From Serratia sp. FDAARGOS_506 (GTDB lineage Bacteria; Pseudomonadota; Gammaproteobacteria; Enterobacterales; Enterobacteriaceae): a DNA stretch of 64,000 nucleotides. Position 1 is the first letter of the stretch, and each line of letters starts with the position of its first letter. The notes below the pieces were generated by a model. It saw nothing but the letters and a program-made list of their open reading frames with translations. It was not told where the DNA came from and searched no databases. The position numbers and the translations under genes are program-made. This document shows, in pieces, positions 1-64,000 of the stretch. The stretch covers positions 4,092,001 to 4,156,000 of the forward strand of contig NZ_CP033831.1 of NCBI RefSeq assembly GCF_003812745.1, given 5' to 3'.

Positions 1-210
1 AAAAGCATCCAACAAACAAAACACAGGCAATAAAAGTTGTTTAATAACAATTAAATAAAACAAAGTTAGTTACTGCATCGTGGTTTGTCATGCTGATTAA
101 TGTGGTTTGAATGACATTTTCGAATAAAAGCCAATGTGAGTTGGCCGGGGTTTTCAATAGCTTTATCAATAACCGCGAGCTAGAATTCAGCGCATCAATA
201 AGGAATTGCC
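1..210. other. Upstream region of the DeoR-type regulator gene
   Basis: No gene is seen in this AT-rich stretch. The octamer GTGGTTTG occurs at 80-87 and again at 102-109, two helical turns apart, and GTCAT/ATGAC arms lie around the same place. This is the sort of spacing expected of an operator read by a helix-turn-helix repressor, possibly the regulator that follows, but no consensus is available to test it. A ribosome-binding site (AAGGA, about 200-205) precedes the GTG start at 211. Confidence 0.35.
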
Positions 211-1050
211 GTGGCAAGCGGCACGGCGGAACTGACTGGTGCAGGAGTCTTTCGATTGAAAAGCAAAAGCGAACAGCTGGCGGAAATGCAGCAACGGCGC
301 GAAAAGATCCTCGACATGATCCGCGAAGACGGCTCGGCGACGGTCAAAATGCTTACCGATACCTTCAAGCTGACCGAGGCGACCATTCGTACCGACCTGC
401 GGGTTCTGCAGCAACAAGGCTATGTGCAGCGTTTTCACGGCGGCGCAACCTTGGTCGATGGCAAGCAAAATACCCATGCCATGCTGCTGGAGCGCCAGGT
501 CAACCTGACCGCCAAGGATCGCATCGGCAAGCTCGCCGCCGGTTTTATCGAGCCGGGCGACACCATCATTCTTGACTCGGGCACCACTACCACAGCTATC
601 GCCAATCACCTGAGCCACATCAAGAAACTGTCCGTTATCACCACCGGCGTCAATATCGCGTTGCAGCTGGGCGGCGAACCGGGCGTGAACATTTTGCTGA
701 CCGGCGGCTCGTTCAAATTTCCGACGCTCTCCACTTCAGGGGACAAAGCCGCCAGCTTCTTCGAAAACGTGTTGGCCCAGAAACTGTTCCTCGCGACGGC
801 CTGCATCTCACCCCGCCATGGACTCAGTTTCCCAAGCGAAACCGACATCAAACTGAAAACGGCGATGATCAACGCAGCCAATACGGTGTATGTGGTTGCC
901 GATTCAAGCAAAATCGATAAGGTGTCGATGTTCGCTTTGCCCTGCGACTGGCAGCATATCGACTATTTGATTACCGATGACGGTATCAGCCATACCGCCA
1001 TACAGGCCTTTGAGAAAGTAGGGGTAAAGGTGTTGGTGGCAGGCGCCTGA
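211..1050 (+). CDS. DeoR/GlpR-family sugar-metabolism transcriptional regulator
   Basis: The 279-residue product has the two-part build of the DeoR family. A winged helix-turn-helix (about residues 25-80, with EATIRTDLRVLQQQGYVQRF as recognition region and the following HGGA) leads to a DeoRC sensor domain with the ILDSGTTTTAIA phosphate-binding loop. Such proteins repress sugar or sugar-alcohol operons and are released by a phosphorylated intermediate. It reads more like the GatR/AgaR branch than like E. coli YciT. The GTG start at 211 is chosen for its AAGGA site; a start a little further in (before KSKSEQLAEMQQRRE) would also fit the family. Its target operon probably lies left of the window. 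Family is sure, ligand unknown. Confidence 0.85.
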   Translation: MASGTAELTGAGVFRLKSKSEQLAEMQQRREKILDMIREDGSATVKMLTDTFKLTEATIRTDLRVLQQQGYVQRFHGGATLVDGKQNTHAMLLERQVNLTAKDRIGKLAAGFIEPGDTIILDSGTTTTAIANHLSHIKKLSVITTGVNIALQLGGEPGVNILLTGGSFKFPTLSTSGDKAASFFENVLAQKLFLATACISPRHGLSFPSETDIKLKTAMINAANTVYVVADSSKIDKVSMFALPCDWQHIDYLITDDGISHTAIQAFEKVGVKVLVAGA

Positions 1051-1061
1051 CTGGCGCCTGC
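1039..1061. terminator. GC-rich hairpin between the regulator and pgpB
   Basis: A perfect 9-bp stem (GCAGGCGCC/GGCGCCTGC) with a 5-nt loop spans the stop codon of the regulator and lies just downstream of convergent pgpB. There is no T-run on either side, so it may be a weak or Rho-assisted terminator. Confidence 0.4.
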
Positions 1062-1072
1062 AAGAAGCGTGC

Positions 1073-1834
1073 TTATTCCGGCTTGCACGCCGCGATTTCA
1101 TGCTGCTCTTGCGGCGGCGGCGTCAGCGGGCCGAACCAGCGCTGCGCCAGCCAGCAGGTAACCACCACCAGCAACCAGCTGATTAGCGTAGCCATCGCCA
1201 GATCGCGCGGCCAGTGCATGCCCAGCATCAGGCGGCTACCCATCACGCCGGCCGCCCACACCATCAGCAGCGCGACGGTTTTGTAATGGCGTCGTGGCCA
1301 CAGCAACCCTACGCCCAATAGCGCCCAGGTGGCGGCGAACATCGTGTGCCCCGACGGGAAAGCGAAGCCGGTTTCAAACTGCCAGTGCTTGCGCAGCCAG
1401 CTCGGCACCAGCGTCTGGTCTTGCAACTGCTCGCGCACCAGCGCGCTGCGCTCTTTGCGATCCAGCGAGTAGAAATACTTGCCGTCCACGCCGTGGGTTT
1501 GCTCCAGCCACACCACGAAAGGACGCGGTTCTTGCACCCGATCCTTGATCAACGACTTGACGCCCTGCCCAATCAACAGCGCGGCGAAAAGCAGCATCGC
1601 CAGCCCGATGGCCGGCTTCAGCCGAAAGCGCAGGCACCACAAAAACCAGCCGCAGAGGATCGCGCTGGTCAGAATGCCCCACGGCGAGGTCACGGTTTCA
1701 GTCACCCAGTACAGCACTTTCAGCAGCTGGTCATTGCCGCCCGGTTGCCAATGCCAGCCGGATACCCAGACCACCAGCGGCATCAACAGCAGCAGCAACG
1801 CGCCGCCCGCCGTGCGTTTTGCTATCTCATACAT
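1073..1834 (-). CDS. pgpB: Phosphatidylglycerophosphatase B / undecaprenyl-diphosphatase (PAP2 family)
   Basis: The 253-residue inner-membrane lipid phosphatase shows the PAP2 signature: KDRVQEPRP (K-x6-RP), then PSGH in FAFPSGHTMF, then SRLMLGMHWPRD with the third-motif histidine. It dephosphorylates phosphatidylglycerol phosphate, diacylglycerol pyrophosphate and undecaprenyl pyrophosphate at the periplasmic face. Several hydrophobic segments precede and follow the catalytic motifs. It is divergent from ribA as in E. coli, but the lapA-lapB genes that follow pgpB there are absent; a DeoR-type gene converges on it instead. Confidence 0.92.
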   Translation of the reverse strand: MYEIAKRTAGGALLLLLMPLVVWVSGWHWQPGGNDQLLKVLYWVTETVTSPWGILTSAILCGWFLWCLRFRLKPAIGLAMLLFAALLIGQGVKSLIKDRVQEPRPFVVWLEQTHGVDGKYFYSLDRKERSALVREQLQDQTLVPSWLRKHWQFETGFAFPSGHTMFAATWALLGVGLLWPRRHYKTVALLMVWAAGVMGSRLMLGMHWPRDLAMATLISWLLVVVTCWLAQRWFGPLTPPPQEQHEIAACKPE

Positions 1835-2113
1835 TCCCGTTTTCCTCTGCGTGAATCAGGCTGCAGTGTAACAAGAGTGCAATCTTGATAACACGCGAAA
1901 AAATAAACAGATAGGCAACCTATCGCAATAATAGGTGGCCAGAAAACGCCATCTGCTGGTTTGCTGAGCACCGCCCGGCAAGAAGTTGTGGCAAAATAGC
2001 CGATAATTAACGAAATAGAGATCGGCGTAGCACGTTTTAGTCTTGGTCAATTTATCGAACCGGATTTAGGATGCGCGACAATGATTGAATCGTACGCTTT
2101 TGTGGAGAATGAC

Positions 2114-2707
2114 ATGCAGCTTAAACGGGTGGCAGAGGCTAAACTGCCGACACCTTGGGGCGATTTCCTGATGGTAGGATTCGAAGAACTGGCGACCGGG
2201 CATGACCATCTGGCGCTGGTATTCGGTGATATTTCCGGCGAAGCGCCGGTGCTCGCGCGCGTGCATTCCGAGTGTCTGACCGGCGATGCCTTGTTCAGCC
2301 TGCGCTGCGACTGCGGTTTTCAACTGGAAGCCGCGCTGGAGCAGATCGCCGAAGAAGGCCGCGGCATCCTGCTTTATCATCGCCAGGAGGGCCGCAATAT
2401 CGGCCTGTTGAACAAAATCCGCGCCTACGCCCTGCAGGATAAGGGCGCTGACACCGTGGAAGCCAACCATCAGCTCGGCTTCGCCGCCGACGAGCGCGAC
2501 TTCACCCTGTGCGCCGACATGTTCAAGCTGCTGGGCGTCGACGCGGTGCGTTTGCTGACCAACAACCCGAAAAAGGTCGAGATCCTGACCGAAGCCGGCA
2601 TCAACATCAGCGAGCGCGTGCCGCTGATCGTCGGCCGCAACCCGAAGAACGAACGCTACCTGGCGACCAAGGCCGCCAAAATGGGCCATTTGCTCGACCA
2701 GAAGTGA
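2114..2707 (+). CDS. ribA: GTP cyclohydrolase II
   Basis: RibA opens GTP to 2,5-diamino-6-ribosylamino-pyrimidinone phosphate, formate and pyrophosphate, the first step of riboflavin synthesis. The 197-residue protein is near-identical to E. coli RibA. The zinc cysteines lie in [18 protein letters not shown], the GTP-binding RQEGRNIGL motif follows, and [10 protein letters not shown] is conserved. The start at 2114 ([11 protein letters not shown]) is chosen because homology begins there and GGAG lies 8 nt upstream; an in-frame ATG at 2081 would add eleven unconserved residues. It is a single gene ended by its own terminator. Confidence 0.95.
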
Positions 2708-2730
2708 TCGCCGCCGCGGCGGAAACAATC

Positions 2731-2756
2731 AGGGCGCCTTGCGGCGCCCTTTTTAT
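2731..2756 (+). terminator. ribA intrinsic terminator
   Basis: An 8-bp stem AGGGCGCC/GGCGCCCT with a TTGC loop is followed by TTTTTATT, 24 nt after the ribA stop codon. Confidence 0.85.
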
Positions 2757-2763
2757 TGCTTGA

Positions 2764-5436
2764 TTACAGCATTTTTCTGATCACATAGTGCAGGATGCCG
2801 TCGTTTTCGTAGTAGGTTAGCTCATTGCCGGTATCGATGCGGCAACGGGTGTCGATCACTTCCTTGCGCCCGTCAGCATAGGTAATATGCACCGGTACCG
2901 TCTGGCCCGGCTGCAGCTGCTGCAGACCACCGACGCTGATCTGCTCATCCCCGGTCAGCCCCAGCGTTTTGCGCGTCACCCCTTGCGGGAACTCCAGCGG
3001 CAAAATCCCCATGCCAATCAGGTTGGAACGGTGAATACGTTCGAAGGACTCGGCGATCACCACCCGCACGCCCAGCAGGCGCGGCCCTTTCGCCGCCCAG
3101 TCACGGCTGGAGCCGGAGCCGTACTCTTTACCGGCGATCACCGCCAGCGGCACCTTCTCTTGCTGATACTGCATGGCGGCGTCGTAGATAGACAGCTGCT
3201 GCTGCGACGGAATATGGCGGGTATAGCCCCCTTCCACGCCCGGCACCATTTCGTTGCGGATGCGGATATTGGCGAAGGTGCCACGCATCATCACTTCGTG
3301 GTTGCCGCGGCGCGAGCCGTAGGAGTTAAAATCCTGCGGCGCCACGCCGTGCTCGCTCAGGTAACGCCCCGCCGGGCTGTCGCGCTTGATGTTACCTGCC
3401 GGCGAGATATGGTCGGTGGTCACCGAATCGGCCAGAATCGCCAGAATGCGCGCGTCTTTGATGTCCTGCACCGGGTCCGGCTTCACCTTCATGGTGCTGA
3501 AGAACGGCGGATGGCGGATATAGGTAGAATCAGCCTGCCACTGATAGGTCGCCGAACCGGTCACCTGGATCGCCTGCCAGTTGGCGTCGCCGTCGAACAC
3601 TTCTCCGTATTCCTTGTGGAACATCTCGGTGCGCACTTCTTCCACCGCCTGAGCGATGTCCTGGCTGCTCGGCCAGATGTCCTTCAGGTAGACCGGTTGA
3701 CCGTCGTTGCCCGCGCCCAGCGGCTCTTTGGTCAGATCAATCTTCATGCTGCCCGCCAGCGCATAAGCCACCACCAGCGGCGGCGAGGCCAGCCAGTTGG
3801 TTTTCACCAGCGGGTGAATGCGCCCTTCGAAGTTGCGGTTGCCCGACAGCACTGCGCCTACGGTCAGATCGCCCTCTTTGATCGCCTGCTCGATCGGATC
3901 CGGCAGCGGGCCGGAGTTACCGATACAGGTGGTACAGCCATACCCCACCAGGTTGAACCCCAGCTCCTCCAGATAGGCGGTGAGTTTGGCGCTGTCGAAG
4001 TAGTCGGTCACCACTTTGGAACCCGGCGCCAGCGAGGTTTTTACCCAGGGCTTGCTGCGCAACCCTTTCTTGACGGCGTTTTTCGCCAACAGGCCGGCCG
4101 CCATCATCACGCTCGGGTTGGAGGTATTGGTGCAGGAGGTAATCGCCGCGATCACCACCGCGCCGTCGCGCAGTTCGTGCTGCTGCCCGTCCAGCGTAAA
4201 GGTTTTGCTGTCGCTCTTGGCCTTGTGGCCGCCGATATCCAACTCGGTGGCAGCCTTGAACGCCTGCGGCACATTCGGCAGCGCGACGCGATCCTGCGGG
4301 CGTTTCGGCCCGGCAAGGCTGGCTTCCACCGTCGACATATCCAGCGCCAGCGAGCTGGTGAAGACCGGTTCATCACCCGGGTTACGCCACATACCCTGCG
4401 CCTTGGCGTAGGCTTCCACCAAGGCGATTTGTTCGGCACTGCGGCCGCTGAGTTTCATATAGCCGAGCGTGACATCATCCACCGGGAAGAAGCCACAGGT
4501 GGCGCCGAACTCCGGCGACATGTTGGCGATGGTTGCCCGATCCGCCAGCGGCAGATCGGCCAGCCCGTCACCGTAAAACTCGACGAATTTGCCGACAACG
4601 CCGTGCTTGCGCAGCATTTGGGTCACGGTGAGCACCAGGTCGGTGGCGGTAATGCCCTCGCGGAGCTTGCCGGTCAGCTTGAAGCCGACCACGTCCGGGA
4701 TCAACATCGACACCGGCTGGCCCAGCATCGCCGCTTCCGCTTCGATACCGCCGACGCCCCAACCGAGAATGCCCAGGCCGTTAATCATGGTGGTGTGGGA
4801 GTCGGTGCCCACCAGCGTATCGGGATAAGCCACACGGCGACCGCTTTCGTCGCTGTGCCAGACCGTTTGGCCAAGATATTCGAGGTTAACCTGGTGACAG
4901 ATGCCGGTGCCCGGCGGCACCACGCGGAAGCGGTTGAAGGCTTTCTGCCCCCAGCGCAGGAAGGTGTAGCGTTCGTGGTTGCGTTGCATTTCGATACGCA
5001 CGTTGTCTTCAAAAGCACTGTCATCGCCAAACTCATCGACGGTGACCGAGTGGTCGATCACCAGATCCACCGGCGACAGCGGGTTCACCTGATCGACATT
5101 GCCGCCCAGCCGCCGCACCGCTTCACGCATCGCCGCCAGATCCACCACCGCCGGAACGCCGGTAAAATCCTGCATCAGCACGCGCGCCGGGCGATAGGCG
5201 ATCTCACGGTCAGCATGGCCGGTTTGCAGCCAGGCAACGATGGCCTTGAGGTCGTCAACCTGCACGGTGTCGCCATCCACATGGCGCAGCAGGTTTTCCA
5301 ACAGCACTTTCATTGATTTCGGCAACCGGTCGATATCACCCAGTTGCTTCGCCGCCAGTGGCAGACTGTAATAGTAATATTCGCTATTCAGCGCAACCAG
5401 CTTATCCATACTTGTTTCACGAAGATCGGACGACAT
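2764..5436 (-). CDS. acnA: Aconitate hydratase A
   Basis: AcnA isomerises citrate to isocitrate and is the stress-stable aconitase of Enterobacterales. The 890-residue protein matches E. coli AcnA throughout. The 4Fe-4S ligands are seen in TSCTNTSNPSV and GYGCTTCIGNSG, and the C-terminal swivel domain contains GSSRDWAAKG with the active-site serine/arginine region. The start at 5436 (MSSDLRETSMDK) follows GGAGGAGCT; the frame stays open 55 codons further upstream but without conservation. In E. coli the gene stands near cysB; here an accessory insertion of about 4 kb lies between them, so the acnA promoter must sit in 5437-5610 or in the foreign DNA beyond it. Confidence 0.96.
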   Translation of the reverse strand: MSSDLRETSMDKLVALNSEYYYYSLPLAAKQLGDIDRLPKSMKVLLENLLRHVDGDTVQVDDLKAIVAWLQTGHADREIAYRPARVLMQDFTGVPAVVDLAAMREAVRRLGGNVDQVNPLSPVDLVIDHSVTVDEFGDDSAFEDNVRIEMQRNHERYTFLRWGQKAFNRFRVVPPGTGICHQVNLEYLGQTVWHSDESGRRVAYPDTLVGTDSHTTMINGLGILGWGVGGIEAEAAMLGQPVSMLIPDVVGFKLTGKLREGITATDLVLTVTQMLRKHGVVGKFVEFYGDGLADLPLADRATIANMSPEFGATCGFFPVDDVTLGYMKLSGRSAEQIALVEAYAKAQGMWRNPGDEPVFTSSLALDMSTVEASLAGPKRPQDRVALPNVPQAFKAATELDIGGHKAKSDSKTFTLDGQQHELRDGAVVIAAITSCTNTSNPSVMMAAGLLAKNAVKKGLRSKPWVKTSLAPGSKVVTDYFDSAKLTAYLEELGFNLVGYGCTTCIGNSGPLPDPIEQAIKEGDLTVGAVLSGNRNFEGRIHPLVKTNWLASPPLVVAYALAGSMKIDLTKEPLGAGNDGQPVYLKDIWPSSQDIAQAVEEVRTEMFHKEYGEVFDGDANWQAIQVTGSATYQWQADSTYIRHPPFFSTMKVKPDPVQDIKDARILAILADSVTTDHISPAGNIKRDSPAGRYLSEHGVAPQDFNSYGSRRGNHEVMMRGTFANIRIRNEMVPGVEGGYTRHIPSQQQLSIYDAAMQYQQEKVPLAVIAGKEYGSGSSRDWAAKGPRLLGVRVVIAESFERIHRSNLIGMGILPLEFPQGVTRKTLGLTGDEQISVGGLQQLQPGQTVPVHITYADGRKEVIDTRCRIDTGNELTYYENDGILHYVIRKML

Positions 5437-5610
5437 AGCTCCTCCATTTCTTATTGTGACTAAAACAGGGTAATCACTGAGGTCTTGTTTAAAGATACCA
5501 CAAAGATAAGTTAACGTTTTGATAACAACACGTTTTGCACACAGCGATAGGCAGGAACAATCAACGGGAAGAAGTCCGAGCGCAGCCAAGGGGTTAGGCA
5601 ATACGCCAAC
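5437..5610 (-). promoter_or_regulatory. acnA upstream region
   Basis: About 170 bp of moderately AT-rich native sequence lies between the acnA start and the inverted-module element. It should hold the acnA promoter, but no -35/-10 pair or regulator box stands out clearly. The element starts abruptly at 5611. Confidence 0.35.
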
Positions 5611-5636
5611 AAAAACGCCGCAACGATGCGTAATGC
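5611..5636 (+). repeat. Left terminal inverted repeat of the 810-bp element
   Basis: The 26-nt left arm starts AAAAACGCCGCAACGATGCG. It pairs with 6395-6420 read on the other strand with two mismatches, both inside the near-palindromic CGCAACGATGCG core. Confidence 0.75.
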
Positions 5637-6008
5637 TTGTCAGTTAGCGTTTTTATGCAGGCGTTCGTGAAATTTTCGGTCGATAAAAGTGAGATGCCCC
5701 ATGTGGCTCACGCACCTCGACCGAGCCAGGGGCCGAAGGCGCGGCCCCTGGCAACCCGCGCCTTTGCCCTATCAGACGGTTGGCTTTGCCAACTTTACTC
5801 AGCCCATCCCTGGGCCTCGCCCCTTCGGGGCCGCTGCAAGCAGCGTTCAAATCTGCTCCAGGCAGATTTGTCCTCTCTCCGCCATAGCGCATTGAGGCCG
5901 GTTGCGACAGGCGTCCCTGCCTGTCTCACCTGAAACCGCCGTCCATGGCGGTTTCTCTTAATGCGCTATGCCTGCGTTCGGCGTCTTCAAGGGCACCCAA
6001 CACCGTGC

Positions 6009-6227
6009 TCATCTCCGACTTCTCTTCTCTGCCATTACCTCATAAAGGACGGGTTGCCCGGTAGCCACCAGCTCGGGTGTTGACCTTTGGCGCGCATCAC
6101 CGGCTGCCGAGCAAGACGGCATTGTCAGGGGCAACCGGCCAGGGAAGGCCGGTTGAGGCGAGACTAACAGGGACGTTTGTCGTAGCCGACCCGCCCGACA
6201 ATGCAGACGCGGCGAGGGTATCCGCAC
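6009..6227 (-). pseudogene. Fragment resembling P4-type Ash / Icd-like phage protein
   Basis: The 72-residue minus-strand frame contains RQTSLLVSPQPAFPGRLPLT followed by SAAGDARQRSTPELVA. I recognise this as the pattern of the Ash and 'host cell division inhibitor Icd-like' proteins of P4-type satellites and enterobacterial prophages. The frame opens only just before the GTG at 6227 because a stop codon lies 21 nt upstream of that GTG, so the usual N-terminal half is missing. The left module has the equivalent sequence (RQASLPVSPETAVHGG) interrupted by a stop. Family assignment is from memory and moderate; the truncation is seen directly. Confidence 0.45.
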
Positions 6228-6365
6228 AGCGGACAGACGGTGTTAAGCGAAGGCGCGGGTGGAGGGGCCGCGCCTTCGGCCCCTCCCATTGCCGTTCGCT
6301 ACGGCATCAGAGAAATGGGAGAGTTTTACGGCAATGAGGCTGCACGAAACACACAAAGATGGGAT

Positions 6366-6398
6366 AAAAAATGCCAGTCAGGCTTAACTGACTGGCAT
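6366..6398 (-). terminator. Terminator of the vgrG transcription unit
   Basis: An 11-bp perfect stem ATGCCAGTCAG/CTGACTGGCAT with a 6-nt loop is followed on the minus strand by TTTTTT. It lies 38 nt beyond the end of the 6437-6832 gene and overlaps the right arm of the 810-bp element. Confidence 0.75.
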
Positions 6399-6420
6399 TA
6401 CGCAACGATGCGGCGTTTTT
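6395..6420 (-). repeat. Right terminal inverted repeat of the 810-bp element
   Basis: On the minus strand it reads AAAAACGCCGCATCGTTGCG and continues to match the left arm for 26 nt with two differences. A looser match continues into the GTCAGTTA that follows in both copies. Confidence 0.75.
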
Positions 6421-6436
6421 GTAGGGAAAGGCTGGC

Positions 6437-6832
6437 TTACAACGGCTCAGCGGTGAGATCCATCTCCACAACCGCCAGCTGATTCTTACGGCCCTTCTTC
6501 ACCTTGATGCCCATCCCTTTGCGCAGCAGATGCATCTGGCCAGGCTGAACCAGGGCTTTGGCGGTGTGGAGCCGGGTGTCGCCGGGGAGATAAAAATCGA
6601 CGTCAAAGAAAAAGTCATTGCCGTACCGGGTGTTGGTTTGCCGACAAGACTCGAGGTGCGAGGCGATAATCTCGCCTTGCCAGCTGTCCTTGTTGAGATA
6701 ATTTTTAACCGCGGACATCTCGGTCGAGTTACCGCCGTTATTTTTAAAAATACAGTAAAAGAAAATACCCATCACGACAGGGGTGGCGATCCCCGCATAC
6801 AGAAAGTACTTCGACATATCAGCCAGAGACAT
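6437..6832 (-). CDS. Small single-pass membrane protein downstream of vgrG, function unknown
   Basis: I do not recognise this 131-residue protein. Residues 10-28 (FLYAGIATPVVMGIFFYCIF) form one membrane segment near the N-terminus. The rest is a compact, probably beta-rich soluble domain ending in PGQMHLLRKGMGIKVKKG...VVEMDL, which recalls small OB-like domains of the DUF3592 kind, but this is only a resemblance in layout. It starts 17 nt after the vgrG stop codon with GGAG upstream, so the two are co-transcribed and share the terminator at 6366-6398. Genes in this position next to vgrG often encode adaptors, effectors or immunity proteins. Its single anchored domain would fit a membrane-anchored immunity or accessory protein, which is inference only. 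Confidence 0.7.
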   Translation of the reverse strand: MSLADMSKYFLYAGIATPVVMGIFFYCIFKNNGGNSTEMSAVKNYLNKDSWQGEIIASHLESCRQTNTRYGNDFFFDVDFYLPGDTRLHTAKALVQPGQMHLLRKGMGIKVKKGRKNQLAVVEMDLTAEPL

Positions 6833-6849
6833 AAGTGTGCTGCTCCATT

Positions 6850-9192
6850 TTATGTAATTATAAACAACGAGTTATTCGTTACATTCAGCGTTCTGTTGCT
6901 GATATTGGTCACCTCGACATTCACCACTACGCCGTTCGTTTCCGTTTTAAACGCCGTCTTTGAAAACTCTTTAAGCTTATAAGAATTTGACAGTCCCGTC
7001 AGGCTGTTGGACACGCCAACCATGCTGCTGGTGATCGCCGATGCCGAGACGCTGTTGCCGGTAACGCTTTCGCTAAAGGCGGTCACGGTCAGGCTATGCA
7101 CCTTGGGATTGAACACGGACTCTGGCGCTTCGAGGCTGATCTTTTCGTCACTGACAATCTTGATCTGCTGCGGACTGTAAATCGTAATGGTTCCCGCGTT
7201 GACGTTTTGCGTCCAGTTACCGCTATTGATGTTAGTGGTAACGCCGTCTTTGATCGTTTCAGTGACACCGCCTTTGATCTCGCGGGTGACGCCCCCGGTG
7301 ATGTCCTCTTTGTGGCCGCCGGCACCGATCTTAACATCGCGCCCTTTATCCAGGGTCTCGGTCAGTTTTCCGGTGACGTGATGGCTTTCATTCCCATCGA
7401 TATCGCTGGTGCGGTCGCCTGTGATCGTTACCTTGTCGCCGCCGTCTTTAATGTCGAATGTCCGCCCCGCTTTGATCTCCGTAGCGACACCGGCATTGAA
7501 GTAGCCGGTTTCTTTTTGATCCACCGTGGTGGTGCGCTGGCCCTTGTAGTGGAAGGTGGCATTGCCCGTCACTTCGTCTTGCTGTTGCTTGAGGATGGTT
7601 GTCGTCCGGTTACCGTCGATATTGACCTGCTGGTCATTTTCCACCGACACCTTCATGTCCTTTTCGGAATGCAGCTCCACGGCCTCGCTGCCCGCCTTAT
7701 CTTCGAAAAACAGATAGCTGGCGTTGTCCCGACTGCCATCCTTACTGCGAGTCATGAAACCCATTTGCGTGGCCGCCGCCGGCAGCACCCACGGCGGCAT
7801 GCTCGCCTCGTTGTAGACGCGCCCGGTGACAATCGGCCGATCCGGATCGCCATTGATAAAATCCACCACCACTTCATCGCCGACGCGAGGTATTTGTACC
7901 GAACCGAACCCTTGTCCCGCCCAGGCGCTCGAAACCCTTACCCAGCACGAACTGGTATCATCCCCTTTAGCGCGGCGATCCCAGTGAAACTTCACTTTTA
8001 TCCGGCCGTATTTGTCCGTCCAGATATTCTCGCCGGCGGGCCCCACCACCTTGGCCGTTTGCGGGCCATAGGTGCGCGGCCACGGCGTCACCGTCATCGG
8101 ACGAAAAACGGTGGCGGCCGGGATAACCGTAAAATCGATGCGATGAATCGTCTCCCCGTCTTCGCCGCTGGCGTAGCGGTTCTCGGAGAACGTGTAATCG
8201 GCGGCCGTCGTCAGGTATTCGCCGTTATCGCTGAAAAATGGGGCGTTGATCAGGGTAAAGGTATAGCCCGGCGCCACTCCGATCGCCGTTGCGGTGCCGT
8301 GTATCTGTTGATGTTCCACCTGCCAGCGTTCCTGACGCACACGTGCGTAGAACTCCCCATCGCTGTGCTCGACATAGCGCCCCGGCCAATCGTAGACATC
8401 GATGCTGCCCGGCATCGGCGAGGCCGGGTTTTGGCGTGCCTGGAACAGCCAGGCGTTCGGCTTGCGGAAGTCATAGTCGTCCAGACCGTAAATGCCCGGC
8501 GTCACGCTGTCTTCCGGAGCCCATTGCCCGATGCCCTGCTCGAGGGTGCTGCCGCCAGACGGAGTCTGATGGTAAGGTATCGTCTCGTAACCGCTAAACG
8601 GCTGATACTGCCCTGCCGCATCCGTCAGCACCAACGTGTGACGGCCCGCCTCATGGCGAAAGTGGTAAACGATCCCCTCCAGCTCCATGAGGCGGCTGAT
8701 GAAATCGAGGCTGCTCTCCTGATACTGGACACAGTAATCCCACACCCGATAGCGGCCAGTGAGTTTATCCTCTACGTTCACCTGATATTCGCTGAGCAAA
8801 GCACGCACCGTTTGCGGCACCGTCTGGCCCTGGAAGATGCGCAGATTGCGATCCCGTTTCATCGGCCATAGATCTGATTCCACCGTCAGCGTATACACGG
8901 CATAACGCGTGCCACTTAATTCGACGGCGCTGACGGCAACGCGCGTCACCTTGCCATTGATATGGCGATCCGCTGACAGCAGCCCCGTCGGCAGATTCAC
9001 CGTGACCGGTTGCCCCAGCAGCTCGCTGCGATTAATACGGGCATCCCGGCCCAGCAAGGTCAGCGTAAGCGCAAACGGCTCGGACAGGGCTTCACGGCCC
9101 GTCAGCTTCCAAAAAAGCAGACCCTCAACGGGCAATTGGACAGAGATACGGCTGGTCATGAGATAAGCGGCTCCGGTGCAATTGGTTAGCAT
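6850..9192 (-). CDS. vgrG: Type VI secretion system spike protein VgrG (orphan)
   Basis: The roughly 780-residue protein has the gp27-like base (LTGREALSEPFALTLTLLGR, then SLDFISRLMELEGIVYHFRH), the gp5 OB fold (KYGRIKVKFHWDRR, WVRVSSAWAGQGFG, GDEVVVDFINGDPDRPIVTG) and a gp5-type beta-helix rich in DGN/VTG repeats. A C-terminal extension of about 110 residues after IKIVSDEKISLEAPES has many S, T, N and V and no enzyme motif I recognise. VgrG trimers tip the Hcp tube and carry effectors. No hcp, PAAR, DUF4123/EagR adaptor or baseplate gene is near, so it is an orphan spike. The start is ATG at 9192 (GGAAG 8 nt upstream); family homology begins at the ATG at 9159 (MTSRISVQLP), which is an alternative. 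Confidence 0.93.
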   Translation of the reverse strand: MLTNCTGAAYLMTSRISVQLPVEGLLFWKLTGREALSEPFALTLTLLGRDARINRSELLGQPVTVNLPTGLLSADRHINGKVTRVAVSAVELSGTRYAVYTLTVESDLWPMKRDRNLRIFQGQTVPQTVRALLSEYQVNVEDKLTGRYRVWDYCVQYQESSLDFISRLMELEGIVYHFRHEAGRHTLVLTDAAGQYQPFSGYETIPYHQTPSGGSTLEQGIGQWAPEDSVTPGIYGLDDYDFRKPNAWLFQARQNPASPMPGSIDVYDWPGRYVEHSDGEFYARVRQERWQVEHQQIHGTATAIGVAPGYTFTLINAPFFSDNGEYLTTAADYTFSENRYASGEDGETIHRIDFTVIPAATVFRPMTVTPWPRTYGPQTAKVVGPAGENIWTDKYGRIKVKFHWDRRAKGDDTSSCWVRVSSAWAGQGFGSVQIPRVGDEVVVDFINGDPDRPIVTGRVYNEASMPPWVLPAAATQMGFMTRSKDGSRDNASYLFFEDKAGSEAVELHSEKDMKVSVENDQQVNIDGNRTTTILKQQQDEVTGNATFHYKGQRTTTVDQKETGYFNAGVATEIKAGRTFDIKDGGDKVTITGDRTSDIDGNESHHVTGKLTETLDKGRDVKIGAGGHKEDITGGVTREIKGGVTETIKDGVTTNINSGNWTQNVNAGTITIYSPQQIKIVSDEKISLEAPESVFNPKVHSLTVTAFSESVTGNSVSASAITSSMVGVSNSLTGLSNSYKLKEFSKTAFKTETNGVVVNVEVTNISNRTLNVTNNSLFIIT

Positions 9193-9422
9193 CACTTTAA
9201 CTTCCGAGAGAAAAAAAACTCATCGTCAGAACAAAAACACCTTATTTTCAGAGGATTCCTAACAAGCGAGGCATAGACCGTCTCAAGGCAGACCGGATGT
9301 TATTCAGAAAGTTAATGAAACTGGCAGAGGGGGAGCGGTTTGGCGTAAGAGCGGCTCGGCGCGTTCCCCCAACCAGGATTGGATTAGCGCGGCTTGCACA
9401 TAAGGCGTTGGTGCGTGCTCGT

Positions 9423-9456
9423 AAAAAACCCGGAGAGGCGGAAGCCTAATCCGGGT
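9423..9456 (-). terminator. cysB intrinsic terminator
   Basis: The stem ACCCGGA/TCCGGGT encloses an inner GGC-TTCC-GCC hairpin and is followed on the minus strand by TTTTTT, 28 nt after the cysB stop codon. Confidence 0.8.
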
Positions 9457-9483
9457 GTTGTTTAATGACGTCGACGGCAGCGC

Positions 9484-10765
<1,282 letters not shown>

Positions 10766-10795
10766 TAAAAAAACCAGCCGCCGGGGCTGGTTTTT
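10766..10795. terminator. topA terminator, symmetric
   Basis: The stem ACCAGCC/GGCTGGT is flanked by A7 on the left and T5 on the right, so it can stop transcription from either side. It lies 25 nt beyond the topA stop codon. Confidence 0.82.
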
Positions 10796-10819
10796 CATCT
10801 TACACGTAAGGCAACGGCC

Positions 10820-13417
10820 TTACTTCTTGCCTTCAACCCATTTGCCGTCCACGTAGAACGCAGACCAACCGGTCGCCTTGCCGTCTTTTTCAGAGGAGAC
10901 GTACTGCTGCTTGGTTTTACGGCTGAAACGCACCAGCGTTTTATTGCCTTCGGCATCTGCTACCGGCGCATCTGCCAGGTAACGCAGCTTCTCCGGCAGG
11001 CGATCCTTGAAGCGAGCCAGCTCTTCCACCAGCGGCGCGCGGGTCTCGCGCGATTTAGGGAAGGTATTGGCCGCCAGGAACACGCCGGCCGCGCCGTCAC
11101 GCAGCACGAAATAGGCGTCGGACTTCTCGCACGGCAACTCCGGCAGCGGCACCGGATCTTCCTTCGGCGGCGCAACATCGCCGTTGCGCAGGATCTTGCG
11201 GGTGTTTTTGCAGTTCTCGTTGGTGCAGCCCATGTACTTGCCGAAGCGCCCCATTTTCAGGTGCATTTCCGAGCCGCACTTGTCGCATTCCACCACCGGG
11301 CCGTCGTAGCCCTTCAGGCGGAACTCGCCCTCTTCGATCTCATAGCCGTCGCACGCCGGGTTGTTACCGCAAACGTGCAGCTTTCGCTGGTTGTCGATCA
11401 GGTAGCTGTCCATTGCCGTACCGCATTTCTTGCAGCGGCGGCGGGCGCGCAGCGCGTTGGTTTCCGCGTCGTCGCCTTCAAGGATGTTGAGCACTTCCGC
11501 TTCCGGCACCAGATTGATGGTGGTTTTGCAACGCTCCTTCGGCGGCAGCGCGTAGCCGGAACAACCGAGGAACACGCCGGTGCTGGCGGTGCGGATGCCC
11601 ATCTTGCGGCCACAGGTCGGGCAGTCGATGCTGGTCATCACCATCTGGTTAGGCCGCATGCCGCCTTCTTCCGGATCCTTTTCTGCCGTTTCCAGCTGTT
11701 CGCTGAAATCGACGAAGAACTCGTCCAGCACCGCTTTCCACTCGGCCTGGTTGTTGGCGACTTCATCGAGGCCATCTTCCATGCGTGCGGTGAAGTCATA
11801 GTTCATCAGCTCGCGGAAGTTTTCTTCCAGGCGATCGGTCACGATCTCGCCCATTTTCTCGGCATAGAAACGGCGACTTTCCACCCGCACATAGCCGCGA
11901 TCCTGGATAGTCGAAATGATAGAGGCGTAAGTGGACGGGCGGCCGATACCGCGTTTTTCCAGCTCTTTCACCAGCGAGGCTTCGCTGTAGCGCGCCGGTG
12001 GCTTGGTGAAGTGCTGGCTTGGGATCAGTTTCTGCAGATCCAGCTCGCTGCCAATTTCGACGTATGGCAGGGTACGATCTTCATCGCCCTTGCGCAGCGC
12101 CGGCATCACCTTGGTCCAGCCGTCAAAGCGCAACGTGCGGCCCTTGGCGCGCAGCTGATAATCGCCGGCTTTCACCGTCAGCGTGGTCGAATCGTATTGC
12201 GCCGGCGTCATCTGGCAGGCGACGAACTGGCGCCAGATCAGCTGATACAGCTTCTGCGCGTCCGCTTCCATGTCTTTCAACTGCTCGGCGAGCACGTTCA
12301 CGTCCGAAGGGCGGATCGCTTCGTGCGCTTCCTGCGAATTCTCTTTGCTGCTGTACTGATTCGGCGCCTTCGGCAGGTATTTATCGCCGAAATTGTCGCC
12401 GATGTAGCCACGCACCATGTTGAGCGCATCCTGGCTCAGGTTGGTGGAATCGGTACGCATATAAGTGATGTGGCCGGCTTCATACAGCCGTTGCGCCATC
12501 ATCATGGTTTTCTTCACGCCGAAGCTCAGGCGGGTACTGGCGGCCTGTTGCAGCGTAGAGGTAATGAAAGGCGCGCCCGGCTTGCTGCTGGTCGGTTTGT
12601 CTTCGCGATCCAGCACCGTATAGCGGGCTTTTTCCAGCAGCTTGACCGCGGCGTGAGTTTGCTCGCGGTTGACCGGCTTGAACGGTTTGTCGTGCGCGTG
12701 GGTCACTTCCATCTGCAGCGCGGTTTCCCCCTTCGCCAGCAGATCGGCATGCAGCTCCCAGTACTCTTCCGGCACGAAGGCCTTGATGTCGCGCTCGCGC
12801 TCGACCACCAGGCGCACCGCCACAGACTGCACGCGCCCGGCGGACAGGCCGCGGGCAATTTTCTTCCACAGCAGCGGCGAGACCATATAGCCCACCACAC
12901 GGTCCATAAACCGGCGTGCCTGCTGCGCGTTGACGCGGTCAATGTTCAGCTCGCCCGGCTGTTTGAACGCCTGTTGGATCGCGTTTTTGGTGATTTCGTT
13001 AAACACCACGCGGCTAAAGCGTTTGTCATCCCCACCGATCACTTCCCGCAGGTGCCAGGCGATGGCCTCCCCTTCGCGGTCAAGGTCGGTTGCGAGATAA
13101 ATGTGGTCGGCGTTTTCCGCCAACGATTTTAACTCGGCGACTACTTTTTCTTTACCCGGCAGGATTTCATAATGTGCTTTCCAGCCGTGGTAAGGATCGA
13201 CGCCCATGCGATTTACCAGCGCCGCCTTCTCATCTTTTTTAACTTTTTTCTTGGCTTTGTCTTCGGTTGAGTCAGCGCTCTTTTTGCTGGCTGAGCCACT
13301 GGTCGGCAAATCACGGATGTGACCGACGCTGGACTTCACCACGTAGTCACTTCCTAAATATTTATTAATAGTTTTGGCTTTTGCCGGGGACTCAACTATT
13401 ACGAGAGCTTTACCCAT
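10820..13417 (-). CDS. topA: DNA topoisomerase I (type IA)
   Basis: TopA relaxes negative supercoils by passing one strand through a transient break. The 865-residue protein starts with the Toprim motif ([20 protein letters not shown]). The catalytic tyrosine lies in [14 protein letters not shown]. Three C4-type zinc ribbons follow: CPTCGRKMG...[10 protein letters not shown]...C-x5-C and [21 protein letters not shown], before a basic C-terminal domain ending DGKWVEGKK. Length matches E. coli TopA. The gene is monocistronic, with a 426-bp upstream region. Confidence 0.97.
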
Positions 13418-13843
13418 ATTTACCTTTACCTAATTTATTTCTTCTAAAAAGAAGTCTTTTATCTCGCCGTGCCGCGGCAATTCGTGTCTCTTTTTTTATA
13501 TTGCGGCAGTCTGGCAAGAGATCAACAGATTTTTTTCTTTTGGTTGCCCAACTGCTCAACCTGAACGCAAGTTGTTGATCCTGCCTGCTATTCACCCATG
13601 CCCCAGAAGTATGGCTGTGTGAGTTTTATTCATGGCGTAAACAAAACCTTCCACCTGACGCCGCAAAATCCCACACTGTACCTGATAAAAAGCGTCACGC
13701 AACCTAATTAGCACGGAAAGAGCGATTTCGCCAACCGGCGGCCGCCCATGGCCATCCAGACGGCAAATAAACCTTAGTCGGTTTGCGGATAAAAGCGAAC
13801 CGGCGTTAGAATATGCGCAGAGTTTTTTGTTTGGAGTCTAATA
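13418..13843. other. Divergent topA-yciN promoter region
   Basis: The 426-bp stretch has no gene. It must hold the topA promoters (minus strand; several exist in E. coli, including heat-shock ones) and the yciN promoter. For yciN, a TAGAAT -10-like hexamer lies at 13807-13812 with TTTGCG about 19 nt upstream, a weak pair. Nothing else stands out. Confidence 0.4.
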
Positions 13844-14095
13844 ATGCGCACGAATACTACACCTATCGGCCGCGAGGCCCTGCTGGTAGAAGCAAATAAC
13901 ATCATCCGCCAACATGAAGATTATCTGCACGGCATGATCGCCACCGATGTTGAACAAAAAAGCGGCGTTTTAGTTTTCCGCGGCGAATACTTTTTAGATG
14001 CCGACGGATTGCCCACCGCCAAAACCACCGCCGTATTTAATATGTTTAAACATTTGGCCCATCTGCTTTCGGAAAAATACCACCTGGTCGATTGA
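13844..14095 (+). CDS. yciN: Conserved small protein YciN (DUF2498)
   Basis: The 83-residue protein matches E. coli YciN closely over its full length, with the shared C-terminus [20 protein letters not shown]. It is cytoplasmic, has no membrane segment and its function is unknown. It sits between topA and sohB as in E. coli, with GGAG-type spacing before the ATG. Confidence 0.92.
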
Positions 14096-14103
14096 GAAAA
14101 GAA

Positions 14104-14130
14104 AACGGGGGCGAATGGCCCCCGTTAATT
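14104..14130. terminator. Hairpin between yciN and sohB
   Basis: A perfect 9-bp stem AACGGGGGC/GCCCCCGTT lies in the 51-bp gap between the convergent genes. Only TTAATT follows on the plus strand, so its strength is uncertain. Confidence 0.6.
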
Positions 14131-14146
14131 CATGCTATCGCCGCCG

Positions 14147-15193
14147 TTACAGCAGCGGCTTTTCCCCACGCTGCCACCAGCGCAACAACAACCGATCGAC
14201 GCTTTCCGCCGCGCTGCCGGTGAAACGATCCATCAGGCGCTTGCGGCGTGTATAGCGCACGGCAATCACGTCATGGTTATCCAGCTCGGCGATCAGCAAA
14301 TCATCGCTGGTGCCGATGGCGTCGACCAGGCCCTTCTCTTTCGCCTGTGAACCGAACCAGTGCTCGCCGGTGGCGACGCTGTCGATGTCCAGCGACGGGC
14401 GCTGCTCATGTACGAAGCGCTTGAACAGCTCATGCGTTTCGTTCAGATCTTCGCGGAACTTCTCGCGCCCCTGTTCGGTGTTTTCCCCGAACAGCGTCAG
14501 CGTGCGTTTGAACTGCCCGGCGGTGTGCAGCTCCACGTCGATGTCGTTCTTTTTCAGCAGGCGGTGGAAGTTCGGGATCTGCGCCACCACGCCGATGGAG
14601 CCGATGATGGCGAACGGCGCCGCCACAATACGATCCGCGACGCAGGCCATCATGTAACCACCGCTAGCCGCCACTTTATCCACCGCTACCGTCAGGCGAA
14701 TACCGCCTTTGCGCAGACGCTCCAACTGCGAGGCAGCCAGGCCGTAGCCGTGCACCACCCCGCCAGGGCTTTCCAGGCGCAGCAGAACTTCATCCTGCGC
14801 CGACGCTACTGCCAGCACCGCCGAGATCTCTTCGCGCAGCGACGTTACCTCGTGCGCGTCCATGCTGCCTTTGAAGTCCAGCACGTACAGGCATGGCTTG
14901 CTCACTTCTACCGCCCCGGACTTGGCGCGCTGCTTCTTCAGCTTTTCGTCGGCCTTGGTCTGCTTCTTGAACTGTTTCAGCCACACCTTCTGCTCGGCGG
15001 TATCCATGCGCGCCAAACGCATATCACGCTGCATCTCACGATACTGCTCACCGAGATCGGTCAGCTGCAGCTCCCCTTTCTGGCGGTTCTTGCGTTGCCC
15101 CAAACTGACTGCCAGTATGGCCAACGCGGCGATGGCAAGCACCACCGTGGCGACCTTGGCCAGAAACAGGCCATAAACAGATATAAACTCCAC
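14147..15193 (-). CDS. sohB: Inner-membrane serine protease SohB (peptidase family S49)
   Basis: SohB is a signal-peptide-peptidase-like protease facing the periplasm. The 348-residue protein has an N-terminal membrane segment (about residues 8-30, FLAKVATVVLAIAALAILAV), a charged linker and the S49 core. The core shows ESPGGVVHGYG, the nucleophile serine in KVAASGGYMMAC and the catalytic lysine in AGQFKRTLTLFG. Length matches E. coli SohB. The start at 15193 (MEFISVYGLF) is the family start. Confidence 0.94.
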   Translation of the reverse strand: MEFISVYGLFLAKVATVVLAIAALAILAVSLGQRKNRQKGELQLTDLGEQYREMQRDMRLARMDTAEQKVWLKQFKKQTKADEKLKKQRAKSGAVEVSKPCLYVLDFKGSMDAHEVTSLREEISAVLAVASAQDEVLLRLESPGGVVHGYGLAASQLERLRKGGIRLTVAVDKVAASGGYMMACVADRIVAAPFAIIGSIGVVAQIPNFHRLLKKNDIDVELHTAGQFKRTLTLFGENTEQGREKFREDLNETHELFKRFVHEQRPSLDIDSVATGEHWFGSQAKEKGLVDAIGTSDDLLIAELDNHDVIAVRYTRRKRLMDRFTGSAAESVDRLLLRWWQRGEKPLL

Positions 15194-15552
15194 AGATTCC
15201 GCCTTTATTTACAGGTTGTTAGTATGCTTCTCTCCATTTTAGCCAACCGCAGCGGCTGCTGTCGCGGCTAAATGAAAATTCATTGCGCCCGGAGCATCAC
15301 TATGGGGACGATTTGCGGCCGAACCAAGCTGCCGCTGCCGCGCTTTTGTTACAAAAGAATGCCATTTCAGCCTGCTACGCATTGAAAATGCCCACGGATT
15401 AAGGCATATAACACCCATTATTCATCAATACGATGAGACGGATTCGCTGCGCGGCCCGCAGACGGTCGAGCCTTCGCTCCCGCTCCGGCCGCGCGTTTCA
15501 CCCTTGCTCCCCGATATTCGCGGGAGAACAGCTACCCAGGCGAGGATTTATC
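15194..15552. other. Divergent sohB-yciK upstream region
   Basis: The 359-bp stretch has no supported gene, although the yciK frame stays open back to 15433. GC-rich inverted sequences lie around 15445-15510. No cobalamin riboswitch (B12 box) was seen upstream of the yciK-btuR pair, so B12 control by that route is not supported. Confidence 0.4.
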
Positions 15553-16314
15553 GTGCATTACCAACCCAAACAAGATCTGCTCGAACAACGTATCATCTTG
15601 GTCACCGGCGCCGGCGACGGCATCGGCCGCGAAGCGGCGCTGACCTACGCACGCTTCGGCGCTCAGCTGGTATTGCTGGGGCGCACAGAGAGCAAACTGT
15701 TGGCGGTACAACAAGAGATCGCGGCCCAGGGCGGCGCACCGGCCCTGGTGGTGACGCTGGATTTGCTGCACGCCACGCAGGACCAATGCCGACAGATAGC
15801 CGATGATCTGGCCGGCCAGATCCCCCGCCTTGACGGCGTGCTGCACAACGCCGGCCTGCTCGGCGACATCGCGCCGATGGCCGACCTGTCGATGACCATG
15901 TGGCAAGAGGTGATGCAGGTTAACGTCAACGCCACCTTTATGCTGACTCAGGCGCTGCTGCCGCTGCTGCTGAAATCCCACGCCGGTTCACTGGTGTTCA
16001 CCAGCTCCAGCGTCGGGCGCACCGGCCGCGCAGACTGGGGCGCCTATGCGGTGTCGAAGTTCGCCACCGAAGGCATGATGCAGGTGTTGGCCGACGAGTA
16101 CAAAAATCGCAATCTGCGGGTGAACTGCATCAATCCGGGTGGCACCCGTACCAAAATGCGCGCATCTGCCTTCCCCCACGAGGACAAGAACAAGCTGAAA
16201 ACCCCAGCCGATATCATGCCGCTATACCTTTATCTGATGGGTGAAGACAGCCGCCGCAAGACCGGCATGAGCTTCGACGCACAGCCGAACCGTAAACCCG
16301 GCGCGGCCGAATAA
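15553..16314 (+). CDS. yciK: Short-chain dehydrogenase/reductase YciK
   Basis: The 253-residue SDR has the nucleotide-binding TGAGDGIGRE at its N-terminus, HNAG, and the catalytic set in FTSSSVGRTG (Ser) and AYAVSKFA (Tyr-x3-Lys). The substrate is unknown. A GTG at 15553 (VHYQPKQDLLEQ) is chosen as start: GAGGA lies 6 nt upstream and E. coli YciK begins MHYQPKQDLL. The 40 codons open before it are not conserved. It ends 11 nt before btuR and is probably co-transcribed with it, as in E. coli. Confidence 0.93.
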   Translation: MHYQPKQDLLEQRIILVTGAGDGIGREAALTYARFGAQLVLLGRTESKLLAVQQEIAAQGGAPALVVTLDLLHATQDQCRQIADDLAGQIPRLDGVLHNAGLLGDIAPMADLSMTMWQEVMQVNVNATFMLTQALLPLLLKSHAGSLVFTSSSVGRTGRADWGAYAVSKFATEGMMQVLADEYKNRNLRVNCINPGGTRTKMRASAFPHEDKNKLKTPADIMPLYLYLMGEDSRRKTGMSFDAQPNRKPGAAE

Positions 16315-16325
16315 GGAGCGTTTTC

Positions 16326-16916
16326 ATGGCGGAAGATCGTCATCAACAGCGCCAGCAGCGCCTGAAAGAACAGGTCGATGCGCGCATCGCCGCGGCGCAG
16401 GACACGCGCGGCCTGCTGCTGGTATTTACCGGCAACGGCAAAGGTAAAACCACCGCCGCCTTCGGCACCGTCACCCGGGCGGTTGGCCACGGCATGCGCG
16501 CCGGGGTGATCCAATTCATCAAGGGCGAATGGCCCAACGGCGAAAAGAATCTGCTGCAGCAACACGGCGTTGAGTTTCAGGTGATGGCTACCGGCTTCAC
16601 CTGGGAGACGCAGAATAAAGCCGGCGATACCGCCGCCTGCCAGGCGGTGTGGCAGCACGGTAAACGCATGCTGGCCGACAACAGCCTGGATCTGGTGCTG
16701 TTGGACGAAGTGACCTACATGCTGACCTACGGCTATCTGGAACTGGAAGAACTCAAGGCAGCGTTACTGCAGCGCCCTGCGCACCAAACGGTGATCCTGA
16801 CCGGCCGCGGTTGTCATCGCGATCTGTTGGAACTGGCGGATACGGTTACCGAGATGCGGCCGGTGAAACACGCGTTCGATGCTGGCTTGAAAGCACAGCA
16901 GGGGATCGATTGGTAA
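16326..16916 (+). CDS. btuR: Cob(I)alamin adenosyltransferase
   Basis: BtuR (CobO/CobA type) transfers adenosyl from ATP to cob(I)alamin, completing coenzyme B12. The 196-residue protein has the P-loop GNGKGKTTAAFG at about residue 36, QFIKGEW, and DLVLLDEVTYML as the Walker-B-like region. The length is that of E. coli BtuR. The start ATG at 16326 follows AAGGAG. It is the second gene of the yciK-btuR unit. Confidence 0.95.
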   Translation: MAEDRHQQRQQRLKEQVDARIAAAQDTRGLLLVFTGNGKGKTTAAFGTVTRAVGHGMRAGVIQFIKGEWPNGEKNLLQQHGVEFQVMATGFTWETQNKAGDTAACQAVWQHGKRMLADNSLDLVLLDEVTYMLTYGYLELEELKAALLQRPAHQTVILTGRGCHRDLLELADTVTEMRPVKHAFDAGLKAQQGIDW

Positions 16917-16917
16917 C

Positions 16918-16947
16918 AAAAAGTTCTGGCCCCGAACGGGGCCAGAA
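16918..16947. terminator. rluB terminator (btuR-rluB intergenic)
   Basis: A perfect 10-bp stem TTCTGGCCCC/GGGGCCAGAA with a GAAC loop is followed on the minus strand by TTTTT, so it ends rluB transcripts and perhaps also btuR. Confidence 0.85.
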
Positions 16948-16954
16948 TGAGAGG

Positions 16955-17860
16955 TTAGCTGCGTTTGCTTGGCTTGCTCGGTTTACCCGGCTTGCTGCCG
17001 GGCGCACTGCGGCGACCACTGCCGGCCACCTGCGAGTGGCGCTTGACCGCGCGGCGGATCTGGTTAGCCTTCACGCGGCGGCGCTCACGCTCCACCGGCA
17101 TTTTGCTGACCGTTTCCGGTTTCAATTCCACCAGCTCGCGCAGGTAGTTGATAGCCGGCAGATCCAGCTCAGCCCAACCGCCGCGCGGCAAGCCTTTCGG
17201 CAGATCGATGTCGCCGTAGCGCACACGGATCAGGCGGCTCACCTGCACGCCCACCGCTTCCCACAGGCGACGCACTTCACGGTTGCGGCCTTCGGTCAGG
17301 GTCACGTTGTACCACTGGTTGAGGCCTTCACCACCCTGGAAGCTGATGGTGCGGAAGGCGGCCGGGCCGTCTTCCAACTGCACGCCTTTGCTCAGCAGCT
17401 TCACTTTCGCATCGTCGACCTGACCGAACACGCGCACCGCGTACTCGCGCTCCACTTCACGGCTCGGGTGCATCAGACGGTTGGCCAGCTCGCCATCGGT
17501 GGTAAACAGCAGCAGACCGGAGGTGTTGACGTCCAGGCGCCCTACCGCCACCCAGCGTGAACCGCGCAGCTTTGGCAGACGATCGAACACCGTCGGGCGG
17601 CCTTCAGGATCGCTGCGGGTACACAGCTCGCCTTCCGGTTTGTAGTAAGCCAACACCCGGCAAACCACCTCTTCGGATTCTTTGATCGACAGAACATGGC
17701 CGTCCAGACGAATTTTCATCGCCGGCGTCACTTCAACGCGATCGCCCAACTTGGCGACCTTGCCGTCGACGCTGACGCGCCCGGCTTCAATCATGGTTTC
17801 GATTTCACGACGCGAGCCATGCCCGGCGCGCGCTAAAACTTTCTGTAACTTTTCGCTCAT
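16955..17860 (-). CDS. rluB: 23S rRNA pseudouridine(2605) synthase
   Basis: RluB modifies U2605 in the peptidyl-transferase centre of 23S rRNA. The 301-residue protein has an N-terminal S4 domain ([20 protein letters not shown]...GRVSVDG) and the RsuA-type catalytic motif [17 protein letters not shown] with the essential aspartate. The motif [18 protein letters not shown] follows. The basic tail ([21 protein letters not shown]) ends in [10 protein letters not shown] repeats. The start at 17860 has GAGG 7 nt upstream; longer in-frame starts are unconserved. Confidence 0.95.
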
Positions 17861-18055
17861 TGAGCAACCTCTAATGTCGCCTTCACAGGCGTCGGGGGGA
17901 TAACCGCCGCGGCCAAGCACCACAACGGTAATAATACGTTTATCAGGATCGAACCGCGCATTATACAGGCTTTCTAAGGTGTTGAAACCCACTTTATCGG
18001 AGGGTTTCGGCCACCGCATCTCCTGTCTGCGTTATGTTGGTACAGCGCTCGACGA

Positions 18056-18550
18056 TTAAGCTACACCCCCATCGCGTACAAACACGGTCAAAACATCCTG
18101 TGGCGCTTTGACAGCACTTTCAGTAATCAGCCATCCCACCGCACCACGGTGGTAGCAGCCATGATGCTCAACGTGCGCCAACATTTCCCGTCGCAGCATA
18201 TCCCCAGGGCCGCCGTCGACGAAGGTAAAATGAATGCGCTCATCCAGTTGCGCTTCGCTCAGCGAAGCGATATACGCGAGGTAGCCTCGATCGCTGGCCA
18301 ACATCGCCTCTTCCAGCGCTTCCAGCGTTGGGGTTTCTTGGGTGTTCAGCGCCGTATAGCCATGGCGTTGCCCTTGCAAATTGGCGATAAAAATCTGATC
18401 GACGACATAGATATGATTCATCAAGCGAAGCATCAAATGACGCTGCTTAGGCCATGCATCGGCATCCACTTTTCGAATGGCGGCGAAGGTCTCCGCATCC
18501 GCCCATTGCTTATAATTGAACAGTTGCTCCAAGTGCTTTTTCAATGACAT
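18056..18550 (-). CDS. DinB/YfiT-fold metalloprotein
   Basis: The 164-residue protein has the DinB four-helix layout: LFNYKQWADAETFAAI at the N-terminus, the first metal histidine in LMNHIYVVDQIF (about residue 46) and the second pair in HVEHHGCYHRGAVGWLI (about residues 130 and 134). Members bind a divalent metal and many act as thiol (bacillithiol or glutathione) transferases, but the role of this one is unknown. It has its own start context and stands in the slot occupied by yciQ in E. coli. Confidence 0.85.
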   Translation of the reverse strand: MSLKKHLEQLFNYKQWADAETFAAIRKVDADAWPKQRHLMLRLMNHIYVVDQIFIANLQGQRHGYTALNTQETPTLEALEEAMLASDRGYLAYIASLSEAQLDERIHFTFVDGGPGDMLRREMLAHVEHHGCYHRGAVGWLITESAVKAPQDVLTVFVRDGGVA

Positions 18551-18612
18551 ATGACCTCTTAATTCAGGGGGGCCGTAACGATTTCGCCAGCCAGTATAAT
18601 ACCGCTATCCTG

Positions 18613-18861
18613 TTATTTGAGGGCGATGGACAAAATATCCTCCACCGCCCACAGCACCGCGTCGGGCCGTTCCAGAATGTCGAGGTGAGTGCGAGCCTCT
18701 CCTAAACGCACCACGGAGAAAAACGGCTGCTCGGCGGCAAATGCCTGCCGCCGCCGCAGATAATCGTCGCAGCGATCCAACGAGTAAATATGCCGGCACG
18801 GCGGCGGCGCGCTCATCCCCGCCATGCGTTGCAGCGGCGAGCCGAATTGCCGGTAGGCCGG
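18613..18861 (-). pseudogene. C-terminal remnant of an alpha/beta hydrolase gene
   Basis: The minus-strand frame opens only after an in-frame TAA at 18862-18864 and reads PAYRQFGSPLQRMAG, then CRHIYSLDRCDDYL. The tail is RTHLDILERPDAV followed by LWAVEDIL. That tail fits the end of alpha/beta-hydrolase-fold enzymes, where the catalytic histidine precedes an E-R-P motif and a final helix. The nucleophile elbow and the whole N-terminal two thirds are missing, so only a 5'-truncated fragment remains. An in-frame ATG at 18825 could still give a 70-residue peptide without plausible function. Confidence 0.6.
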
Positions 18862-18932
18862 TTATTGAAGTTCGTGCGGAAAGAGTCCGAGCGCACCTTA
18901 CTGAAAAAATGCGCACCTATTGGAATAGGAAC

Positions 18933-19292
18933 TTAATGACGAACGCAGGGATAGGCGGCGCTTAACGCCAACATGATCACCGACGGTGCCGAATAATGCA
19001 GTTGCTCAGGATGTTCGTTCAAATACTGCATCACCGCGTCGGCGGCTATGCCGATGCTCATCCCGGCTTCCGGGCAGATATTGCGATTGCCCTGCATGGA
19101 ATAGGTATCGAATACGCCGGCCACATATCCCATGAACATGCCGCCATTCAGCGCTTCGGCAACGGTGGCTTCACCACTTTTATTTTTTACGTAACCGCCG
19201 GATTCCGACAGCAAGGCGCTGCCTGAATAAAAACCCGCATTTGCCATTGAGGAAAATAATAAGGCCGCTAAAAAAGAAACCTGTTTAATCAT
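18933..19292 (-). CDS. Secreted Rap1a/Tai-family protein (orphan T6SS amidase-immunity type)
   Basis: The 119-residue protein has a clear signal peptide (residues 1-19, cut after SMANA), so it works in the periplasm. The mature part shows the Rap1a/Tai pattern: GMFMGYVAGVFDTY, a cysteine in NICPEAG (C73), YLNEHPEQLHYSAPSV and a final PCVRH (C116), two cysteines placed for a disulphide. In S. marcescens, Rap proteins neutralise the secreted peptidoglycan amidases Ssp1 and Ssp2. No amidase effector is adjacent, so this is an orphan immunity-like gene. The assignment rests on motif pattern; it could also be a diverged housekeeping paralogue. Confidence 0.75.
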   Translation of the reverse strand: MIKQVSFLAALLFSSMANAGFYSGSALLSESGGYVKNKSGEATVAEALNGGMFMGYVAGVFDTYSMQGNRNICPEAGMSIGIAADAVMQYLNEHPEQLHYSAPSVIMLALSAAYPCVRH

Positions 19293-19407
19293 TGCTGCGC
19301 ATCCTGCCCATTATCAATTCTGAAGTATTCAAGGATAGCGGCTTTCACGCGAAATAGCGGCGTTTCAGCCGATTTTCAGACAATGGGCAAGGTGGCAACA
19401 ATTTACA

Positions 19408-20028
19408 TCAACGGAAAGGCGCCGCGTCGCCCGCCCCTTCACGCACCACTTCCGGCGAGGATTCGGTCAGATCGATAACCGTAGTCGGCTGCTGGCCGAG
19501 GAAACCACCGTGGATCACCAGATCGACCACCTTGCCCAAGTGATCGCTAATCTCTTCCGGATCGGACTCAGCAAAGTCATTGCCCGGCAGCATCAGGGTG
19601 GTGGACATCATCGGCTCGTTCAGCGCTTCCAGCAGCGCCAGCGCGATCGGGTTCGACGGCACGCGCAGGCCAATGGTTTTACGCTTTTCATTCATCAGGC
19701 GGCGCGGTACTTCTTTGGTCGCTTTCAGAATGAAGGTGTAGTTGCCCGGCGTATTGTTTTTGATCAGGCGGAACGCCGTATTATCGACGTGCGCATAGGT
19801 CGACAACTCGGACAGATCGCGGCACATCAGGGTAAAGTTGTGGTTGCCGTCCAATTGACGGATGCGGCAAATGCGTTCCATCGCCGCCTTCTCTTCCAGC
19901 ATACAACCCAGTGCATAGCCGGAATCGGTGGGATAAACGATCACCCCGCCCTTGCGCAGTACCTCGACTGCCTGGTTAATCAAACGCGGCTGCGGGTTGT
20001 CCGGGTGAATATAAAATAGCTGACTCAT
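19408..20028 (-). CDS. yciO: YrdC/Sua5-domain protein YciO
   Basis: The 206-residue protein is a YrdC-like RNA-binding fold related to the threonylcarbamoyl-AMP synthase TsaC. KGGVIVYPTDSGYALGCML and IRQLDGNHNFTLMCRDLSEL mark the domain, and RKTIGLRVPSNP the nucleotide pocket. E. coli YciO has the fold but its role in tRNA modification is doubtful. The start at 20028 has GGAG 6 nt upstream. It lies next to rnm as in E. coli. Confidence 0.93.
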   Translation of the reverse strand: MSQLFYIHPDNPQPRLINQAVEVLRKGGVIVYPTDSGYALGCMLEEKAAMERICRIRQLDGNHNFTLMCRDLSELSTYAHVDNTAFRLIKNNTPGNYTFILKATKEVPRRLMNEKRKTIGLRVPSNPIALALLEALNEPMMSTTLMLPGNDFAESDPEEISDHLGKVVDLVIHGGFLGQQPTTVIDLTESSPEVVREGAGDAAPFR

Positions 20029-20075
20029 GACTTGCTCCTAAAATGATGCCCGCGCGCGTTGCCACGCGCGTAAAA

Positions 20076-20957
20076 TCAGACCGCCTCGCCCGGTTGCGGC
20101 CAATCGCGCCACACTGGCTCGACGCCGCCCGGCAACCACAGTTTGCGGCCCAGTTCGATCCACGAACAAGGCTGATGAAAATCAGAGCCTTGCGAGGCCA
20201 ACAGGCGGTAGTCCTGGGCGTATTTCGCCAGCTGCGAACGCTCATGCGGTGCCTGCTGGCACTGCGCCACCTCCATAGCGTCGCCACCGTGTTCGGCGAA
20301 ATGCGCCAACAAACGTTTCAACCACTTCGCGGTCAGATCGTAACGGCCAGGATGCGCCATCACCGCCTGACCGCCCGATTGATGAATTGCATCAATGGCT
20401 TGTTCTATTGTACACCACTGCGGCGGCACGTAGCCGGTTTTGCCCTTGGCCAGGTATTTCTTGAATACCTGCGCCATGTTGTCCGCCACGCCAATCTCCA
20501 CCAGGTAACGGGCGAAATGGCCGCGGGTTACCGCGCCGATGCCCGCCAGCCGCTGGGCGCCGGCATAGGCGTCGGGAATGCGCGCTTTAGCCAACCGTAC
20601 ACCGATCTCCTGCGCCCGCCGATTGCGGCGTTCGGTTTGCTCCGCCAATAGCGCCACCAGCGCCGGGTGCGCGACGTCCATGCCCAACCCAACGATATGG
20701 ATCTCATGATTTTCCCACAGCGTCGAGATTTCCACCCCATTAACCAACCGCAGCGGCAACGCCTGCTCCGCAATGGCGGCGGCGGCTTCGGCCAGCCCGG
20801 CGGTGGTATCGTGATCGGTGATCGCCAGCACGCCCACGCGCATCTCGACTGCCCGCTGCACCAGCTGCGTCGGCGTCAGGTAGCCGTCTGAGGCGGTTGT
20901 GTGGCTGTGGAGGTCATACAGAGTAAAAGCGGTGGATTGGGGGTTACTGTCTGTCAA
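20076..20957 (-). CDS. rnm: RNase AM (5'-3' exoribonuclease, PHP domain)
   Basis: Rnm (formerly YciV/TrpH) trims 5' ends of rRNAs and removes short RNAs. The PHP metal motifs are seen: [12 protein letters not shown] at the N-terminus, [34 protein letters not shown] and [21 protein letters not shown] place the start at TTG 20957 ([18 protein letters not shown]), which aligns with the E. coli start and gives 293 residues; GGA lies 8-10 nt upstream. The frame is open to 21092, but that part overlaps the trp promoter side and is not conserved. It is divergent from trp. Confidence 0.92.
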
Positions 20958-21100
20958 AACGGATATCCGGCAATGGCTTGGTTTTCTATCATACCCGCGA
21001 TCGGCGGCCGGACGGAAATCTATTCTGCCCTGGCCGCAGGCGCCAGGCGGATGATGAACAGAATTCACGCTGACCGCTAAAACATTGTGCAAAAAGAGGG

Positions 21101-21139
21101 TTGACTTTGCCGTCGCGAACCAGTTAACTAGTACACAAG
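21101..21139 (+). promoter_or_regulatory. trp promoter and TrpR operator
   Basis: TTGACT at 21101-21106 and TTAACT at 21124-21129 are 17 bp apart. The -10 lies inside GAACCAGTTAACTAGTACAC, which matches the E. coli trp operator core almost base for base. TrpR with tryptophan is therefore expected to block this promoter. Confidence 0.92.
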
Positions 21140-21188
21140 TTCACGGCAACGGCCGTGTCGGATGAGAGTTAACAAAGAGAGTCTGCAA

Positions 21189-21248
21189 ATGAACAAATAC
21201 ATTTCTCTTCACGGTTGGTGGCGTACCTCCCTCTTGCGGGCGGTGTAA
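21189..21248 (+). CDS. trpL: trp operon leader peptide
   Basis: The 19-residue leader reads MNKYISLHGWWRTSLLRAV with two adjacent tryptophan codons at positions 10 and 11. Stalling on these codons when charged tRNA-Trp is scarce lets the mRNA fold into the antiterminator and avoid the hairpin at 21286. It is too short for ordinary gene calling but its position between promoter and attenuator leaves little doubt. Confidence 0.93.
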   Translation: MNKYISLHGWWRTSLLRAV

Positions 21249-21285
21249 TCGCGCATAGCTGTCATCTGACAATGCAGATTTCCTG

Positions 21286-21311
21286 AGCCCGCACCTGATG
21301 CGGGCTTTTTT
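21286..21311 (+). terminator. trp attenuator
   Basis: The 8-bp stem AGCCCGCA/TGCGGGCT is followed by a T-run, 27 nt before trpE and 37 nt after the leader stop codon. It is the leader terminator controlled by trpL translation. Confidence 0.92.
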
Positions 21312-21337
21312 ATGGACAGAATTCACTGGAACCACCG

Positions 21338-22900
21338 ATGATGAACACCAAACCACAACTGACATTGCTGAAGGCGCAAGCCAGCTACCGGGGCGACCCC
21401 ACCACCATTTTCCACCAGCTGTGCGGCGCCCGTCCGGCCACCCTGCTGCTGGAATCGGCGGAAATCAACAGCAAACAGAATCTGCAGAGCCTGCTGGTGA
21501 TTGACAGCGCGCTGCGCATTACCGCACTGGGCCGCGCCGTCAGCGTGCAGGCGCTGACCGCCAACGGCGCGGCGCTGCTGCCGCTGCTGGACGAAGCGCT
21601 GCCGCCCGAGGTGCGCAATCAGGCGCGCCCCAACGGCCGCGAGCTGACCTTCCCCGCGATCGATGCGGTGCAAGACGAAGACGCCCGCCTGCGCTCACTG
21701 TCGGTGTTCGACGCGCTGCGCACACTGCTGACCCTGGTGGACTCCCCGTCGGACGAGCGCGAAGCCGTGATGCTGGGCGGCCTGTTCGCCTACGATTTGG
21801 TCGCCGGTTTCGAAGATCTGCCGGCGCTGCGCCAGGATCAGCGCTGCCCGGACTTCTGCTTCTATCTGGCGGAAACCCTGTTGGTGTTGGATCACCAACG
21901 CGGCTCGGCTCGTCTGCAAGCCAGCGTCTTCAGCGAGCAAGCGAGTGAAGCGCAGCGTTTGCAGCAACGCCTGGAACAGCTGCAGGCCGAGTTGCAACAA
22001 ACCCCGCAACCGATCCCGCACCAAAAGCTCGAGAATATGCAGCTGAGCTGCAACCAGAGCGACGAAGAGTACGGCGCGGTGGTCAGTGGGCTGCAGGAAG
22101 CTATCCGTCAGGGCGAGATTTTCCAGGTGGTGCCGTCGCGCCGCTTCTCCCTGCCGTGCCCGGCACCGCTGGCGGCCTACCAAACCTTGAAAGACAACAA
22201 CCCCAGCCCGTACATGTTCTTCATGCAGGATAATGACTTCACCCTGTTCGGCGCTTCGCCTGAGAGCGCGCTGAAATACGACGCGGGCAATCGCCAAATC
22301 GAAATCTACCCGATCGCCGGCACTCGCCCGCGCGGCCGCCGTGCTGACGGTTCGCTGGATCTGGATCTCGACAGCCGCATCGAGCTGGAAATGCGCACCG
22401 ACCACAAAGAGCTGGCCGAGCACCTGATGCTGGTCGACCTGGCGCGCAACGATCTGGCGCGTATCTGCCAGGCCGGCAGCCGCTATGTGGCCGACCTGAC
22501 CAAGGTGGATCGCTATTCATTCGTCATGCACCTGGTTTCCCGGGTGGTGGGTACCCTGCGCGCCGATCTCGACGTGCTGCACGCCTACCAGGCCTGCATG
22601 AACATGGGCACCCTGAGCGGCGCGCCGAAAGTGCGGGCGATGCAGCTGATCGCCGCCTCGGAAGGCACGCGCCGCGGCAGCTACGGCGGCGCGGTGGGTT
22701 ACTTCACCGCCACCGGCGATCTGGATACCTGCATCGTCATTCGTTCCGCCTACGTTGAAGACGGCATCGCCACCGTGCAGGCCGGCGCCGGCGTAGTGTT
22801 GGATTCCATCCCGCAGGCGGAAGCCGACGAAACCCGCAACAAAGCCCGTGCCGTGCTGCGCGCCATCGCCACTGCGCACCATGCCAAGGAGGTGTTCTGA
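21338..22900 (+). CDS. trpE: Anthranilate synthase component I
   Basis: TrpE converts chorismate and ammonia (delivered by TrpG) to anthranilate. The 520-residue protein matches E. coli TrpE along its length. The feedback-binding LLLESAEI is near residue 40 and the chorismate-binding core includes [45 protein letters not shown] and [14 protein letters not shown]. There are two adjacent ATG codons (21338 and 21341). Its TGA overlaps the trpG ATG by one base, so the subunits are translationally coupled. Confidence 0.97.
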
Positions 22901-23481
22901 TGGCCGATATCCTGCTGCTCGACAACGTCGACTCCTTTACCTACAACCTGGTCGATCAGCTGCGCGCCAGCGGCCACCAGGTGGTGATTTACCGTAACCA
23001 GATCGCCGCCGAGGTGATCATCGAACGCCTGGAGCACATGACCCAGCCGGTGCTGATGCTCTCGCCCGGCCCCGGCACGCCGTCCGAAGCGGGCTGCATG
23101 CCGGAACTGCTGCAGCGCCTGCTCGGCCGGCTGCCGATCATCGGCATCTGCCTCGGCCACCAGGCGATCGTCGAAGCCTACGGCGGCCAGGTCGGCCAAG
23201 CGGGCGAGATCCTGCACGGCAAAGCCTCCGCGATCGTTCACGATGGTGAGGGCATGTTCGCCGGCATGGCGAACCCGCTGCCAGTGGCGCGCTACCACTC
23301 GCTGGTCGGCAGTAATATCCCGGCCGATCTGACCGTCAACGCCCGTTTCGGCGAGATGGTGATGGCGGTGCGCGACGATCGTCGCCGCGTGTGCGGCTTC
23401 CAGTTCCATCCGGAATCGATTCTGACCACCCACGGCGCGCGCCTGCTTGAGCAGACCCTGGCCTGGGCGCTGGCGAAGTAA
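22900..23481 (+). CDS. trpG: Anthranilate synthase component II (glutamine amidotransferase), separate from trpD
   Basis: The 193-residue class I amidotransferase supplies ammonia to TrpE. The nucleophile is C84 in [11 protein letters not shown], with LSPGPGTP upstream and the His-Glu pair in FQFHPESI. In E. coli this domain is fused to TrpD; here the frame ends with TAA at 23479-23481, 16 nt before an independent trpD. Separate trpG and trpD genes are established for Serratia marcescens and help to place the organism. Confidence 0.96.
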
Positions 23482-23497
23482 TATAAGGAACACGACG

Positions 23498-24496
23498 ATG
23501 CAACCTATTCTTGAGAAACTGTACCGCGCCGAGTCGATGAGCCAGCAGGAAAGCCAACAGCTGTTCAGCGCCATCGTGCGCGGCGAATTGGAGCCGAGCC
23601 AACTGGCAGCGGCGTTGATCAGCATGAAAGTCCGCGGCGAGCGCCCGGAGGAGATCGCCGGCGCCGCCAAAGCGCTGCTGGACGACGCTCAGCCGTTCCC
23701 GCGCCCTGACTACCTGTTCGCCGATATCGTCGGTACCGGCGGCGACGGTACCAACAGCATCAATATTTCCACCGCCAGCGCCTTCGTGGCGGCGGCGTGC
23801 GGCGCGAAGATCGCCAAACACGGTAACCGCAGCGTCTCCAGCCGCTCCGGCTCTTCGGACCTGCTCGCGGCGTTCGGCATCCGCCTGGATCTGCCGGCGG
23901 AAGATGCGCGCAAGGCGCTGGACGATCTCGGCGTGTGTTTCCTGTTCGCGCCGCAGTATCACACCGGTTTTCGTCACGCCATGCCGGTGCGCCAGCAGTT
24001 GAAAACCCGCACGCTGTTCAACGTGCTGGGTCCGCTGATCAACCCGGCACGTCCGCCGCTGGCGCTGATCGGCGTGTACAGCCCGGAACTGGTGCTGCCG
24101 ATTGCCGAAACCCTGCGCGTACTGGGTTATCAGCGCGCGGCGGTGGTTCACGGCGGCGGCATGGACGAGGTGGCGATCCACGCCACGACGCACGTAGCGG
24201 AATTGAACAACGGCGAAATCAGCAGCTACCAGCTCACGCCGCAGTCCTTCGGATTGGAGACCTATCCGCTGGAAGCCTTGCTGGGCGGCACGCCGGAAGA
24301 AAACCGTGACATTTTGGCGCGGCTGTTACAAGGTAAAGGCGAGCCGGCGCACGCTGCGGCGGTCGCGGCCAACGTCGCGTTGCTTCTGAAGTTATTCGGA
24401 CATGAAGACCTGCGCCAAAATGCGCGGCAGGCACTGGATATGATCAACAGCGGGCAGGCCTATGAGCGTGTCATCGCACTGGCGGCAAGAGGATAA
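23498..24496 (+). CDS. trpD: Anthranilate phosphoribosyltransferase
   Basis: TrpD transfers phosphoribosyl from PRPP to anthranilate. The 332-residue protein shows the PRPP loop [17 protein letters not shown] and [17 protein letters not shown], typical of the family. The start at 23498 ([13 protein letters not shown]) has AAGGA 8 nt upstream, showing that it is translated on its own instead of from a TrpGD fusion. Its TAA directly abuts the trpC ATG. Confidence 0.96.
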
Positions 24497-25861
24497 ATGA
24501 TGCAGGAAACCGTGCTACACAAGATTGTCCGCGACAAAGCGCAATGGATCGCGGCGCGACAACAGCAACAGCCCCTGGCCGGCTTTCAGAATGACATCGT
24601 ATCGAGCGAACGCAGCTTCTATCACGCGCTGCAGGGCACCCGGACGGCGTTCATTCTCGAATGCAAGAAAGCCTCTCCTTCCAAGGGACTGATTCGCGAA
24701 AACTTTGATCCGGTGGAGATCGCCACGGTCTATAAAGATTTCGCCTCGGCGATCTCGGTGCTGACCGACGAAAAATACTTCCAGGGCAGTTTCGATTTCC
24801 TGCCGCTGGTCAGTAAAACCGTCAGCCAGCCGGTGTTGTGTAAAGACTTTATCATCGACCCGTATCAGATTTACCTGGCGCGCTACTATCAGGCCGATGC
24901 CATTCTGCTGATGCTGTCGGTGTTGACCGACGAGCAGTACCGCCAGCTGGCGGCGGTGGCCCACAGCCTGAATATGGGCGTGCTGACTGAAGTGATCAGT
25001 GAAGAAGAGCTGCAGCGCGCAATCGCGCTGGAAGCGCGCGTAGTCGGCATCAACAACCGCGATCTGCGCGATCTGAGCATCGACCTGGATCGCACCCGCC
25101 AACTGGCGCCGCGCGTGCCGCATGGCGTGACGGTGATCAGCGAGTCGGGCATCAACAATTACGGGCAGATCCGCGAGCTGAGCCATTACGCCAACGGCTT
25201 CCTGATCGGCAGTGCGCTGATGTCGGAACCCGATCTGCGCGCCGCCGTGCGCCGCGTGATCTTGGGTGACAACAAAGTGTGCGGCCTGACCCGTCCGCAG
25301 GACGCCGCCGCCGCCTATCAGGCCGGCGCCATCTACGGCGGGCTAATCTTCGTTGGGCGTTCACCGCGGTATGTGGACATCACCCGCGCCCGCGAAGTGA
25401 TCTCCGGCGCGCCCCTGAAATACGTCGGCGTGTTCTGCGACGCCCAGGTCGATACCGTGGCGCTGACCGTTGAGCGCCTCGGTCTGCATGCGGTGCAATT
25501 GCACGGCGCGGAAGATCAGGCCTATATCAGCGCCCTGCGCGCCCGCTTGCCGGCCGATTGCCGCATCTGGAAAGCGTTGAGCGTGAAAGATCGGGTGCCG
25601 GCGCGCGATCTGCAGCATGTAGACCGTTATCTGCTGGACAACGGCGCCGGCGGCACCGGCCAACGCTTCGACTGGTCGGTATTGCAAGGCGAAGATCTGA
25701 CTAACGTGATGCTGGCGGGCGGCCTGCGCGCCGACAACTGCGTCGAAGCGGCCAAGCTCGGCTGCGCCGGGCTGGACTTCAACTCCGGCGTGGAAAGCGA
25801 ACCGGGCATCAAAGATCCCGCGCGCCTGGCCTCGGTCTTCCAGACCCTGCGCGCCTACTGA
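24497..25861 (+). CDS. trpC: Bifunctional indole-3-glycerol-phosphate synthase / phosphoribosylanthranilate isomerase
   Basis: The 454-residue fusion carries out the two steps after TrpD. The N-terminal IGPS barrel (to about residue 255) has ECKKASPSKG, SVLTDEKYFQGS and GINNRDL. The C-terminal PRAI barrel begins at NKVCGLTRPQDA and has AVQLHG and LLDNGAGGTGQRFDW. The fusion (TrpCF) is usual for Enterobacterales. Two ATG codons (24497, 24500) are possible; the first is used to match the family. Confidence 0.96.
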   Translation: MMQETVLHKIVRDKAQWIAARQQQQPLAGFQNDIVSSERSFYHALQGTRTAFILECKKASPSKGLIRENFDPVEIATVYKDFASAISVLTDEKYFQGSFDFLPLVSKTVSQPVLCKDFIIDPYQIYLARYYQADAILLMLSVLTDEQYRQLAAVAHSLNMGVLTEVISEEELQRAIALEARVVGINNRDLRDLSIDLDRTRQLAPRVPHGVTVISESGINNYGQIRELSHYANGFLIGSALMSEPDLRAAVRRVILGDNKVCGLTRPQDAAAAYQAGAIYGGLIFVGRSPRYVDITRAREVISGAPLKYVGVFCDAQVDTVALTVERLGLHAVQLHGAEDQAYISALRARLPADCRIWKALSVKDRVPARDLQHVDRYLLDNGAGGTGQRFDWSVLQGEDLTNVMLAGGLRADNCVEAAKLGCAGLDFNSGVESEPGIKDPARLASVFQTLRAY

Positions 25862-25902
25862 ATACGGCTCTATATTAATAACGGATAATAACGGGAACTA
25901 TC

Positions 25903-27093
25903 ATGACGCTGCTTAACCCCTACTTCGGCGAATTTGGTGGCCAATATGTGCCGCAAATTCTGATGCCGGCCCTGAAACAACTGGAAGAAGCCTTTGTCAG
26001 CGCGCAGCGCGATCCGGAATTCCAGGCGGAATTTATCGACCTGTTGAAGAACTACGCGGGCCGCCCGACGGCGCTGACGCTGTGCAAAAACCTCACCGCC
26101 GGCAGCAACACCAAGCTTTATCTGAAGCGTGAAGACCTGCTGCACGGCGGCGCGCACAAGACCAACCAGGTGCTGGGCCAGGCCCTGCTGGCCAAGCGCA
26201 TGGGCAAAACCGAGATCATTGCGGAAACCGGCGCGGGCCAACACGGCGTCGCTTCAGCGCTGGCCTGTGCGCTGCTCGGCCTGAAATGCCGCATCTATAT
26301 GGGCGCCAAAGACGTCGAACGCCAGTCGCCTAACGTGTTCCGCATGCGGCTGATGGGCGCTGAAGTGATCCCGGTGCACAGCGGTTCCGCCACCCTGAAA
26401 GACGCCTGCAACGAAGCGTTGCGCGACTGGTCCGGCAGCTATGAAACCGCGCACTATATGCTCGGCACCGCCGCCGGCCCGCACCCTTACCCCACCATCG
26501 TGCGTGAATTCCAGCGCATGATCGGCGAAGAAACCAAAGCGCAGGTGCTGGAGCGCGAAGGCCGCCTGCCGGATGCGGTCATCGCCTGCGTCGGCGGCGG
26601 CTCCAACGCCATCGGCATGTTCGCCGACTTTATCGATGACGCCGACGTTGGGCTGATCGGCGTGGAGCCCGCCGGTCTGGGCATCGAAACCGGCCAGCAC
26701 GGCGCGCCGCTGAAGCACGGTCACGTCGGCATCTACTTCGGCATGAAGGCGCCGATGATGCAGACCGCCGAAGGTCAGATTGAAGAATCCTATTCGATCT
26801 CCGCCGGGCTGGACTTCCCGTCCGTCGGGCCGCAACACGCCTTCCTGAACAGCATCGGCCGCGCCGAATACGTGTCGATCACCGACGACGAAGCGCTGGA
26901 AGCGTTCAAGGCGCTGTCGCGCCATGAAGGCATCATTCCGGCGCTGGAGTCTTCACACGCCCTGGCGCACGCGCTGAAAATGATCCGTGAAACACCGCAA
27001 AAAGAGCAGATCCTGGTGGTCAACCTGTCCGGCCGCGGCGACAAAGACATATTTACCGTTCACGACATTTTGAAAGCACGGGGAGAAATCTGA
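25903..27093 (+). CDS. trpB: Tryptophan synthase beta chain
   Basis: TrpB condenses indole with serine using pyridoxal phosphate. The 396-residue protein has the PLP lysine in [10 protein letters not shown] (K86), the phosphate-binding [10 protein letters not shown] and [11 protein letters not shown] 41-nt gap with a plain ribosome-binding site follows trpC. Its TGA overlaps the trpA ATG by one base, giving coupled synthesis of the alpha2-beta2 complex. Confidence 0.97.
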
Positions 27094-27899
27094 TGGAACG
27101 TTATCAGCAACTGTTCACGCGTCTGGAAAGCAGCAAGGAAGGCGCCTTCGTCCCGTTTGTGACGCTGGGCGATCCTAATCCGGCGCTGTCGCTGCAGATT
27201 ATCGACACCCTGATCGAAGCCGGCGCGGACGCGCTGGAGCTGGGCATCCCCTTCTCCGATCCGCTGGCGGATGGCCCAACCATCCAAAGCGCGACGCTGC
27301 GCGCCTTCGCCGCCGGCGTCACGCCTACCCAGTGCTTCGAGATGTTGGCGGCTATCCGCCAGAAGCACCCGACCATTCCCATCGGCCTGCTGATGTACGC
27401 CAACCTGGTGTTCCATAAAGGCATCGATGCGTTTTACCAACGCTGCGCCGAAGTGGGCGTGGATTCGGTGCTGGTCGCCGACGTGCCGTTTGAAGAGTCT
27501 GCGCCGTTCCGCGCCGCCGCCGCTCGCCACGGTATCGCACCGATCTTCATTTGCCCACCGAACGCCGATGACGATCTGCTGCGTGAAATCGCCTCGCACG
27601 GCCGCGGCTATACTTACCTGCTGTCGCGCGCCGGGGTGACCGGCACCGAAAGCCGGGCGCAGCTGCCGCTGCATCACCTGGTGAACAAACTGCGCGAGTA
27701 TCACGCCGCACCACCGCTGCAAGGCTTCGGCATCTCCGAACCCGAACAGGTGAAAGCTGCGCTGCAGGCCGGGGCCGCCGGCGCGATCTCCGGCTCGGCC
27801 ATCGTCAAAATCATCGAACAGCACCATGCCAACCCGGCGGAGATGCTGACCAAGCTGGCGGCCTTCGTCAGCAATATGAAACGCGCCACCCGGGCGTGA
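27093..27899 (+). CDS. trpA: Tryptophan synthase alpha chain
   Basis: TrpA cleaves indole-3-glycerol phosphate and channels indole to TrpB. The 268-residue TIM barrel has the catalytic pair in [16 protein letters not shown] (Glu and Asp), and the phosphate site in [11 protein letters not shown] and [10 protein letters not shown]. It is the last gene of the operon, with the terminator only 9 nt beyond its stop codon. Confidence 0.97.
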
Positions 27900-27907
27900 T
27901 CCTCTTT

Positions 27908-27936
27908 AGCGAGCGCCCTGTCGGCGCTCGCTTTAA
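27908..27936 (+). terminator. trp operon terminator
   Basis: A perfect 10-bp stem AGCGAGCGCC/GGCGCTCGCT with loop CTGTC is followed by TTTAAC just after trpA. Confidence 0.8.
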
Positions 27937-28114
27937 CAGCTTGTTTCCCCTCAAGGTTTGTTCCATTTATTTGCAGCAAAAGTTTGAACAAACCCTGGTC
28001 TTGTCTCACAATGAACTTTGTTCGCTATGCATTTCTTTGTTTGCTTGGGGAATGCGCACGCTGCGGCGAAAAACTGTACGAATTTCAACCATAACATTGC
28101 ATGGAGAGTAATTT

Positions 28115-28429
28115 ATGAAGCTTTTTAAAACCCTTTCGGCCTTGTGCATGGCAGCCGTTGTGGCGGTCGCGGTGAGCGCTTGCGCGCCGACGGCAAAATC
28201 AGAGGGAACAGGCGGTTATATCGATGACACGGTGATCACCACCAAAGTGAAATCGGCACTGCTGGCGGATAAAAACATCAAGTCGCGCGAAATCAGCGTG
28301 GAAACCTTTAAAGGACGCGTTCAGTTGAGCGGTTTCGTAACGTCCAGCGATGACGCCAACCGTGCGGTGCAGGTCACTCGCGGCGTTGCCGGCGTGAAAT
28401 CGGTTGAAAACGTGATGCAACTTAAATAA
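28115..28429 (+). CDS. BON-domain lipoprotein (OsmY-like)
   Basis: The 104-residue protein begins with a lipoprotein signal (MKLFKTLSALCMAAV..., lipobox ending VSAC with C23). One BON domain follows (about residues 36-103: DDTVITTKVKSALLADKNI...GVKSVENVMQLK). BON domains bind phospholipid and occur in envelope-stress proteins such as OsmY, so a periplasmic membrane-associated role is likely. It occupies the place where E. coli has yciGFE. The 215-bp upstream region carries a GTTTGAACAAAC palindrome at 27982-27993. It has its own terminator. Confidence 0.85.
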   Translation: MKLFKTLSALCMAAVVAVAVSACAPTAKSEGTGGYIDDTVITTKVKSALLADKNIKSREISVETFKGRVQLSGFVTSSDDANRAVQVTRGVAGVKSVENVMQLK

Positions 28430-28435
28430 TGCGAC

Positions 28436-28464
28436 ACAGGGAGGCGCAACGCCTCCCTGTTTGT
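28436..28464. terminator. Terminator of the BON lipoprotein gene
   Basis: An 11-bp stem ACAGGGAGGCG/CGCCTCCCTGT is followed by TTGT on the plus strand. It lies between two convergent genes and could also serve ompW. Confidence 0.78.
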
Positions 28465-28472
28465 GGCCTTCA

Positions 28473-29105
28473 TCAGAAGCGATAACCCGCCCCGAACATG
28501 AACACCCACGGATCCAGACGCGTATCGAAGCTGTGGTGCCCGCCATTCGCATCGTTGAAGCGAGTTTTGGTTTCGATGTTCATCCACCACACCGACATGT
28601 TCAGCATCCAGTGCTCATCCAGGTTGTAATCCAGACCGGCCTGCGCCGCTACACCCCATGAGTCTTTCAGATCGAGGTTACTCAAACCGGCGCTTTTGCC
28701 GTAGTCGTTGAACTTCTCGTCGAAGAAGGTGGTGTAGTTAACGCCAACGCCCAGGTAAGGACGCAGTTTGTCCTGCTTATCGCCGAAGTAGTATTGCGCC
28801 ATCAGCGTAGGAGGCAATTGGTGAACGGTCGCCAGATCGGTGCCGCCCAGCGTAACCTTGTGGCGGAATGGTGTCGCGGCCAACAACTCAACGCCGATGT
28901 TGTCCGTCACCATGTAACCGAAGGTCAGACCGAGCTGGGTGTTATTTTTCGCATCCAGCGAACCCAACCCCAATACGTTGTCCGAACCCGCATTTGGACG
29001 CACCGTCGCGGTTCCCGCGCGGAACAGGAAATCACCGGCCTGATGCGCACTTGCCAACATAGGCGCCATCATCGTCGCCAATACCACCAGAGTTGTCTTT
29101 TTCAT
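28473..29105 (-). CDS. ompW: Outer-membrane protein W
   Basis: OmpW is an eight-stranded beta-barrel with a hydrophobic channel. The 210-residue precursor has a signal peptide cut after MLASA, then HQAGDFLFRAGTATVRPNAG and the terminal aromatic FMFGAGYRF typical of outer-membrane barrels. NTQLGLTFGYMVTDNIGVEL and PPTLMAQYYFG match E. coli OmpW. The start at 29105 (MKKTTLVV) is chosen over the in-frame codon four residues upstream because it begins a normal signal peptide. An FNR box upstream predicts anaerobic activation, as known for E. coli ompW. Confidence 0.95.
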   Translation of the reverse strand: MKKTTLVVLATMMAPMLASAHQAGDFLFRAGTATVRPNAGSDNVLGLGSLDAKNNTQLGLTFGYMVTDNIGVELLAATPFRHKVTLGGTDLATVHQLPPTLMAQYYFGDKQDKLRPYLGVGVNYTTFFDEKFNDYGKSAGLSNLDLKDSWGVAAQAGLDYNLDEHWMLNMSVWWMNIETKTRFNDANGGHHSFDTRLDPWVFMFGAGYRF

Positions 29106-29164
29106 TATCCATTCCATTTGTGTGGTTAATCTCTCGAGGGGGAATATACCTACTTTCGGGTATT

Positions 29165-29185
29165 TGTGATCCCATCGAGATCACA
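29165..29185. repeat. Palindrome in the ompW leader
   Basis: Perfect 7-bp arms TGTGATC/GATCACA are separated by 7 bp. The site lies 60-80 bp upstream of the ompW start codon, inside the predicted 5' leader. The arms resemble CRP half-sites but the spacing (11 bp between TGTGA and TCACA, not 6) is wrong for CRP. Confidence 0.55.
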
Positions 29186-29251
29186 TCTTATGTGTAAAAA
29201 TTTAAAATCCTACTAAAAACAAGGTTACCTAACCGCTTAATAAATCAAGGA

Positions 29252-29265
29252 TTGATCTGCATCAA
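29252..29265. promoter_or_regulatory. FNR box for ompW
   Basis: TTGATCTGCATCAA is a perfect match to the FNR consensus TTGAT-N4-ATCAA. If centred at -41.5 it places the start of transcription near 29217, with TAACCT as -10 at 29227-29222 on the minus strand. It could also influence the plus-strand gene at 29392. Confidence 0.85.
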
Positions 29266-29391
29266 AAAATCGATTTTGTTGCAAATTATCTACATGTTCA
29301 AATTTCGGTTGCGGAGAAAAATGCGGCTGAGGTAATTTCATTTTCCGTGTTGGTTTTGGTTGGTGCCGTAAGGAGTCGGTGGGCAATCAAG

Positions 29392-29832
29392 ATGAGCGAA
29401 GTCCTTAATCCCTGTGTCAGCTGCGGCGCATGCTGCGGTTATTTTCGAGTTTCATTCTATTGGGCCGAAGCCGAAGACGGCGGCGGCACCGTTCCCCTTT
29501 CCTTGACAGAGCCGCTGACCCCGTTCCTGCGCTGTATGCAGGGGACTAACAGCAAGTCCCCCCGCTGCAATGCACTGGACGGCGAGATCGGCAAAGCCGT
29601 GTCCTGCTCGATCTACCTCAATCGGCCCAGCCCGTGCAGGGAGTTCGATCAGTCCGGTGAAAACGGCCTGCGCAACGAAGCCTGCGATCGCGCCCGGGAA
29701 CGCTACGGCCTGCCGCCCCTGCCGGTGCCCTTGCCGCTATCGCTGCCTGAAACGCCGATCGTTGAAGAAATAGGCGTAGTGCAATTCGCGGGGTGCCACA
29801 GCGGCGTGGAACAGGGTACAATCACCCACTGA
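29392..29832 (+). CDS. YkgJ-type cysteine-cluster protein
   Basis: The 146-residue protein begins [20 protein letters not shown], the CxxCxxCC signature of the YkgJ/COG0727 family, which is thought to bind zinc or an iron-sulphur cluster. Further cysteines occur in LRCMQG, SPRCNAL, VSCSIY and PSPCREF. Function unknown. The start at 29392 has a GGTGG sequence 8 nt upstream; the frame extends back to 29347 without conservation. It is inserted between ompW and yciC relative to E. coli. Confidence 0.85.
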
Positions 29833-29866
29833 TTTATCTCTGTTTTCCCGACGCCAAGGAGTCTGC

Positions 29867-30619
29867 ATGCCTATCACGGCCAACGCTTTGTACCGTGACA
29901 GTTTTAATTTTTTACGCAACCAACTGGCCAGCATTCTGATGCTGGCGCTGTTGACGGCGTTTATCTCCGTGCTGCTGAATCAGGCCTTCAGCCCCGATGC
30001 CGAACAGTTGGCGACGCTCGCTGCCTCCACCAGCGATTTCGCTTCATCTACCGGTATGGGCATTCAGGAAGTGATCCAGCAGATGACGCCGGAACAGCAG
30101 ATGGTGCTGCTGAAAGTATCGGCGGCCGCCACCTTCTCCGCGCTGGTCGGCAACGTGCTGCTGGTCGGCGGGATGCTGACGCTGATCCGTCTGGTGTCGC
30201 AAGGAGAACGCACCAGCGCCCTGCGCGCGCTCGGCGCCTCGGCGCCCGATCTGCCGCGTCTGTTGCTGCTGCTGTTTATCTGCACCCTACTGATCCAGCT
30301 CGGCCTGACGCTGTTTGTGGTGCCGGGCGTGCTCATGGCGATCGCCTTCGCGCTGGCGCCGGTGATCGCCTCCGTCGACAAAAAAGGCGTGTTCGCTTCG
30401 CTCAAACTGAGCAGCAAATTGGCCTTCGCCAATGCGCGCGTGATTGTGCCTGCGATGATGCTGTGGCTGGCGGCCAAGCTGCTGGTGCTGTTTTTGGTGA
30501 GCCATCTGTCGGTGCTGACGCCGAACGTCGCCAGCGTGGTGCTGACCGCGTTGAGCAACCTGGTGTCTGCCCTGCTGCTGATCTACCTGTTCCGTCTGTA
30601 CATGCTGTTGCGCGGCTAA
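29867..30619 (+). CDS. yciC: Inner-membrane protein YciC (UPF0259)
   Basis: The 250-residue integral membrane protein matches the YciC/UPF0259 family. Hydrophobic segments lie at about residues 18-38, 83-103, 120-170 and 195-245, and the conserved start is [20 protein letters not shown]. Function is unknown; in E. coli it is next to yciB and yciA. AAGGAG precedes the ATG. Its own terminator separates it from the convergent SulP gene. Confidence 0.93.
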
Positions 30620-30639
30620 CGCCAAGCAACCCAAAGCAA

Positions 30640-30668
30640 GGGGCACGCTTTGGCGTGCCCCTTTTTTG
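30640..30668 (+). terminator. yciC terminator
   Basis: A perfect 9-bp stem GGGGCACGC/GCGTGCCCC with a TTTG loop is followed by TTTTTT on the plus strand. Confidence 0.88.
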
Positions 30669-30669
30669 T

Positions 30670-32373
30670 TTACCCCATAGTGGCGGCTTCCGCCTGCTCC
30701 TTACTCTGAATCAACTTCAGCGCCAGATACAGGTCCGGCACCAAAATCAGTTCTTTGTCGCGCCCTAACCGGTTGATGCGGAACCAGCGCGTCAGCTCGG
30801 TGCGGCGCCCTGCCAACACCAACTTAACGTTACGCTGTAACAGATCACGCTTCAGTTCGTCGATTGCCGCCAGCACGCTGATATCGGCATGAGTAAAACT
30901 GGCTACCGCGTCCACCACCACCCAGCGCGGCTGGAACGGCGTGCTGTCGACCAAATTGAGGATGCGACGTTTAAAATAGGCCACGTTGAAATAGGTCAGC
31001 GGCGAATTGAAACGATACATCATGACGCCAGGCACCGCCTTCACCCCATTGTTGTTGCCCATGGAATGGATCATGCCTTCGTCGTTGACGCCCAGCAGCT
31101 GTTCCGTCGGACGGAAGACGGTGCGCAGAAACTGCATCAGCCCCAGCAAAACCGCCAACCCGATACCGCTGATCACCCCCACCAGCAGCACGCTGAGGAA
31201 GGTAAATAGCGCCAGGCGGAAAGCCTGTGCGTTGCGGCGGCGCAAAACCCAGATGCCGCGAATATCCAGCAGCGACCAGGCCGCATACATCAGCACCACG
31301 CCCAATCCCGCCACCGGAATAAACTGCAGCGGGGCCATCAGGAACAGCAAGACAAAGGCGATTACCCCGGCGGCGATGATCGACACCAGCTGGCTCTTGC
31401 CGCCGTTGGCGTCATTCACCGCAGTGCGCGAGTCCGCACCGCTGATGGCGAAACCTTGCGACAGCGCAGAGACGATATTCACCAACCCCAGCGCACGAAA
31501 CTCGGCGTCGGCGTTCACCTCATAACCGTTCTTGGCGGCGAAGCTGCGGGCGGTGAGCATCATGCTGACAAAGCTCACCACCGCCAGGTTGAGCGCCGGG
31601 ATCACCATGTCGCGCAGCAAACCGGGCTGGAAGTCCGGCCACTGGACGATCGGCAACACGCCGCTGAAACCGCCCACCGTCACCACGCCATGCTGCTGCA
31701 GGCCGCCCGCCCAGGTAACGAACGCCGCCAGCACGATGGCAAACAGCGGCGCCGGCCAGTTAGGCCGCCATTTTTTAAATCCGAGCAGCGTCACCAGCGT
31801 CAGCAATGACACCGCCATCGTCAACCAGTCGCTGTGCAGCAGATTGCCGGGCAGCGCGTAGATGCGCTCGATCAGCTGCGCCGGACGCACCGTGAACCCC
31901 AGCACCTTACCGATCTGATCAACGATAATGGTAATTGCCACGCCGTTCAGCAGCCCGCTGAGGATCGGCCGCGACAGCAGATCCGCCAGTGCTCCCAGTT
32001 TGAACCGGCTGGCCAGCAGGCACCAACCGCCCATCATGGCGGTCATCATGATGGTCAGCTGCCAATGGCGCTCCATATTGCCCGCCGCCAGCGGCGTCAC
32101 CACCGCGGCGATCACCGCACAGGTGGCGGCGTCGGGCCCGACGATCAGCTGGCGTGACGAGCCGAACAGCGCATAGGCCACCATCGGTAAGATACAGGAA
32201 TAGAGCCCCACCACCGGGCTGACCCCGGCCAGCTCGGCGTAAGCGATGGCCACCGGCAAGGCGACGGCGGCGACGGAAAGGCCGGCGCGAATATCCGGCT
32301 TGAGCCAGCTGCGCTGATACCCCAATAAATGCGTCAAACCAGGCGTCAGGGCCTGGAGAGATTTCCACTGCAT
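30670..32373 (-). CDS. SulP-family anion transporter with STAS domain
   Basis: The 567-residue SLC26/SulP permease has about 11 membrane segments, beginning with LPVAIAYAELAGVSPVVGLY, the SulP signature near residue 38. NLAVVSFVSMMLTARSFAAKNG and GFAISGADSRTAVNDANGGKS mark the transport core. A C-terminal STAS domain (about residues 440-550, VVVDAVASFTHADISVLAAI) completes it. It is the size of the E. coli succinate/aspartate carrier DauA (559 aa) but sits between yciC and yciB, so orthology is not certain and I leave the symbol blank. Confidence 0.88.
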   Translation of the reverse strand: MQWKSLQALTPGLTHLLGYQRSWLKPDIRAGLSVAAVALPVAIAYAELAGVSPVVGLYSCILPMVAYALFGSSRQLIVGPDAATCAVIAAVVTPLAAGNMERHWQLTIMMTAMMGGWCLLASRFKLGALADLLSRPILSGLLNGVAITIIVDQIGKVLGFTVRPAQLIERIYALPGNLLHSDWLTMAVSLLTLVTLLGFKKWRPNWPAPLFAIVLAAFVTWAGGLQQHGVVTVGGFSGVLPIVQWPDFQPGLLRDMVIPALNLAVVSFVSMMLTARSFAAKNGYEVNADAEFRALGLVNIVSALSQGFAISGADSRTAVNDANGGKSQLVSIIAAGVIAFVLLFLMAPLQFIPVAGLGVVLMYAAWSLLDIRGIWVLRRRNAQAFRLALFTFLSVLLVGVISGIGLAVLLGLMQFLRTVFRPTEQLLGVNDEGMIHSMGNNNGVKAVPGVMMYRFNSPLTYFNVAYFKRRILNLVDSTPFQPRWVVVDAVASFTHADISVLAAIDELKRDLLQRNVKLVLAGRRTELTRWFRINRLGRDKELILVPDLYLALKLIQSKEQAEAATMG

Positions 32374-32594
32374 GCTGTTTTCCGCGGTAAATTATCTGGT
32401 TATTATGATACTTACTATGCGACCTGCGGCCCGTGCTGGCAATGCGCCCGCGCTTTCTTGCGTAAGTTTATGCAAATTCCTGCTTTCGCGGCAGAAATCC
32501 GCCGGCCAAACGCCGATAATCGGCAACGCCCGGCGGTACACAGAGCTCGCCGAATCCGGTATAGTCGGCCGATGAACAGATGATGGATTGATTT

Positions 32595-33134
32595 ATGAAG
32601 CAGTTTCTTGATTTCCTCCCGTTAATTGTCTTTTTCGCTTTTTACAAGCTGTACGACATTTACGTCGCTTCCGGCGCGTTAATTGTCGCCACCGCGCTGG
32701 CGCTGGTGTTCACCTGGGTGAAATACCGCAAGGTCGAGAAGATGACGCTGATCACCTTCCTGATGGTGTTGGTGTTCGGCACCCTGACGCTGGTGTTCCA
32801 CAACGATTTGTTCATCAAGTGGAAGGTCACGGTGATTTACGCGCTGTTCGCGCTGGCGCTGCTGATCAGCCAATGGGTGCTCAAAAAACCGCTGGTTCAG
32901 CGCATGCTGGGCAAAGAGCTGACTCTGCCGGACAAAGTGTGGAGTAACCTCAACCTGGCCTGGGCGATCTTCTTCCTGGCCTGCGGCCTGGCGAACATCT
33001 ATGTCGCCTTCTGGTTGCCGCAAAGCGTCTGGGTCAATTTCAAAGTCTTTGGCCTGACGGTGCTCACGCTGGTCTTCACCCTCCTCAGCGGTATCTATAT
33101 TTACCGGCACATGCCGGAAGAACAGAAAAAATAG
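32595..33134 (+). CDS. yciB: Inner-membrane septation/envelope protein YciB
   Basis: The 179-residue protein (also called intracellular septation protein A, IspZ) has five membrane segments and the conserved start [40 protein letters not shown] is conserved. In E. coli it interacts with cell-division and elongation proteins and supports envelope integrity. The ATG at 32595 begins the family homology. It is followed by yciA in the same direction after 76 nt. Confidence 0.94.
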
Positions 33135-33210
33135 TTACAAAATTGTTAATGCCTGCGGCGCTTGCCGCGGGCAGTATGATGTTATTCCCTCCTTTTAAAA
33201 GCAGACTGCT

Positions 33211-33639
33211 ATGACACAACAACGACCTTTACCCAGCGGCGAGCTGGTGCTGCGCACGCTGGCCATGCCGGCCGATACCAATGCCAACGGCGATATCTTC
33301 GGCGGCTGGCTGATGTCGCAAATGGATATCGGCGGCGCCATCCAGGCAAAAGAGATCGCCGAAGGGCGCGTGGTGACCGTGCGCGTGGACGGCATGACCT
33401 TCCTGAAACCGGTGGCGGTAGGCGACGTGGTTTGCTGCTATGCGCACTGCATCCGTACCGGACGCAGCTCGATCACCATCAATATCGAAGTGTGGGTCAA
33501 GAAAGTCTCTTCCGCTCCAATCGGCCAGCGCTACCGGGCGACCGAAGCGGTGTTCACCTACGTGGCGGTTGATGCGGAAGGCAACTCGCGCGCGCTTCCT
33601 GAGGGCAAAATGAATTTCCGCGTCGGCTTCGAAGAATAA
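33211..33639 (+). CDS. yciA: Acyl-CoA thioesterase YciA
   Basis: The 142-residue hot-dog-fold thioesterase hydrolyses acyl-CoA with broad chain-length range. The catalytic region is PADTNANGDIFGGWLMSQMD, and VDGMTFLKPVAVGD forms the following beta strands. Length and sequence match E. coli YciA. It is the last gene before a symmetric terminator shared with tonB. Confidence 0.94.
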   Translation: MTQQRPLPSGELVLRTLAMPADTNANGDIFGGWLMSQMDIGGAIQAKEIAEGRVVTVRVDGMTFLKPVAVGDVVCCYAHCIRTGRSSITINIEVWVKKVSSAPIGQRYRATEAVFTYVAVDAEGNSRALPEGKMNFRVGFEE

Positions 33640-33662
33640 GCCTGCGGCTGCGCCGCAAATGC

Positions 33663-33695
33663 AAAAAGGGTCGCCAAGGCGACCCTTTCTTTTTG
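33663..33695. terminator. yciA/tonB bidirectional terminator
   Basis: The stem AAGGGTCGCC/GGCGACCCTT has A-rich sequence on the left and TTCTTTTT on the right, between the convergent yciA and tonB genes. Confidence 0.83.
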
Positions 33696-33708
33696 GTGGT
33701 GACCGAAT

Positions 33709-34482
<774 letters not shown>

Positions 34483-34488
34483 TTAAAT

Positions 34489-34507
34489 GCAAATAGCAAT
34501 CATATTC
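34489..34507 (-). promoter_or_regulatory. Fur-like box upstream of tonB
   Basis: On the minus strand GAATATGATTGCTATTTGC matches the 19-bp Fur consensus at 11 positions, including the GA, ATGAT and ATT blocks. It lies about 35-55 bp upstream of the tonB start. The match is modest, but Fur control of tonB is established in relatives. Confidence 0.5.
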
Positions 34508-34647
34508 AATAACGAAAGGCAAACTATCGCTTTAATCGTCAGTATGCGCGGCTAAAACCAGCAAACTCATAAGGATATTAACCTGCCCGTTGCTTTTTTA
34601 TCGCCTGAACAACACGCTTCATTAACGTTTGGCCGGGCGCCAAAAGT

Positions 34648-34669
34648 AAAAAACCCGCCGTAGCGGGTT
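34648..34669 (-). terminator. queH terminator
   Basis: The stem AACCCGC/GCGGGTT is followed on the minus strand by TTTTTT, about 18 nt after the queH stop codon. Confidence 0.8.
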
Positions 34670-34687
34670 GATTGCGGTGATTAAGCG

Positions 34688-35341
34688 TTATTCCTCATCG
34701 CCATAGTAAAGCACGCCCAGCTTAATCAGCGGCCGCCCTTGCGCCTTGCGGTGCAGGTTGGTATCGCGCAACGAATAGACGCAGCCGCAGTATTCCTGCT
34801 GATAGAAGCGTTCGCGCTTGCTGATCTCTATCATGCGCGACGAACCGCCCTTCTTGCGCCAGTTGTAATCCCAGTACACCAGGTCAGGATATTTTTCCGC
34901 CGCCCGGATGCCGCAGTCGGTGATCTGCTGCATGTTCTTCCAACGCGAGATGCCCAATGAACTGGAGATGGTGTCGTAACCGTGCTCATGCGCATACAGC
35001 GCCGTACGCTCAAAACGCATGTCAAAACACATGGTGCAGCGAATGCCGCGCTCCGGCTCATTTTCCATCCCCTTGGCGCGGGCGAACCAGTTGTCGGTGT
35101 CGTAATCGGCATCGATAATCGGCACACCGTGCTTCTCAGCGAAACGGATGTTCTCTTCCTTGCGCAGCAGATACTCTTTTTGCGGGTGAATGTTGGGGTT
35201 ATAGAAGAAAATGGCGTACTCGATCCCGGAAGCCTGGATCGCCTCCATCACCTCACCGGAACAGGGCGCGCAGCAAGAATGCAGCAGTAGTTTACTTTTG
35301 CCCGCCGGCAAATCGAGTTTTTCCCTTACCAGTTCCGTCAT
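34688..35341 (-). CDS. queH: Epoxyqueuosine reductase QueH
   Basis: QueH reduces epoxyqueuosine to queuosine in tRNA, the last step of Q synthesis, with an iron-sulphur cluster. It is the non-homologous replacement of QueG. The 217-residue protein has the adjacent cysteines [13 protein letters not shown] (C23, C24, C27), a CTMC pair in [15 protein letters not shown] and YCGC near residue 185. [16 protein letters not shown] is conserved in the family. It is inserted between tonB and yciI relative to E. coli and has its own terminator. Confidence 0.9.
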
Positions 35342-35516
35342 ATCCTCACCTCAATGGCATGTCTGTTTAAGCGCGCCGCACTATACGAATAAAAAGTAGC
35401 GGCTTCAAGGCATAAGCGCCAATCCGCCAGGAAATTCACCGCGCACCGTTCCCCTGTCGCACCTTTTGCGCTACTTTGGTAGCACCGTTTTATAGCCATG
35501 ATTTTAAAGGTGAAAC

Positions 35517-35813
35517 ATGCTTTATCTGATCTACGCGCAAGACGCCCCCAACTCACTGGAAAACCGTCTGGCGGTGCGCCCGGCACACCTGGCGCGCCTG
35601 CAGGCGCTGCGCGACGCCGGCCGCCTGGTGGTCGCCGGCCCTAACCCGGCCATCGACAGCAACGAACCCGGCACCGCCGGCTTTACCGGTTCGACGGTGA
35701 TCGCCGAATTCGAGTCGCTGGCGGAAGCCCAGGCCTGGGCGCAGCAGGACCCTTATATCGCCGCCGGGGTCTATGCCGACGTGACGGTGAAGCCGTTCAA
35801 GCAGGTGTTCTGA
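35517..35813 (+). CDS. yciI: YciI family protein
   Basis: The 98-residue protein matches E. coli YciI (ferredoxin-like fold, YCII domain): [40 protein letters not shown] and [20 protein letters not shown]. The histidine in RPAHL and the Asp of QQDPY are the family's candidate active-site pair. Function is unknown. AAAGG precedes the start. It marks the left edge of a variable slot that ends at yciY. Confidence 0.93.
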
Positions 35814-36161
35814 CACGCGGCAGGTTTCAATCCCGGGAGCGGCACGCCGTTCCCGGTCAAGGCATGATCTCGCCCTAACGCAGCGTGCAGGTCACCGCGC
35901 ACCGAACGAAGACACTGTCGCCGTCAAACGGCTGCTATTCGGCACCAGTTTTACATCCTAGCCGGTCAAACTGTACAAACCACGGTGAACTACATCCGGC
36001 GTTCGGAGTTGTAGGACGAAGAAACGAACGCCATTTTGACACGCGATGTGGCAACGCGGGTTGGGTTAAGTGCGAACTGAAGATCTGTCCTTAATTCAGT
36101 AAGGCACAAAAGGCTTCATTACGTTAGCCGGCGACACCCGCATCAAGCACAGGACGTCAAG
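35814..36161. other. Non-coding stretch between yciI and the tailspike-like gene
   Basis: No gene is supported here. A hairpin (CGGGAGCGGC paired with GCCGTTCCCG, about 35838-35859) follows yciI and may end its transcript, though no T-run follows. The rest shows no promoter or repeat that I can defend; it marks the left edge of the accessory insertion. Confidence 0.45.
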
Positions 36162-36195
36162 GCCGCACATTCCATGCAGTAACGAAATGTGCGGC
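36162..36195 (-). terminator. Stem-loop after the tailspike-like gene
   Basis: A 10-bp perfect stem GCCGCACATT/AATGTGCGGC with a 14-nt loop lies about 33 nt beyond the stop codon. There is no clear T-run, so it may stabilise the 3' end rather than terminate. Confidence 0.45.
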
Positions 36196-36227
36196 ATGTC
36201 ATGCTCGATTAATGCAGGGTACTCGCG

Positions 36228-38114
36228 TCAGACCTGTCGCAGGTAAACATCCGTAATGCGCAGATCAAAGTTACTTTTCATTTCAGTGACGTCAATAAGC
36301 AAGAAAGCGTGCGTAGCCCAGTCCGGCGCTCGCTCGAAGGCGGGCGGCTGCGTAGGATAACCCTGCATTTGGCCTGGGATGATAACGTTTTTCAAATCAG
36401 ATTCATTGCCGCTAAATTGATAAGTGTAAACGTGACCGGTTTCCTGCTTGAGAATTTGGGGTTCAACGTCTTGTTGTGGACCATATTCGCGCAGCTTCGC
36501 CCATAGAATTTTGACTTGGCAGCGTTGCCCATCACCCGCGTAAGTGTTGGCGCGAACATGGTGAATAACGCTGCCGTAACCTTTCAGGCTGACGGTTCCC
36601 AGCACCGCCTGGAACACACCATTACCAGCGGCCGCGTTGCGCCCCAATGAAACAAAATCGGCCTGGCGAATAAGGCTGAAATTGGTGCTGTTAGTCGTAC
36701 CCCACCCGTAGCGAGATTTGCGTACCGTATTAACACCTCCCGGCGGCAGAACCCAAACTTCCTCAGCCCATTTGTCGCTACCGTTGCTATACGTCGTGCC
36801 ATCCAGCCAATTGTCCTGTACGGTTGTATCGGTTCGCACCTGAGTTAACAGATAAGGCCAAGAGATAGGCAATTGCGTATTACGTAGAGAGACAGAACCC
36901 GTGCCATCAATCCAACCACTGACGTTGGCGTCACCACCTTGTTGCATCTGACCGATATTGACCTTATCAAATACCACTCGCGCCAAATTACCCACATAGA
37001 ATGGGTTAGAGGTTGTCGGATAGGCCGTCGGGCTACCGCCGGCTTTGAAGGTAAAAAGACCGCCGATAATGTTGACTTTGCAAAGTTTAGCATCCGGAAT
37101 GTTCAGGATGTAATTTTGTGGGCCATAGCCTTCAACGTGACAATCGCGGAAAATATGTTGTCCACCCTCGATATGCATATACTTTCCGACATGGCTGGAG
37201 GAGGTTTGCGGCCCGTTCTTACCGTAAATGTAATCAAAGGAACAGTTTAAAAAATAGCTGTAGCCCCCCTGTAATTTCACACCGCAATTGCTCTGAGCGA
37301 AAATGCAGCTGTGGAAATTCATCTCTTCACCGGAATTGGAAGTATTGTCGGGGAAGTAATAGCAAATGTCACAGTGATTGAAACTAAAGCCATACATGCG
37401 CAGGAAGTAAAAATCGGTAGTGCCGGTTATGCCATACGCAAAACCTTCGATCCCACCGCCGATAAAGGTCAGCGAATTGCGACCATAGTTAGCCGAGAGC
37501 GAAGTAGAAAACGTCATGCCATCGACAAATGAATTGGCGCCAGGGCCAATCATACGCAAATTTTTCACGCTGAGATTGCCCTGGGTATAACCGGCGTTGT
37601 TTTGCCATTGAATCGCGATTTTACGTTCGGTGGCGTTGCCCTGTGTCATGGCGCTAAAATCCAGCAAGGCGCCGGAGAAATCGTAATCGACGGTTTTCAA
37701 ATCCAGCTTCAGCGTTTCCGTACATTTAAACTGCCCGCTCCCGAACTGCAGATTCCCGTTTTTCAATACGCGTGAACCGCTGGATACCGCCTGCGAGCTG
37801 GCATAATCGTGAGCGGCTTGAATGGCAGCGGCGTCCTCTGAAATACCGTCACCTTTCGCACCGAACATATAAGGCGACACCGTACCGGCAACGTCCAGGA
37901 CGCGCACCCACAACCAAGCGGCGTTGGGACGGATGAACATCCCGCCATCATCCATCGGTGTCGATTGTGCTTTGGCGACGAAGATACCGCCGCCGACGGG
38001 CTGACGATTGCTGGCATTCCAATCGCCGTAGTATGCGGTCACGGCGATCAATTCACCGACTGCGCCAGGAAGAGTGTTTCGTAACGTAGCGATATCAGGG
38101 CAAGTATTCATCAT
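36228..38114 (-). CDS. Orphan phage-tailspike-like beta-helix protein (pectate-lyase superfamily)
   Basis: The 628-residue protein has the hallmark PYMFGAKGDGISEDAAAIQA (residues 81-100) that opens the right-handed beta-helix of phage tailspikes and polysaccharide depolymerases (Pectate_lyase_3 type). The helix runs through repeats such as NSLTFIGGGIEGFAYGI, MNFHSCIFAQSNCGVKLQGG and YFLNCSFDYIYG. Before it, residues 1-80 (LRNTLPGAVGELIAVTAYYG, GGGIFVAK) look like the adaptor found in front of many spikes. After it, a trimerisation or binding tail ends FLLIDVTEMKSNFDLRITDV. There is no signal peptide, no membrane segment and no phage gene nearby. A LexA box overlaps its promoter. Base composition is visibly more AT-rich than in flanking genes. 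Substrate is unknown; catalysis is inferred. Confidence 0.8.
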   Translation of the reverse strand: MMNTCPDIATLRNTLPGAVGELIAVTAYYGDWNASNRQPVGGGIFVAKAQSTPMDDGGMFIRPNAAWLWVRVLDVAGTVSPYMFGAKGDGISEDAAAIQAAHDYASSQAVSSGSRVLKNGNLQFGSGQFKCTETLKLDLKTVDYDFSGALLDFSAMTQGNATERKIAIQWQNNAGYTQGNLSVKNLRMIGPGANSFVDGMTFSTSLSANYGRNSLTFIGGGIEGFAYGITGTTDFYFLRMYGFSFNHCDICYYFPDNTSNSGEEMNFHSCIFAQSNCGVKLQGGYSYFLNCSFDYIYGKNGPQTSSSHVGKYMHIEGGQHIFRDCHVEGYGPQNYILNIPDAKLCKVNIIGGLFTFKAGGSPTAYPTTSNPFYVGNLARVVFDKVNIGQMQQGGDANVSGWIDGTGSVSLRNTQLPISWPYLLTQVRTDTTVQDNWLDGTTYSNGSDKWAEEVWVLPPGGVNTVRKSRYGWGTTNSTNFSLIRQADFVSLGRNAAAGNGVFQAVLGTVSLKGYGSVIHHVRANTYAGDGQRCQVKILWAKLREYGPQQDVEPQILKQETGHVYTYQFSGNESDLKNVIIPGQMQGYPTQPPAFERAPDWATHAFLLIDVTEMKSNFDLRITDVYLRQV

Positions 38115-38130
38115 ATTATCCTCACAGGGT

Positions 38131-38150
38131 TACTGTATTTATATACAGCC
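38131..38150. promoter_or_regulatory. LexA (SOS) box upstream of the tailspike-like gene
   Basis: TACTGTATTTATATACAGCC matches the enterobacterial SOS consensus (TACTG, five TA steps, CAGTA) at 17 of 20 positions. The invariant CTG-N10-CAG core and the CTGT/ACAG arms are intact. It ends 17 bp before the ATG at 38114, overlaps the -10 of the predicted promoter, and no plus-strand gene is there to claim it. Confidence 0.85.
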
Positions 38151-38165
38151 ATGTAACTCTATGAA
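38138..38165 (-). promoter_or_regulatory. Predicted sigma-70 promoter of the tailspike-like gene
   Basis: On the minus strand TTCATA (38165-38160) and TATAAA (38143-38138) are separated by 16 bp. The -10 lies within the LexA box. A short leader with GAGGAT 5 nt before the ATG completes a compact expression signal. Confidence 0.55.
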
Positions 38166-38286
38166 CGAATGAACCATGCATCAATATCGGGAGTGTTGTT
38201 CTATTGCCCACCGAACATACTGGTCTATTGGATGTAACGCCTCCTTCTGCTACTTTTATCCCCCATACAAAGGCAGAGAAATGCCG

Positions 38287-38400
38287 TTACACGACGAGTT
38301 TTCCCCGCACCACCACCTTGCCCGGTTTTATCTCGGGACCGGCAATACGGCGGTTCGCCAGATTCAACGCTTGCCAGGCGGTTGAGGTAGGAAGGCTGGA
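38287..38400 (-). pseudogene. Possible C-terminal remnant of a LacI-type regulator
   Basis: The minus-strand frame ends AWQALNLANRRIAGPEIKPG then KVVVRGKLVV and a stop. This resembles the last helix and strand of LacI/PurR-type effector domains (A-x-L-L-x-R-I-x-G...V-x-x-x-L-V-V). Nothing upstream in the same or another frame extends the match. A plus-strand frame over the same bases (ending FPWTVDTAENAQQLLDARK) is an equally short alternative. The stretch 38166-38558 is otherwise without a gene. Confidence 0.25.
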
Positions 38401-38558
38401 GCAGATGACGTTGGAAATGACCGATAAAATGATCGCCTCAGCGTTGTTTCCGTGGACCGTCGACACTGCAGAAAATGCCCAGCAACTGTTGGACGCACGC
38501 AAGTAATGACCGGTGCCCATGCACTCAGGGGGCCTTTAGTCCGAAGCTTGTTGCAGAC

Positions 38559-38588
38559 AAAAAAAAGCCAGCACGGAGTAGCTGGCTA
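38559..38588 (-). terminator. Terminator of the TetR-family gene
   Basis: A 7-bp stem AGCCAGC/GCTGGCT is followed on the minus strand by a run of eight T, about 60 nt after the stop codon of the regulator. Confidence 0.82.
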
Positions 38589-38647
38589 AAAAGTTCTTCG
38601 AGGGAATATCTTGTGCGATAAACATACGCCTTTCGCCGCACGCTTTA

Positions 38648-39211
38648 CTAGCTATCAGTGCGATAGGCGCTGCCCGTTAAAATCAACGCCTGCATATCGG
38701 TGAACATCGTTTCCCATTCCGCCTGGTCGATATCCATCAAACCAAAGTAACGCAGCATAAAGGCGCCTTCGGTGGCGAGAAACGCCAGGCGCGCGCGTTT
38801 GCCTTCTTCGGTCGACAAATCCAAACCGGCGATACGGCTGCGGTACCATTCGCGCGTGCTCGCCAGATGTTCCGGCGTTTGAATCAGCGTCGCCATCAGC
38901 CCGGCGGCCTTGGCGCTGGAGGTCTGATCCGAACTGTGGGTGGCCAGCATATGCGCCCGCACGGCGGTCTGCGGCGAAGGAGCGTCGCCGGCGATCGCCG
39001 TAAACAGCGTCTCATAGGCGCTACCCCAGCGATCGAACATGGCATCGATAAGGGCGTCTTTGCTGCCGAAGCAATACTGCACCCCGCCCTTGGAGATCCC
39101 CATCGCTTTGGCGACGGCGTCGATGGTCAAACCGGCGGCGCCCTGGGTGGCGACGATCTCCTCGGCGGTGTCCAAAACCTTGTCGCGATCGATGCTGCGT
39201 TGACGTCCCAT
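38648..39211 (-). CDS. TetR-family repressor divergent from an efflux pump
   Basis: The 187-residue protein has the TetR N-terminal helix-turn-helix (about residues 24-45, LTIDAVAKAMGISKGGVQYC) followed by FGSKDALIDAMFDRW. The remainder is an all-helical ligand domain. It is divergent from the MFS gene at 39338 with a palindromic operator candidate between them, the arrangement of SmvR-SmvA pairs in Enterobacterales, where the repressor controls a biocide pump. Inducer unknown. Confidence 0.88.
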   Translation of the reverse strand: MGRQRSIDRDKVLDTAEEIVATQGAAGLTIDAVAKAMGISKGGVQYCFGSKDALIDAMFDRWGSAYETLFTAIAGDAPSPQTAVRAHMLATHSSDQTSSAKAAGLMATLIQTPEHLASTREWYRSRIAGLDLSTEEGKRARLAFLATEGAFMLRYFGLMDIDQAEWETMFTDMQALILTGSAYRTDS

Positions 39212-39230
39212 TAAGAAACCCTTCTTTTCA

Positions 39231-39242
39231 ATACGAACGTAT
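39231..39242. promoter_or_regulatory. Palindromic operator candidate
   Basis: ATACGAACGTAT is palindromic except for its central AA (5-bp arms ATACG/CGTAT). It lies 19 bp upstream of the tetR-type start codon in the 126-bp divergent promoter region, the expected place for self- and pump repression. Confidence 0.5.
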
Positions 39243-39337
39243 GGATATATATTATCACCAGTATACCACCCGGCATCGCCGGAGGGTTACCGCAATGGCG
39301 GCGCCTCCGCGCCGCCCACTTTAACTGGATATGAATT

Positions 39338-40810
39338 ATGTACGCCAAGAACCGCTGGTTGATCCTGACGATGGTCGCCAGCGCCCTGTTCCTGATCGTC
39401 ATCGATATGACGGTGTTATATACCGCCCTGCCGCGGTTAACCCAGGCGCTGGACGCCAGCGCCTCGCAAAAACTCTGGATCGTCAACGCCTACCCGCTGG
39501 TGGTGGCCGGCCTGTTGCCCGGCGCCGGCATGCTGAGCGACCGCATCGGCCATAAACGGCTGTTTCTCGCCGGTCTGCCGGCGTTTGCCGTCGCGTCGCT
39601 GTGCGCCGCTTTCTCGCCTACCGCCGAATGGCTGATCGCCGCTCGCGTGTTCCTCGCCGTTGGTGCGGCAATGATGATGCCCGCCACGCTGTCCATTGTG
39701 CGCCACGTCTTTACCGACGAACGCGAACGTGCGCTGGCAATCGGCATCTGGGCCTCGGTGGCTTCCGGCGGCGCAGCTATCGGCCCAGTGGTCGGCGGCC
39801 TGCTGCTGGAGTATTTCTGGTGGGGTTCGGTGTTCCTGATCAATGTGCCGGTCGTGCTGCTGGTCTGGCCGCTGGCGTGGAAACTGATACCGCGCTGTGG
39901 TGGCGACAATCCGCGCCCTTCGGACATCGTCGGCTCGGTGCAGATCATGATAGGTCTGGTCGGCACTATCTATGCGCTGAAGGAGCTGAGCAAACCGGCC
40001 CCTGATGTGAGCACCTTGCTTGTGGCAGCGCTGATCGGCGTGTTGTTCCTGGTGTTGTTCGTGCGTCGCCAGCAGCGCAGCGCCCACCCGATGATCGATT
40101 TCTCTCTGTTCCGCAACCGGCTGTTCGCAGGCGGCATCGGCGTCGCCCTGCTGTCAATGGTGGCGCTGATCGGCGTCGAGCTGGTGCTCAGCCAACGCCT
40201 GCAGCTGGTGCTCGGCCTCAGCCCGCTGCAGGCGGCGCTGTTTATTTTGCCGATCCCGCTGGCCTCAGCGCTGGCGGGGCCCGTAGCCGGCCTGCTGTTG
40301 CCGCGCTACGGCGAACGCAGCATCATCCTCGGCGGTTTTGTCCTGACTACCCTCGGCATTGCCGGTCTTGCCGCGTGGTACCAGAGCGGCATGGCGCTGC
40401 AATTGGCGAGCCTGGCGCTCGTGGGCTTTGGCCTCGGCGGCGTAATCACCGCCGCTTCTACCGCCATCATGCTGAACGCGCCGGAGGAAAAGTCCGGCAT
40501 GGCAGCGTCTATTGAAGACGTCTCCTACGAACTGGGTGGCGTACTGGGCGTGACGCTGCTCGGCGGATTGATGACCGCAGTCTACAGCCACAGCCTGGCG
40601 CTGCCGGCGGAGCTGCCGGTCAGCGATTTGGCTTACGACAGCATCGACGAAGCTCTGCGACTGGCGGCCGGGATGGCGGCCGATCGCGCGCAGCAGCTGA
40701 CGCAGCTGGCGCGTTTGGCCTTTGATCGCGCCTTTATTACGGTGCTGATCGCCGCAGCACTATTGATGGCGCTGGGCGCCGGTGCGGTAAGACTTGCGCT
40801 GCGCAAGTAA
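39338..40810 (+). CDS. MFS drug efflux transporter, DHA2 (14-TM) type, SmvA-like
   Basis: The 490-residue transporter shows the 14-segment DHA2 layout: membrane helix 1 with VIDMTVLYTALPRLTQAL, motif A in LSDRIGHKRLFLAG, and motif C in GGAAIGPVVGGLLLEYFWWG. It aligns well with Salmonella SmvA (WGSVFLINVP, SGGAAIGP). SmvA exports quaternary ammonium compounds, chlorhexidine and dyes, so a biocide-resistance role is likely. The tail (residues 425-460) has a polar loop, then a last helix. A short terminator-like CGGC-TTTTTT-GCCG lies 14 nt after the stop. Confidence 0.88.
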   Translation: MYAKNRWLILTMVASALFLIVIDMTVLYTALPRLTQALDASASQKLWIVNAYPLVVAGLLPGAGMLSDRIGHKRLFLAGLPAFAVASLCAAFSPTAEWLIAARVFLAVGAAMMMPATLSIVRHVFTDERERALAIGIWASVASGGAAIGPVVGGLLLEYFWWGSVFLINVPVVLLVWPLAWKLIPRCGGDNPRPSDIVGSVQIMIGLVGTIYALKELSKPAPDVSTLLVAALIGVLFLVLFVRRQQRSAHPMIDFSLFRNRLFAGGIGVALLSMVALIGVELVLSQRLQLVLGLSPLQAALFILPIPLASALAGPVAGLLLPRYGERSIILGGFVLTTLGIAGLAAWYQSGMALQLASLALVGFGLGGVITAASTAIMLNAPEEKSGMAASIEDVSYELGGVLGVTLLGGLMTAVYSHSLALPAELPVSDLAYDSIDEALRLAAGMAADRAQQLTQLARLAFDRAFITVLIAAALLMALGAGAVRLALRK

Positions 40811-40896
40811 CCGATAAAAGCGGCTTTTTTCGCCGTTGGATCCTGCGTAAACTGATTCGGCAACTTGCTCGACGGATTTATCGTCATCGGTTTGAG

Positions 40897-40920
40897 CGAT
40901 AACAATAATGCCTGTTATCG
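40897..40920. promoter_or_regulatory. Inverted repeat upstream of the Dps-like gene
   Basis: Perfect 7-bp arms CGATAAC/GTTATCG are separated by 10 bp, about 90 bp before the dps-type start codon. The geometry suits a dimeric regulator site. I cannot match it to OxyR, Fur or MntR consensus with confidence. Confidence 0.4.
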
Positions 40921-41010
40921 TGTTTAACCCTGCGATAAATCCGGTTACTGTAACAGCTATGGAAATTGATTCTGTCTACTATCGGAACAAATAATCAGGA
41001 GAAGATTATT

Positions 41011-41502
41011 ATGGCAACGGCAAAGAAAGCAGCGAAAACCCATATCGGCCTCGACAGTAAACAATCGGCAAAACTCGCCGAAGCGCTGAACGCGCTATTG
41101 GCGAACTATCAGGTGCTGTATATGAACGTGCGCGGCTATCACTGGAACATCACCGGCCCGCAGTTCTTTGAACTGCACGCAAAATTCGAAGAGACATATA
41201 ACGATCTGCTGACCAAGGTGGATGAGCTGGCGGAACGTATTCTGACGCTGGGTTCACAGCCGCGCCACGCTTTCAGCGACTATCTGAAAACCGCCGACAT
41301 CAAGGAGCACACCAACGTGACCGATGATAAAGGCACGTTGCGCGGGCTGTTGGAAGGGTATTCAATCTTGCTGCAACAGCAGCGTGAGCTGCTGTCAGTG
41401 GCGGCAGACGCCGGTGACGAAGGCACGGCGTCACTGATGAGTGATTACATCAAAGAGCAGGAAAAACAGGTCTGGATGCTCAACGCCTATCTGGGCAAAT
41501 AA
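41011..41502 (+). CDS. Dps-like DNA-protecting mini-ferritin
   Basis: The 163-residue protein is a Dps-family ferroxidase that oxidises Fe2+ with peroxide and may coat DNA. The inter-subunit ferroxidase ligands are all present: H44 in GYHWN, H56 and E60 in FFELHAKFEE, and D71 and E75 in DELAER. The N-terminus MATAKKAAKT has the lysines that let some Dps bind DNA. It is closer to the 'NYQVLYMNVRGYHWN' branch than to E. coli Dps, so it may be a second Dps paralogue. The start at 41011 has AGGAG 9 nt upstream. Confidence 0.9.
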   Translation: MATAKKAAKTHIGLDSKQSAKLAEALNALLANYQVLYMNVRGYHWNITGPQFFELHAKFEETYNDLLTKVDELAERILTLGSQPRHAFSDYLKTADIKEHTNVTDDKGTLRGLLEGYSILLQQQRELLSVAADAGDEGTASLMSDYIKEQEKQVWMLNAYLGK

Positions 41503-41517
41503 CCCAGACTCAATAAC

Positions 41518-41549
41518 AAAACAGTCCCTCACGGGACTGTTTTCGTTTT
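41518..41549. terminator. dps-type gene terminator
   Basis: An 11-bp stem AAAACAGTCCC/GGGACTGTTTT is followed by CGTTTT. It sits between the convergent Dps-like gene and yciY and is close to symmetric. Confidence 0.82.
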
Positions 41550-41724
41550 ACCACTCGCAGGATACCGCAAACAGCAGCGCGCGCCGATGCTGATCGTCCA
41601 AGCGCCGCCGCACCCGGATAATATGGCGATTGCTGCACGATTGGCGTTCCAGCCAGCGATGCCGGCGGCGTTGGCTCTGCCGCAACATGCGCCAGCGGCC
41701 CACTTCATTTCTACTGCGTCTCAT
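41548..41724 (-). CDS. yciY: Small basic protein YciY
   Basis: The 58-residue, arginine-rich protein begins MRRSRNEVGRWRMLRQSQRR and ends ALLFAVSCEW. It matches E. coli YciY (MKRSRTEVGRWRMQRQ...). It is divergent from cls exactly as in E. coli, which supports the call. The start at 41724 is used because homology begins there; the frame is open 13 codons further. Function is unknown. Confidence 0.85.
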   Translation of the reverse strand: MRRSRNEVGRWRMLRQSQRRRHRWLERQSCSNRHIIRVRRRLDDQHRRALLFAVSCEW

Positions 41725-41966
41725 AATTCCGTCACTCGTTCGTCTAATGCCAACCGCGGGCATTATAGCCCTTTCCGCCCGTGATCCAAGTCGCAGTTAT
41801 CGGTGCCACAACGGACGCCTCGCGGGCAAAAGCCGCCCTTTCATTTTCAGCAAGTGCCTTAACTTCATCATATTTATGTAACATAAGCGCCGATAAAAGG
41901 TTTCGCCTTGACCGATCTGTGCGTACACTCATCATTGGTGGTTTGCGAACGGGATTTTTCGCCTTT

Positions 41967-43427
41967 ATGACAACATTTTATACCGTAATCAGTTGGCTCA
42001 TGGTGTTCGGCTACTGGCTGCTGATCGCCGGCGTGACGATGCGCATTTTGATGAAACGCCGTGCGGTTCCCTCTGCCATGGCCTGGCTGCTGGTTATCTA
42101 TATTCTGCCGCTATTCGGCATCGTGGCCTATTTATCGTTCGGCGAATTACATCTGGGCAAGCGCCGGGCCGAACGCGCCAAGGCCATGTGGCCGTCGACC
42201 GCCCGCTGGCTGAAGGAGCTGAAAGAGAGCCGCCGCATCTTCGCCACCGAGTACAGCGAGGTCGCCGAACCGCTGTTCCAGCTGTGCAACCGCCGCCAGG
42301 GCATCGACGGCGTCAAGGGCAACCAGCTGCAGCTGCTCACCACCACCGATGACACGCTGAAAGCGCTGATCCGCGATATCGAACTGGCGCGCCACAACAT
42401 CGAAATGGTGTTCTATATCTGGCAACCCGGCGGCCTGGTCGATCAGGTAGCCGAATCGCTGATGGCCGCCGCGCGGCGCGGCGTACACTGCCGCCTGATG
42501 CTGGATTCCGCCGGCAGTCTGCAATTTTTCCGCAGCCCCTACCCGGCGATGATGCGCAACGCCGGCATCGAAGTGGTCGAAGCGCTGAAGGTCAACCTGC
42601 TGCGCGTGTTTCTGCGCCGCATGGACCTGCGCCAGCACCGCAAGGTGGTGCTGATCGACAACTACATCGCCTATACCGGCAGCATGAACATGGTCGATCC
42701 GCGCTACTTCAAACAGGATGCGGGCGTAGGCCAGTGGATCGATCTGATGGCGCGTATGGAAGGGCCGGTGGCCACCACCATGGGCATCGTCTATGCCTGC
42801 GACTGGGAGATTGAAACCGGCAAGCGCATTCTGCCACCGCCGCCGGACGTCAACATCATGCCGTTCGAACAAGAGAGCGGCCATACCATTCAGGTGATTG
42901 CCTCCGGCCCCGGCTTCCCCGAGGAGATGATCCACCAGGCGCTGCTGACCGCGGTCTATTCCGCGCGCGAGCAGCTGATTATGACCACGCCGTATTTCGT
43001 GCCGAGCGACGATCTGCTGCACGCCATCTGCACCGCCGCCCTGCGCGGCGTCGAAGTCAGTATCATCGTGCCGCGCGACAACGATTCGATGATGGTGCGC
43101 TGGGCCAGCCGGGCGTTCTTCTCCGAGCTGCTGGAAGCCGGGGTGAAAATCTATCAGTTCGAAGGTGGCCTGCTGCATACCAAGAGCGTGCTGGTAGACG
43201 GCCAGCTCAGCCTGGTCGGTACCGTCAATCTGGACATGCGCAGCCTGTGGCTGAATTTCGAAATCACGCTGGTGATTGACGATGACGGCTTCGGCAGCGA
43301 TTTGGCCTGCGTGCAGGAAGATTACATCGCCCGCTCCAAGCTGCTGAACGCAAAAGAGTGGCTGAAGCGGCCGTTCTGGCATCGCCTGGTCGAGCGCCTG
43401 TTCTACTTTTTCAGCCCGCTGCTGTAA
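41967..43427 (+). CDS. clsA: Cardiolipin synthase A
   Basis: ClsA joins two phosphatidylglycerols to cardiolipin in the inner membrane. The 486-residue protein has two N-terminal membrane helices (about residues 3-25 and 36-58) and two HKD phospholipase-D motifs: [20 protein letters not shown] and [20 protein letters not shown]. The start at 41967 ([12 protein letters not shown]) gives the same length as E. coli ClsA (486); the 62 codons open upstream are unconserved. Confidence 0.97.
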
Positions 43428-43483
43428 AAGCCACGGCGAGCGTGCTTTAATAGCGCCAAATCATTTGTTATCAGGATTTTTTT

Positions 43484-43807
43484 ATGGATTTGAATAACCG
43501 CCTTACCGAAGACGAAACGCTGGAACAGGCCTACGATATCTTCCTCGAGTTGGCCGGCGACAATCTGGATCCGGCGGATATTCTGCTGTTCAACCTGCAG
43601 TTTGAAGAACGCGGCGGCGCCGAACTGTACGACCCTTCCGAAGACTGGAGTGAGCACGTGGACTACGATCTGAACCCAGACTTCTTCGCCGAAGTGGTGA
43701 TCGGTCTGGCGGACAGCGACGGCGAGCCGATCAACGACGTGTTCGCCCGCGTGCTGATCTGCCGCGAGAAAGACCACAAGCTGTGCCACATTCTGTGGAA
43801 AGAGTAA
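43484..43807 (+). CDS. yciU: YciU family acidic protein (UPF0263, DUF440)
   Basis: The 107-residue acidic protein matches the E. coli YciU family ([60 protein letters not shown]). The structure of a relative suggests a double-stranded-DNA mimic, but its cellular role is not established. It follows clsA by 56 nt and ends at a terminator shared with oppF. Confidence 0.92.
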
Positions 43808-43828
43808 TTCGCCGCTAGCGCATCAGAT

Positions 43829-43864
43829 AAAAAAAAGCCCCGCTCATTCAGCGGGGCTTTTTGT
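43829..43864. terminator. yciU / opp operon bidirectional terminator
   Basis: A 9-bp stem AGCCCCGCT/AGCGGGGCT is flanked by A8 on the left and TTTTTGTT on the right, between convergent yciU and oppF. Confidence 0.9.
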
Positions 43865-43881
43865 TGCCGACTAACGGCGCA

Positions 43882-44879
43882 TTACAGCGGATCGACCTTC
43901 AGGCAGGACACCGCATGGCGGAAGCTGCCCTCCAGCAGCGGACGCGTCTTGGCGCATTCCGGCCCGGCTATCGGGCAACGGGTGCGGAACACGCAGCCGG
44001 ACGGCGGGTTGATCGGCGAAGGCAGCTCCCCTTCCAACAGTTGGATCTGCTTTTCCTTCTCCTTGTCCGGATCCGGGATCGGCACCGCCGACATCAGCGC
44101 TTTGGTGTAAGGGTGCTGCGGGTTGTGGTACACCTCGTCATAGGTGCCCAGCTCCACCGCATGGCCCAGGTACATCACCAGCACGCGATCGGAAATGTGC
44201 TTCACCACCGCCAAATCGTGGGCGATAAAGATCAATGACAACCCCATCTCACGCTGCAGCTGCTGCAACAGGTTTACCACCTGCGCCTGAATCGACACAT
44301 CCAGCGCGGAGACCGGTTCGTCGCAGATCACCAGCTTCGGCTCGAGGATCAGCGCGCGTGCGATGCCGATACGCTGGCACTGGCCGCCGGAGAACTCGTG
44401 CGGATAGCGGTTGATCAGGTTAGGCAGCAGGCCGACCTTCAGCATCATCGCCTTGACCTTGTCCTTCACTTCCTGCCGCGGCATCTTCGGGTAGTAGGTG
44501 CGCAGCGGCTCGGCGATGATCTCGCCGATGGTCATGCGCGGGTTGAGCGAAGCCAGCGGATCCTGGAAGATCATCTGGATATCGCTGCGAGTCTTGCGCC
44601 AATCGGCGTCGCTCATGCCCAGCAAATCTTTCCCCAACCAGGCGACGCGCCCGCTGGTGGCTTTCACCAGGCCGATAATGGCGCGCGCGAAGGTGGATTT
44701 GCCGCAGCCGGATTCGCCAACCACCCCCAGGGTTTCACCCTCGAACAGCCGCAGCGTGACGCCATCAACCGCTTTCAGGGTTTTAGGCGGCTGCCAGAAC
44801 CACTGTTTATCGTCATGAATGTCGAAGTGCACTTTCAAATCGGCGACTTCGAGCAGCACTTTCTTGTCGGTTACCGCTG

Positions 44880-44883
<4 letters not shown>
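43882..44883 (-). CDS. oppF: Oligopeptide ABC transporter ATP-binding protein OppF
   Basis: OppF is one of the two ATPases of the oligopeptide importer. The 333-residue protein has Walker [10 protein letters not shown], the signature [15 protein letters not shown] and Walker [13 protein letters not shown], then the oligopeptide-type C-terminal extension with [20 protein letters not shown], a cysteine cluster that binds an iron-sulphur centre in relatives. It overlaps oppD by 4 nt and is the last gene of the operon. Confidence 0.96.
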
Positions 44884-45896
<1,013 letters not shown>

Positions 45897-45907
45897 GATT
45901 GCACTCC

Positions 45908-46816
45908 TTAACGATCTTTCGGGTCGAGGGCGTCACGCAGGCCATCGCCGATAAAGTTGAAACAGAACAGAGTGACAACCAGGAAACCCGCCGGGAACAG
46001 CAGCAACCACGGTGAAACTTCCATTGAGTTGGCGCCGTCGCTGAGCAATGCGCCCCAGCTGCTGAGCGGCTCCTGCGTGCCCAGCCCCAGGAAGCTGAGG
46101 AAGGATTCGAACAGGATCATGCTCGGCACCAGCAGCGACGCGTACACCACCACCACGCCGAGCACGTTCGGCACGATGTGCCGCAGCACGATGTTGCGCG
46201 TGGAGACGCCGCACACCAGCGCCGCTTCGATGAATTCCTTACGCTTCAGGCCGAGGGTTTGGCCGCGCACGATACGCGCCATATCCAGCCACGACACCAT
46301 GCCGATCGCCACGAAGATCAACAGGATGTTCTGGCCGAAGAAGGTCACCAGCAGGATCACGAAGAACATGAACGGGAAGGAGTTGAGGATCTCCAGCAAA
46401 CGCATCATCACCGAGTCGACCTTGCCGCCCAGATAGCCGGACATCGCGCCGTACAGGGTGCCGACGATCACCGCCACCAGCGCCGCCGCCACGCCCACCA
46501 TCAGCGAGATGCGCCCGCCGATCGCCACGCGCACCAGCAGATCGCGCCCGGAGGAGTCGGTGCCGAAATAGTGCCCCGACTCCACGCTTGGCGCGGCGGA
46601 CATCATCGCCCAGTCGGTATCATCGTAGGCAAATTGCGACAGCATCGGCGCCAGCGCCACAAACAGCGTGATCAGCGCCAGAATAAACAGGCTGCTGACC
46701 GCCGCACGGTTGTGCATAAAGCGCCGGCGTGCGTCTTGCCACAGGCTGCGCCCTTCCACTTCCAGCTTCTCGCTGAAGTGTTCCAGAGCTTCGCTGTTCT
46801 TTTTAGTCAACATCAT
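45908..46816 (-). CDS. oppC: Oligopeptide ABC transporter permease OppC
   Basis: The 302-residue permease has six predicted membrane segments, an N-terminal cytoplasmic arm ([16 protein letters not shown]) and the EAA loop region [20 protein letters not shown] that docks on the ATPases. It is separated from oppB by 14 nt and from oppD by 11 nt, so the genes are one transcript. Confidence 0.96.
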
Positions 46817-46830
46817 TCGCGTGCTCCAGA

Positions 46831-47751
46831 TTAATAACGGATTTTCGGATCGATGACCGCATACAGCACATCGACGATCGCGTTGAACAGAATGGTCAGG
46901 GCGCCCACCAGAATGGTCAGGCTCAACACCAGGGAATAATCGCGGTTCAGCGCGCCGTTAACGAACAGCTGGCCAATCCCCGGCAGACCGTAGATGGTTT
47001 CAATGACCATCGAACCGGTGATGATGCCGACGAACGCCGGCCCCATGTAGGACAGCACCGGCAGCAGCGCCGGCTTCAGCGCGTGGCGGAAAATGATGCG
47101 ACGCATCGGCAAGCCTTTGGCGCGCGCGGTGCGGATAAAGTTGGAGTGCAGCACTTCAATCATCGAGCCGCGCGTGATACGGGCGATGCTGGCGATATAA
47201 GCCAGCGACAGCGCCACCATCGGCAGGATAATGAATTTAGGCGCGCCGCCGTTCCAGCCGCCGCCCGGCAGCCATTTCAGCGTGATGGCGAAGATCAGCA
47301 CCAACAGCGGCGCCACCACGAAACTGGGTATTACCACCCCGGTCATGGCGAACCCCATCACCGTGTAGTCCCATTTGGTATTCTGATTCAGCGCGGCGAT
47401 AACGCCGGCGCTCACCCCCAGCACCACCGCCAGCAGAAACGCGGCCAGGCCAAGTTTGGCGGATACCGGGAAAGAGCTGGCGACCAGATCGTTCACCGAA
47501 TAGTCCTTGTATTTAAAGGACGGGCCGAAGTCTCCCTGCGCAAGCTGCGCCAGATAATGACCGTACTGTTTCCAGATCGGATCGTTTAAATGATATTTGG
47601 CTTCGATGTTCGCCATAACTTCCGGCGGTAAAGCGCGCTCCCCGGTAAATGGACTGCCGGGCGCCAGGCGCATCATGAAGAATGAGATGGTGATAAGGAT
47701 AAATAGTGTCGGGATCGCTTCCAACAAGCGACGAAGTATAAATTTAAGCAT
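46831..47751 (-). CDS. oppB: Oligopeptide ABC transporter permease OppB
   Basis: The 306-residue permease begins MLKFILRRLLEAIPTLFILI and has six membrane segments and the EAA loop in RTARAKGLPMRRIIFRHALK. It forms the channel with OppC. The 83-bp gap to oppA contains a strong stem-loop that probably protects the abundant oppA message. Confidence 0.96.
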   Translation of the reverse strand: MLKFILRRLLEAIPTLFILITISFFMMRLAPGSPFTGERALPPEVMANIEAKYHLNDPIWKQYGHYLAQLAQGDFGPSFKYKDYSVNDLVASSFPVSAKLGLAAFLLAVVLGVSAGVIAALNQNTKWDYTVMGFAMTGVVIPSFVVAPLLVLIFAITLKWLPGGGWNGGAPKFIILPMVALSLAYIASIARITRGSMIEVLHSNFIRTARAKGLPMRRIIFRHALKPALLPVLSYMGPAFVGIITGSMVIETIYGLPGIGQLFVNGALNRDYSLVLSLTILVGALTILFNAIVDVLYAVIDPKIRY

Positions 47752-47802
47752 TGCCCTAACCCTGTGCGACAGCCTGATGACGGCTTATTATTCTCAACAT
47801 GG

Positions 47803-47824
47803 GCCGGCGGCCTGCGCCGCCGGC
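47803..47824 (-). other. Stem-loop between oppA and oppB
   Basis: A perfect 8-bp GC stem GCCGGCGG/CCGCCGGC with a 6-nt loop lies 11 nt beyond the oppA stop codon, without a T-run. Such structures downstream of binding-protein genes usually stabilise the upstream message and lower permease output; here that is inference. Confidence 0.6.
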
Positions 47825-47834
47825 TCTTACCGTA

Positions 47835-49472
47835 TCAATGCTTGATGATGTACAGGTTTTTGTCGTACACGTTATCAAGCGGGTCTTTGCCGGTGTAGCC
47901 ACCGACGTAAGGTTTCACCAAACGGGCGTTCACATAGTAATACAGCGGAACAATGGCGGAATCTTTATCCAGCTGAACTTCCGCTTTCTGATACAGATCG
48001 GCGCGCTCGTCTTTGGTCTTCGCGGTCAATACGTTGGCCATCAGCTTGTCGAACTCGGCGCTCTTATAGTGCGGGGTGTTACTGCTGCTGTCGGACAGCA
48101 TCATGTTCAGGAACGAGCTCGGCTCGTTGTAGTCGGCGCACCAGCCGGCGCGCGCCACGTCATAGGTACCCTGATGACGGGTATCCAGGAAGGTTTTCCA
48201 CTCCTGGTTCACCAGCTTCACGTCCACGCCCAGGTTTTTCTTCCAGATGGAGGCGGCGGCGATCGCCAGTTTCTTGTGCAGATCGGAGGTGTTGTACAAC
48301 AGGGAGAAGGTCAGCGGTTTGCCCGGGCCGTAGCCGGCGTCGGCCAGCAGTTTCTTCGCCACTTCGTTACGTTTTTCCTGCGTCCAGCCGAACCACTCCG
48401 GCGCGGTCAGCTTGGCGCCGTCGGTGTATGGTGGCGTAAAGCTGTAGGCCGGCAGATCGCCCTGGTTTTTCACCTTGTTGACGATGATGTCGCGGTCCAT
48501 GCCCAGCTTCAGCGCTTCACGCACGCGAGCGTCGGTGAACGGGGCTTTCTGGTTGTTGATTTCGTAGTAATAGGTGCACAGATAAGGATCGACATGCACC
48601 TCTTTTGGGATCTCTTTCTTCAGCTTCTGGAACAGTTCGATCGGCATGTTGTTGTAAGTCATGTCGATTTCACCGGTGCGGTAGCGGTTAACGTCGGTCA
48701 CTTCCGACGAAATAGGCAGGAACGTCACTTTATTGATGATGGTTTTGGCGTTATCCCAATATTCCGGGTTGCGTTCCAGTACGATGCGTTCGTTGACAAT
48801 CCAGTCTTTCAGTTTATAAGCGCCGTTGCTGACGTAGTTGGCCGGCAGCGTCCATTTCTCGCCAAACTTCTCCACCGCATCTTTGTAAACCGGCTTCATG
48901 GCGTAGTGCGGGGTCATTTCAACCAGATAAGGCACAGGTTCGCTCAGGGTCACCTGGAAGGTGTGGTCGTCGATGGCCTTCACGCCCAGCGTCGACTTGT
49001 CTTTTTTACCGGCGATGATGTCATCGACGTTTTCCACATGGGCGTACTGCAGGTAGCTGGCATAAGGCGACGCGGTTTTCGGATCCACCACGCGCTGCCA
49101 GCTGTAGACGAAATCTTGCGCCGTCACCGGCTTGCCGTTGGACCACTTGGCGTCTTTACGCAGGTGGAAGGTCCAGACTTTGAAATCCTTGTTATCCCAG
49201 CTTTCCGCGACGCCCGGCACGATGGAACCGTCCAGGCTGTTGTTCGCCAGGCCTTCCATCAGATCGCGCGTGACGTTGTTTTCCGGCACGCCCTCAATTT
49301 TGTGCGGATCCAGCGACTGCACTTCGGAACCGTTGTTTTTAACGATTTCTTGCTTGTCGGCCAGCTGCACGCCCGCCGGGACGTCAGCGGCGAAAGCGCT
49401 GGTAGTAGCTGTGATACCCAGCGCGGCGATAACGCCGGCGGCAATGAGCGTTTTCTTCGTGATGTTGGTCAT
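47835..49472 (-). CDS. oppA: Periplasmic oligopeptide-binding protein OppA
   Basis: The 545-residue precursor has a signal peptide cut after TTSAFA and the family-5 binding-protein fold: VQSLDPHKIEGVPENNVTRD at the N-terminus, NGAYKLKDWIVNERIVLERN, and DARVREALKLGMDRDIIVNK. It ends GKDPLDNVYDKNLYIIKH like E. coli OppA. It delivers 2-5-residue peptides to OppBC. A second, similar gene lies directly upstream. Confidence 0.95.
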   Translation of the reverse strand: MTNITKKTLIAAGVIAALGITATTSAFAADVPAGVQLADKQEIVKNNGSEVQSLDPHKIEGVPENNVTRDLMEGLANNSLDGSIVPGVAESWDNKDFKVWTFHLRKDAKWSNGKPVTAQDFVYSWQRVVDPKTASPYASYLQYAHVENVDDIIAGKKDKSTLGVKAIDDHTFQVTLSEPVPYLVEMTPHYAMKPVYKDAVEKFGEKWTLPANYVSNGAYKLKDWIVNERIVLERNPEYWDNAKTIINKVTFLPISSEVTDVNRYRTGEIDMTYNNMPIELFQKLKKEIPKEVHVDPYLCTYYYEINNQKAPFTDARVREALKLGMDRDIIVNKVKNQGDLPAYSFTPPYTDGAKLTAPEWFGWTQEKRNEVAKKLLADAGYGPGKPLTFSLLYNTSDLHKKLAIAAASIWKKNLGVDVKLVNQEWKTFLDTRHQGTYDVARAGWCADYNEPSSFLNMMLSDSSSNTPHYKSAEFDKLMANVLTAKTKDERADLYQKAEVQLDKDSAIVPLYYYVNARLVKPYVGGYTGKDPLDNVYDKNLYIIKH

Positions 49473-49618
49473 ACTTATCGACTCCAGTTTTTATTATCAC
49501 AGGCTCTTCGTGGAGCCTGCGTTGCCCGTAAGCGGACTCTGTTTTCCCGCCGCCGCGGAACGAATGCGGCGGCCGGCCTTCCCTATATTCCCTGCGCCTC
49601 GGCGTGAGGAATACCCCT

Positions 49619-51256
49619 TTACTGCTTGATAATGTAAAGATTTTTAACGTCGGTATAGTCCAGCGGATCTTTGCCGGTGAACCCGCCCACCGTCGGCTTG
49701 ATCAAACGCGCACTAACGCGGTAATAAACCGGGATCAACGCGGAGTCTTTGTCCAGCTGCGCCTCCGCCTGCTGATAGAGCGCGGCGCGCGCGGCCTCAT
49801 CCGGTGCCTTCAGCGTGGCGGCCATGATGGCGTCGAACGCCGGGCTTTTGTAGAACACGGTATTAATGCTGCTGTTGGACAGCACCAGGTTCAGGAACGC
49901 GCTGGGTTCGTTATAATCCCCGCACCAGGTGGCGCGCGCCACGTCGTATTGCCCCTGATGGCGGCTCTCCAGCGAAGTCTTCCACTCCTGATTGCGCAGC
50001 GTGACCTCGGCGCCCAGGTTCTTCTTCCACATCGACGCGGCGGCGATCGCCTGCTGTTTGTTTTGATCGGAGGTGTTGTACAGCAGCGAGAACTTCAGCG
50101 GCTTGGCGTCGCTGTAACCCGCTTCCGCCAGCAGTTTTTTGGCTTCGGCGTTGCGTTGTTCCTGACTCCAGCCGGCCCACGCCGGCTGAGCGAAGCTGGC
50201 GCCTTCCGTGAAGGTTGGCGTGAAGGTGTAAGCCGGGATCTGCCCCTGGCCCATGATTTTGTTGGCGATAATGTCGCGATCCAGCGTCATCTTGACCGCC
50301 GCGCGCACACGCGGATCGGTGAACGGCGCCCGCTGGTTATTGAGTTCGTAATAGAAGGTGCACAGATAAGGGTTAACGTGCAGTTGCTCTGGCACTTCGC
50401 GCTTCATTTTGACGTACAGGTACGGCGGAATGGCGCTGTTGGTGATGTCGATCTCGCCACTGCGGAAGCGGTTGACATCGCTGACTTCGGAAGCGATCGG
50501 CAGGAAGATCGCCTGATTGATCACCGTCTGCTTGTTATTCCAGTAGCTTGGGCTGCGCTCCAGCACAATGCGCTCGTTCACCACCCACTCTTTCAGGCGG
50601 TAAGCGCCGTTGCCGACATAGTTGGCTGGCAGCGTCCATTTGTCGCCGAATTTCTCCACCACCGCTCGTTTCACCGGTTTGAGCGACGTGTGGCTCAGCA
50701 TACTGATAAAATACGGCACCGGTTCGCTCAACGTCACCTGCAGCGTCTGATCGTCCAGCGCTTTGACGCCGAGGGTCTGCGGGCTCTTCTTACCGGTCAG
50801 GATGTCGTCGATATTCTCGACTTTGGTGTATTGCAGGTAGCTGGCATAGGGCGAGGCGATTTTCGGATCGGCCAGACGCTGCCAGCTGTAGACAAAGTCT
50901 TGCGCGGTCACCGGGCTGCCGTCGCTCCACACCGCGCCGGGGCGCAGGTGGAAGGTCCACTGCTGATAATTCTGGTTTTCCCAGCTTGTCGCCGCCGCCG
51001 GCACCACATGCCCGTTGGCGTCGGTGCTCACCAGCCCTTCCAGCAGGTTAAGAATGATATTGCTTTCCGGTACGCCCTCGACCTTATGCGGATCCAATGA
51101 AGCCACTTCGCTACCGTTGTTGATCACAATATTCTGCTGCTGCGCCAATTGGACGCCGGCCGGAACCTCTGCCGCCAAACTGCTATTTACGGCGCCGACG
51201 CCCAGCGCGCCGCTAATCAACAAGGTCAAAGAAGTACGCTTCAGGGTTTGCTGCAT
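49619..51256 (-). CDS. Second OppA-like peptide-binding protein (tandem paralogue)
   Basis: This protein is also 545 residues long, with a signal peptide cut after NSSLA and all OppA landmarks (VASLDPHKVEGVPESNIILN, NGAYRLKEWVVNERIVLERS, GKDPLDYTDVKNLYIIKQ). It is clearly a tandem duplicate, yet diverged through much of its length, so the copies are not recent. It is the first gene of the operon, 146 bp before oppA, with a small stem-loop (AGGCTC/GAGCCT) in the gap. A different peptide range, or a murein-peptide role like MppA, is possible but unproven. Confidence 0.92.
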   Translation of the reverse strand: MQQTLKRTSLTLLISGALGVGAVNSSLAAEVPAGVQLAQQQNIVINNGSEVASLDPHKVEGVPESNIILNLLEGLVSTDANGHVVPAAATSWENQNYQQWTFHLRPGAVWSDGSPVTAQDFVYSWQRLADPKIASPYASYLQYTKVENIDDILTGKKSPQTLGVKALDDQTLQVTLSEPVPYFISMLSHTSLKPVKRAVVEKFGDKWTLPANYVGNGAYRLKEWVVNERIVLERSPSYWNNKQTVINQAIFLPIASEVSDVNRFRSGEIDITNSAIPPYLYVKMKREVPEQLHVNPYLCTFYYELNNQRAPFTDPRVRAAVKMTLDRDIIANKIMGQGQIPAYTFTPTFTEGASFAQPAWAGWSQEQRNAEAKKLLAEAGYSDAKPLKFSLLYNTSDQNKQQAIAAASMWKKNLGAEVTLRNQEWKTSLESRHQGQYDVARATWCGDYNEPSAFLNLVLSNSSINTVFYKSPAFDAIMAATLKAPDEAARAALYQQAEAQLDKDSALIPVYYRVSARLIKPTVGGFTGKDPLDYTDVKNLYIIKQ

Positions 51257-51951
51257 AATCGAGGCTCCTTTTCACCGACAAGCATCGCTTATCGAAGTTT
51301 GCGAAGTGTTTATAAGAATTCTAAATAAACGGATACCAGCAAAAATCATTCCCGTTTTTGTGGCGCATTTCAGTTAATTGACCACGGGAAAGTTGCTCGG
51401 AAATTAGCAGAAGCCAAATTCCATAGCCAATAAATTTTACGAAAATGTTAAGCAATTCTCTTTTATCGCGCGAAGCCCAATCCATCCCTGGAGACTGACA
51501 CCCGGGAGGTTTTCGATCAACACAATGATTTTAAAGATAAAAAAACCAAATTCATTTCGTTTGAAACCGACAGCACAATCTCACCGCCGCAAAAAGAAAC
51601 ATTCAGTTAACAATCTAACCATTCAAAGAACAAACACCTGCCTATGTGCGGTTAATCACTAATAACACCTGGATGAAAGTGAGACAAGCCCCACAGAATG
51701 ATGTGACTAATTTAACAACAGCGTTATCGTTGAACGAGGGAAAGATGGGCAGAAATGGGGAGGAAAAGTGACTGAAATAACGCTTAGCGTTTTTTTTGAA
51801 CAGCAACATGAGATTTATGCAACATAAGAGTGCAACCGCATAAATTTTATTCATCCTGTGCACTATAATAATGCGAACTAATAAATAATTTAAACTTTAA
51901 AATTAATTTTAGCCGCGCTAACGCGAAAGAGGCGCGGCTAAACGAGGGGTA
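51257..51951. promoter_or_regulatory. Upstream region of the opp operon
   Basis: This 695-bp, very AT-rich stretch lies between the divergently placed ends of the opp operon and ychE (both read leftward). It should contain the opp promoter and its leader, a target of nitrogen/leucine and small-RNA control in relatives. I see no unambiguous -35/-10 pair and no GcvB-type pairing site. A 73-codon open frame at 51642-51863 is not supported. Confidence 0.4.
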
Positions 51952-52596
51952 TTACAACAGGCCGGGGAATATCGCCTTAATGCCGGTAACGATAAACTCG
52001 ATGCCAAGCGCCATCAGCAACAGCCCCATGATACGGGTGATCACGTTGATGCCGGTCTGCCCCAGCAAACGCACCAACAGCGGCGCGGCGCGGAACAGCA
52101 ACCAGCAGCAAAAGGCGAACAAGGCGATCGCCACCGTAAAACCGAGCAGACTTTGCCAGTTGTGATAACGAGAACTCCATACGATGGTGGAACTGATCGC
52201 CCCCGGCCCCGCCATCAGCGGCAGCGCTAACGGCACCACGCCGATGCTTTCGCGGATCGCGCTCTCCGATTTCTCCTGTTTGTTCTGTTTGTCTTCCCCC
52301 AGCTTGCCGCTGATCATCGACATGGCGATGGTCACCACCAGAATGCCGCCGGCGATGCGGAAAGAATCGATAGAGATGCCGAACATCCGCAAGATCCCTT
52401 CGCCCAGGAACAGCGACGTCCACAGAATGATGGCGACCGACAGGTTGGCGGTCAGGTTGGTTTTATTGCGCCCCGCTTCCGCCTGATAGCTGGTCATGCT
52501 GATGAACACCGGCAAAATGCCCACCGGGTTGACCAGCGCAAACAGACCGACAAAGAACTTGATAAAGCCGGAAAGATCCAACAGAGATTGGCCCAC
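51952..52596 (-). CDS. ychE: MarC-family inner-membrane protein YchE
   Basis: The 214-residue protein has six membrane helices and the MarC-family features FKFFVGLFALVNPVGILPVF-like start (FIKFFVGLFALVNPVGILPV), ALPLMAGPGAISSTIV and the final GIEFIVTGIKAIF. Function is unknown; MarC itself is not a resistance factor. It sits between opp and adhE as in E. coli. Confidence 0.93.
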   Translation of the reverse strand: MGQSLLDLSGFIKFFVGLFALVNPVGILPVFISMTSYQAEAGRNKTNLTANLSVAIILWTSLFLGEGILRMFGISIDSFRIAGGILVVTIAMSMISGKLGEDKQNKQEKSESAIRESIGVVPLALPLMAGPGAISSTIVWSSRYHNWQSLLGFTVAIALFAFCCWLLFRAAPLLVRLLGQTGINVITRIMGLLLMALGIEFIVTGIKAIFPGLL

Positions 52597-52818
52597 AGAT
52601 GGCTCCGCATTAATCGCTATAAAAAGGTGTGCTGCCTATGCGCGCTAATGTAATGGAATTACCGTGGGTAATCCATCCGGTAAAAGCAGCATTTTTGACT
52701 GTCAGTAAGTTATGCCACGAAACAAATGCCCTTTGTTAAAGTGATGTATGGCCTTTTGATTTTTTATGTTGAAAAAAGAGTCATTGCTCACAGTTATTAA
52801 GAATGATTCCCAACACCG

Positions 52819-52842
52819 GCAAGCTGAAAGGTGTCAGCTTGC
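52819..52842 (+). terminator. Terminator-like hairpin upstream of adhE
   Basis: A perfect 9-bp stem GCAAGCTGA/TCAGCTTGC with a 6-nt loop is followed by ACTTTTC. It is about 290 nt before the adhE start codon. It could be an attenuator of a long leader or the end of a short RNA starting further upstream. Confidence 0.4.
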
Positions 52843-52848
52843 ACTTTT

Positions 52849-52864
52849 CATGATTTAGATCACA
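52849..52864. promoter_or_regulatory. CRP-like site upstream of adhE
   Basis: CATGA-TTTAGA-TCACA matches the CRP consensus TGTGA-N6-TCACA at 8 of 10 positions, with a perfect right half-site (AGATCACA). Confidence 0.5.
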
Positions 52865-53127
52865 AATCAACTACCCAACAGTGGGTAAGCTCTTAGTCGT
52901 AGTCAGGGAGTAGAACAAAGTAGGTGGCCACATCGACGTTTTCGTTCTCCTCATTGTCTGCCCCTCCGGTTGGCGTAGGGTAAAGCTCTTTAAGCAAATC
53001 AGCAGCATGCGAAGAAGTAACGCGGGAAAGCCCCGGTATTCGAATCACCGTTTATTCCCGTTATGACTATACTAGTGGCTCGCACGGCTTATTTACTGAA
53101 AGAGTTTAACATTATCAGGAGAGCATT

Positions 53128-55800
53128 ATGGCTGTAACGAATGTCGCTGAACTGAACGAGCTAGTTGCACGTGTCAAAAAAGCCCAGCGCGAATATGCCA
53201 ACTTCACTCAAGAGCAAGTGGATAAAATCTTCCGCGCTGCCGCCCTCGCCGCTGCTGATGCCCGTATCCCGTTGGCCAAAATGGCCGTGGAAGAATCCGG
53301 AATGGGTATCGTCGAAGACAAAGTGATCAAAAACCACTTCGCTTCCGAGTACATCTACAACGCCTATAAAGATGAAAAAACCTGTGGCATCCTGTCTGAA
53401 GATGACACTTTCGGTACCATCACCATCGCCGAACCTATCGGCTTGATTTGCGGTATCGTTCCTACCACCAACCCAACTTCTACCGCGATCTTCAAGGCAC
53501 TGATCAGCCTGAAAACCCGTAACGGCATCATCTTCTCGCCGCACCCACGTGCGAAGAATGCCACCAACAAAGCCGCCGATATCGTGCTGCAAGCCGCTAT
53601 CGCCGCCGGCGCGCCGAAAGACATCATCGGTTGGATAGACCAACCGACCGTCGAGCTGTCCAACCAGCTGATGCACCACCCGGACATCAACCTGATCCTG
53701 GCCACCGGTGGCCCCGGCATGGTGAAGGCCGCCTACAGTTCCGGCAAACCGGCCATCGGCGTCGGTGCCGGTAATACGCCGGTGGTGGTAGACGAAACTG
53801 CAGACATCAAGCGCGTGGTCGCCTCTATCCTGATGTCCAAAACCTTCGACAGCGGCGTTATCTGCGCTTCCGAACAGTCGGTCATCGTCGTCGACTCTAT
53901 TTATGATGCGGTGCGCGAACGCTTCGCTTCCCACGGCGGCTATCTGCTGCAGGGCAAAGAACTGAAGGCTGTTCAGGACATCATCCTGAAAAACGGCGGT
54001 CTGAACGCCGCTATCGTGGGGCAATCCGCACCGAAAATCGCCGAGATGGCGGGCATCAAAGTGCCGGCCAACACCAAAGTGCTGATCGGCGAAGTGAAGC
54101 TGGTCGACGAGTCCGAACCTTTCGCACATGAAAAACTGTCGCCTACTCTGGCGATGTACCGTGCCAAAGATTTCGAAGACGCCGTCGCCAAAGCCGAAAA
54201 ATTGGTCGCCATGGGCGGTATCGGTCACACCTCATGCCTGTACACCGACCAGGATAACCAAACGGCTCGCATCGCCTACTTCGGCGATAAAATGAAAACG
54301 GCTCGCATCCTGATCAACACCCCGGCTTCTCAGGGCGGTATCGGCGACCTGTATAACTTCAAACTCGCGCCTTCGCTGACGCTGGGTTGCGGCTCCTGGG
54401 GTGGTAACTCCATCTCTGAAAACGTCGGACCTAAACACCTGATCAACAAGAAAACTGTAGCGAAGCGAGCAGAAAACATGTTGTGGCATAAACTTCCGAA
54501 ATCGATCTACTTCCGCCGTGGCTCGCTGCCTATCGCGCTGGAAGAAGTGGCGACCGACGGGGCAAAACGCGCCTTCATCGTGACCGACCGTTTCTTGTTC
54601 AACAATGGCTATGCCGACCAGATCACCAAGGTTCTGAAGTCACACGGCATCGAAACCGAAGTGTTCTTCGAAGTGGAAGCCGACCCGACGTTGAGCATCG
54701 TGCGTAAAGGCGCCGAGCAGATGAACTCCTTCAAACCGGACGTCATCATCGCGCTGGGCGGCGGTTCGCCGATGGACGCCGCGAAAATCATGTGGGTGCT
54801 GTACGAACATCCTGAAACCCACTTCGAGGATCTGGCGCTGCGCTTCATGGACATCCGCAAGCGTATCTACAAGTTCCCGAAAATGGGCGTGAAAGCGAAA
54901 ATGATCGCCATCACCACCACGTCAGGCACCGGTTCGGAAGTCACGCCGTTTGCCGTCGTAACCGACGACACCACCGGGCAGAAATACCCGCTGGCCGACT
55001 ATGCGCTGACCCCGGATATGGCGATTGTCGACGCCAACCTGGTGATGAACATGCCGAAATCCCTATGCGCCTTCGGCGGCCTGGATGCGGTCACCCACGC
55101 GCTGGAAGCCTACGTCTCGGTGCTGGCGAACGAATACTCCGACGGCCAAGCGCTGCAGGCGCTGAAACTGTTGAAAGAGTATCTGCCGGCCAGCTATAAA
55201 GAAGGCGCGAAAAACCCGGTTGCTCGTGAACGCGTGCACAACGCCGCCACCATCGCCGGTATCGCCTTCGCCAACGCCTTCCTCGGGGTCTGTCACTCCA
55301 TGGCGCACAAGCTGGGTTCGGAGTTCCACATTCCGCACGGCCTGGCCAACGCGATGCTGATTTCCAACGTCATTCGCTACAACGCGAACGACAACCCAAC
55401 CAAGCAGACGGCCTTCAGCCAGTACGACCGCCCTCAGGCACGTCGCCGCTACGCTGAAATCGCCGACCACCTCGGCCTGAGCGCGCCGGGCGACCGCACC
55501 GCGCAGAAGATTGAGAAACTGCTGGCCTGGCTGGACGAGCTGAAAACCGAGTTGGGTATCCCAGCCTCCATCCGTGAGGCAGGTGTGCAGGAAGCGGACT
55601 TCCTGGCGAAAGTCGACAAGCTGTCGGAAGACGCTTTCGATGACCAGTGCACCGGCGCCAACCCACGCTATCCGCTGATTGCCGAGCTGAAGCAAATCAT
55701 GCTGGATACCTTCTACGGTCGCGAATTCAGCGAAGCGGTAGAAGAGGAAGTGGCCGCGCCGGCTGCCGCCAAAGCCGCTGTAAAGAAGCCCAAGAAATAA
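53128..55800 (+). CDS. adhE: Bifunctional acetaldehyde-CoA / alcohol dehydrogenase AdhE
   Basis: AdhE reduces acetyl-CoA to ethanol in two NADH-dependent steps during fermentation and forms long spirosome filaments. The 890-residue protein has an N-terminal aldehyde dehydrogenase (catalytic cysteine in FDSGVICASEQSVIV) and a C-terminal iron alcohol dehydrogenase (from about residue 450). The latter has GGGSPMDAAKIMW, TTTSGTGSEVTPFAV and the iron histidines in LGVCHSMAHKLGSEFHIPHG. Length matches E. coli (891). It is monocistronic with its own terminator. Confidence 0.97.
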   Translation: MAVTNVAELNELVARVKKAQREYANFTQEQVDKIFRAAALAAADARIPLAKMAVEESGMGIVEDKVIKNHFASEYIYNAYKDEKTCGILSEDDTFGTITIAEPIGLICGIVPTTNPTSTAIFKALISLKTRNGIIFSPHPRAKNATNKAADIVLQAAIAAGAPKDIIGWIDQPTVELSNQLMHHPDINLILATGGPGMVKAAYSSGKPAIGVGAGNTPVVVDETADIKRVVASILMSKTFDSGVICASEQSVIVVDSIYDAVRERFASHGGYLLQGKELKAVQDIILKNGGLNAAIVGQSAPKIAEMAGIKVPANTKVLIGEVKLVDESEPFAHEKLSPTLAMYRAKDFEDAVAKAEKLVAMGGIGHTSCLYTDQDNQTARIAYFGDKMKTARILINTPASQGGIGDLYNFKLAPSLTLGCGSWGGNSISENVGPKHLINKKTVAKRAENMLWHKLPKSIYFRRGSLPIALEEVATDGAKRAFIVTDRFLFNNGYADQITKVLKSHGIETEVFFEVEADPTLSIVRKGAEQMNSFKPDVIIALGGGSPMDAAKIMWVLYEHPETHFEDLALRFMDIRKRIYKFPKMGVKAKMIAITTTSGTGSEVTPFAVVTDDTTGQKYPLADYALTPDMAIVDANLVMNMPKSLCAFGGLDAVTHALEAYVSVLANEYSDGQALQALKLLKEYLPASYKEGAKNPVARERVHNAATIAGIAFANAFLGVCHSMAHKLGSEFHIPHGLANAMLISNVIRYNANDNPTKQTAFSQYDRPQARRRYAEIADHLGLSAPGDRTAQKIEKLLAWLDELKTELGIPASIREAGVQEADFLAKVDKLSEDAFDDQCTGANPRYPLIAELKQIMLDTFYGREFSEAVEEEVAAPAAAKAAVKKPKK

Positions 55801-55816
55801 CGGTTGCATGAACCGA

Positions 55817-55848
55817 TAAAAAAACCCGCCAAACGGCGGGTTTTTTAT
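55817..55848. terminator. adhE terminator
   Basis: An 8-bp stem AACCCGCC/GGCGGGTT is followed by TTTTTTATT and preceded by A7, so it can act in both directions between adhE and tdk. Confidence 0.9.
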
Positions 55849-55920
55849 TGCGCCCGAGGCGCTGTCTTTCCCGTTCCGCCGCTAAAACGCCCTCAGCGGG
55901 CTTTGGCGGCGTTTCTCATC

Positions 55921-56505
55921 TTACTCCAGGGAATGAATCGCCTCTTTATAATGCTTGCGACAGACGGAGACATAGCTCTCGTTACCGCCAATCACCACCT
56001 GCTCCCCGGCGTGCATCGCTTTGCCATTCTCATCCAACCGCAACACCATATTGGCTTTGCGCCCGCAGTGGCAGATGGTTTTCAATTCCACCAGCTTATC
56101 GGCCCAGGCCAGCAAATATTGGCTGCCGACAAACAGCTCACCGAGAAAATCGGTACGCAAGCCGTAACACAATACGGGAATGTCCAGTTGATCCACCACA
56201 TCGCACAATTGCTCAACCTGCGCTTTGGTCAGGAACTGACTTTCATCCAACAACACACAATGTACCGGCTGCTGTTGATGCTCTTGCTGAATCATGGTGT
56301 ACAGCATTGAGTCGTTGTTATAGAGCTGGGCCTGCGAAGATAAACCGATGCGTGAGCTGACTTTGCCTACACCATAGCGGTGATCGATCTCCGCGGTGAA
56401 CACCAGCGTGCGCATCCCACGCTCTTGATAGTTATATGAAGACTGTAGCAGCGCGGTGGACTTGCCGGCATTCATCGCAGAGTAATAAAAATAAAGTTGA
56501 GCCAT
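55921..56505 (-). CDS. tdk: Thymidine kinase
   Basis: The type II thymidine kinase phosphorylates thymidine in the salvage pathway. The 194-residue protein has the P-loop SAMNAGKST, the DRGQ-like region [18 protein letters not shown], the Walker-[11 protein letters not shown] with the catalytic glutamate, and zinc cysteines in TICHCGRKA and SVCRKH. It starts at the family position ([12 protein letters not shown]) and lies between adhE and hns as in E. coli. Confidence 0.96.
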
Positions 56506-57208
56506 GGCCCCGCCACTCCGATGGTATAAGAAATATTCAAATGTTGATTAGGGCGGTAAGTGTACCATAACCCGCCTCCCGGCTCAGCCCAAAGCGAACG
56601 AATATTGCGTTCGCCGTAATAATGCGCTTTCAAGCGAAACATATCGTTCTGTCGGTATGTTCTTTTTACGTCTATTTACAGGATAATGTATGCCTGTCAT
56701 CACTATTAATTCCTGCTAATGGTTAAGCCCGGTCATTTGCCCATTAATGCCGAGTCGCCCTTTCCTCGTCACAGGCACTGCTGCCACGATGGAGCCCTTG
56801 TGTATTATAGGTGAAGGCCAACTCAGGGCATTTAATCACCTTTGCCGACACCACGACGTTTCCTGACGCAATCTTTACCTATATACCCCTATTGTTTACA
56901 ATGTCTGCCTCGCCATGGCGTGATTAAGCCCACAGAACCCATTGTAATATTGATATAAATTACGGCGATAACTTATCGATGAAAGCCTTACGACACGCGC
57001 CTTTTAAAGCATGTCTGTTGAAATTTTGACTTAAGCACGGTGAGGGTAATAGTTAACGGGCCTTCCTATTATTAGTCGGACTGATCCGATTAAAGGTTTT
57101 TTTAAAGGTAAATTTGAGTATTCAAGTCAATTTGGCTATTGCAGAAAAGAAAAGAGCACTCTATTATTATCGAGACGCCCCCCACCAATATAATTTGAGA
57201 CTAGGACA
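56506..57208. other. Divergent tdk-hns upstream region
   Basis: The 703-bp AT-rich stretch carries no supported gene. A 7-bp stem-loop GCGAACG/CGTTCGC lies at 56594-56614, near tdk. The last 120 bp before hns (from about 57085) are strongly AT-rich and should contain the hns promoter, a known target of H-NS autorepression in E. coli. I see no further defined site. Confidence 0.4.
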
Positions 57209-57616
57209 ATGAGCGAAGCATTAAAGATTTTGAACAACATCCGCACTCTGCGCGCCCAGGCAAGAGAATGCACACTGGAAACGCTGGAAGAAATGCTCGA
57301 GAAACTGGAAGTTGTTGTGAACGAACGTCGCGAAGAAGACAGCCAGGCTCAAGCAGAAATCGAAGAACGCACTCGTAAACTGCAGCAATACCGCGAAATG
57401 CTGATTGCTGACGGTATCGACCCAAATGAACTGCTGCAAACTATGGCTGCCAACAAGGCTGCCGGTAAAGCAAAACGTGCAGCACGTCCTGCTAAATACC
57501 AATATAAAGACGAAAACGGCGAACTGAAAACCTGGACCGGCCAAGGCCGTACTCCTGCGGTGATTAAGAAAGCTATCGAAGAGCAAGGTAAATCTCTGGA
57601 CGATTTCCTGCTGTAA
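57209..57616 (+). CDS. hns: Nucleoid-associated silencer H-NS
   Basis: H-NS binds curved AT-rich DNA, silences acquired genes and constrains supercoils. The 135-residue protein has the N-terminal oligomerising coiled coil ([20 protein letters not shown]...), a second dimerisation helix, a flexible linker and the C-terminal DNA-binding domain with the hook motif [13 protein letters not shown] (Q-G-R). GGA precedes the ATG closely. Confidence 0.97.
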
Positions 57617-57636
57617 TAGCGATTCAATCCGTATCT

Positions 57637-57668
57637 GAAAGGCTCTCTGCGGGGGGCCTTTTCATTTT
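57637..57668 (+). terminator. hns terminator
   Basis: AAAGGC pairs with GCCTTT across a GC-rich loop, followed by TTCATTTT, about 20 nt after the hns stop codon. Confidence 0.65.
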
Positions 57669-57755
57669 AAAGCTTTCAGACCTGACACAGCCATTCTCCT
57701 CGCCTTTTAGTAAATATCCTAATTCACTTTTCCTTCCGTGTATGGGATTCCAGTG

Positions 57756-57780
57756 AAAAAAAAGGGACCCTGGGGCCCCT
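57756..57780 (-). terminator. Terminator of the galU-ugd-epimerase operon
   Basis: On the minus strand an AGGGGCC/GGTCCCT stem is followed by TTTTTTTT, 24 nt beyond the epimerase stop codon. Confidence 0.75.
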
Positions 57781-57803
57781 GTATCGCATTAAATCACGTT
57801 CAA

Positions 57804-58814
57804 TTATTGAACCTGATAGAATGCCTTATACCAGTCAACAAAGCGCTTCACGCCCTCTTCAACGCTGGTTTCCGGTTTAAAACCAATGTCACGATAAAGC
57901 TCTTCCGTATCCGCACTGGTATCCATCACATCACCTGGTTGCATCGGCAGCATATTCTTACGGGCCGTCACTCCCAATGCCTGCTCCAGCGCACGGATAT
58001 ATTCCATCAGCTTAACGGGGGTGTTATTGCCGATATTATAAACATGATACGGTGCAGAACTGGTCGCCGGCGATCCCTGCTCAACGGTCCATGATGGGTC
58101 CGCCTGCGGAATAACCGCCTGCAAGCGCACGATTGCTTCGGCGATATCATCGATGTAAGTAAAATCGCGGTGCATTTCACCGTGGTTATATACGTCGATG
58201 CTCTCCCCCGCCAATATGGCTTTGGTAAATTTGAATAACGCCATATCCGGACGCCCCCAAGGACCATAAACGGTAAAGAACCGCAGCCCGGTCGTCGGGA
58301 GACCGTATAAATGGGAGTAGCTGTGTGACATCAGCTCATTGGCTTTTTTCGTTGCCGCATACAGTGACACTGGGTGGTCGACAGAATCTTCAGTGGCAAA
58401 CGGCAGCTTGCGATTCAGGCCATATACCGAACTGGAAGAAGCATAAAGCAAATGCTCAACTTTATTATGACGGCAGCCTTCCAGAACGTTTAAATGGCCG
58501 ATCAGGTTAGCGTCCGCATAAGCCAACGGATTGACCAGCGAATAACGTACGCCGGCTTGAGCCCCCAAATGAATGACTCGCTGAAACTGATGCTCGGCAA
58601 ACAATGCCGCCATACCTTCACGATCGGCCAAATCCAGCTTGATAAAGCGGAATCCTGGCTTATCCGCCAGCCTGTCTAGACGGGCCATTTTCAGGCCCAC
58701 GTCATAATAGTCATTCAGGTTATCAATGCCGACAACCTGATGACCGGCGGTCAACAAACGCTCTGCAACGTGATAACCAATAAACCCTGCGGCGCCTGTA
58801 ACCAGGAATTTCAT
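57804..58814 (-). CDS. UDP-glucuronate 4-epimerase (SDR family)
   Basis: The 336-residue extended SDR has the NAD loop TGAAGFIGYHVAERLL, the DNLNDYYDVGLKMARL segment typical of UDP-glucuronate 4-epimerases, the active-site serine region ASSSSVYG and Y-x3-K in YAATKKANE. The end is DIGFKPETSVEEGVKRFVDW. It should make UDP-galacturonate from the product of the preceding gene, ugd. The start at 58814 (MKFLVTGAAG) has AAGGAG 5 nt upstream; a GTG two codons earlier is less likely. It ends the operon. Confidence 0.9.
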   Translation of the reverse strand: MKFLVTGAAGFIGYHVAERLLTAGHQVVGIDNLNDYYDVGLKMARLDRLADKPGFRFIKLDLADREGMAALFAEHQFQRVIHLGAQAGVRYSLVNPLAYADANLIGHLNVLEGCRHNKVEHLLYASSSSVYGLNRKLPFATEDSVDHPVSLYAATKKANELMSHSYSHLYGLPTTGLRFFTVYGPWGRPDMALFKFTKAILAGESIDVYNHGEMHRDFTYIDDIAEAIVRLQAVIPQADPSWTVEQGSPATSSAPYHVYNIGNNTPVKLMEYIRALEQALGVTARKNMLPMQPGDVMDTSADTEELYRDIGFKPETSVEEGVKRFVDWYKAFYQVQ

Positions 58815-58823
58815 GCTCACTCC

Positions 58824-60167
58824 TTAAATAACCGGCTTAATCGAAGCACCGCGGCCAATCGCGTAGTAGGTAAAGCCGCGATTTTCCAAACGCTCCGGAT
58901 CGTACAGGTTACGTCCATCAAAGATCACCGGCTGCTTCAGTGCACTTTTGATCACATCGAAGTCCGGTGCACGGAAGTTCTGCCATTCGGTGCAGATCAC
59001 CAAAGCATCGGCGCCGTGCAACGCAGCTTCCTTGGTTCCCATCAGCTTCAAATCGTCACGCTGACCATAGATGCGCTGAACTTCGTTCATTGCTTCCGGA
59101 TCGTAAGCTTGAACAGTGGCGCCGGCAGCCCAGAGCTGCTCCATCAGCACGCGGCTGGACGCTTCACGCATGTCATCGGTATTCGGCTTGAACGCCAGGC
59201 CCCACAGCGCAAAGGTTTTCCCCTTCAGATCGCTGCCAAAGTAGTCGTTGATAAAGCTGTTCAGCTTGTCTTTCTGTTTGTAGTTGACCTGCTCTACCGC
59301 CTGCAGCAGTTTCGGTTGGTAACCGATCTGCTCCGCAGTACGGATCAGCGCCTGCACATCTTTCGGGAAGCAAGAACCGCCATAGCCGCAGCCAGGATAG
59401 ATGAAGTGATAACCGATGCGGGAATCGGAACCGATGCCCTGGCGCACTTTCTCAATGTCAGCGCCCAACATTTCCGCCAGGTTGGACATTTCGTTCATAA
59501 AGCTGATTTTAGTCGCCAGCATGCAGTTGGCGGCATATTTGGTCAGCTCTGCGCTGCGGATATCCATCATGATCATGCGATCGTGATTGCGGTTAAACGG
59601 CTCGTACAGCTCGCGAATAGGTTCGATCACATCTTTATTATCGGTACCGATCACGATGCGCTCAGGGCGCATGCAGTCTGCTACTGCCGCACCTTCCTTC
59701 AGGAATTCCGGGTTGGATACCACGTCAAACTGCACGTTGCTGCCGCGCTTAGCCAGCGTTTCAGCCATCACCTGACGCACCTTGTCCGCCGTGCCGACCG
59801 GCACGGTAGACTTGTCGATCACCACTTTACGATCGGTCATGTGCTCGGCGATGGTGCGCGCAACCGCAGTGACATATTTCAGATCAGCGGAACCGTCTTC
59901 ATCCGGCGGCGTACCGACGGCGATGAACTGGATATTCCCGTGCGCCACACCTGCCTTGGCATCGGTAGTGAAATGCAGACGGCCTGCTTCGTAGTTTTGC
60001 TGCACCAGCGGCGTCAGACCCGGTTCAAAAATCGGGATATTTCCTTTTTTCAGGTTTTCGACTTTTCGCTCATCGACGTCAATGCACATAACGTCGTGGC
60101 CAACTTCAGCCAGCACGGCGGCCTGTACCAGACCCACATAACCAATACCAAAAACTGTTACTTTCAT
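58824..60167 (-). CDS. ugd: UDP-glucose 6-dehydrogenase
   Basis: Ugd oxidises UDP-glucose twice to UDP-glucuronate, precursor of capsule and LPS sugars and of aminoarabinose. The 447-residue protein has the N-terminal Rossmann motif [20 protein letters not shown], the catalytic cysteine in [14 protein letters not shown], and the UDP-binding C-terminal domain from [19 protein letters not shown]. It follows galU by 43 nt and precedes the epimerase by 9 nt. Confidence 0.96.
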
Positions 60168-60210
60168 GTGAAAATCCTAGTTTTTCAAATTAAGACGAAA
60201 GATCACTCAA

Positions 60211-61128
60211 TTATTTCTTGTCAGCAGCAACAACCTGTTGCAGCCACTGAGAAAATTCTTTGCCCAGGCTGGCATGGCGCATGCCGTATTCCACAAATGC
60301 CTGCATGTAACCCAGTTTGTTGCCACAATCATGGCTTACGCCTTTCAGGTGATACGCTTCCACCGTTTCCTGTTGCATCAACATTTCGATGCTGTCGGTC
60401 AGCTGAATTTCGTCGCCTGCGCCTGGAGGCGTCTTCGCCAACAGCGGCCAAATATCTGCGGACAGCACGTAACGACCGACAATCGCCAGGTTGGAAGGCG
60501 CTTTATCCGGTGATGGCTTCTCGACCACGCTCACCATCGGTGCGCTTTCGCCCGGTTGCAGCTCGACACCCTGGCAATCGGCTACGCCGTAGTTTCCAAC
60601 ATCTTTATGCGGCACGGGTTCAACCATAATCTGGCTGACACCGGTGGTTTCGAAGCGCTGCAACATTTCGCGCAGGTTATCTTTTTTCGGATCGGCGCTG
60701 TATTCGTCGAGGATCACATCCGGAAGCACCACCGCAACCGGCTCATCGCCCACCATCGGGTAGGCGCACATGATAGCGTGCCCCAGGCCTTTGGCATTCC
60801 CCTGGCGGACTTGCATTACAGTGACGCCTTTCGGGCAGATCGACTGGACTTCATCCAGCAATTGGCGCTTGACGCGTTTTTCCAGCATCGCTTCCAGTTC
60901 GAAACTGGTATCAAAATGGTTTTCGATCGAGTTTTTGGAGGAGTGAGTGACCAGCACAATCTCGTTAATCCCTGCCGCAATGCATTCATTGACGACGTAT
61001 TGGATCAGCGGTTTATCAACCAGCGGCAGCATTTCTTTTGGAATGGCTTTGGTGGCCGGTAACATCCGCGTACCCAAGCCTGCAACCGGGATCACGGCTT
61101 TTCTGACTTTGCGATTTACAGCAGGCAT
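60211..61128 (-). CDS. galU: UTP-glucose-1-phosphate uridylyltransferase
   Basis: GalU makes UDP-glucose. The 305-residue protein has the nucleotidyltransferase loop [20 protein letters not shown], followed by [12 protein letters not shown], and the conserved [11 protein letters not shown] and [12 protein letters not shown]. The start at 61128 ([15 protein letters not shown]) has GAGG upstream; 10 further open codons are not conserved. It is the first gene of the galU-ugd-epimerase unit; in E. coli galU lies alone beside hns. Confidence 0.96.
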
Positions 61129-61341
61129 TATTTCCTCTCTTAAAGCTAAAGCGCTCATTTTATGAGCTTGGGCTCGATATAAAAAAACCTTCGGAGTATA
61201 CCAGCTTATGCGCGCCGAGCATTAGTCAGAACACAAATAGAAAACATTTAGGACTATTACCCGTTCTGATAATCGGGAGAATAAATAGACGGTTTAATTG
61301 CCGATAAGTGAATAGCTTAAGATCTCGCCGCTCGTTGCCTG
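61129..61341 (-). promoter_or_regulatory. galU promoter region
   Basis: The 213-bp gap between rssB and galU is AT-rich at about 61170-61320 and contains no gene. No strong terminator for rssB is visible, so some read-through from rssB into galU is possible. Confidence 0.35.
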
Positions 61342-62355
61342 TTATTCAGCGCTGAGCATCAGTCGCAATCGGCCACCGCTTCCCCATACCTGACACTGCC
61401 AGGCGGTGCAACGTTGACTGATCTGATTCATGTAGGTGGCCCCCAGCGTCCCCAGCGGTACACCGTTGCTCAGCTGAATTTGATTGTCACCGGTATTGAC
61501 GTTGGCATGCAGCCCGGCGGAAACCAGAATCAGGTTTTTATTTTCGGCGTGATAATATCCCAACAACAGAGGGAATTGGCCGTCTAATTTCCCTTGCCGC
61601 AATAATTGATTAACCTGCTTTAACAATGCCGACATTTGCGGCAGGCGATGTTGTTGATTAGCCAGATGGTCTTGCAGCAGTCCATTAAATAATGCGCGCA
61701 ACAGCAACGCCGCCAATACGCCATTATCTCCGGCGCGCGTGACGTCCAGGCAATAGAACGCCAAGTCTTTTTCTGACAAGGCGGCGATATCCAGCACCAG
61801 ACCAGGATTTTCGCCGGTGGTTAACTGCCGATAGTTGATCCGGCAATGCGCAATGGTCTGCTGTACCGGCGGTTGTAATTGTTTAAGCAGCTTGACGGCT
61901 TCGGAAGGATTTTTGCTCAGCGCATCCCAATCCTGAAACAGCTCAACCTCTTCAATCGCCTGGGAGGTGAACATATTGGGGTATAAACACGCCAGCAGCG
62001 CTTCACGCAGGCGATTGAGATCGGTCAGCGGTTTCAGCAGCACATCCTGCACGCCCAACCGCAGCACCTTGGCGATGTCAGCCATCTTGTCGGTGGCCGA
62101 GATCACCAGCACCGGGATCTGCACCCCTTGCAAACGCAGATGTTCAACGAATTCGATACCGCCCATTTCCGGCATCGCGAGGTCACATAGAATCAGATCC
62201 GGTTTGAAGTCATCGACGGCACTCAGCGCCTGTAAACCGTTGGTTGCCTCGCTGGTTTCAGCGCCCAGCGAGGTCAAATAACCGACCAGCACGGTACGAA
62301 AAACCTGTTCGTCCTCAACGATCAAGATGCGCTTGTGAGTGAGTGGTAATGCCAT
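61342..62355 (-). CDS. rssB: Response regulator / sigma-S adaptor RssB
   Basis: RssB delivers RpoS to ClpXP. The 337-residue protein has an N-terminal receiver (IEVEDE-type acidic pair in RILIVEDEQVF, phospho-acceptor D58 in LILCDLAMPEMGG, lysine in DVLLKPLTDL). The C-terminal domain resembles a PP2C phosphatase without catalysis (LVLDIAALSEKDLAFYCLDV). The start at 62355 (MALPLTHKR) has GAGG 8 nt upstream and gives the E. coli length of 337; longer starts are unconserved. It is unrelated to the Serratia swarming two-component pair that is also named RssAB. Confidence 0.93.
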   Translation of the reverse strand: MALPLTHKRILIVEDEQVFRTVLVGYLTSLGAETSEATNGLQALSAVDDFKPDLILCDLAMPEMGGIEFVEHLRLQGVQIPVLVISATDKMADIAKVLRLGVQDVLLKPLTDLNRLREALLACLYPNMFTSQAIEEVELFQDWDALSKNPSEAVKLLKQLQPPVQQTIAHCRINYRQLTTGENPGLVLDIAALSEKDLAFYCLDVTRAGDNGVLAALLLRALFNGLLQDHLANQQHRLPQMSALLKQVNQLLRQGKLDGQFPLLLGYYHAENKNLILVSAGLHANVNTGDNQIQLSNGVPLGTLGATYMNQISQRCTAWQCQVWGSGGRLRLMLSAE

Positions 62356-62458
62356 CAGCCGAGCCTCGTCCCTTTCCATAGTGTAATAGTGGCTCAAAAA
62401 GGTCACTTATGCTCGTCTGAAACAGACCGACCGCGCATTACCAACCGAGAACCGAGAA

Positions 62459-63361
62459 TTATCTATTTTTTATCAACGGCAACAACCGATCCAGTTGTTT
62501 TTCCACCGCCAGTAATCCCGCCTCGATCGCTTCCTCGGCGCGGTGGAAATCCAGCGTCGAGATTTGTGGGCAAAAAGGTTGGATCAACACGTCCGGCGGG
62601 TCGCTCGCCATTCGGTTGCGCTTCAGGCGATTTTCCAGCATTTGAATCGAGGTGCCCATAATCTCCATCGCCGTCGGCGCCGTCGTCGGTTTACGCTGTC
62701 GCATCCTGCCGACGCGCTCTCTCAGACGCCCGCGCCAGGTGTCTGCAGGCGCATCGCCCGGGCTTTCTTCCTCGCCACGTACCGAGAACAGATCTTGCTG
62801 CATCAGGTGGGCGTCGTGCTGCAAATCGACTGCGATGACAATATCGGCCCCCATCGCCCGGCAAAGCGACACCGGCACCGGATTGACTACCGCGCCGTCC
62901 ACCAGCCAATAGCCATCGGCCCACACCGGTGCCAAAAGGCCGGGCATGCTGCAAGACGCGCGCACCGCCTGATGAATATCGCCCTCGGTCAGCCACAGTT
63001 CGCGCCCGGTGCTGAGATTGGTCGTCACGGCGCCGAACTTCAACGCACATTCCGCAATGTCATTGATCTTCAACAACTGTCCGACGGCGTTAAACACCCG
63101 CTCACCGCGCAACAAGCCACCGCGCTGCCAGGAAAAATCCATCAGACGAATCACGTCCCAATAGCTGAACGACCGCACCCACTGCTCCATCGCCGGCAGG
63201 CGATGGCTGGCGAACGCCGCACCCACCAACGCACCGACAGAACAGCCGGCAACGATATCGGCCTCAATTCCCAGTTTCTTTAACGCATTGATCACGCCGA
63301 TATGCGCCCAGCCTTTGGCCGAGCCTGCTCCCAGCGCCAGTCCGATCTTGATTTGCCGCAT
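62459..63361 (-). CDS. rssA: Patatin-like phospholipase RssA
   Basis: The 300-residue patatin-fold protein has the oxyanion loop GAGSAKGWAHIG, the nucleophile S41 in GCSVG and the catalytic aspartate in DGAVVNPVPV. Its substrate is unknown. It is 103 bp upstream of rssB in the same direction, as in E. coli, and probably shares its promoter. A basic stretch (RGRLRERVGRMRQRK) lies near residue 215. Confidence 0.93.
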   Translation of the reverse strand: MRQIKIGLALGAGSAKGWAHIGVINALKKLGIEADIVAGCSVGALVGAAFASHRLPAMEQWVRSFSYWDVIRLMDFSWQRGGLLRGERVFNAVGQLLKINDIAECALKFGAVTTNLSTGRELWLTEGDIHQAVRASCSMPGLLAPVWADGYWLVDGAVVNPVPVSLCRAMGADIVIAVDLQHDAHLMQQDLFSVRGEEESPGDAPADTWRGRLRERVGRMRQRKPTTAPTAMEIMGTSIQMLENRLKRNRMASDPPDVLIQPFCPQISTLDFHRAEEAIEAGLLAVEKQLDRLLPLIKNR

Positions 63362-63479
63362 CGCACCATCCTCTCAGTGAAAGGTGTTCTCCGCTTTCAG
63401 GGTAGATTGTCACTAACGAATATTGTTAGGTAACATATGCGCTAAATTCATTTTCTGCCTCGTCTACTCAGGAGTTATT

Positions 63480-63944
63480 TTGCCCGAATCATGCCCATGC
63501 GGCAGCGGACTGGCGTATAACGCGTGCTGCGCCCCTTTTATCAACGGCAATCAGCCGGCACCGACGCCCGGTCAGCTGATGCGTTCACGCTTCACCGCCT
63601 ACGTTAATCATAACGTCGACTATCTGATCGCCACCTGGCACCCCGACTGCGGCGCCGAAGCGTGGCGCAATGCGATCGTCGACAGCTTTAAAAATACCGA
63701 ATGGCTGGGCCTGACGATCGTGGAAGAGAAAGCCGGTCATGAGCCGGACGAAGGCTTCGTCGAATTCGTCGCCCGTTTTACCGATGGCGAGAGCGGCGAA
63801 CCGCAGGCGATGCATGAGCGCTCGCGCTTCCTTCGTTGCAATCAACGTTGGTATTATATCGACGGCACCAAACCCCAGCCGGGCAGAAATGCAATTTGTC
63901 CCTGTGGCTCAGGGAAAAAATATAAGAAGTGCTGCGGGCGTTAG
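63480..63944 (+). CDS. ychJ: YchJ family protein with two SEC-C zinc motifs
   Basis: The 154-residue protein has a SEC-C type zinc motif at each end (CPCGSGLAYNACC and CPCGSGKKYKKCC) around the YchJ domain (MRSRFTAYV, DYLIATWHPDCGAEAWR, NTEWLGLTIVEE). E. coli YchJ begins MSQLCPCGSA, so the start is placed at TTG 63480 (PESCPCGSG), with AGGAG 5 nt upstream. The frame is open to 63423 but that part is hydrophobic and unconserved. Function is unknown; it follows rssA divergently as in E. coli. Confidence 0.9.
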   Translation: MPESCPCGSGLAYNACCAPFINGNQPAPTPGQLMRSRFTAYVNHNVDYLIATWHPDCGAEAWRNAIVDSFKNTEWLGLTIVEEKAGHEPDEGFVEFVARFTDGESGEPQAMHERSRFLRCNQRWYYIDGTKPQPGRNAICPCGSGKKYKKCCGR

Positions 63945-64000
63945 CCGGCCGGTTCTTCACGTTTACGCCTGCGCAGACAGGCCGTTCAGTATCAGACAGG
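63945..64000. other. Right edge of the window
   Basis: No gene can be supported in the last 56 bp. A minus-strand frame ending at a stop codon at 63963-63965 (LILNGLSAQA) could be the 3' end of a gene that lies beyond the edge, but the stretch is too short to identify and does not match the end of purU, which is next in E. coli. Confidence 0.2.

Follow-up and report, generated by a model that had tools for sequence, protein, structure and literature searches.

A gene for a protein that resembles phage tailspikes stands by itself in the chromosome of Serratia sp. FDAARGOS_506, with a LexA box in front of its start codon. What would a bacterium do with such a spike, how is the gene controlled, and how would its product reach a polysaccharide outside the cell? 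A first interpretation made from the letters of the DNA (the sequence-only reading) had proposed an SOS-induced depolymerase or bacteriocin-like weapon, set free by the lysis of a resident prophage or tailocin. We analyzed the window, i.e., the whole stretch of 64,000 nucleotides around the gene, the complete genome and further genomes of the genus.

The spike gene and its product

The open reading frame (36228-38114, minus strand) is intact with 628 residues; it starts with two adjacent ATGs and an in-frame stop codon lies directly upstream of this start. The features of the gene are:

36228..38114, minus strand: solo gene for a putative tailspike-like glycan depolymerase of 628 aa (start codon at 38114 or 38111), assigned from PHROG, Moabite, ortholog and profile matches
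38120..38123, minus strand: ribosome-binding site GAGG, invariant in an alignment of seven upstream regions
37785..38099, minus strand: neck-type N-terminal domain (about residues 6-110), matching WceF (PDB 6tgf, 171-263 and 176-268) and the start of the K2 tailspikes
37326..37328, minus strand: codon of Glu263, aligned with position 267 of 23sh, the catalytic Glu267 of K2-2 (PMC10936425)
37131..37133, minus strand: codon of Glu328, aligned with position 323 of 23sh, the catalytic Glu323 of K2-2 (PMC10936425)

A PHROGs search with the protein returned EPS depolymerase and tailspike families, mostly matching within residues 1-134, and a Pfam search gave nothing above the cut-off. Inspection by eye revealed no signal peptide, neither Tat nor other; Pfam identified no toxin or killing domain in the spike and no immunity gene among the neighbours. 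The neck domain is shared with other spikes whose bodies gave no match in the search of the genus. With 0.507 the GC content of the gene is lower than that of the window (0.569), and no inverted repeats able to flip the gene were found.

Informative relatives are encoded by phages. The spike of Serratia phage Moabite is 33.7% identical across the whole protein and the Spe5P4 and MyoSmar tailspikes are about 34% identical over 88% of it; most of the full-length phage relatives, among the matches listed, infect Serratia. The Moabite and Spe5P4 proteins differ from the spike in their longer N-terminus, and the Spe5P4 copy, unlike the gene studied here, is surrounded by virion genes. In Moabite 113 residues precede the point aligned to residue 1, in Spe5P4 152 residues precede the point aligned to residue 74 (a net surplus of about 79) and a P22-like prophage spike (L152) has 137 residues ahead of the position that matches residue 9 (a net surplus of about 129). 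This extra N-terminal segment, the virion anchor in these three relatives, is absent from our spike.

When a profile of eight sequences (A5) was searched against solved structures, it matched tail spike gp1 (23sh) and the tailspikes of the Klebsiella phages K2-2 and K2-VCL6 (8iq5, 8iq9, 8iqe) with E values of 1e-13 to 4e-12. The similarity extends over positions 10-397 (10-337 for 8iq9), and WceF is matched over the neck. Since the positions fit, we took the numbering of 23sh to be that of the K2-2 paper. According to that paper Glu267 and Glu323 of K2-2 are catalytic and the alanine mutants lack any activity (PMC10936425). The corresponding Glu263 and Glu328 are invariant across the A5 sequences, whereas Asp278, the third carboxylate of the catalytic site of K2-2, is apparently not conserved in our spike as judged by eye. 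Unlike our gene, these Klebsiella tailspikes are phage-encoded and outside bacterial SOS control, and K2-2 is specific for the K2 capsule. Taken together, the spike likely descends from a phage tailspike and is a glycan depolymerase of the beta-helix type. The proposal of a phage-type spike that cuts a polysaccharide is thus strengthened at the level of prediction by the profile matches to solved phage tailspikes and by the two aligned catalytic glutamates, which are both conserved.

Orthologs and chromosomal site

The protein was matched in 19 of 30 genomes of the genus, at 25 places altogether, and its presence is patchy. Seven places, including that of the window, hold a full-length gene, and the other six copies are 71-98% identical. 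The gene has a recurrent site with these borders:

35517..35813, plus strand: yciI, the left border of the site
38648..39211, minus strand: TetR regulator gene, the right border in the window and in L032-L035 (not in L030 and L031)

At five places (the window and L032-L035) the gene lies between yciI and tetR, and in L030 and L031 it stands beside yciI with different genes on the far side. The orientation of the gene in the window, L030 and L031 is inverted with respect to L032-L035. Pairwise dN/dS was 0.035-0.110 in 11 of the 21 ortholog pairs, the other 10 pairs having saturated synonymous sites; these values indicate that the codons of the spike are under purifying selection.

An eighth ortholog (L144) was found on a viral contig next to an integrase. 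Its upstream region is nearly identical to that of the chromosomal copy L009, and we therefore read the contig as the edge of a prophage next to a host gene and dropped the idea that the spike is a prophage copy.

A conserved LexA box

The upstream region contains a box with an intact core:

38131..38150, no strand assigned: LexA box TACTGTATTTATATACAGCC, 17 of 20 positions as in the consensus, CTG-N10-CAG intact

Boxes were scored against the general LexA consensus. The near-consensus box described in the sequence-only reading is indeed the sole match with at most three mismatches in the 64-kb window (0 in 100 shuffles), and 16 bases separate it from the first of the two ATGs. With the same count the boxes of the SOS genes of this genome, whose names we assigned from the translations, reach 16 for recA, 15 for recN, 14 and 14 for lexA, 16 for dinB, 15 for ftsK and 17 for yebG, and those of sulA, umuD, nucE and nucA exceed the spike's 17 with 18 each. 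The box of the spike gene is within the score range of the standard SOS genes of the same genome. The pattern CTGT-N8-ACAG occurs at 37 places of the genome (one strand reading, the spike's place included) and the reversed pattern at 23; 21 of the other 36 places were inspected, in 20 chosen stretches, mostly with AT-rich spacers.

The box was expected to recur upstream of close homologues. All seven full-length orthologs, including the window's own, have one with an intact core (15-19 of 20, at -36 to -46), as does the copy on the viral contig (18 of 20), and L017 and L018, which have a divergent N-terminus, carry boxes of 15-16 of 20. Counting all 25 places in the genus, 9 have a box of at least 15 of 20 and the other 16 have none. 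Among homologs outside Serratia, whose start codons were set by a script and could be in error, L070 has a box of 17 of 20 that lies 278 nt upstream and L069 one of 14 of 20 at -47. The persistence of the box in orthologs of which 10 of 21 pairs are saturated at synonymous sites argues for the predicted control by LexA.

A candidate Ogr/NucC-type activator site

Farther upstream we noticed a second conserved element and a possible -10 element:

38195..38214, plus strand: candidate P2 Ogr/NucC-type activator site GTTGTTCTATTGCCCACCGA, oriented to the gene as in P2 pP, 14.0 bits
38158..38163, minus strand: -10-like CATAGA, invariant in the seven aligned upstream regions (window, L006, L008-L011, L144)

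The DNA of the seven aligned regions has diverged around a set of invariant blocks, namely ACAAC, CATAGA, the ribosome-binding site and parts of the LexA box. Among 14 spikes that share the same head, with or without a LexA box, 12 have ACAAC about 80-120 nt upstream, and L017 and L018 have GTTGT. The annotated activator sites of P2 contain the same half-site GTTGT in both orientations, and the sites of PSP3 and of a Yersinia phage read GTTGTGCCATC and GTTGTGCCAGC. By eye we had also considered the conserved GGCACAAC as a sigma-54 or CRP site, which was dropped in view of the half-site shared with P2.

The region was scored with a weight matrix built from nine phage sites only, with 2100 windows of 300 nt as background; as the motif was first spotted by eye in these very upstream regions, the resulting p values are not a blind test. 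The site in the window had p=0.0076 per 300-nt window and p=0.002 by shuffling. The 14 spikes had p values of 0.001-0.18 against the background windows and of 0.001-0.17 against dinucleotide shuffles, being below 0.05 in 11 of 14 in both cases; by shuffling the score was weak in L009 (0.058), L011 (0.17) and L015 (0.094). An Ogr-type site occurs in four unlinked spike clades, of which two lack a LexA box; combining the medians of the four clades gives a Fisher p of 4e-7. Of 12 control promoters taken from the window one, tonB, scored at 0.003 by shuffling. An Ogr-type site was found neither in L019, L027, L028 and L029 (p 0.15-0.87) nor, at p<0.1, in 24 of the listed loci with non-Serratia homologs, whose starts were assigned by script and are possibly wrong.

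The spikes of clade E (L020-L026) have GTTGTG 109-174 nt upstream in the six loci measured, which are all of the seven except L023. This clade was omitted from the statistics, GTTGTG lying in a hairpin-like repeat in some of its members.

In the window 31 nt separate ACAAC from CATAGA, which itself sits 9 nt upstream of the core of the LexA box, where an Ogr-type promoter would have its -10. We infer the role of CATAGA as -10 from the geometry of P2 pP. Counted by hand with the -10 chosen by eye, the expected start lies about 43-45 nt beyond the end of ACAAC in L005-L008, L011 and L013, compared with 45 in P2 pP; the spacing is about 11 nt longer in L009 and L010, and in L017 and L018 the site has another orientation and geometry. 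The sequence-only reading had placed the LexA box over the -10. With CATAGA at the distance of the -10, the box may instead lie over the transcription start.

The nucEDC cassette and genes with both sites

An Ogr-type site would need an activator. Elsewhere in the same genome a LexA box (18 of 20) before nucE is followed by three genes whose products Pfam assigns to an HP1-type holin (73 residues), a phage lysozyme and the Ogr_Delta family, a cassette which we take to be the nucEDC operon of S. marcescens. In S. marcescens NucC activates the extracellular nuclease and bacteriocin 28b. We did not find a paper describing this control in the open-access literature; SOS regulation of an S. marcescens nuclease bacteriocin is mentioned, citing Guynn et al. 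1998, in a further paper (PMC3717176). The spike is a candidate Ogr/NucC-activated gene, having a predicted site at promoter distance in a genome that encodes an Ogr-family protein.

The cassette is widespread: nucC is present at 84-100% identity in 26 of the 30 genomes, and the stretch upstream of it has a LexA box of 17-20 of 20 in 18 of these 26 and none in 8. For the 18 boxed loci a holin frame was located after the box in 11, and the other 7 have their box 115-200 nt ahead of nucC.

The nuclease gene nucA has a LexA box (17-19 of 20) in 26 of 26 orthologs and an Ogr score with p<0.05 in only 13 of 26. The ACAAC in nucA is not conserved across the orthologs; we rejected it as a NucC site and reduced our claim for nucA for this reason. 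Genes of the colicin family occur at 12 places in 11 of the 30 genomes, this genome having none, and 5 of the 12 places are preceded by a LexA box with an intact core (13-17 of 20). Three of these five genes have an Ogr-type site at p<0.01, one is at 0.079 and one has none (0.79). Six of the remaining genes, with open frames of 449-493 residues and by their size presumed to be 28b-like, lack a LexA box and score 12.8-13.3 bits for the Ogr-type site; the colicin-family gene L219 likewise lacks the box and scores 18.7 bits.

Among the LexA boxes of the own genome (18 tests in 16 stretches) only nucA (0.004) and sulA (0.023) were below 0.03 for an Ogr-type site. The same test, in which the spacing of both sites counts, gave 0.001-0.032 for five clade-A spikes and 0.95 and 0.58 for L017 and L018, which fail because their Ogr-type site is closer to the box. 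The layout of a predicted Ogr-type site and a LexA box is common to the spike and some Serratia colicin-like genes. In this sense the bacteriocin-like mode of control suggested for the solo gene is borne out at the level of the predicted sites.

We also searched the own genome for the strict pattern GTTGTGCCAKC and found it at six places (two for the reversed control), the spike's own site not being among them; five lie inside open reading frames and one between a chitinase and chiW.

Search for a resident prophage or tailocin

A Pfam analysis of 10 neighbouring proteins in the window returned no lysis, immunity or phage structural gene, in agreement with the solitary position originally described. 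For PHROGs, 53 flank proteins were picked by hand, from the window and from 12 other loci, and they matched 26 families. Among the 25 listed, 15 have no description, no head, portal or tail family is named, and one family, with one member, is described as Rz-like spanin. The genome was searched for three phage families: there was no match to the tail sheath PF04984, a single match to the portal PF04860, which contains two stops, and one match to the terminase PF03237, adjoining the portal match.

Proposed function and alternatives

Our preferred reading, to which we assign a probability of about 0.6, is that of a spike depolymerase induced through the SOS response and NucC and freed by lysis by NucE and NucD. 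LexA would sit over the transcription start of the spike gene, whose strong expression would in addition need NucC from the LexA-boxed nucEDC cassette. DNA damage would remove LexA, nucEDC would be made and NucC would activate the spike gene. Lysis of the producer by NucE and NucD would set the enzyme free along with the nuclease and, where a strain has them, with colicin-like bacteriocins. The released spike would then cut a polysaccharide of the cell surface or the matrix, the target being probably Serratia itself or a close relative, given that most of the full-length phage relatives among the matches listed infect Serratia. NucC binding, induction, release by lysis, enzymatic activity, substrate and ecological role of the spike are what we infer here. 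The proposed route of release departs from the sequence-only reading: with no match to the sheath PF04984 and a sole PF04860 portal match that bears stops, lysis by a resident prophage or tailocin is unlikely, and an SOS-boxed lysis cassette with an Ogr-family activator fits the second site.

Several features of this arrangement recall known systems. Like colicins, the spike has a LexA-type operator before a solo effector gene, and release by lysis would be expected; unlike them it has no toxin domain or immunity gene that we could find, and the lysis genes would act in trans. Compared with the regulon of nucEDC, nuclease and bacteriocin 28b of S. marcescens, this genome likewise has LexA-boxed nucEDC and nuclease genes; the payload here, however, would be a glycan depolymerase instead of a nuclease or pore-former, and the Ogr-type site of nucA is weaker.

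A serious rival, quite possible even if we would not favour it, is that the spike acts on the producer's own matrix. A glycosidase of the WceF kind would trim the own exopolysaccharide, and through SOS control a damaged population could loosen its biofilm or depart from it; the enzyme would not be a weapon. WceF of Pantoea stewartii (PDB 6tgf) is a trimeric tailspike-like beta-helix hydrolase encoded on a bacterial chromosome and acting on the own EPS, and its neck domain is homologous to ours (PMC7949094). Two other solo spikes of Serratia (L043, L044) adjoin genes that look flippase-like by eye, and the many phage relatives infecting Serratia would suit a self-directed enzyme as well. On the other hand WceF is encoded within an EPS cluster, carries a Tat signal and includes a P22-like head domain. 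The window gene encodes no visible signal or head domain and stands alone between yciI and tetR, outside any EPS cluster, with LexA and Ogr-type sites, a two-site control that it shares with some colicin-like genes.

The spike could also decorate particles: under SOS it would provide a resident prophage or tailocin with an alternative protein for receptor binding. Its control by LexA would fall together with the induction of prophages, and the protein is of the phage type. The loss of the extra N-terminal segment need not mean a free protein, since the equivalent N-terminal domain of K2-2 is termed a putative particle-binding domain (PMC10936425); the remaining neck domain may bind particles. 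This part of the original proposal is nevertheless weakened by the roughly 113, 79 and 129 additional N-terminal residues of the three phage relatives, by the lack of a match to the sheath PF04984 and the single portal match with two stops, and by solo spikes that share this head and stand at unlinked sites, among whose listed flank families no head, portal or tail is described. We regard decoration as improbable. Far less credible still is a mere prophage remnant, in which the box would be left over from phage control without present function. The phage ancestry of the protein, its lower GC content and its patchy presence would agree with a remnant. The frame, however, is intact in seven orthologs beside yciI, dN/dS is at most 0.110 where it could be estimated and the regulatory blocks are conserved. 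On the strength of the orthologs, the low dN/dS and the shared site we rejected the idea of a decaying prophage piece, and intact relatives exist to the gene that might have been a lone fragment.

Returning to the reading of an SOS- and NucC-induced, lysis-released spike, we tentatively extend it, at odds somewhat below even, to a kit of Serratia: depolymerases of phage origin, which share the neck and have exchangeable bodies, would be released beside the nuclease and colicin-like bacteriocins. The programmed burst would dissolve polysaccharide and DNA around the cell, so that bacteriocins or surviving kin could advance. To judge from Ogr-type sites in front of the holin gene chiW, a cassette for chitinase release may be part of this programme as well. 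The parts are of known kinds, and the combination is new as far as the literature was searched; a prior report of a LexA-controlled tailspike or depolymerase of Serratia was not found in the open-access literature, most subscription papers lying outside it.

If the proposal is true, the altruistic lysis triggered by the SOS response in Serratia frees carbohydrate-cutting enzymes in addition to toxins, and the SOS response would be tied to the control of capsule and biofilm. There would also be a defined set of promoters for direct tests of the NucC regulon. The solo spikes, with their shared neck and unrelated bodies, would then be receptor-binding parts of phages that have become exchangeable, released tools of bacteria.

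Spike site and solo spikes elsewhere

The spike gene, which encodes a predicted tailspike-like glycan depolymerase, was compared with its orthologs beside yciI (L030, L031), with an ortholog on a viral contig (L144) and with two other solo spikes (L043, L044).

Window 35814-38647 and L030:6153-7103, spike site compared
L144:2397-5893, integrase gene and spike ortholog, viral contig
L043:8113-10499 and L044:4980-7297, two other solo spikes with neighbours assigned by eye

In the window, L030 and L031 the spike gene is flipped inside its site relative to L032-L035, and a search of the spike site for inverted repeats found none. In L030 an additional ORF sits between yciI and the spike gene, of which, judged by eye, seemingly just a trace is left in the window. 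The spike ortholog of L144 (79%) has an integrase gene about 420 nt upstream, and its upstream DNA almost matches that of the chromosomal ortholog L009; L144 looks like a prophage edge adjoining the host spike gene. The solo spikes in L043 and L044 adjoin flippase-like and other genes which by eye are of polysaccharide type.

LexA-type and Ogr-type sites at other genes

G000:C2:3104300-3106603, prophage remnant candidate with portal and terminase matches (L221, L222)
G000:C1:1872 and 37408, CTGT-N8-ACAG palindromes (L001, L002)
L209-L220, upstream regions of Serratia colicin-like genes, scored for LexA box and Ogr-type site
L138:1034-1501 and L179-L204, holin gene chiW (Pfam holin) with upstream Ogr-type site

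A second Ogr-like match lies near a likely prophage remnant, in which the portal match contains two stops. Both palindromes are AT-rich and belong to the second contig, of 44 kb. Five Serratia colicin-like genes are preceded by a LexA box, three of them also by an Ogr-type site at p<0.01; upstream of seven without the box Ogr-like scores are 12.8-18.7 bits.

Pfam assigns as holin the product of the gene in the chitinase-release cassette which we take to be chiW. Of 26 Serratia genomes, 25 carry an Ogr-type GTTGTG 149-152 nt 5′ of the chiW start, and L186 has GTTGTA instead. chiW may be a target of NucC, the Ogr-family activator encoded in the nucEDC lysis cassette.
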